From IMG/VR virus record IMGVR_UViG_3300048591_000174, positions 1 to 22,119 of that record: a DNA stretch of 22,119 nucleotides; one strand, 5' to 3'. Origin of the DNA: a virus. Of this stretch, positions 1 to 22,119 are shown one piece after another (position 1 is the first letter of the stretch; each line of letters begins with the position of its first letter). A program made the translations under genes and the position numbers. The notes beneath the pieces were generated by a model, which was given only the letters and a program-made list of their open reading frames with translations, had not been told where the DNA came from and did not search any database.

Positions 1-1026
1 CGGGTGCCTGGCGCTCCAGAATCCCATCGGCCACCGCTTCCGCGGTCATCTTCAGGCCGACGTTCGGCTGGCCCGGTGCCATGCCGTACCACTCCCGATA
101 TTGCACCAGCGCACCGCGCGGAATGTCATTGAACTCGCCATCGGACACGGCGTACCAACCCACGGAGAACGGCTTCGCCGATCCCCAGTCCATCGCGCGC
201 AGCCTCACCCAATGCTTCGGGATCTCAAAGGGCTTGATGACGTGCAGCGCCGTGGAGAACTCTGGGAAAAAAGCCCCGGCGACGACGTTCCAGTCGCCCT
301 CTTCCATCGCCTTGACCAGGGCCGGCGCACCCAAGCCACGCAGGCGAGCGCGGTAGTTCGGGTCGTCGCTCGCCATGCTCGGGTTGTCGTCGAGGCGCGC
401 CGGGATGAACTGGCGCAGCATCCCGCCCTCTTCGTCCGTGGTCTGCCACACCTCGAGCGGGACGTGGCCGTCGATGAATGCGGACTTCACCCAATGGTGG
501 CCGACGTTGCCGGGATTGCTCGAGGCGAGAATGCGCGGGAACGCGCCGGCCAGTCCTTCGGGAAGGTTCAGGCCCACAGCGCGAACTCGCGAGCGCAGGA
601 ATCGGTAGATGACCTCGGTGAAGGTCGTAAGTTCATCGATGAGCAGGACGTGGATTTCTGCGCCCAGGTACTTGAAGCGGTGCTTCTCTTCCTGGCAATG
701 GCAGAGATAAATCTTGCTGCCGTTCCAGAACCGGATCTCGCCGTCGATGATCTCCACGAGGCCGGCATTGCTCCAGCCGGCGAGCATGGCGCGCAAACCC
801 TTCGGACCTTCGATGTGGTTCTTGACCAGATCCTCGCTGATGCGCCGGAACAGATAGCACTGCAACCCGGCGATCTGGGCGCACCAGGTAACCGCAGCGA
901 CCCGCATGAGGTGACTTTTCCCACCTAACCTCCAGCCGCGCCGCCATACAGAATCTCTGTGGCGTGCGACTGGAAGGCTCTCCCTTGTTTGGCGTGGAGC
1001 GAGAAATCGATGGGCGCTTCGATCAC
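1..1026 (-). pseudogene. Terminase large subunit (TerL), frameshifted, cut by left edge
   Basis: ATPase-nuclease motor that packages DNA into the prohead. A GTG at 1026, just after the small-terminase stop, opens a frame reading VIEAPIDFSLHAKQ and then ILYGGAAGG, the start of a Walker A motif. That frame hits TAG at 925-927. The rest continues in another frame: GGKSHLMRVAA (completing the P-loop), VLLIDELT (Walker B, about 689-666), ASSNPGN (coupling motif) and MDWGSAKPF (first acidic residue of the RNase H-like nuclease), with no stop to the window edge. Removing 5 nt between 923 and 930 would give GGAAGGGKSHLMR, a standard P-loop. I therefore see one gene with a 5-nt insertion: a real mutation, a sequencing error or, less likely, recoding. 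Identification as TerL is firm; the functional state is unknown. The portal gene would be expected beyond the left edge. Confidence 0.88.
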
Positions 1027-1030
1027 TGGA

Positions 1031-1474
1031 TCACGTCCCCGAAATCGTGACGTTGACGATGGCCTGAATCCGGTTGCCGTCCGCGTCGGCGTGCTTCAAC
1101 AAGGTCGCGTCGCCGTACTTCTTTGGCAGGAGCTTCGAGGCGATCCACTTGCGCGTGTCAACCCTGAGCCTCGACCGCTGAATATGCTCGCCGTTCGCAA
1201 CCCAGCCGGTATTGCCCTCGGCGTTGCGCTCCATCCAGTCGTTCGTCGCGTCATCGGCGATCTCGAGCAGTTCCTCGGCCAGCGTTTCGGCCTGGTCCTC
1301 TCTAGATCGCGCGTATTGGTCGCGAAATGCTTCATCCTGAGACAGCCAGCGGAAGACCGTAGCTCGATCCGGCATCCCTTCGTCGCGGCAAATACTGCGC
1401 AGCGACTCGCCCAGTGAGATGCGCTCACAGATGGCGGCGGCCAGTTCGGCCGTGAAGAGGCTCGGGCGTCCCAC
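1031..1474 (-). CDS. Terminase small subunit (Sf6/P22-like TerS)
   Basis: DNA-recognition subunit of the packaging terminase. The 147-residue protein begins MGRPSLFTAELAAAICERI and carries an N-terminal helix-turn-helix (SLRSICRDEGMPDRATVFRWL, about residues 25-45). An acidic helical oligomerisation region follows (AETLAEELLEIADDATNDWM), then VDTRKWIASKLLPKKYGD. This is the usual order for Sf6-type small terminases. The start is GTG at 1474; the MGRPS beginning is typical, so this start is preferred although no clear Shine-Dalgarno precedes it. A short GGGG-CATAA-CCCC hairpin lies there instead. The large-subunit gene follows 4 nt after the stop, the standard terS-terL order. Confidence 0.9.
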   Translation of the reverse strand: MGRPSLFTAELAAAICERISLGESLRSICRDEGMPDRATVFRWLSQDEAFRDQYARSREDQAETLAEELLEIADDATNDWMERNAEGNTGWVANGEHIQRSRLRVDTRKWIASKLLPKKYGDATLLKHADADGNRIQAIVNVTISGT

Positions 1475-1481
1475 GGTGGGG

Positions 1482-1679
1482 TTATGCCCCAGACTCAGGC
1501 TCAGGGGAATCGGGTGGACGCTTGTTGACCAGCCGGCGGTACTCGCGCTCGACGCGGCGGATGGTGCTCTGGGAGCAGCCGAACTCCGCGGCGAGGGCTT
1601 TGAGCAGCCCCTCGCGCCACCTGAGGCGTCTCTCGAGGACGATCGCTTCCTGCTCGGGGGTGAGGCGCTTGGCGGTCAT
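1482..1679 (-). CDS. Small helix-turn-helix protein
   Basis: The 65-residue protein starts MTAKRLTPEQEAIVLERR and contains a Hin/resolvase-like helix-turn-helix, LKALAAEFGCSQSTIRRVER (about residues 26-45), with a Pro/Glu-rich tail. Its ATG overlaps the stop of the upstream nuclease gene as ATGA (1676-1679), so it is probably translationally coupled. The position just before terS and the lone DNA-binding motif suggest a regulator or packaging accessory. No specific role can be assigned. Confidence 0.72.
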   Translation of the reverse strand: MTAKRLTPEQEAIVLERRLRWREGLLKALAAEFGCSQSTIRRVEREYRRLVNKRPPDSPEPESGA

Positions 1680-1966
1680 CGCACCGCCCCGATCGCGTGC
1701 AGGGCCTCCTCGGGCGTCCTGACGACGTAGACCGGCAGGCCCTTGCGCTGGCACTCGGCAATGGTCTCGGTCTGCGTGGCGCGGTCCTTGCGCGGCTTGC
1801 GCTCGCCTTCCCGCTTGACCTCGAGCAGCACGAACCGGCCATGCATGCCCACGAGCAGGTCGAGGGGCAGGGACAGGCGCCAGACTTTGGCCCCGGCGGC
1901 CTCGAGGGCTTCCACGATTGCTGGTTCGTTTGCGTCCCGCTTGGCGGCTCGGCGGAAGATGGTCAA
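1676..1966 (-). CDS. VRR-NUC-like (PD-(D/E)xK) nuclease
   Basis: The 96-residue protein begins MTIFRRAAKRDANEPAIVEA. It has the VRR-NUC pattern: a conserved N-terminal Arg/Asp/Glu helix, then a catalytic core DLLVGMHGRFVLLEVK in which Asp and the E-x-K lysine form the metal site (about residues 46-61). A final beta-strand reads LPVYVVRTPEEAL. This family cuts branched or flap DNA and is common in phage replication and packaging regions. The start chosen is TTG at 1966: the sequence GGTGGGAA just upstream is a plausible ribosome site, and TTGA overlaps the upstream stop. A GTG a few codons earlier is possible. The frame stays open much further upstream, but that extension is out-of-frame DNA of the preceding genes. 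Confidence 0.75.
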   Translation of the reverse strand: MTIFRRAAKRDANEPAIVEALEAAGAKVWRLSLPLDLLVGMHGRFVLLEVKREGERKPRKDRATQTETIAECQRKGLPVYVVRTPEEALHAIGAVR

Positions 1967-2157
1967 GGTTCCCACCGTTCGCCGTCTTCCCGTTCCTTCG
2001 CTTCCCGAAAAATGTCTTCTATCGAGCGCCACCGGTTTTGCGACGATCTCGCCTTCCCTTCCGGCGTTTTCGGTCCCGTCGACTTCTCCCACGGCTTCCA
2101 GCGTCGGATCATTTCTGATCGCAGCTTCCGGTGCTCGGGCGTCCTGACGTAGCTCAT
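1963..2157 (-). CDS. Small conserved phage protein (EHRKLRSEMIRRWKPWEKSTGP type)
   Basis: A 64-residue basic protein beginning MSYVRTPEHRKLRSEMIRRW and continuing KPWEKSTGPKTPEGKARSSQ. The W-x-PWE-x-STGP-x-TPEGKA pattern recurs in short proteins of proteobacterial phages and prophages, where it has no assigned function as far as I know. The start is set by an ATGA overlap with the upstream winged-helix gene (2154-2157). The stop overlaps the TTG of the nuclease gene. Strongly basic composition suggests nucleic-acid contact, which is inference. Confidence 0.7.
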   Translation of the reverse strand: MSYVRTPEHRKLRSEMIRRWKPWEKSTGPKTPEGKARSSQNRWRSIEDIFREAKEREDGERWEP

Positions 2158-2462
2158 CGGACGGGATACCAGGTGCCTTGAGCGGTCCCGGCCACCGTAC
2201 AGGCCCGCGGCTTGCCCCTGCGCACCCACACCGGCACCAGCTCGGGCAGGCGGCGCGAGACGAGGTAGCGGTCGAGGCCCGTCTCGTGGGCGAGTTCCAC
2301 GGCCGTGCTACCCGGCCAGCGAGCGAGCGCGTCGAGCACGGCCTGCTGCTGCTTCCTGAGCTTCGGGCGGACGCGCTCGGCCGCGATGTGCGATGTCTCG
2401 GGATCCGACCGGCGGGCACGGGGCGTGTCGGTCAGGGGCGCGAAACAGTCAAGCTGGTGCAT
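2154..2462 (-). CDS. Winged-helix DNA-binding protein
   Basis: The 102-residue protein starts MHQLDCFAPLTDTPRARRSD. The ARRSDPETSHIAAERV stretch (about 16-31) is a recurring phage signature. The following helices, QQAVLDALARWPGSTAVELA then ETGLDRYLVSRRLPEL, form a MarR-like winged helix, with a short basic wing VWVRRGKPRAC. It sits between replication and terminase genes and is probably a local regulator. The start overlaps the end of the preceding gene by 14 nt. Confidence 0.75.
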   Translation of the reverse strand: MHQLDCFAPLTDTPRARRSDPETSHIAAERVRPKLRKQQQAVLDALARWPGSTAVELAHETGLDRYLVSRRLPELVPVWVRRGKPRACTVAGTAQGTWYPVR

Positions 2463-2658
2463 TGTGGTGTTCCTCGCATAGCCGACGCGCTTCCTCTGCG
2501 CTCGGCAGATTGGTGGCGATCAGGTGCGGGCCTTCCTCGTGCGCTCGGGTCTGCCATGCCTCGTAGAACCACTCGCCCTGCGCGTACCCGATGGCGCACA
2601 CGGAATAGCGGCCGTCGCTGGATTTTTGGTAGTACTGATCGCGGTCATTCCAGCGCAT
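2449..2658 (-). CDS. Small hypothetical phage protein
   Basis: The 69-residue protein begins MRWNDRDQYYQKSSDGRYSV and continues CAIGYAQGEWFYEAWQTRAH, a short aromatic-rich beta-type pattern common in small phage proteins. The ATG at 2658 has AAGG about 9 nt upstream; an ATG at 2667 would put that sequence too close. It overlaps the end of the upstream 115-residue gene by 14 nt and the start of the winged-helix gene. No function is recognised. Confidence 0.65.
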   Translation of the reverse strand: MRWNDRDQYYQKSSDGRYSVCAIGYAQGEWFYEAWQTRAHEEGPHLIATNLPSAEEARRLCEEHHNAPA

Positions 2659-2992
2659 CGGTCGCATCCTTGCGCCAGTGCTTGCGGACATCCGGCGCGG
2701 CCGTATCGACTCGCGCGAAGTCGCAGTAATCGCGGTCGGCGGTTTCGTTGCCGAGCGCGGCCCACTTCGCGGCCTCGGCCTCTGGTTCATTGATGGTCGA
2801 TTTGTGGTTACTCCAGCCGCGATCCTTGCGAATCCGGCCGAGCAGCAGTTCCTCGTACCGCTTGCGCAGCGCCCACCAGTTCGGCGTACCGTTCGCCGGA
2901 TAGGGCGGCTTGATGGATTCCAGCGAATCGAGGCGGGCGTAGTTCTCGGTCGCGAACTTCGCGCACTCGCGCAGATCGGGATACCTAGCCAC
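2645..2992 (-). CDS. Hypothetical protein next to the replication gene
   Basis: The 115-residue protein begins MARYPDLRECAKFATENYAR, with PPYPANGTPNWWALRKRYEELLLGRI around residues 29-54. GTG at 2992 is preceded by a good GGGAGG ribosome site 7 nt upstream. It overlaps the last 8 nt of the replication gene, so the two are almost certainly co-translated. The helical, charged sequence and position immediately downstream of an O-like gene would suit a helicase-loader or replication accessory, but no family motif confirms this. Confidence 0.65.
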   Translation of the reverse strand: MARYPDLRECAKFATENYARLDSLESIKPPYPANGTPNWWALRKRYEELLLGRIRKDRGWSNHKSTINEPEAEAAKWAALGNETADRDYCDFARVDTAAPDVRKHWRKDATDALE

Positions 2993-3731
2993 TGATCTGC
3001 CTCCCGTTGGCGTCTATGCGGATTTGCGGCAACATGGCGCGCGATTGAGCTTTGGTCGGGTAGCGGTCGCACGAGCGGCGGACCCATGTTCGCCAGGTCG
3101 CGTCCCAATCGAGCTTGCGGGCCTTTGCGCCCGCCGCCGCTTGCCAGTAGTCCGTGAACGACTCCGCGAGCTTCGCGGTATCGACGTTCGGCAGTTCCTT
3201 CTCGGCGTAGGCGATCAGGTCGGGGGACGGCTGCCAGCCTTCGGGGATCCGGGTAGCGAGCTTTGCTTTCTGTTTCGAGGGCGGCGGCGAGGGAGCGTGA
3301 GCGACCTCTGACTCTTCTCCGGAGGAGACAGTCAGGAGTCCGGAGTCAGGAGTCAGGAGTCCGGAGTCAGGAGTCAGACGGGAAAGCACCATGCTCGCAC
3401 TGTGCTTGTCCGGTGCAGGTATTGTGCTGGCCGCTTCCTTGCAGTGTGGATTCTGGTGCTTCAGGAAGTTTTCGACCTGAATATAACGCACGCCTGCCGA
3501 CTCGTATCGCGTGATAAATCCAGTGTCGCACAGCCATTTCAGCGCACTTTCTGTGCCTTTCATCGAGCGGCACGGATTCACGTTGATATGGATTTTAGCC
3601 GGCCGATCCTCGAGCCGCCCGAGCCGGTCGGCCATGCACCATAGCCCCTGAAAAATGATTGTATGCAAAGGGTCGGCCGCCGCCAGCAGTTCATTCCTGA
3701 AGATTCCAGGCTTGATGCTACGAGCGCGCAT
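2985..3731 (-). CDS. Phage replication initiation protein (O/DnaT-like)
   Basis: A 248-residue protein beginning MRARSIKPGIFRNELLAAAD. The N-terminal domain (about 1-110) has the winged-helix pattern of phage O-type initiators: LHTIIFQGLWCMADRLGRLEDRP, then LKWLCDTGFITRYE and YIQVENFLKHQNPHCKEA. A linker with tandem TPDSGLL repeats (about 119-135) follows. A C-terminal DnaT-like segment reads FTDYWQAAAGAKARKLDWDATWRTWVRR. By family, such proteins bind the origin and load host helicase. ATG at 3731 has AAGG 9 nt upstream; ATG at 3737 is an alternative. It overlaps the end of the HNH gene. Looser codon use and lower GC than the late genes are visible. Confidence 0.8.
   Translation of the reverse strand: MRARSIKPGIFRNELLAAADPLHTIIFQGLWCMADRLGRLEDRPAKIHINVNPCRSMKGTESALKWLCDTGFITRYESAGVRYIQVENFLKHQNPHCKEAASTIPAPDKHSASMVLSRLTPDSGLLTPDSGLLTVSSGEESEVAHAPSPPPSKQKAKLATRIPEGWQPSPDLIAYAEKELPNVDTAKLAESFTDYWQAAAGAKARKLDWDATWRTWVRRSCDRYPTKAQSRAMLPQIRIDANGRQISG
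3331..3377. repeat. Tandem heptamer repeat inside the replication gene
   Basis: Six consecutive 7-nt units of GTCAGGA or GTCCGGA, arranged as two perfect 21-bp copies (3331-3351, 3352-3372), followed by a partial GTCAG. On the coding strand each 21-bp copy gives seven residues (TPDSGLL) in the interdomain linker. Lambdoid phages carry their origin iterons inside the O gene linker, so this could be an origin element. It could also be a slippage-prone simple repeat. Confidence 0.9.
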
Positions 3732-4257
3732 GCCCATCACCCTTGATCGTTCGCCAGCAGATCCCGCAGAAATACTTGGTTCGTTCATTCGGTGTACGCC
3801 ATCTGGTTGCCTTTTCGGCCGCGTCTAAGACCGTTGGTAACGGCAGCTTCGATAGAAACATCCGCACCGAAGAGCGGAAGTTATCAGTGAAATGATGGTT
3901 TGTTTCGCGTAGCAAAATCGCTTCGACTTTATCGATGCTGCGCTCGGTCTTTCGCCGCTCAGATGCCACCAGTCGCTCGAATAATCGAACCTGCTCCCGC
4001 TTTTCCTGCATGAGTTCCAGGCGGCTTTCTACCGACTCTGGCAATTCAGTCAGTGGACGCGAACCCTTCCCGCGGTTGCAGTCCATACACGCGGTCGTGA
4101 GGTTCAACAGGTCGTCCGGCCCGCCTTCCGCGAGCGGGATGATGTGGTCGACCTCTAGGATGACTGCCGGCGGAGTTTTTCCGCAGTATGAACACGCGAA
4201 ACCGTCCCGCTTGAATACCTCGAAGCGGGTTTTCTTTCCTGTCGATTTCCTAGCCAT
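3718..4257 (-). CDS. HNH endonuclease with C-terminal helical domain
   Basis: The 179-residue protein begins MARKSTGKKTRFEVFKRDGF. It has a complete HNH/McrA-type module: CSYC (22-25), LEVDHIIPLAEGG with catalytic Asp37-His38, LLNLTTACMDCNRGKG with Asn52 and the second CxxC (57-60). Two CxxC pairs bind structural zinc. A long charged helix follows (ESRLELMQEKREQVRLFERL), then a C-terminal helical region (YFCGICWRTIKGDG). GGAGG lies just upstream of ATG 4257, which fixes the start; an upstream in-frame ATG at 4272 would lie inside a predicted stem. It lies between a Cro-like gene and the replication gene. A role in early DNA metabolism or as a free-standing homing nuclease is possible. Confidence 0.85.
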   Translation of the reverse strand: MARKSTGKKTRFEVFKRDGFACSYCGKTPPAVILEVDHIIPLAEGGPDDLLNLTTACMDCNRGKGSRPLTELPESVESRLELMQEKREQVRLFERLVASERRKTERSIDKVEAILLRETNHHFTDNFRSSVRMFLSKLPLPTVLDAAEKATRWRTPNERTKYFCGICWRTIKGDGHARS

Positions 4258-4265
4258 TGGGCCTC

Positions 4266-4335
4266 CACTCAAGAAGAGGATCGGACCCGCTGGGGGCTTG
4301 AGTGTGCGGGTTGCGAACCAGCACCCCCCAGCGGG
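4266..4335 (-). promoter_or_regulatory. Pseudoknot-capable leader directly before the HNH gene
   Basis: On the leftward transcript two perfect stems interleave. Stem 1 pairs 4335-4325 with 4296-4286 (11 bp, CCCGCTGGGGG with its complement). Stem 2 pairs 4304-4297 with 4273-4266 (8 bp, CACTCAAG with CTTGAGTG). The order is A-B-A'-B', an H-type pseudoknot with loops of 20, 0 and 12 nt, so the two stems could stack end to end. The last base of stem 2 touches the GAGG Shine-Dalgarno (4265-4262) of the HNH gene. Control of HNH translation is inference; the pairing is seen directly. Confidence 0.55.
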
Positions 4336-4342
4336 CCGACGT

Positions 4343-4549
4343 TCCGTTCACCGGGTTTTCCGGTGCTTTCACTATGCTACACTCATGCTCCGCGACCTGC
4401 TACGCCCAATATGCGCCAATGGCAGAACGCAATCGCAGGGGCGGCCGGTTAGCGCACCGAGCCGCCCCCGCCCCCTCACAAATTCCCCCGCCGCACGTCC
4501 ACCGTGCGGAGACTCCGGCACAACCGGGCCTGTGGACGGGGGAGGTGCG
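4343..4549. other. Gene-free, hairpin-rich stretch between the Cro-like and HNH genes
   Basis: No convincing coding frame lies here. Three further perfect hairpins occur: CACCGG/CCGGTG with a 5-nt loop (4349-4365), GGGGCGGC/GCCGCCCC with a 15-nt loop (4438-4468), and CCGCAC/GTGCGG with a 7-nt loop (4491-4509). None is followed by a T-run in the leftward direction, so I do not call intrinsic terminators. Together with the pseudoknot, most of the roughly 290-nt untranslated stretch can fold. Confidence 0.5.
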
Positions 4550-4756
4550 TCACGCGCTCGCCTTCGCTTCAGGCAGCACGTAATTCGGCAGCGGCACGTC
4601 GGGCTTGAGCTTGCCGGCCGACAGGCGCTCGAAGTGGTATTGCCAGTGCAGCGGCACATCCTCGCCCCACTGGTAGACGGCCTGCTTGGAAATCCCGAGC
4701 AGACTAGCGATCTTTGTTGCGCCGCCGAAATATGCGATAGCTTCACTGGATTTCAT
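4550..4756 (-). CDS. Cro-like / YdaS-type transcriptional regulator
   Basis: The 68-residue protein begins MKSSEAIAYFGGATKIASLL and contains a Cro-type helix-turn-helix: GGATKIASLLGISKQAVYQWGEDVP (residues 11-35), then LHWQYHFERLSAGKL. The family comprises small dimeric repressors at phage early promoters. It is the first gene of the leftward operon that leads to replication and packaging. The start at 4756 lies exactly 7 nt after the -10 box of a strong promoter, so the mRNA is predicted to be leaderless. No divergent CI-type repressor is present; the opposite promoter drives unrelated genes. Confidence 0.85.
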   Translation of the reverse strand: MKSSEAIAYFGGATKIASLLGISKQAVYQWGEDVPLHWQYHFERLSAGKLKPDVPLPNYVLPEAKASA

Positions 4757-4791
4757 GGGCGCAATATAGACCCGCGTCACGGGCTGGTCAA
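4757..4791 (-). promoter_or_regulatory. Leftward sigma70-type promoter for the Cro-like operon
   Basis: On the minus strand: -35 TTGACC (4791-4786), 17-bp spacer, -10 TATATT (4768-4763). The predicted start of transcription, 7 nt on, is the A of the ATG at 4756. The spacer contains the inverted repeat CCCG-N5-CGGG. Confidence 0.8.
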
Positions 4792-4802
4792 TATTTATTT
4801 TT

Positions 4803-4839
4803 CAACGCCTATTGACTCGGTATTTGGCAAGGCGTATTG
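4803..4839. promoter_or_regulatory. Candidate operator pair in the rightward promoter
   Basis: Two related 12-mers in the same orientation, CAACGCCTATTG (4803-4814) and CAAGGCGTATTG (4828-4839), match at 10 of 12 positions and start 25 bp apart. Both have CAA...TTG dyad ends. The first overlaps the -35 box and the second nearly coincides with the -10 box of the rightward promoter, as expected for repressor sites. That the Cro-like protein binds them is inference. Confidence 0.5.
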
Positions 4840-4846
4840 TCTACTC
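4812..4846 (+). promoter_or_regulatory. Rightward sigma70-type promoter for the early operon
   Basis: -35 TTGACT (4812-4817), 17-bp spacer, -10 TATTGT (4835-4840). The predicted start of transcription, 7 nt on, is 4847, the A of an ATG. It faces directly away from the leftward promoter, with 20 bp between the two -35 boxes. Confidence 0.8.
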
Positions 4847-4879
4847 ATGCCGGATGACCCGGCCGGGAGCAAAAGATGA
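4847..4879 (+). CDS. Ten-codon leaderless leader peptide
   Basis: ATG at the predicted 5' end of the early transcript opens a 10-residue frame, MPDDPAGSKR. Its TGA overlaps the ATG of the next gene as ATGA (4876-4879), the same coupling used throughout the operon. The sequence also holds the GGGAG ribosome site of the next gene. It could couple or regulate translation of the first early gene. There is no protein-level evidence. Confidence 0.4.
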   Translation: MPDDPAGSKR

Positions 4880-5175
4880 GCCTCGCAGGCAAGCAGAACA
4901 CCAGCCAGTACCACCGCATTCAGGCGAGCGTCAGCCGCCAGGCTGCGGTCTGCTGCGGATCGGCCGAGAAGGAACTGCGCCAGCGCCACCTCGATGCGGC
5001 GAAGCGTCACGAGGCGCAGGCCCGCCACCTCGCGCGGGTTGAGGCGCTGCTCGAGGCGGCCGACGCCGAGGCCGCCAGCTTCGCGCACATGTACGGCCTG
5101 ACCGACCCGGTCGCGATCGCGGCATTGAAGTCGTCGTACCTCGCCGGCCGCGCTGCCGAACTCAGGAGCCACTGA
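4876..5175 (+). CDS. Hypothetical early protein
   Basis: The 99-residue protein starts MSLAGKQNTSQYHRIQASVS. It is strongly helical and basic, with a likely coiled coil around residues 35-70 (RHLDAAKRHEAQARHLARVE). It ends in a helix after HMYGLTDPVAIAALKSSYLA. GGGAG precedes the ATG by about 6 nt. It is the first full-length gene of the early operon. No family is recognised. Confidence 0.65.
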   Translation: MSLAGKQNTSQYHRIQASVSRQAAVCCGSAEKELRQRHLDAAKRHEAQARHLARVEALLEAADAEAASFAHMYGLTDPVAIAALKSSYLAGRAAELRSH

Positions 5176-5176
5176 C

Positions 5177-5515
5177 ATGAGCATCAACGGAATCGATTTC
5201 GTCTGCACGGTCTGCAACCAGCCGTTCGTGATCGATGACGAGGTGTACCGCGGCGAGTTTGACCACCCGCCGAGCGAGCCGATCTGCCCGGACTGCGATC
5301 ACCCCTGCACAACCTGCGACGGCGAGGGCCGCGTGGAAGTTCGCAGCCAGGATCCGCAGGACGACTACGAAGTCCCGTGCCCCGAGTGCAATGCGGACGG
5401 CGACGGCTTCAGCAAGTCCGAACTCGCGAACATCGACCGCATCCGCCGGCAGAACGCGAAGTTCTGGCGACTCGGAATCCACCCCCGCCGGCAGCAGCAG
5501 GAGGACTGGTCGTGA
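5177..5515 (+). CDS. Zinc-ribbon / DnaJ-like CxxC protein
   Basis: The 112-residue protein has four CxxC pairs: CTVC (10-13), CPDC (37-40), CTTCDGEGRV (44-53) and CPECNADG (68-75). The last two resemble the CxxCxGxG repeats of the DnaJ zinc domain. Such small zinc proteins are common in phage early operons, where they may bind nucleic acid or host proteins. The stop overlaps the GTG of the next gene. Confidence 0.7.
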   Translation: MSINGIDFVCTVCNQPFVIDDEVYRGEFDHPPSEPICPDCDHPCTTCDGEGRVEVRSQDPQDDYEVPCPECNADGDGFSKSELANIDRIRRQNAKFWRLGIHPRRQQQEDWS

Positions 5516-5808
5516 CGTGGGCTTTGGGCTTAATCCTCGCCTGCCTGTGGCTGATCGTGATGTACGTGCTGCTGGCCGTGCTTGGCTTTGCGAAGCGCAG
5601 CGACAGCGATTACGGCGACTTCACCGAGCACCAGTGGAAAGACCTGCGCCGCGACGAGCTGCGCCGCTGCATCGCGAAGGACGCGCTCAGGAAAGCCGAG
5701 GCGCTGCGCTGGGTCGAGAACCTGACACGGCCGCTCAAGTCGGCGCTCGAGCAGTACGACGCGATTGCGGCGGACCGGCGGGCGCTGGCGCGGGAGGTGC
5801 GGTCGTGA
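5512..5808 (+). CDS. Small membrane protein with FTEHQWKD motif (paralogue 1)
   Basis: The 98-residue protein begins with GTG at 5512 (MTWALGLILACLWLIVMYVL), giving one N-terminal membrane helix (about 3-24). A cytoplasmic part follows: FAKRSDSDYGDFTEHQWKDL, then charged helices. CAGGAGG lies about 8 nt before the GTG, and the GTGA overlap fixes the start. A paralogue lies at 6485-6685, on the other side of the pentapeptide-repeat gene. Function unknown. Confidence 0.75.
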   Translation: MTWALGLILACLWLIVMYVLLAVLGFAKRSDSDYGDFTEHQWKDLRRDELRRCIAKDALRKAEALRWVENLTRPLKSALEQYDAIAADRRALAREVRS

Positions 5809-6488
5809 AGTTCGAAATCAAATCCCGCTGGTCCGGCGCCGTGCTGTTCTCGGCCGAAACGGACTCGCTGAAGTTGGCTGTGGAACTGGCGGTCAAGTCG
5901 CGCGCCTACCTCGCGGGCGCCAACCTCGCAGGCGCCGACCTCGCGGGCGCCAACCTCGCGGGCGCCAACCTCGCGGGCGCCGACCTCGCGGGCGCCGACC
6001 TCGCGGGCGCCTACCTCGCGCGCGCCAACCTCACGCGCGCCAACCTCACGGACGCCAACCTCGCGGACGCCAACCTCGCGCGCGCCAACCTCACGGACGC
6101 CAACCTCGCGGGCGCCAACCTCGCGGGCGCCAACCTCGCGGGCGCCGACCTCGCGGGCGCCGACCTCGCGGGCGCCTACCTCGCGCGCGCCTACCTCGCG
6201 CGCGCCTACCTCGCGCGCGATAACGGCCAGAAACTCACGCTGATCGGCGACAGGCCGGTATTTGTCATCGGCCCCATCGGCTCGCGTTGCGCGTACCTGA
6301 CGACGTTCCTGACGGACGCTGGCGTCTACGTTCGCGCAGGGTGTTTCTGGAACACGCTCGACGCATTCAAGGCGGCCGTGGCCGAGACGCACGGCGACAA
6401 CAATCACGGGCGTGAGTACCGCGCTGCGATTGCGCTGATTGAAGCGCACGCGGAGTTGTGGACACCGGCAAAGGAGAAAGCGGCATGA
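5805..6488 (+). CDS. Pentapeptide-repeat protein
   Basis: A 227-residue protein from GTG 5805 (GTGA overlap; GGGAGG upstream). Residues 1-33 form an N-terminal cap (KFEIKSRWSGAVLFSAETDS). Residues 34-138 are 21 uninterrupted pentapeptides of the A(N/D/Y)L(A/T)(G/R/D) type, expected to fold as a right-handed quadrilateral beta-helix of about five coils. The C-terminal domain (LTLIGDRPVFVIGPIGSRCA, then CFWNTLDAFKAAVAETHGDN) is shared by other phage pentapeptide proteins. Some pentapeptide proteins mimic DNA and inhibit gyrase, but this one has mostly Ala rather than Phe at the central position. No specific target is claimed. The near-perfect DNA repeats suggest recent expansion. Confidence 0.88.
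   Translation: MKFEIKSRWSGAVLFSAETDSLKLAVELAVKSRAYLAGANLAGADLAGANLAGANLAGADLAGADLAGAYLARANLTRANLTDANLADANLARANLTDANLAGANLAGANLAGADLAGADLAGAYLARAYLARAYLARDNGQKLTLIGDRPVFVIGPIGSRCAYLTTFLTDAGVYVRAGCFWNTLDAFKAAVAETHGDNNHGREYRAAIALIEAHAELWTPAKEKAA
5904..6218. repeat. 15-bp tandem repeat array (21 units)
   Basis: Twenty-one 15-bp units close to GCCAACCTCGCGGGC encode the pentapeptides. Units vary at a few fixed positions (AAC/GAC/TAC in the second codon; GGC/CGC/GAC in the last). Larger blocks recur: the GAN-GAN-GAD-GAD-GAY order appears twice, pointing to block duplication. Confidence 0.95.
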
Positions 6489-6685
6489 CGTGGCAAATCG
6501 GCGCGATGCTGTTCTGCGGTTGGCTGATCGCCATGTACCTGATCCTGCGCCTGTTCGACTTCGTGAAGCGCGGCGATCAGGACTGGCGCGACTTCACCGA
6601 ACACCAGTGGAAGGACATCCGCAAGCAGGACCAGCGCCGGCGGATGGAGGAACGGGCGCGCAAGGAACGGGCGGGGATCCGCTAG
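6485..6685 (+). CDS. Small membrane protein with FTEHQWKD motif (paralogue 2)
   Basis: The 66-residue protein begins MTWQIGAMLFCGWLIAMYLI (one membrane helix) and continues FVKRGDQDWRDFTEHQWKDI. It is plainly related to the protein at 5512-5808 (shared MTW start, MY, KR, D-D-DFTEHQWKD) but lacks that protein's C-terminal extension. ATGA overlap with the pentapeptide gene and GGAG upstream set the start. Confidence 0.75.
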   Translation: MTWQIGAMLFCGWLIAMYLILRLFDFVKRGDQDWRDFTEHQWKDIRKQDQRRRMEERARKERAGIR

Positions 6686-6876
6686 TGAGTGCCTACGACG
6701 CCGACCTGGCCGAGCGCAACCGGCTGCTGCAGCAGGACGTGATCGCGCTGCGTCACGCGCTGGAACGCTCGCAGCAGGAGAAGGCGGCGATGCTGGCGCA
6801 GATGAACGAGATCCGATTCAGGCACGAGCAGGCGATTGCTCGTCTTCGGGCCACCATAGAGGAGTTTCTGAAATGA
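6685..6876 (+). CDS. Small coiled-coil protein
   Basis: The 63-residue protein from GTG 6685 (overlapping the previous TAG by one base) is almost all heptad-like: ADLAERNRLLQQDVIALRHA, then QMNEIRFRHEQAIARLRATI. It should form a coiled coil. It is coupled to the Erf gene by an ATGA overlap. Function unknown. Confidence 0.65.
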   Translation: MSAYDADLAERNRLLQQDVIALRHALERSQQEKAAMLAQMNEIRFRHEQAIARLRATIEEFLK

Positions 6877-7607
6877 ATGCCACAAAGGAAATTGTACGGG
6901 CCGAGTCCGTACCGGAACCAACGTCGATCTTGTCTGTAATCGCGCGGGCGGCGCAGAGTCCAGACGTGGACGTGGAAAAGATGGAGCGGCTGTTCGCGCT
7001 TCAAGAACGGTTCGCGGCCAAGCAAGCCGAGACGGAGTTCAACGGGGCATTGAACCGCGCGCAGGCCGGCGTCGGCCGGGTTGCCACGGACGCTTCAAAC
7101 CCGCAGACGAAAAGCCGGTACGCCAGCTACGCCGCCCTGGATCGTGCGCTGCGGCCGGTCTACATCGATCAGGGGCTATCCCTGAGCTTCGACACGACCG
7201 ACAGCCCAACGCCGGATTGTATCCGCGTGCTGTGCCACGTCTCGCACGTCGGCGGGCATACCCGCACTTATCACGTCGATATGCCGAACGACGGCAAGGG
7301 CGCGAAGGGCGGCGACGTAATGACGAAGACGCACGCGACTGGGGCCGCGATGTCCTACGGGATGCGCTACCTGCTGAAGATGATCTTCAACGTGGCGATT
7401 GGCGAGGATGACACGGACGGCAACGCGCCGGCCGATGTGGCGCGCGTGACCGCGGAGCAAGCTGCGAACATCGAAGCGTTGCTGACCGAGGTTGGCGCGG
7501 ATCGCAAGTTGTTCCTGCGTTACATGAAAGCCGACAGCGTGGAAGGGATCTACGCCCGCCACTACGCAAACGCGATTGCCGCGCTCGAGCGCAAGAGGAA
7601 AGCATGA
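6873..7607 (+). CDS. erf: Erf-family single-strand annealing protein
   Basis: The 244-residue protein matches the ERF superfamily. LFALQERFAAKQAETEFNGA (41-60) is the conserved N-terminal helix. SRYASYAALDRALRPVYIDQ (81-100) is the core motif. MTKTHATGAAMSYGMRYLLK (150-169) is the nearly invariant TGAxxSYGxRY helix. By family it forms rings on single-stranded DNA and anneals complementary strands. The downstream exonuclease (YqaJ type) overlaps by 4 nt, forming an annealase-exonuclease pair comparable to lambda Bet-Exo. GAGG lies upstream of ATG 6873. Confidence 0.92.
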   Translation: MNATKEIVRAESVPEPTSILSVIARAAQSPDVDVEKMERLFALQERFAAKQAETEFNGALNRAQAGVGRVATDASNPQTKSRYASYAALDRALRPVYIDQGLSLSFDTTDSPTPDCIRVLCHVSHVGGHTRTYHVDMPNDGKGAKGGDVMTKTHATGAAMSYGMRYLLKMIFNVAIGEDDTDGNAPADVARVTAEQAANIEALLTEVGADRKLFLRYMKADSVEGIYARHYANAIAALERKRKA

Positions 7608-8227
7608 TTCAGGGAAGCGATGAATGGAAAGCCGCCCGCTGCGGCAAGGTGACGGCATCGCGGGTTGCCGACGTGGTGGCGCGAACGAAGACCGGCTGGG
7701 GCGCGGGGCGTGCTAACTACATGGGCGAATTGATCGCGGAGCGGCTGACCGGCATTCCTGCGGATAGCTACACGAACGCGGCGATGCAATGGGGGATCGA
7801 TCACGAAGGGGAGGCCCGCGATGCCTACGCCTTCCTGATCGGCCAGGAAATCGAAGAGGTCGGGCTCGTGGCGCATCCGACGATTGCGGATACGGGCGCG
7901 TCACCGGACGGGCTGGTTGGCGACGACGGGTTGGTTGAAATCAAATGCCCGAACACCGCCACGCATATCGAGACGCTACTCGGCCAGTCCGTGCCGGCCA
8001 AATACGTCACGCAGATGCAATGGCAGATGGCTTGCACGGGCCGGGAGTGGTGCGACTTCGTGAGCTATGACCCTCGGATGCCCGAGGCGCTGCGGCTGTT
8101 TGTGAAGCGCCTCGAACGCGACGACGATCGGGTGAACGAGTTGGAGGCCGAAGTGCAGTTATTCCTGCGCGAGCTTGACGACAAACTGGCCGCGCTGACT
8201 GCGCTGACGCTGAAGGTGGCCGCATGA
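7604..8227 (+). CDS. YqaJ / lambda-Exo-like recombination exonuclease
   Basis: The 207-residue protein has the YqaJ viral recombinase pattern: an N-terminal SDEWKAARCGKVTASR, a conserved WGIDHE (63-68), the catalytic PD-(D/E)xK core GASPDGLVG...LVEIKCP (acidic residue in PDG 101-103, Glu112, Lys114), and MQWQMACTGREWCDFVSYDP (138-157). By family it degrades one strand of duplex DNA to give single strands for the annealing protein upstream. ATGA overlaps on both sides show operon coupling. Confidence 0.92.
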   Translation: MIQGSDEWKAARCGKVTASRVADVVARTKTGWGAGRANYMGELIAERLTGIPADSYTNAAMQWGIDHEGEARDAYAFLIGQEIEEVGLVAHPTIADTGASPDGLVGDDGLVEIKCPNTATHIETLLGQSVPAKYVTQMQWQMACTGREWCDFVSYDPRMPEALRLFVKRLERDDDRVNELEAEVQLFLRELDDKLAALTALTLKVAA

Positions 8228-8397
8228 CAACTCGCTGGGTCGGTCGCCCGCCGAAGCTCCCGCCCGAAACCGTGCGCCGCATCCGTGAATGGGCGGCGCT
8301 CGGCCAGTCGCAGCGCGAAGTGGCGCGGACGCTGGGCGTGGACCCGAAGACGGTCAGCAACTACATCCGGCAGACGCACAAGCGCAAGGTGGAGTGA
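8224..8397 (+). CDS. Small helix-turn-helix protein (57 residues)
   Basis: The short frame starts MTTRWVGRPPKLPPETVRRI. It holds a Hin/resolvase-like helix-turn-helix, SQREVARTLGVDPKTVSNYI (about 30-49), with a basic tail. ATGA overlap with the exonuclease gene and TGATG overlap with the NinB-like gene support it. It may be a DNA-binding regulator or recombination accessory. Confidence 0.72.
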   Translation: MTTRWVGRPPKLPPETVRRIREWAALGQSQREVARTLGVDPKTVSNYIRQTHKRKVE

Positions 8398-8816
8398 TGG
8401 CCGAGAGCATCTTCACTCTGCCGAAGATGCTGCCGCGCGAGCGTGCGATCGAGCGCGTGGCGGGATTCCTCGCGCGGCTGCCCGTCGAAAAGGCGTGGCG
8501 CGTGAGCGTGCAGGAACAGAAACGGACGCGCACCCAGCAGCAGAACCGCTACCTGTGGGGCGTGGCGTATCCGGCGATCTTGGCCGGCGGTGGCGAAGCC
8601 CTGGGCGGCTGGACCGCCGAGGATCTGCACGAATACTTCCTCGGTGAACACTTCGGCTGGGAAACGCTGGAAGGGTTCGGCCGCAAGCGCATCAAGCCGC
8701 TGCGCCGTTCCGCCAAGCTATCCACGCTGGAATTCTCTGACTTCGTGGCATTTATCCAGCGCAAGGCTGCGGAGTTCGGCGTGTACGTGCCGGATCCGAA
8801 TGAGGGGGCGCTGTGA
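8397..8816 (+). CDS. NinB / Orf-like recombination mediator
   Basis: The 139-residue protein contains WRVSVQEQKRTRTQQQNRYL (35-54) followed by WGVAYPAILAG, the signature of the NinB family (lambda Orf). The C-terminal part reads LHEYFLGEHFGWETLEGFGR and then SDFVAFIQRKAAEFGVYVPD. By family it binds single-stranded DNA and SSB and acts in place of RecFOR in phage recombination. Here it fits directly into the Erf-exonuclease module. Confidence 0.85.
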   Translation: MAESIFTLPKMLPRERAIERVAGFLARLPVEKAWRVSVQEQKRTRTQQQNRYLWGVAYPAILAGGGEALGGWTAEDLHEYFLGEHFGWETLEGFGRKRIKPLRRSAKLSTLEFSDFVAFIQRKAAEFGVYVPDPNEGAL

Positions 8817-9133
8817 CGACAAAGGCCGACCTGGCCCGGTTCCGCGCGTTCCAGCAAATAGGCTGCATCGCGTGCCGGTCGCGGGGCGTGTACTCGCAAG
8901 CCGACGTGCATCATCTGCTGTCGGGCGGGCGCAGGCGCGGGCACCAGTTCACGATCCCGTTGTGCCCGTGGCATCACCGGGGGCTGCAACAGGATCGGTG
9001 GGTCTCTGGTCCGCAGCTCGACAAGTATCTCGGCCCATCGCTGGCCCGTGCGCCAAAGTCATTCCGTGCCGAGTTCGGGGATGACGAAACGCTGCTGGCG
9101 ACGGTCAATAAGCTGATCGAGAGGTTGACGTGA
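8813..9133 (+). CDS. Ref-like HNH recombination nuclease
   Basis: The 106-residue protein from GTG 8813 (GTGA overlap) has IGCIACRS (CxxC, 17-24), ADVHHLLSGGRRRGHQFTIP and LCPWHHRGL. This is the compact HNH signature of P1 Ref-type proteins, in which the HH and the CxWHH supply metal and zinc ligands. By family, Ref cuts RecA-bound displacement loops. With Erf, exonuclease and NinB it completes a recombination cassette. Confidence 0.78.
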   Translation: MTTKADLARFRAFQQIGCIACRSRGVYSQADVHHLLSGGRRRGHQFTIPLCPWHHRGLQQDRWVSGPQLDKYLGPSLARAPKSFRAEFGDDETLLATVNKLIERLT

Positions 9134-9915
9134 AGTGCGAGTCCTGGATCTCTTTTCGGGCATCGGCGGATTCTCCCTCGGCCTTGAGCGAGCCGGGATG
9201 CGAACCGTCGCGTTCTGCGAGAAGGACGAATACTGCCAGCGAGTCCTCCGCAAGCGCTGGCCCGACATCCCAATTCACCCTGACGTTAGAACACTGCCCA
9301 ACATCGGAGGCATCGATCTCGTCTGTGGTGGCTTCCCGTGTCAGCCCTGGTCACACGCCGGGCAGCAGTTGGGCGCGGAGGATGACCGCCACCTCTGGCC
9401 GGCAATGCTTGAAGTCATCAAGCGAGAGCGGCCCGCTTGGGTGCTTGGAGAGAATGTTGTTGGACTCGTCAATCTGGGGCTCGACGCGGTGCTTTCTGAC
9501 CTGGAGGCGAATGCATACGCCTGCCGGGCGTTTGATATTCCGGCTGGCGCTGTCGACGCCCCGCACATCCGGCGGCGAATCTGGATCGTGGCTCGCGACA
9601 CCCACCGAGACGAACAACCAGAATTGCCCGTCCATGCAGAAGTGGCCGGGGTGCGCCCGCCTCACGGAAATGCTGCCGACCCCAACGGCTCGAGACTACA
9701 AGGACGGGACGAGCGTGCAGAACGTACCGGAGAACGGGTTGTTGGGCCGGGTGTATGCGAACGCCACTGGCCGAGCCCTGACACCTGGATTCACGGAATG
9801 GATGATGGGATTCCCGCCCGGTCACACCGACTTAGGGCGCTCGGCAACAGCGTCGTCCCAGCGATCCCCGAAATCATCGGCCGCGCGATCCTCGAAGCGG
9901 AGCGACAATGAGTAA
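9130..9915 (+). CDS. Second open frame across the methyltransferase gene
   Basis: A frame of 261 residues, open from GTG 9130, which sits in a GTGA overlap with AGAGG 5 nt upstream. From about 9340 it stops looking like random shadow sequence. It reads TSGRQCLKSSSESGPLGCLE, then FLTWRRMHTPAGRLIFRLAL, LATPTETNNQ, MLPTPTARDYKDG, and ALTPGFTEWMMGFPPGHTDL. LPTPTA-D-K-G and L-P-x-x-x-EWxMGxPxGxTDL are, from memory, recurring patterns in phage C5-methyltransferase target regions and neighbours. Hand-counted third-position GC is 39/60 for 9181-9360, 61/80 for 9361-9600 and 64/80 for 9601-9840. This is either a real overlapping gene or the true reading frame of the methyltransferase middle part. Confidence 0.4.
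   Translation: MKCESWISFRASADSPSALSEPGCEPSRSARRTNTASESSASAGPTSQFTLTLEHCPTSEASISSVVASRVSPGHTPGSSWARRMTATSGRQCLKSSSESGPLGCLERMLLDSSIWGSTRCFLTWRRMHTPAGRLIFRLALSTPRTSGGESGSWLATPTETNNQNCPSMQKWPGCARLTEMLPTPTARDYKDGTSVQNVPENGLLGRVYANATGRALTPGFTEWMMGFPPGHTDLGRSATASSQRSPKSSAARSSKRSDNE
9135..9911 (+). CDS. DNA (cytosine-5-)-methyltransferase
   Basis: A 258-residue protein with all key C5-methyltransferase motifs in one frame: DLFSGIGGFSLGLE (motif I, 5-18, AdoMet binding), GGFPCQPWS with catalytic Cys69 (motif IV), GENVVGL (motif VI, 105-111), HIRRRIW (motif VIII, 144-150) and ALGNSVVPAIPEIIG (motif X, 235-249). It methylates cytosine C5 in a short site, probably protecting phage DNA or marking it. 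The region between motifs VIII and X, which should recognise the target, is only about 85 residues. Its third-position GC falls to 44/80 (9601-9840) from 56/80 (9361-9600), while an overlapping frame rises. GTG 9135 follows the previous stop by 1 nt; ATGA overlap at the end. No cognate restriction enzyme is visible. Confidence 0.88.
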   Translation: MRVLDLFSGIGGFSLGLERAGMRTVAFCEKDEYCQRVLRKRWPDIPIHPDVRTLPNIGGIDLVCGGFPCQPWSHAGQQLGAEDDRHLWPAMLEVIKRERPAWVLGENVVGLVNLGLDAVLSDLEANAYACRAFDIPAGAVDAPHIRRRIWIVARDTHRDEQPELPVHAEVAGVRPPHGNAADPNGSRLQGRDERAERTGERVVGPGVCERHWPSPDTWIHGMDDGIPARSHRLRALGNSVVPAIPEIIGRAILEAERQ

Positions 9916-10042
9916 TCCTCCAATGTGGTTCTCCCCCGACTGGCGCGCGATCTACGCCGCCGCGCTGCGGCAGATCATGGCGGTGGAGAAACTCGCTAAG
10001 GCGGTTGGGCGGGAAATCAGGCCGAGAAAGGAGAAGCCATGA
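9908..10042 (+). CDS. Small hypothetical protein (44 residues)
   Basis: The frame MSNPPMWFSPDWRAIYAAAL, then RQIMAVEKLAKAVGREIRPR, starts in an ATGA overlap with the methyltransferase stop and ends in an ATGA overlap with the next gene. This double coupling is the main support. It is amphipathic and helical. No family is recognised. Confidence 0.62.
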   Translation: MSNPPMWFSPDWRAIYAAALRQIMAVEKLAKAVGREIRPRKEKP

Positions 10043-10503
10043 GTGACATCGTAGAGAGGCTGCGCGTGGTGCCAGTTTTCGGCTTGCGTCCACCAGTTCA
10101 CGGCCGGTTACGGAATGAAGCCGCCGACGAGATTGAGTCCCTCCGCTCGCGGCTGGCCAAATTACAAGGCGGTGAAGCCTGCTGCGTCACCCACGGCGAG
10201 GGCGCGTGTCAACTGACGTGTGTGAAATGCAACGATGAACTCCGCTCGCGGCTGGCCTCAACGCAACTGGAATTGACACACGCGGCGAACACTTGCGCCG
10301 ATCAACAGCGCAGAGCGGAGAACGCGGAGGCGGCGTTTGAAGGTTCCTGTGACATGAACAAAATGATTCTGGAAAGGCTGGCCGCTGCGGACGCGCTGCT
10401 GCGGGACATCGCGGAAATGCGGGTTCCTGTCCTGCCGTCGAGGTTCATGGACGAGTCAATGGCGGAAGCTGCCCGCGCCTTCCTTGCGGGGGAGCAGAAA
10501 TGA
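10039..10503 (+). CDS. Coiled-coil hypothetical protein (repeat module A)
   Basis: The 154-residue protein starts MSDIVERLRVVPVFGLRPPV. It has EAADEIESLRSRLAKLQ, a small Cys-rich insert (CCVTHGEGACQLTCVKCNDE), a second LRSRLAS, AENAEAAFEG and AAADALLRDIAEM. The MSDIVERLR...EAADEIE-LR beginning is common in small coiled-coil proteins of phage early regions, of no known function. It shares DNA-level cassettes with the gene at 10580-10987. Confidence 0.72.
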   Translation: MSDIVERLRVVPVFGLRPPVHGRLRNEAADEIESLRSRLAKLQGGEACCVTHGEGACQLTCVKCNDELRSRLASTQLELTHAANTCADQQRRAENAEAAFEGSCDMNKMILERLAAADALLRDIAEMRVPVLPSRFMDESMAEAARAFLAGEQK

Positions 10504-10825
10504 CCCCCGCGCAATGGCTCGCCATGATTGCGATGGCCGCCGCGCTGGTGGTGGTGTACGTGGTGCTGACGGAGGAACGATGAGCATTAACCACTATCTC
10601 GGCATAGTCGATGGCGTTATGAACTTCTACTGTGTCAGGCCCGACCACTCTGAAAGCGTCAGGGACGAGCACGTTCTACGCCGCGACTACGATGCGTTGC
10701 GCTCGCGGCTGGCCGCTGCGGAAACCGTGCTCAAGATGCGTCCAACGATGAACATGGATCAGTGCGAGACGTATTGCGAAACAGCGAAGCTGCTCGTGGC
10801 TCGTGCGGAGAACGCGGAGGCGGCG
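10315..10825. repeat. Shared DNA cassettes in two neighbouring coiled-coil genes
   Basis: A 21-bp stretch is identical at 10315-10335 and 10805-10825 (begins GCGGAGAACGCGGAGG). A 15-mer, CGCTCGCGGCTGGCC, occurs at 10144, 10243 and 10700. A further shared block, GACGCGCTGCTGCGGGA, occurs near 10390 and 10838. All encode the same coiled-coil blocks in frame, pointing to duplication or recombination between the two genes flanking the 27-residue gene. Confidence 0.8.
10500..10583 (+). CDS. 27-residue single-span membrane peptide
   Basis: MTPAQWLAMIAMAAALVVVY followed by VVLTEER is one hydrophobic helix with a short charged tail. It is flanked by ATGA overlaps on both sides, and GGGGG lies 6-10 nt before the ATG. 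That coupling argues that it is translated. Possible roles include modulating the host membrane; nothing more specific can be said. Confidence 0.6.
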   Translation: MTPAQWLAMIAMAAALVVVYVVLTEER

Positions 10826-10987
10826 CTAGCGGAGAGTGACGCGCTGCTGCGGGAGATCAATCAGCGGGCTCAGTGCGTGACATGGTACGACTACAGCGAC
10901 GACGATGAGGATGTGCAGACCGACATTGCTCAGTTAATGGTCGTGTGCAAGCGCATCGACGCCCACCTGGCGAGGAAGGACGCATGA
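10580..10987 (+). CDS. Coiled-coil hypothetical protein (repeat module B)
   Basis: The 135-residue protein begins MSINHYLGIVDGVMNFYCVR. It carries DALRSRLAAAE, ARAENAEAALAESDALLREI (shared with the gene at 10039-10503) and a C-terminal VVCKRIDAHLARKDA. GGAGG lies just before ATG 10580. A second paralogue of the same modular type; function unknown. Confidence 0.7.
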   Translation: MSINHYLGIVDGVMNFYCVRPDHSESVRDEHVLRRDYDALRSRLAAAETVLKMRPTMNMDQCETYCETAKLLVARAENAEAALAESDALLREINQRAQCVTWYDYSDDDEDVQTDIAQLMVVCKRIDAHLARKDA

Positions 10988-11166
10988 AATCTGGCAAGCA
11001 ATTCTATGTCTGGATGATGAGGGGTCCGACCGGTAGCGTCGCGCCGTTCTACGGCTTCTGCTTCACACGGAAATGCCTGCTTGCGGACATCGCAAAACGC
11101 GGCCTGAAGCCTGACGGCGATTACAAGCCGATTCTCGTGTTGGTAACGCAATGGAAGGACGCATGA
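10984..11166 (+). CDS. Small hypothetical protein (60 residues)
   Basis: MKSGKQFYVWMMRGPTGSVA begins a short basic protein, followed by PFYGFCFTRKCLLADIAKRG. The start in an ATGA overlap (10984-10987) is better supported than upstream in-frame codons. The beta-type N-terminus and small size are typical of phage accessory proteins. Function unknown. Confidence 0.62.
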   Translation: MKSGKQFYVWMMRGPTGSVAPFYGFCFTRKCLLADIAKRGLKPDGDYKPILVLVTQWKDA

Positions 11167-11264
11167 AACGCCCACGCAAGCTCACCGACATCATCGGCCT
11201 CGCCCTGTTCGTCGCAGTCGCTCTAGGCGTGGTCTATCTGCTGGGCTGGGTGCTGGTGTTTTGA
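11163..11264 (+). CDS. 33-residue membrane peptide, last gene of the early operon
   Basis: MKRPRKLTDIIGLALFVAVA then LGVVYLLGWVLVF: a basic N-terminus followed by one long hydrophobic helix. It starts in an ATGA overlap with the preceding gene. Its last 31 nt overlap the 3' end of the convergent Rz gene, so the early and late transcripts collide here. Confidence 0.58.
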   Translation: MKRPRKLTDIIGLALFVAVALGVVYLLGWVLVF

Positions 11265-11761
11265 GGCGCCGCCAGCGCCTCGTCCCTAGCCCGCAGCGCC
11301 CGGTACGCCGCCGCTACTTCGTCGGCTTGGCGGGCAAGCTCTCGTAGGGGGCCAGTATCGAATTCATCTGATCCGAGAACCAGCCCGGTTCCGGGGGCGG
11401 TGGCAGTTCCGCCGGGACCGGGGGCATCACGCACGTTACCCGGACTTCCCTGACGGCACACGCGGATGACGCGAGTAGGCACAGGCCGATTGCGCAGATC
11501 CTCAAGCTCTTTTTCATACCCTGCCACCGTATCCGCTGTGATCTGTTCCTGACGCACTGTAAGGGCCGCCACGCGGTCGTAGCACTTGGACCCATCCAAG
11601 CACGCCTCTTCCCGTTCGAGGGCGTCACGGACGCCGGGTAAGGCTTCGTGGGCATCTTTCCAGACGCTGATGCGCCAACCCATCGCCATGACCGCCACGA
11701 CCGCCATGCCGGCGCCTACCGCTTTCCACGGCACGAGCTTGAGCCATGCGAGCGGGATCAT
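11234..11761 (-). CDS. Inner-membrane spanin (Rz-like)
   Basis: The 175-residue protein begins MIPLAWLKLVPWKAVGAGMA. It has one N-terminal membrane helix (about 13-29) and a periplasmic coiled-coil region (YDRVAALTVRQEQITADTVA, then GYEKELEDLRNRPV). It ends with another helical stretch (LRELARQADEVAAAYRALRA). This is the Rz plan. The complete Rz1-like lipoprotein gene nested in another frame supports the call. Spanins fuse inner and outer membranes at the end of lysis. It overlaps the upstream gene by ATGA. Confidence 0.78.
   Translation of the reverse strand: MIPLAWLKLVPWKAVGAGMAVVAVMAMGWRISVWKDAHEALPGVRDALEREEACLDGSKCYDRVAALTVRQEQITADTVAGYEKELEDLRNRPVPTRVIRVCRQGSPGNVRDAPGPGGTATAPGTGLVLGSDEFDTGPLRELARQADEVAAAYRALRARDEALAAPQNTSTQPSR
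11263..11281. terminator. Hairpin at the convergent operon junction (weak candidate)
   Basis: A perfect 7-bp GC-rich stem, GAGGCGC / GCGCCTC, with a 5-nt loop, lies where the early and late operons meet. It starts at the stop codon of the last early gene. No T-run follows it in either direction, so intrinsic termination is uncertain. Confidence 0.25.
11314..11517 (-). CDS. Outer-membrane spanin lipoprotein (Rz1-like), nested in Rz
   Basis: The 67-residue frame begins MKKSLRICAIGLCLLASSAC, a lipoprotein signal ending at Cys20. The lipobox is imperfect, with Ser at -3 and Leu further back. A short proline-rich mature part follows (CVMPPVPAELPPPPEPGWFS), the hallmark of Rz1. It lies wholly inside the Rz gene in another frame, as in lambda. 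The partners would meet across the periplasm. Confidence 0.78.
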   Translation of the reverse strand: MKKSLRICAIGLCLLASSACAVREVRVTCVMPPVPAELPPPPEPGWFSDQMNSILAPYESLPAKPTK

Positions 11762-11985
11762 GCCCAGACCGTTGTCGTATTGATGTCGGTCAGCGATCCG
11801 CCGCTAACGCAGGTTGATGGCGTCCCGACATACCACGGGTTTTCCCAAGGCTGCCGATACGGTCCAATCGGCCATAACGGCAGGACGGGAGTGTAGGGAA
11901 TCGGGACGTAGACCGGACGCGCTTCAAGGTCACGGACGCGCCGTTCCAGTTCGTCGATCCGCTTCAACAGGTCGGCTTGTTTCAT
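11758..11985 (-). CDS. Small coiled-coil / Pro-Tyr-rich protein
   Basis: The 75-residue protein begins MKQADLLKRIDELERRVRDL (a short coiled coil). It continues into a Pro/Tyr/Trp-rich segment (VPIPYTPVLPLWPIGPYRQP) and ends VSGGSLTDINTTTVWA. GAGG stands about 7 nt before ATG 11985; a GTG at 11997 is less likely. It is coupled to Rz by ATGA. Such proteins often lie in phage lysis cassettes; the role is unknown. Confidence 0.6.
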   Translation of the reverse strand: MKQADLLKRIDELERRVRDLEARPVYVPIPYTPVLPLWPIGPYRQPWENPWYVGTPSTCVSGGSLTDINTTTVWA

Positions 11986-11993
11986 GGCTTTCC

Positions 11994-12176
11994 TCACTCG
12001 ACCCGCTCCGCGATAAGCCCGATGACGTGCGCGATGCTTTTCTCGGCCTCGACCAGCGCGTGCAGGGCCGCTTCACGGTGCCGCACGGGGTTGTCGCGCA
12101 TGGCTTCACGCGCCAGGTTGAGCCGGTACAGTGCCTCGGCCAGATGATCGCTCAAGAGGTACGGTTCGACCTTCAT
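11994..12176 (-). CDS. Small helical lysis-cassette protein
   Basis: MKVEPYLLSDHLAEALYRLN then LAREAMRDNPVRHREAALHA: 60 residues, helical and charged, without a membrane segment. The start is in an ATGA overlap with the holin-like gene. No family recognised. Confidence 0.6.
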   Translation of the reverse strand: MKVEPYLLSDHLAEALYRLNLAREAMRDNPVRHREAALHALVEAEKSIAHVIGLIAERVE

Positions 12177-12370
12177 GCGTCTGCCTGCTCCTTGTTGGCG
12201 GCCTTCACCTTCTGCACGGTGTTGCCCGCGATGTAGACCGCGACCGTGGCGATGATGATGTCCCGAAAGATGGCCCCGTCGATCTTCGCGAACCACACCA
12301 GCACCGTGCAGGCCATCCCGCAGCCCATCGTCATCAGGAACCGCCGGCCGCCGAAGGTGGACAGGTTCAC
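12173..12370 (-). CDS. Holin-like small membrane protein
   Basis: The 65-residue protein from GTG 12370 (GTGA overlap with the endolysin stop) reads MNLSTFGGRRFLMTMGCGMA. It has two hydrophobic helices (about 10-28 and 34-52, the second DIIIATVAVYIAGNTVQKVK) and a basic C-terminal tail. Size, topology and position next to the endolysin suit a class II-type holin that permits endolysin escape. No sequence motif proves it. Confidence 0.6.
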   Translation of the reverse strand: MNLSTFGGRRFLMTMGCGMACTVLVWFAKIDGAIFRDIIIATVAVYIAGNTVQKVKAANKEQADA

Positions 12371-12822
12371 GGATACATCCCCGCCGGCAGCTCCCAATGC
12401 GGAGCGTCTATGAACGCCTTCTTCCCCGCCAACCTGCGCGACGCCACGTAGTCCGCGACCAGTTGCGCCGGGGTCTTCGTGGCCGTGTCCAGCCGCACCC
12501 AGGCGCCACCCCATCGCACCGGGATCGCCGTGAGCCGGGACGCCTTCTGCATCGCCCCGGCGATCTGGTAGTACAGGCCCATGTCCCAGCGGATCTCACC
12601 CACCCACGCGGCCAGGTCAACGGCGTGGCCGGTGATGTGCCGGCTGTTCATGGTCTGCGATGCGCCGGACTGTACGAGTTCCTGCTGGCGCTTCATGGTG
12701 CGCAGCCCTTCGATCACCACGAAGTCGATCGGGGTCAGCTCGAGCGCGTGCCTGACGACGCGCACGAGGTCAGGGTGAACCCCCTTCAGGTTGCGCAGCG
12801 AGCGGGCGGATAGCGTGTACAC
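12367..12822 (-). CDS. Endolysin, M15-family (VanY-like) peptidase
   Basis: The 151-residue protein starts at GTG 12822 (MYTLSARSLRNLKGVHPDLV), with AAGGA about 9 nt upstream. It has the M15 zinc-peptidase signature SRHITGHAVD (60-69; His62 and Asp69 as ligands) and the third ligand in DAPHWEL (His142, Glu144 catalytic). EGLRTMKRQQELVQSGAS (38-55) precedes them as in T5/Ply-type L-alanyl-D-glutamate endopeptidases. It would cut peptidoglycan stem peptides. There is no signal peptide, so export needs a holin. Confidence 0.88.
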   Translation of the reverse strand: MYTLSARSLRNLKGVHPDLVRVVRHALELTPIDFVVIEGLRTMKRQQELVQSGASQTMNSRHITGHAVDLAAWVGEIRWDMGLYYQIAGAMQKASRLTAIPVRWGGAWVRLDTATKTPAQLVADYVASRRLAGKKAFIDAPHWELPAGMYP

Positions 12823-12823
12823 G

Positions 12824-13258
12824 TCACAAGTCCTTGCACGCCGGCAGCGGGTAGCGCTCACCCGTGAGCGCCTTGTATTCCTGCTCGCCCTCTTCGATAT
12901 CCTTCTCCATCCGCGAGCGCATGTCGTGGTCGGTCGTCGAGCAGCGCAGCCGGTTCAGGTCGCGAAGCTGCGAGGCGATCTGTCCGACCAGAATCCGTTT
13001 GCTGATCGCCTCAGTGCGCGCCACCTTCTCGGACACCTGCCCGAGCTCGGCGCGGATCGGCTCCACCGCGCTCTGGATCTTGTCGTCCACCTCGCCCGCG
13101 AACACGAACCCCGACAGCCCCCACGGCGCGAGCAGCCCGCACGCCCAGGCAATGTGAACCGTCACGACGATGCGGAACCCGAGGCGCAGCATGTGCGCGC
13201 GTTCCTCGGGCGTGGCATCGACCATGAACGCGCTGAAGAAATCTTTCAGGAAGCCCAT
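12824..13258 (-). CDS. Membrane protein with coiled coil, upstream of endolysin
   Basis: The 144-residue protein begins MGFLKDFFSAFMVDATPEER. It has a membrane segment (about 28-55, VVTVHIAWACGLLAPWGLSG) followed by a long helical region (IQSAVEPIRAELGQVSEKVA). It ends with a basic and acidic tail containing two cysteines. AAGGA is upstream of the ATG. Similar proteins sit at the head of phage lysis cassettes; it could be a second holin or anti-holin. Function not established. Confidence 0.65.
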   Translation of the reverse strand: MGFLKDFFSAFMVDATPEERAHMLRLGFRIVVTVHIAWACGLLAPWGLSGFVFAGEVDDKIQSAVEPIRAELGQVSEKVARTEAISKRILVGQIASQLRDLNRLRCSTTDHDMRSRMEKDIEEGEQEYKALTGERYPLPACKDL

Positions 13259-13334
13259 TGGTTGTTGTTCCTTAGAGCGAGTAGCTGACGGAAATTACAG
13301 CGCATAATTGCAATGCCTTTGTTATTCTTAATCT

Positions 13335-14126
13335 ATGAAATATGCCGCCGACTTGACCGGAAAGACCTTTACACGCTGGACCGTAATTGAGCGTGCCGCT
13401 AATCGTCGCGGAAAGGACGTAAAGGGCGCGGGCTGGCCAATGTGGGTTTGCGCATGCGCCTGCGGAACGGTTAGAAAAGTATCTGGGGCGAGCCTCCGCC
13501 GAGGTACTTCCAGAAGCTGCGGGTGTCTCGCTAAAGAGGTCACAAGCAGGACTAAGAAAGTTCACGGGCAATCCCATACGTCGCTGTATAAATCCTGGGC
13601 ATCGATACGGCAACGGTGCATGAATCCGAATAACCGGGCTTTTGCTGCGTATGGCGGACGAGGGATTAAAATTTGCGCCCGATGGGATTCTTTTGAAAAA
13701 TTCGCGGCGGACATGGGAAATCGCCCGCGCGGAGCATCGATTGATCGCATCGATAATGACGGTGGCTACTTTCCTGAAAATTGCCGATGGGCAACAAAAC
13801 GTCAACAAGCGAATAACCGCCGATCTAACCGAATTGTCGCGCTGGAAGACGGGACGCGAACCACGTTCGCCGAATTGATTCGCAGGCTGGGGTCTACTGA
13901 AAAACAGCTTCGCTACTATTCCAAAAAATTCGGCAGTGATGCCGCCGCCGCGAAGCATCTGAAAGACCACGGTGTTAAGCGCGTTATTACTCACTGCCCG
14001 CACGGTCATGAGTACACCGCTGAAAATACCCGGATTTATAAGCAGCGACGTTTTTGCAGGGCTTGCGACCGCAAAAAAAATCAAAGGAGGCGTGACGAGA
14101 AAAGGGATCATCTAAAACTTCAGTGA
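13335..14126 (+). CDS. HNH homing-endonuclease-like protein on the opposite strand
   Basis: The 263-residue protein begins [20 protein letters not shown]. It has a zinc-ribbon-like region ([18 protein letters not shown]), then [59 protein letters not shown] (the HNH-type catalytic stretch) and NNRRSNR. This order is typical of free-standing phage homing endonucleases. The C-terminus adds [24 protein letters not shown], another zinc-like motif. It reads rightward inside the leftward late block, is visibly more A/T-rich than its neighbours and has no clear ribosome site. All of this suggests recent mobile insertion. Confidence 0.85.
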
Positions 14127-14519
14127 AATTCCGACGATGTTCCACCCCTGATTGGGCCGGCATGAGTTCGCGCTCGAGGCGTGTCGCCACTGCGCGGCCC
14201 ATCGTTCGGTGAATCGCCAGCGCGCGAGCAGCGCGAACGTGAACTGGCAACTCTCGCGGCTCTCGACGTTCCACCACTGGAAGCCGAGCCCTGCCTCGGC
14301 TTTGCCCCAGCCTTTCACCAGCATTGCACGGGGGCCGATCGCGTTCGGGCTGCTCTCGTAGTCGTGCGAATCCCCAACCAGGTCGAACCCGAACTCGTAG
14401 TGCGTCCCAACCGGACCCGCAATGCCGCCCACCGTCGCGCCCAGCGCCGGCACCTCGCCCGTCGCGATGCCCGCTTCGAGCATGAGCGTCTGGGCGAGCA
14501 GTATGGCGAGGATCGACAT
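14112..14519 (-). CDS. PagL-like outer-membrane protein (possible lipid A deacylase fold)
   Basis: The 135-residue protein begins with a hydrophobic [20 protein letters not shown] (signal-like). The body looks like a small beta-barrel: [45 protein letters not shown]. It ends [23 protein letters not shown]. The H-x-S-x(n)-N-x-G-x-N arrangement near the C-terminus recalls PagL-type lipid A 3-O-deacylases, whose catalytic His/Ser lie there. Placement right after a tail-fibre-like gene would suit a receptor-modifying or superinfection-exclusion role. The similarity is by eye and catalytic residues are not all confirmed. Confidence 0.45.
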
Positions 14520-15166
14520 CAGTCCGAAATCTGGTACGTGATCGTCGGCCCGTAACCACCGAGCTTGCCGATGCCTTTCTCGTTGTCCGAGGTGTTGAAC
14601 GTCGCCGACGCGCCCGACAGTTCCCAGTAAGTCGTTTCCGAAACGCCGATCAGCACGATCCCCGGCGCGCTATTGACGACGCCCTGACACATGAACGTCT
14701 GCACGTAAGTGCCAGTCAGGCTCGGGATGATGTCCGCCGGGATATTTCTCAGGTACGGCACGTTGTCGGTCGTGCTCGCCGCCAGATATGGCAGGCGCAC
14801 GCAGACGATATTGCCGTGCTTCGTCCAGTACGCCGTGCCAGAAGCAAGTAGCGTGCCGCCGCTCGCTGCCGTGGCGAGTTCAAGCGTGAAGTTGCCGCTC
14901 GACTTCACCCCGTAGCGCGCGTCGGCGGTCTGCCGGTTGAGCGCGTCGGTCGCGGCTGCTGCATCGGCGAGGCCGGTGATCTTCTTGTCGTTCCACGGCG
15001 TGTCGGCCGTGGGCACGCCGTTGCCGTTCCTGAGCACGCACAACGACAGGCCCGTGGCGATGCCCGCCATCTCGGTGTCGAGCTTCGAGATCGCGATCGG
15101 CGGGCTGGCCGCTTCGGCCGCCCAGGTGTAGGTGAGGCTATAGACACCGGAACCATCGAAACTCAT
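14519..15166 (-). CDS. Tail-fibre-like / virion appendage protein
   Basis: The 215-residue protein from ATG 15166 (AGGAG 7 nt upstream) begins MSFDGSGVYSLTYTWAAEAA. The segment VLRNGNGVPTADTPWNDKKITGLADA (about 43-68), then ALNRQTADARYG, is the recurring N-terminal particle-attachment motif of short phage tail fibres. The rest is beta-rich (FTLELATAASGGTLLASGTA, then YWTKHGNIVCVRLPY) and ends in ISD. It may carry receptor specificity or anchor a larger fibre. The stop overlaps the PagL-like start by one base (TGATG). Confidence 0.75.
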   Translation of the reverse strand: MSFDGSGVYSLTYTWAAEAASPPIAISKLDTEMAGIATGLSLCVLRNGNGVPTADTPWNDKKITGLADAAAATDALNRQTADARYGVKSSGNFTLELATAASGGTLLASGTAYWTKHGNIVCVRLPYLAASTTDNVPYLRNIPADIIPSLTGTYVQTFMCQGVVNSAPGIVLIGVSETTYWELSGASATFNTSDNEKGIGKLGGYGPTITYQISD

Positions 15167-15199
15167 GGCAAAGCTCCTGAATATGCTAGATTCGCGGAC

Positions 15200-15439
15200 G
15201 TGGACGGCCTCGCCATCGTTCTGCGGCCCTTCGCGGCCGTGCTGCTGTTCGTCGGCGCGGTACTCCTCGGCAGGCTCATCACGCGAGCCCTGCCCGCCGG
15301 CCGGCTGAAGCGCTGGCTCACGACCCCGCACGCACTCATCCCGCGCAGCGACGCCGAGCGGCGCGACCTCACGGCCCCGCTCGTGCTGATCGTCGGTACG
15401 CTCGCGGTGCTGGCGTGGGCGCTCTGGTACACGTCCTAG
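15200..15439 (+). CDS. Two-span membrane protein on the opposite strand within the late block
   Basis: The 79-residue protein from GTG 15200 (MDGLAIVLRPFAAVLLFVGA) has two hydrophobic helices (about 5-27 and 59-77, APLVLIVGTLAVLAWALWYT). A basic loop, ALPAGRLKRWLTTPHALIPR, lies between them. It fills an otherwise gene-free 270-bp gap. The palindrome CTAG (15436-15439) supplies the TAG stop for it and for the convergent 556-residue gene. No good ribosome site or promoter is seen. Candidate moron or superinfection-exclusion protein; role unknown. Confidence 0.55.
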   Translation: MDGLAIVLRPFAAVLLFVGAVLLGRLITRALPAGRLKRWLTTPHALIPRSDAERRDLTAPLVLIVGTLAVLAWALWYTS

Positions 15440-17106
15440 TTCCCCAGCAATCCCGCCACGCTCGCGCGGCGCAGATACTGCGCGGCGACGTTGCGGTACG
15501 GTTCAGCCACCCCGCGCTTGGCGGCTTCCTCTAGCGCCTGCGCGAGCTTCTGGGCGGGTAACTGCCCCGCGGCCGCACGCCGGCCGGTCTGCGTTCCCAC
15601 CATGCCGAGCAGCGCGGCCCCAGCCGGGACGGCGACTCCCGGTGCAGCCCCCGAGGCGGCGAGCGGCAGGCCAATGGCCGCGAGCCGTTGACCCGTGGGC
15701 GGGCTGCGCACGTTCATCGTCGCCGTCCCGGCCTCGCTCAGGTCGCGCAGCGGTCCACCCCCACCACGCGCATACGAACCCTTCCCCAAGCCGCGATTAG
15801 CGCCCGCCACGGCCTCGGAGAGCTTCGAGGGCGTGAACCCCCCGGGCATGTCCTTCGAGCGCGCCACGGCGTCCTCCAGTGTCTTGTAGATGCCGTAGCG
15901 GCTGTCCGCGGTCCTGAGCGCCTGCAATGCGTCGGGTGGTAGCTGTGACTCGAGCGTGTCGGTGAGCGCCCGCTCGCCGTTCTTGAGCAGATCGGCGGCG
16001 GCATCGTCGCCCTGCGTGGCCGCCCTGCGGGCCTCGGCGCGGATGTTCGATCGCAGGTTGAGCAGATCGTCGCTCGAGATCTGCGCGCGACCCTTACCGG
16101 GAAGTTGCGTGATCTGATTGTCGAGCCACCGGCCCACCGAGCGGCGCGTAGCGTCGTCGGCGCGCACGTTGCGATCGAGTGCTGCGCGCACGAGCAGACC
16201 CGGGCGGTTGCCGAAGCTCGCGAGCGGGATGTCGCCGCCCGCCTGACGCATCACACCCGGGTAGAGCGGGAAGCCCTTCGCCTGGTCGTAGAGCGGCTCG
16301 AAGGACTTGTAGGCCGCCTCGAGCATCTCGTCCGCCGGTCCCTGCGCAATGCGTGCGCCCGGCGCCGCGGCGGTCTGGGTGGCCGCACGCTGGAACGAGT
16401 TCTGGGCGTTCTCACGCGCCCCGCGGATCACCGGACCCACGAGCGGCACGGACTGCCACGACTCTTCCATCTGGTTCAGGATCCCGCCGGGGTTCATCTG
16501 GCCGGGGGTGAGATCCACGCCCTGAGCGAGCAGCCGCTCGGCCTCGGGCGTGCGCTTGACGCCGTGCGCGAGCTTGCCGAGCCCGGCGCCGGCCGCCGGC
16601 AGCGCGCCACCGAACGCGCCGCCCATGATCGCCCCGGCGCCCTTCTCGCCAGGATCGGCCATCAGCGCGCCCTGCGCGGCACCTTCGACCACGCCGCGCG
16701 CGATCGGGTTCGAGAGCACCTTCGCGCCCATGCCGACGCGCCCCACCACCCCGGCACCGCCCATCATCAGCGGCGCCGTCGCGGCCACTTCGCCGATCAG
16801 CGCGCCCGTCTTGCCCGCCCCCGTGGCGAGCAGCGGAGCGTCGAGTTGCTTCGCGTCGGCGAGTTGCTGGTCGCTCTGCAGGCCCACGAGGTTCGCGGCG
16901 TGCCGTCCGACGTTCATCATGCCCTGCCCGATGCCGGCCAATACCCGCTCCCCGGTGCCCATGTCGGCCGTTGGATCGTACTGTTCGACGGGTGCCTGCT
17001 CTGCAGCCATGCGATACGAGATCAGCGACAGCCGCTCGTAGGCTTCCATGTTCCCAGCGCGCTTCGCGTTGTCGCGCGCCTGCCGTACCTGCTCAAGCGT
17101 GTACAC
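15436..17106 (-). CDS. Large internal virion / DNA-ejection protein
   Basis: The 556-residue protein from GTG 17106 begins MYTLEQVRQARDNAKRAGNM. An Ala/Gly-rich segment with hydrophobic stretches lies at about 95-180 (LIGEVAATAPLMMGGAGVVG). Helical regions follow (SFEPLYDQAKGFPLYPGVMR, DDLLNLRSNIRAEARRAA) and another Ala/Gly-rich stretch near the C-terminus (LPLAASGAAPGVAVPAGAAL). Long helical proteins with Gly/Ala-rich membrane-like parts in the last third of podovirus structural operons are typically ejected to form a DNA channel. No enzymatic motif is seen. Confidence 0.65.
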   Translation of the reverse strand: MYTLEQVRQARDNAKRAGNMEAYERLSLISYRMAAEQAPVEQYDPTADMGTGERVLAGIGQGMMNVGRHAANLVGLQSDQQLADAKQLDAPLLATGAGKTGALIGEVAATAPLMMGGAGVVGRVGMGAKVLSNPIARGVVEGAAQGALMADPGEKGAGAIMGGAFGGALPAAGAGLGKLAHGVKRTPEAERLLAQGVDLTPGQMNPGGILNQMEESWQSVPLVGPVIRGARENAQNSFQRAATQTAAAPGARIAQGPADEMLEAAYKSFEPLYDQAKGFPLYPGVMRQAGGDIPLASFGNRPGLLVRAALDRNVRADDATRRSVGRWLDNQITQLPGKGRAQISSDDLLNLRSNIRAEARRAATQGDDAAADLLKNGERALTDTLESQLPPDALQALRTADSRYGIYKTLEDAVARSKDMPGGFTPSKLSEAVAGANRGLGKGSYARGGGGPLRDLSEAGTATMNVRSPPTGQRLAAIGLPLAASGAAPGVAVPAGAALLGMVGTQTGRRAAAGQLPAQKLAQALEEAAKRGVAEPYRNVAAQYLRRASVAGLLGN

Positions 17107-17107
17107 G

Positions 17108-18439
17108 TTATTGCCCCTGTCCGAGGAACTGCCCGATCAATGCTTCGTCGGCTGGCGGCAGACCAAACTGCCCCACGCCCGGGTTTTGCCCGCCCGCGGC
17201 TTCGAGCGGCGGCGGCATCTGGCCCTGCGTGGTCATCAGCCAGCGCCCGTAGTGCGTCTTGACCTTCTCGAGGTTCTTCTTGAGCACGTCCGCTGGCAGG
17301 TTCGGGTCGAGGTTCGCGATGGTGGCGCGCAGCGCCACGAGTTCCTGCACCGCGACCTGTCCGAGCGCGCCGCCCGTGGGCGATTCCTGGCGCATCTTCG
17401 CCAGTTCATCGAAACCGAGATTCGCCTGAATCGTCTCGACCGTCGCGGCGAGCGTGCGCGCGTCGGTGCCTGCACCCTCGAACGGCGCCATGTTGCGCGT
17501 CGCCGCGCCCATGAGTCCGGCCGTGCGCGGGCTCACGATCCCGAGCGCCTTGTCGATTTCGCCGATCACGCCCTGCGCCTTGATCGTCTGCGATTCGCGG
17601 CGCGCCTGGTCCTTCTCGCGCGTCTGCTGCGACTCGAGCGCCGCCGGCCCGCCGGGCATCTGCGCGACGTTCGGCTGCGCCGGGTCGGGTCGGTAGTAGC
17701 CCGGAGGCGGCGCGCCGTAGCGGTTGCTGCCATCCGGGTCGTAGGTGATGTTCGTGCTCGAGCGCCCTGCAGCGGCGAGCCGTTCCTTCGCCTCGAGGTA
17801 GCCCGGAATCCACTCGGGCTGACCCGTCTGCGGGTTCATGCGCATGCCCTCGGGCAGGCCGGGCTGCTTGGCCTCGGTGGGCCGCTCGGCGATCACGCGA
17901 TCGCCTTGGTAGCGCGCAGACCCCGGCGTGAGCGTGTACGCCTCCTCGGCCTCGGGGTCCGCGAGCAGGCGCTGCAGCGAGACACCAGACAGCGCCGCAT
18001 TCGCCGTGCCGGGATCCATGCCCGCAATCGCCGCGGCGAGCTTCTCGGCCTTGTCGGTCGGCACGCGCATGTCCTCGGGTAGATCGATCGGCGCCCCCGT
18101 GGGCTGGCCGAAGTTCGCCATCGGGGCGCGGTCCTCGATCCTGCGTGGCGCGTCCTTGTAGCCGCCCAACTGGCCGACCAACTGCTCGTTCGCGGCGCGC
18201 AGGCGCTCCTGATCGGCCTCGGCAAGCTTGCGCGCGTACTTCTGCGAACTCGCGGCAATGGCCGCCTCGCCCAACTGCGCCACTCCCTCCCACGGGCTCA
18301 TCGTGACCTGCACCGGGCCGCGCTGATCCGGTCCCCGCGGGCGCAGCGAGCGCGCCATCAGGGCATCCGCAAACTCCTGCGCGCGCTCGATCTCGCCTGT
18401 CGGTCGGGGTCCAGTGACGACTCGGACGTTGCGTGCCAT
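17108..18439 (-). CDS. Structural protein, probable internal virion component
   Basis: The 443-residue protein begins MARNVRVVTGPRPTGEIERA. Helical N-terminal parts include VAQLGEAAIAASSQKYARKL and AEADQERLRAANEQLVGQLG. A Pro/Gly-rich centre reads YGAPPPGYYRPDPAQPNVAQ. The C-terminal domain has ATVETIQANLGFDELAKMRQ, ESPTGGALGQVAVQELVALR and VLKKNLEKVKTHYGRWLMTT, a pattern recurring in phage virion proteins of this position. It is separated from its neighbours by 1 nt on each side. Confidence 0.65.
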   Translation of the reverse strand: MARNVRVVTGPRPTGEIERAQEFADALMARSLRPRGPDQRGPVQVTMSPWEGVAQLGEAAIAASSQKYARKLAEADQERLRAANEQLVGQLGGYKDAPRRIEDRAPMANFGQPTGAPIDLPEDMRVPTDKAEKLAAAIAGMDPGTANAALSGVSLQRLLADPEAEEAYTLTPGSARYQGDRVIAERPTEAKQPGLPEGMRMNPQTGQPEWIPGYLEAKERLAAAGRSSTNITYDPDGSNRYGAPPPGYYRPDPAQPNVAQMPGGPAALESQQTREKDQARRESQTIKAQGVIGEIDKALGIVSPRTAGLMGAATRNMAPFEGAGTDARTLAATVETIQANLGFDELAKMRQESPTGGALGQVAVQELVALRATIANLDPNLPADVLKKNLEKVKTHYGRWLMTTQGQMPPPLEAAGGQNPGVGQFGLPPADEALIGQFLGQGQ

Positions 18440-18440
18440 A

Positions 18441-19415
18441 TCAGCCCCTCATGCCCCATGCGCCGATGCCCGCCGAGCCGAGCCCGAACAGGCCCGACAT
18501 GATCGCGTTCGACTGCGCCTGCTGGGCGTTGTAGCGGTCGAGTTGCGCCTGGTAGGCGTTCCACATGTTCCCGCTCACGTCGGTGTTCGCGGAGTTGACG
18601 TTCGCAGCACCCTCGAACTGCGGCATGTCCACCTGAGAGCTTGAACGCAGCGCGTTGAACTCGTTCAGCGGCAGCGCGCGGTTCGCGTACAGTTCCTGCA
18701 TCGTCTGCGCCCGCTGGCGGCCCGAGATGTCGGCGAGCATTCCGGTCTCGGCCGCACCCGCGCCAATGGCCGCATCGCGCGCCTGACCGTAGTCGAAGCT
18801 GCGCGCGCGGTCCTCATCGAATTTCGCGTTCTGCCACGCCTCGTTGCCCTCGGTGATGCCCTGGTTCGCCATGCGCGTGCGAAACGCTTCCTCGCGCTGC
18901 TGCCATTGCGGGTCGAGGTAGGCCGTCTGGCGGTTGTAGAGCGCGTCCTGCGCCTGCTGGCGCGCGGCGAGCAGGTCATCCGCCCCGTAGAGTTTCGGCG
19001 CGCTCGAGGTGTCGAGCGGCTGCGCGTAGTTCTCGCCGACGCGGTTCATCATCCCCTGCGCGACGTTGCCGAGTTCGCGCGACTGCGCGAGCTGCTGGTC
19101 GTAGAGCGCCTGCGCATCGGGCGCGAGCTTCACGTCCTGCCGGTAGATCGGCGCACCGCTTGGATCGGTTCCGGTCACGGTGAACTCGCTCGACCCCGCG
19201 GGGGTGTAGGTGTTCGTGCGGTTCAGGGCCGCGTTGTAGGCTGCGGTGTCCTGATTGCTGCGCGTCTGCGCGGCAGACACCACGTTCGGGTCGGGGGCTT
19301 TCGGTGCCTTGCCGCCCTTCTTGCACTCAGCGATGGGGCCGTCGTACTCGTAACTGTCGGCCTCGAGCACTTCGCTCGTCGCCATGTCGATCACGACGCG
19401 GGTATAGATTTTCAT
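18441..19415 (-). CDS. Structural protein, probable internal/tail component
   Basis: The 324-residue protein begins MKIYTRVVIDMATSEVLEAD then SYEYDGPIAECKKGG, an N-terminus common to podovirus structural proteins. A Gln/Asn/Ala-rich helical body follows (YDQQLAQSRELGNVAQGMMN, REEAFRTRMANQGITEGNEA, YNAQQAQSNAIMSGLFGLGS) with a Gly-rich end (GSAGIGAWGMRG). It overlaps the acetyltransferase gene by ATGA and probably belongs to the ejection-protein set. Confidence 0.65.
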   Translation of the reverse strand: MKIYTRVVIDMATSEVLEADSYEYDGPIAECKKGGKAPKAPDPNVVSAAQTRSNQDTAAYNAALNRTNTYTPAGSSEFTVTGTDPSGAPIYRQDVKLAPDAQALYDQQLAQSRELGNVAQGMMNRVGENYAQPLDTSSAPKLYGADDLLAARQQAQDALYNRQTAYLDPQWQQREEAFRTRMANQGITEGNEAWQNAKFDEDRARSFDYGQARDAAIGAGAAETGMLADISGRQRAQTMQELYANRALPLNEFNALRSSSQVDMPQFEGAANVNSANTDVSGNMWNAYQAQLDRYNAQQAQSNAIMSGLFGLGSAGIGAWGMRG

Positions 19416-19828
19416 AGGAACCTACATTCAGATTTCAGCATTCCGAGCACCACCACATCTTCCCCAGTCACCAGCGCTTCTCTCAGCAAGCCCTCGCGCA
19501 CGAATCCCAAGTGGAGATCGAACCGCAGCGCGTCGGCATTCGACGCCGGCACGTAGCCCGACACGCGCCGGCAGCCCAACTGCACGAACGGGTAGCGGAA
19601 TGCCACGCGCAGGAATTCGCGGGTCATCCAGCGTCGCCCTGGCACCGCCGCAATGTGCATCGCAATATCTGCCCCGCTGTAGAGGTTGAATACGACCACC
19701 GCCAGCAGTTCGCCGTCGTCCTCGAGCCCGATCGCTTCGCACCACTCGCCCCACGACTCCACATGCGGGATCCGCTGCCGCGCCCATTCGGCACAGCGGT
19801 CGCGCTCGTTGAGGATGACGCGGCGCAC
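19412..19828 (-). CDS. GNAT-family N-acetyltransferase (phage type)
   Basis: The 138-residue protein from GTG 19828 reads MRRVILNERDRCAEWARQRI. It has IGLEDDGELLAVVVFNLYSG (beta-strand hairpin), IAMHIAAVPGRRWMTREFLR (acetyl-CoA site region) and GCRRVSGYVPASNADALRFD then LHLGFVREGLLREA, the C-terminal GNAT motif B pattern (N-x-x-A-L-R-F-x-x-x-L-G-F). Such acetyltransferases occur between structural genes of several podoviruses; the substrate is unknown. The ATGA overlap with the downstream virion gene shows co-expression. Confidence 0.8.
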   Translation of the reverse strand: MRRVILNERDRCAEWARQRIPHVESWGEWCEAIGLEDDGELLAVVVFNLYSGADIAMHIAAVPGRRWMTREFLRVAFRYPFVQLGCRRVSGYVPASNADALRFDLHLGFVREGLLREALVTGEDVVVLGMLKSECRFL

Positions 19829-19832
19829 TCAC

Positions 19833-21404
19833 CTAAAGCCTCCCGCCGGCTTCGTAAACCACGTCCGTGGCACTCCACGTCACCTCGACGCCATCGGTGA
19901 TGGTCTTGAGACGCGGCGCGAGGGCGAACCCCTCACCCGCCACGCCGAACCAACTGCGATACACCGCAGCGGCCTGCGCCCATGCGGCGGACCACACGCC
20001 ACCCCACGGATCGCCCGCCCCGCCCTGGATGGTCTGCAGCGCCAGCGTGGCGTTCGCGCCGTAGTCGGTATCGACGCCCACAGCCACCTCGGCGGCCCCG
20101 GTGATCGACAGGATCGGGCGCATCAGGCTCAGTTGCTTCGTCTGTCCACGCGCCCCGAAGTAGTTGAACGCCTGCCGGCAGTCGGTCGAGATCGAGTCCC
20201 CGCCGTCTTCGCTGCCGCTGTCGGCGATCACGAGAATCCCCGCCCCGCCCATGTAGAGCGTGTCCTTTGCGACCCCGAAGCAGAACGCATCCCAGCCCGT
20301 GTAGCGGCACCACGCGCCGGTCTGGGTGTTCATCACGTACTGGCGCGAGGTGGAGTTCTCGAGCGTCGGCACGTTGCAGATGAGCTTCGAGCCCGTTGGA
20401 TGGACTTCGATCTGCCAGCCGAAGCGCGTCCCATGCACGGCCACGTCGGCGTTGATGAGGTCGCGGATCTTGTCGCTGATCGAGGATGCGTTCTCAGCCC
20501 GATCACTGGCAATCGCACGTCTCAGCGACACGATGCCGTCTGCGCAGGTAATCAGCGCATCGGCGCCGAGCTTGCACCAGGCTCGTTGACCCTTGCAGAC
20601 CGGGCGGCCGATGCGGAAGTGCGCCGCGCGCACCCAGTCGGCCGGCGTCGCAGGATCCGTTCCCGCGTAGGCGATCACCTCGCCCTCGGTCGAAACGAAG
20701 GCGATGTAGTCGGTGAGCGCGTCGGCCGCGTCGGTGACGGTCACGATCGAATTGAGCGACCCGCCCAGCTTGAAGAACGAGCCCACGTTGAGCTTCGTCA
20801 TCGCGCCGGACTTCGTGCGCACGGGCAGGTAGTACACGTTGAACGTGTTCTTCTCCCCGTACCAGATCCGCTCGGCATAGACCGCGTTCGTGAACAGGTC
20901 GTCGGTGCTGGCGAGGTCGGCGTGCGTGAGCGTCGCCGTGCTCCACGTCGTGCCGTCGTACTCGAGCGCCGTGTCGGTGCCGTTCACCATCGACAGGAAC
21001 ATGCCCCCGGCCGTTCCATAGTTCACGTAGTCCCAGCGCGAGTTCGTGATCGCCTGCACGGTCGGGCCGCTGCTACCCACCACGGCCGTCGAGATCGCAC
21101 CCGCCGTCGTGGCGTCGATGATGAGGTCAACGGTCGTGTTGACCGCGACGAAGATCTTGGTGGCCGCGTGGCCGGTGTAGACCACCACCGTCTCGCAGTT
21201 GCCCGTGAACGTGCAGTGCGCCGTGTAGCCGTTCCGTACCGCCACGTCGGTCGTGCGCGGGAACCAGTTGTCGAGCACGAGCGCGTCCTCGGGCTCCATG
21301 TTCGCGACCGAATCGCGCGCATTGAGTCCGCCGATCGGCGGCGGCAGCGATACCGAGCGTGAGCGCGGTGCGCCGCGGGGCTTTTGGAGGAGGGCCTGTC
21401 TCAC
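19833..21404 (-). CDS. Large tail/hub protein (beta-propeller-like)
   Basis: The 523-residue protein from GTG 21404 begins with SVSLPPPIGGLNARDSVANM and EPEDALVLDNWFPRTTDVAV. This is the characteristic N-terminus of podovirus tail-hub or stabilisation proteins. Repeated beta-rich units follow (FVAVNTTVDLIIDATTAGAI, EYDGTTWSTATLTHADLAST, YVMNTQTGAWCRYTGWDAFC). It lies directly after the head-tail adaptor (GTGA overlap), where the P22 gp10 or T7 gp12 analogue would be. A structural role at the portal-tail junction is inferred. Confidence 0.75.
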   Translation of the reverse strand: MRQALLQKPRGAPRSRSVSLPPPIGGLNARDSVANMEPEDALVLDNWFPRTTDVAVRNGYTAHCTFTGNCETVVVYTGHAATKIFVAVNTTVDLIIDATTAGAISTAVVGSSGPTVQAITNSRWDYVNYGTAGGMFLSMVNGTDTALEYDGTTWSTATLTHADLASTDDLFTNAVYAERIWYGEKNTFNVYYLPVRTKSGAMTKLNVGSFFKLGGSLNSIVTVTDAADALTDYIAFVSTEGEVIAYAGTDPATPADWVRAAHFRIGRPVCKGQRAWCKLGADALITCADGIVSLRRAIASDRAENASSISDKIRDLINADVAVHGTRFGWQIEVHPTGSKLICNVPTLENSTSRQYVMNTQTGAWCRYTGWDAFCFGVAKDTLYMGGAGILVIADSGSEDGGDSISTDCRQAFNYFGARGQTKQLSLMRPILSITGAAEVAVGVDTDYGANATLALQTIQGGAGDPWGGVWSAAWAQAAAVYRSWFGVAGEGFALAPRLKTITDGVEVTWSATDVVYEAGGRL

Positions 21405-22105
21405 GAACCAATCACCCGCGGAATGGCGGTCGGCAGATCACTGCGCGTCTCGTGCAGCGTGAGGATCGGCTTCGTGCCGTCGCGCGCCATCGCATCGGCG
21501 ACCTGCCGCTCGTGGTGCATGTGCTCCTCGGCGTAGTCGAACCCCTTCGCCTTGCGCCAGCGCCACAGCAGGCCCGAGAGCAGCAGTTCGTCGTCCACGA
21601 GCCCGAGGTCGGTATCGGCCGCGAACGCATCGCGGTAGGTCGCCCCGGTGACATCGGTACACCAGTACCGACTCACGTACTCGAACGCGCACGTATGCCC
21701 CGCCGTGGGCGTCGGGATGAACAGCAACTCGTTGCCGCGCAGACGGTACTCGTAGAACGGACTCGCGAACGTGACCGCCTTGTATCCCTGCCAGATCCGG
21801 CCGGGACGCGGACCGAGCACCGGCTCCCCGGTGGTGCGGTTCCAGATCGTGTCGTTGACGATGTAGCGCACCAACTGGCCGCTCACGATGTCCTCGAGCG
21901 CGCCCTGCGATTCCGTGGCAACCGTGGTGAACGTCGCCTCGTAGGTGAGCGCCTGCCACGCATACCTGCGCGCCAGATCCCGGCCCTCGCTGTTCGCCAG
22001 CGCCAGCATCAGCACCGAGGTCTGGTCCGTTGCCCCCACCACCGCGGATGGCTGCGGGAGCGACAGCTCGGCGCACGCCGCTCGGACGATGGCGAGCAGG
22101 TTCAT
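21401..22105 (-). CDS. Head-tail adaptor (gp4/gp11-like)
   Basis: The 234-residue protein begins MNLLAIVRAACAELSLPQPS. Its helical pattern includes LMLALANSEGRDLARRYAWQ, FYEYRLRGNELLFIPTPTAG and FDYAEEHMHHERQVADAMAR, the layout of podovirus adaptor or tail-tubular A proteins that attach under the portal. The ATG at 22105 is followed by an uninterrupted frame, so the gene is complete 14 bp before the window edge. Upstream, beyond the edge, the capsid gene would be expected. Confidence 0.72.
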   Translation of the reverse strand: MNLLAIVRAACAELSLPQPSAVVGATDQTSVLMLALANSEGRDLARRYAWQALTYEATFTTVATESQGALEDIVSGQLVRYIVNDTIWNRTTGEPVLGPRPGRIWQGYKAVTFASPFYEYRLRGNELLFIPTPTAGHTCAFEYVSRYWCTDVTGATYRDAFAADTDLGLVDDELLLSGLLWRWRKAKGFDYAEEHMHHERQVADAMARDGTKPILTLHETRSDLPTAIPRVIGS

Positions 22106-22119
22106 GCGCGCTTCTTGCT

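Follow-up and report, generated by a model that had tools for sequence, protein, structure and literature searches.

The genes for the T4-type homing endonucleases I-TevI, I-TevII, I-TevIII, segB and Aeh1 mobE possess leaders which sequester the ribosome binding site (PMC2988022), and the T4 gene 32 operator is a pseudoknot located 5' of the Shine-Dalgarno sequence of a phage DNA-replication gene, with a sequence that diverges between phages (PMC535899). The leaders of the plasmid replication genes of IncI-alpha and IncL/M (repZ, repA) are reported to contain a pseudoknot that switches translation of the initiator, as exemplified by ColIb-P9 repZ (studies cited in PMC10724649). In the case of P4, the CI RNA pairs with seqA and seqC, which leads to premature termination (PMC4825925). 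Control of phage replication initiators is thought to be exerted mainly by promoters, repressors and antitermination. In type III toxin-antitoxin systems (ToxIN), a pseudoknot RNA, sometimes with a terminator, is followed by a nuclease gene of approximately 175 aa. The IncI-alpha and IncL/M rep pseudoknots activate translation in conjunction with a leader peptide and an antisense RNA.

The leader described here precedes, on the minus strand, an HNH endonuclease gene (3718..4257; Pfam HNH, E 6e-15; phrog_14314) in a 22,119-nt stretch of viral DNA (the window; positions 1 to 22,119 of IMG/VR record IMGVR_UViG_3300048591_000174), for which no DNA similarity to known phages was found. An earlier note on this DNA had described two helices of 11 and 8 bp, interleaved in A-B-A'-B' order with loops of 20, 0 and 12 nt (L1, L2 and L3) up against GAGG, a description which is exact on the minus strand. 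The 5' strand of helix A (CCCGCUGGGGG, 4325..4335) pairs over 11 bp with A' (CCCCCAGCGGG, 4286..4296, read as 4296-4286), while the 5' strand of helix B (CACUCAAG, 4297..4304), after which A' starts directly, pairs over 8 bp with B' (CUUGAGUG, 4266..4273), the final G of which is the first G of the Shine-Dalgarno sequence GGAGG (4262..4266) of the HNH gene. Both helices are entirely Watson-Crick without mismatch and B' runs into GGAGG, in agreement with the view of the note that a pseudoknot at the ribosome site is geometrically feasible. After B', the minus strand continues with GAGG (4265-4262), CCCA and the AUG at 4257, placing B' 8 nt from the start codon.

The earlier note had not included a hairpin in loop 1, a nested hairpin hiding the Shine-Dalgarno sequence and a replication initiation gene that overlaps the HNH gene. 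Loop 1 of the window leader is a hairpin (GUGC-U-GGUU-CGC-AACC-C-GCAC, 4304..4324) instead of an open loop; its final C is common to helix B, of which 7 nt are free in the nested fold. The anti-Shine-Dalgarno CCUC (4276..4279) has GAGG (4265-4262) as its partner, with B' as the loop of the resulting small hairpin, and CCGAU (4280..4284) can optionally extend helix A outward by pairing with GUCGG (4340-4336), in competition with loop 3 of the pseudoknot.

The replication initiation protein gene (2985..3731; phrog_16167, phrog_1408) has a 14-nt overlap with the end of the HNH gene. The upstream gene encodes a P22 Cro-like regulator (4550..4780; PF14549, E 2.6e-20), before which a sigma-70-like promoter, a consensus match only (TTGACC-17-TATATT, 4763..4791), is the probable source of the leader transcript. 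Two divergent promoter-like sites flank the cro start, at 4763-4791 on the minus strand and 4812-4840 on the plus strand, with 0.2 expected from shuffles; no sigma-70-like site was found at 4260-4400 on the minus strand by a scan that is blind to phage-specific promoters. The window HNH protein, with 179 aa (3718-4257), is too short to accommodate a RuvC domain; the best solved-structure matches of the HNH family profile are the HNH domains of IscB and Cas9. Its predicted structure comprises a low-confidence HNH half and gave no informative fold match, and look-ups among defence systems and solved structures retrieved generic HNH similarity only. Elsewhere in the window, a short tandem repeat of the GGAGTCAGGAGTCC type (3326-3376) within the replication initiator gene encodes LTPDSGLLTPDSGLLT, and a plus-strand open reading frame (5890-6220) contains a pentapeptide-repeat-like run (ANLAGADLAG...).

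The nested fold of the window leader, in which helix A is real beyond doubt, has a z-score of -3.9, none of 200 shuffles being as good. In shuffles of the final 110 nt, the interleaved helix pair was matched 0/1000 times, and in those of the whole cro-HNH gap 1/300 times; a second score gives p about 0.007, and assessment of the window as a group member p about 0.007-0.01. With helix A given, helix B is reached in 12 of 5000 shuffles by length (p = 0.002), while by energy with a wider search p = 0.03; with such values, helix B taken alone is suggestive and cannot be claimed from the window sequence by itself. The predicted nested minimum free energy is -47.9 kcal/mol, and the Shine-Dalgarno sequence is hidden already without helix B, as it is paired inside a stable fold, its unpaired probability across the predicted ensemble of nested folds being 0.01-0.11. 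Setting B and B' aside for pairing with each other leaves it hidden except for its first G, which belongs to B'. The pseudoknot state is predicted at -41.2 kcal/mol plus -13.9 kcal/mol from stacking of helix B versus -47.9 kcal/mol for the nested fold, such that the two states would be comparable after the pseudoknot penalty.

Eight scans of IMG/VR, one genome scan and phage records provided a collection of several hundred HNH or initiator loci; a close homologue of the window was not among them. Exact search of IMG/VR for the A/A' arms retrieved a single contig with an unrelated gene context; this look-alike (L082:1010-1110), which displays a second hairpin GCCTC-AATTTTGAG-GAGGC with a loop partly complementary to the first, lies antisense to a structural gene and was set aside as a possible coincidence. 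HNH genes are rare in the bacterial genomes of one family (3/301). Most of the inspected relatives with structured leaders carry, 3' of the HNH gene and usually overlapping it, an initiator-like gene (about 220-300 aa), and in the cultured phages Louie and D65 the gene after HNH is likewise annotated as a replication initiation gene. As the initiator overlaps or follows HNH, the leader would govern both genes. Initiator loci occur both with and without HNH, and in the cultured relatives with initiator genes there is mostly no gap before the initiator.

For the family test, 150-nt HNH leaders were taken without selection on structure and scored against dinucleotide shuffles. An A-B-A'-B' arrangement at p<=0.01 was present in 27 of 123 unique leaders of the HNH family, which has more than 550 members. 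Restricted to leaders with 80 nt or more of intergenic sequence, the count was 21/63 for HNH leaders versus 5/260 for intergenic leaders of other genes from the same loci (Fisher p=2e-12); other control leaders from these loci scored 6/200. When the main hairpin was kept fixed and the partner segments were shuffled, a partner at p<=0.025 was retained in 10/29 HNH versus 1/29 control leaders, thus the excess is more than terminator hairpins. The median nested z-score was -2.70 for HNH leaders versus -0.18 for controls. These data support that HNH-family leaders recurrently share the A-B-A'-B' topology, while their sequences are unrelated across the family; the leader pseudoknot group is defined by topology and not by one ancestral alignment. 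The window belongs to this group with a significant A-B-A'-B' arrangement, a 3' strand at the ribosome site and an HNH gene downstream. A held-out HNH set, in which several leaders abut an upstream gene, gave a weaker result (1/19 at p<=0.01 and 5/19 at p<=0.05), and among initiator-only leaders the interleaved fold was significant in 5/71 and not in the remaining 66, hence such a fold is not detectable in most members. In L049, L151, L287 and L104, too few for statistics, the 7-nt loops of two hairpins are perfectly complementary to each other, and the second hairpin is that of a terminator or of the Shine-Dalgarno sequence; strict 7-nt apical kissing loops (L049 and L287, with L104 and L151 recognized by eye) are not enriched and were dismissed as a general feature.

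The earlier note had recognized no named RNA class, in line with an Rfam search without credible match up to E = 10. Among the Rfam 15 covariance models, no relevant family was found in the window or in 35 related loci, the only match being int-alpA in L142. This RNA (RF02996; L142:172-239; 46 bits versus a gathering threshold of 35.8) is located directly 5' of a same-family HNH gene and is one known phage RNA at the leader position of this HNH family. With only the topology kept, such leaders would be invisible to sequence-based RNA searches.

Covariation in homologous leaders, which the note had put forward as a check, is seen as compensatory changes in three sub-groups of relatives, none of them close to the window, so that support for the window pseudoknot is at the family level. 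Among initiator-only loci, where the initiators of L380/L381 are 86% identical to those of L382-L387, comparison of L380 with L382 shows changes on both sides in 7 of 11 compared pairs of helix A and 4 of 10 of helix B with pairing kept. L178 and L245 differ by two both-side changes in helix A and by three (1+2) in helix B. Between L021 and L075, the leaders of which are 83% identical, ACGGAG is replaced by CAGGAT and its partner CTTCCGT by GTCCTG in helix A, an exchange recognized by visual inspection of the alignment.

Of the single mismatches inside helices, 14 are G.U and 3 are A.C, a U-run follows B' in 14/35 leaders while an A-run precedes A in one, and the sense strand of HNH leaders folds more stably than the antisense strand (p = 8e-5). 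The excess of G.U over A.C, the U-tracts and the fold energy point to a leader element that acts as sense RNA. In 30/30 matches, the distance from the end of the 3' strand of the final helix to the start codon is 0-37 nt. B' overlaps or abuts the ribosome site in the window, L104, L094, L087 and L059, and a U-tract follows B' or the surrounding hairpin in L129, L149, L151, L027 and L295, with an intrinsic terminator in L129, L149 and L295. Of 16 hand-picked leaders, 14 have an A-rich loop 1 (p = 3e-4), as do many H-type pseudoknots. Where loop 3 is very short, as in some relatives, the two helices may alternate and not co-exist.

The reading favoured here, with a probability of roughly 0.55, is that of a cis-acting pseudoknot leader on the early transcript promoter-cro-[leader]-HNH-replication initiator which locks the Shine-Dalgarno sequence, with a terminator variant in sister phages. 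During RNA synthesis, helix A and the inner hairpin would fold first; the single-stranded segment ACUCAAG of the hairpin would subsequently pair with CUUGAGU in the loop of the small hairpin hiding the Shine-Dalgarno sequence, and the resulting H-type or kissing pseudoknot would lock this sequence and keep HNH weakly expressed until the fold is opened. The overlapping initiator gene might also be held low by translational coupling. For sister phages, where this topology finishes with an intrinsic terminator, equivalent control may be exerted at the level of transcription. Candidate triggers for opening are the HNH or initiator protein, an antitermination state, translation further upstream or a trans-acting RNA. 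As an initiator gene usually follows HNH, the element most likely attenuates the HNH-replication operon, and an attenuating leader with locking of the Shine-Dalgarno sequence or termination as output is the simplest reading.

That the leader comprises nested hairpins only, with stem A and its inner hairpin plus the CCUC/GAGG hairpin hiding the Shine-Dalgarno sequence and the B complementarity being coincidental or a weak kissing contact, is possible, though rather unlikely. Such an ordinary ribosome-site-hiding leader would be similar to those of the T4 homing endonucleases, which provide a precedent (PMC2988022); the fold of -47.9 kcal/mol already hides the site, and helix B alone has p = 0.002-0.03. 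Against this, interleaved partners are enriched with the main hairpin fixed (10/29 versus 1/29), and the partner helices covary in three sub-groups. Control by an antisense or processed RNA, in which a loop segment acting in trans or an antisense competitor sets initiator dosage, shares its type of target, a replication operon leader, with P4 CI and ColIb-P9 repZ. A partial third copy (GCAUGAGUGU) does lie upstream of A in the window, and in L059 GUGGUAG is flanked by a CUACCAC on either side, but the window copy is not significant (p = 0.08-0.22) and upstream direct copies of B' are not general among leaders, such that P4-like triple copies with flanking seqA/seqC-like segments were discarded. 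With no promoter-like site, hence no antisense promoter, found on the plus strand within the leader, this kind of control is improbable.

A function as DNA, for example as an operator, a replication origin hairpin or the end of a mobile element, would accommodate the long perfect inverted repeats adjoining replication initiator and nuclease genes, but is very improbable given the preference for G.U over A.C, U-tracts confined to the sense side, higher stability of the sense than the antisense strand and a position tied to the start codon. The earlier note had compared the fold with translational operators and with small riboswitches or ribozymes; the former likeness stands with a fold at the ribosome site, but the latter is unsupported, as the family shows no common conserved core. 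Pseudoknotting would also fit a small ribozyme or a riboswitch for a ligand, and L178, L245 and L262 show the strand order P1-P2-P3-P1'-P4-P2', which is presumably that of HDV-like ribozymes. As this likeness is in topology only, the candidate was rejected; with helices and loops replaced freely and an Rfam match absent, a catalytic or ligand-sensing RNA is highly improbable.

Beyond the cis-acting pseudoknot leader favoured for the window, many unrelated phages carry similar folds of different sequence at the same place, and it is therefore tentatively proposed, with the odds somewhat against it, that widespread and fast-evolving pseudoknot leaders, which keep architecture but not sequence, dose phage replication initiators by locking of the Shine-Dalgarno sequence or termination, as a probably widespread, unnamed replication-gene switch. 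A recurring pseudoknot before initiators would introduce control at the RNA level into the replication decision, and architecture-based scans would be shown to find regulatory RNAs missed by covariance libraries.

With respect to the described systems, the P4 leader similarly involves RNA pairing within a phage replication operon leader, unlike here with a CI RNA that is trans-acting and processed (PMC4825925). ToxIN shares a pseudoknot RNA before a nuclease gene, but the nuclease here is of the HNH type beside a replication initiator, and no tandem repeat array of the type III toxin-antitoxin kind was found in a repeat search of 3900-5000. The gene 32 operator is alike in a pseudoknot 5' of the Shine-Dalgarno sequence with sequences divergent between phages; its pseudoknot is a nucleation site of approximately 28 nt before a less structured Shine-Dalgarno region, whereas the fold here reaches the Shine-Dalgarno sequence, no binding protein is known for the window leader, UUAAA/UAAA repeats are not found in 4345-4255 and the downstream gene encodes HNH and not a single-stranded DNA-binding protein. 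As in T4-type homing endonucleases, where the nuclease is HNH or GIY-YIG, the Shine-Dalgarno sequence of a nuclease gene would be locked by a stable RNA fold (PMC2988022); those leaders are presented as secondary structures close to a late promoter, in contrast to the interleaved second helix, the conserved replication-initiator partner gene and the terminator variant in sister phages observed here. Like the plasmid rep leaders, the window leader has a pseudoknot as proposed switch before a replication initiator, although no leader peptide or antisense RNA has been identified for it. By analogy, the leader may work like the leaders of T4 homing endonucleases, the operator of gene 32 and the plasmid rep pseudoknots, each of which also has a defining feature not seen here, and, if the wider proposal is true, would represent a phage counterpart of plasmid copy-number pseudoknots.
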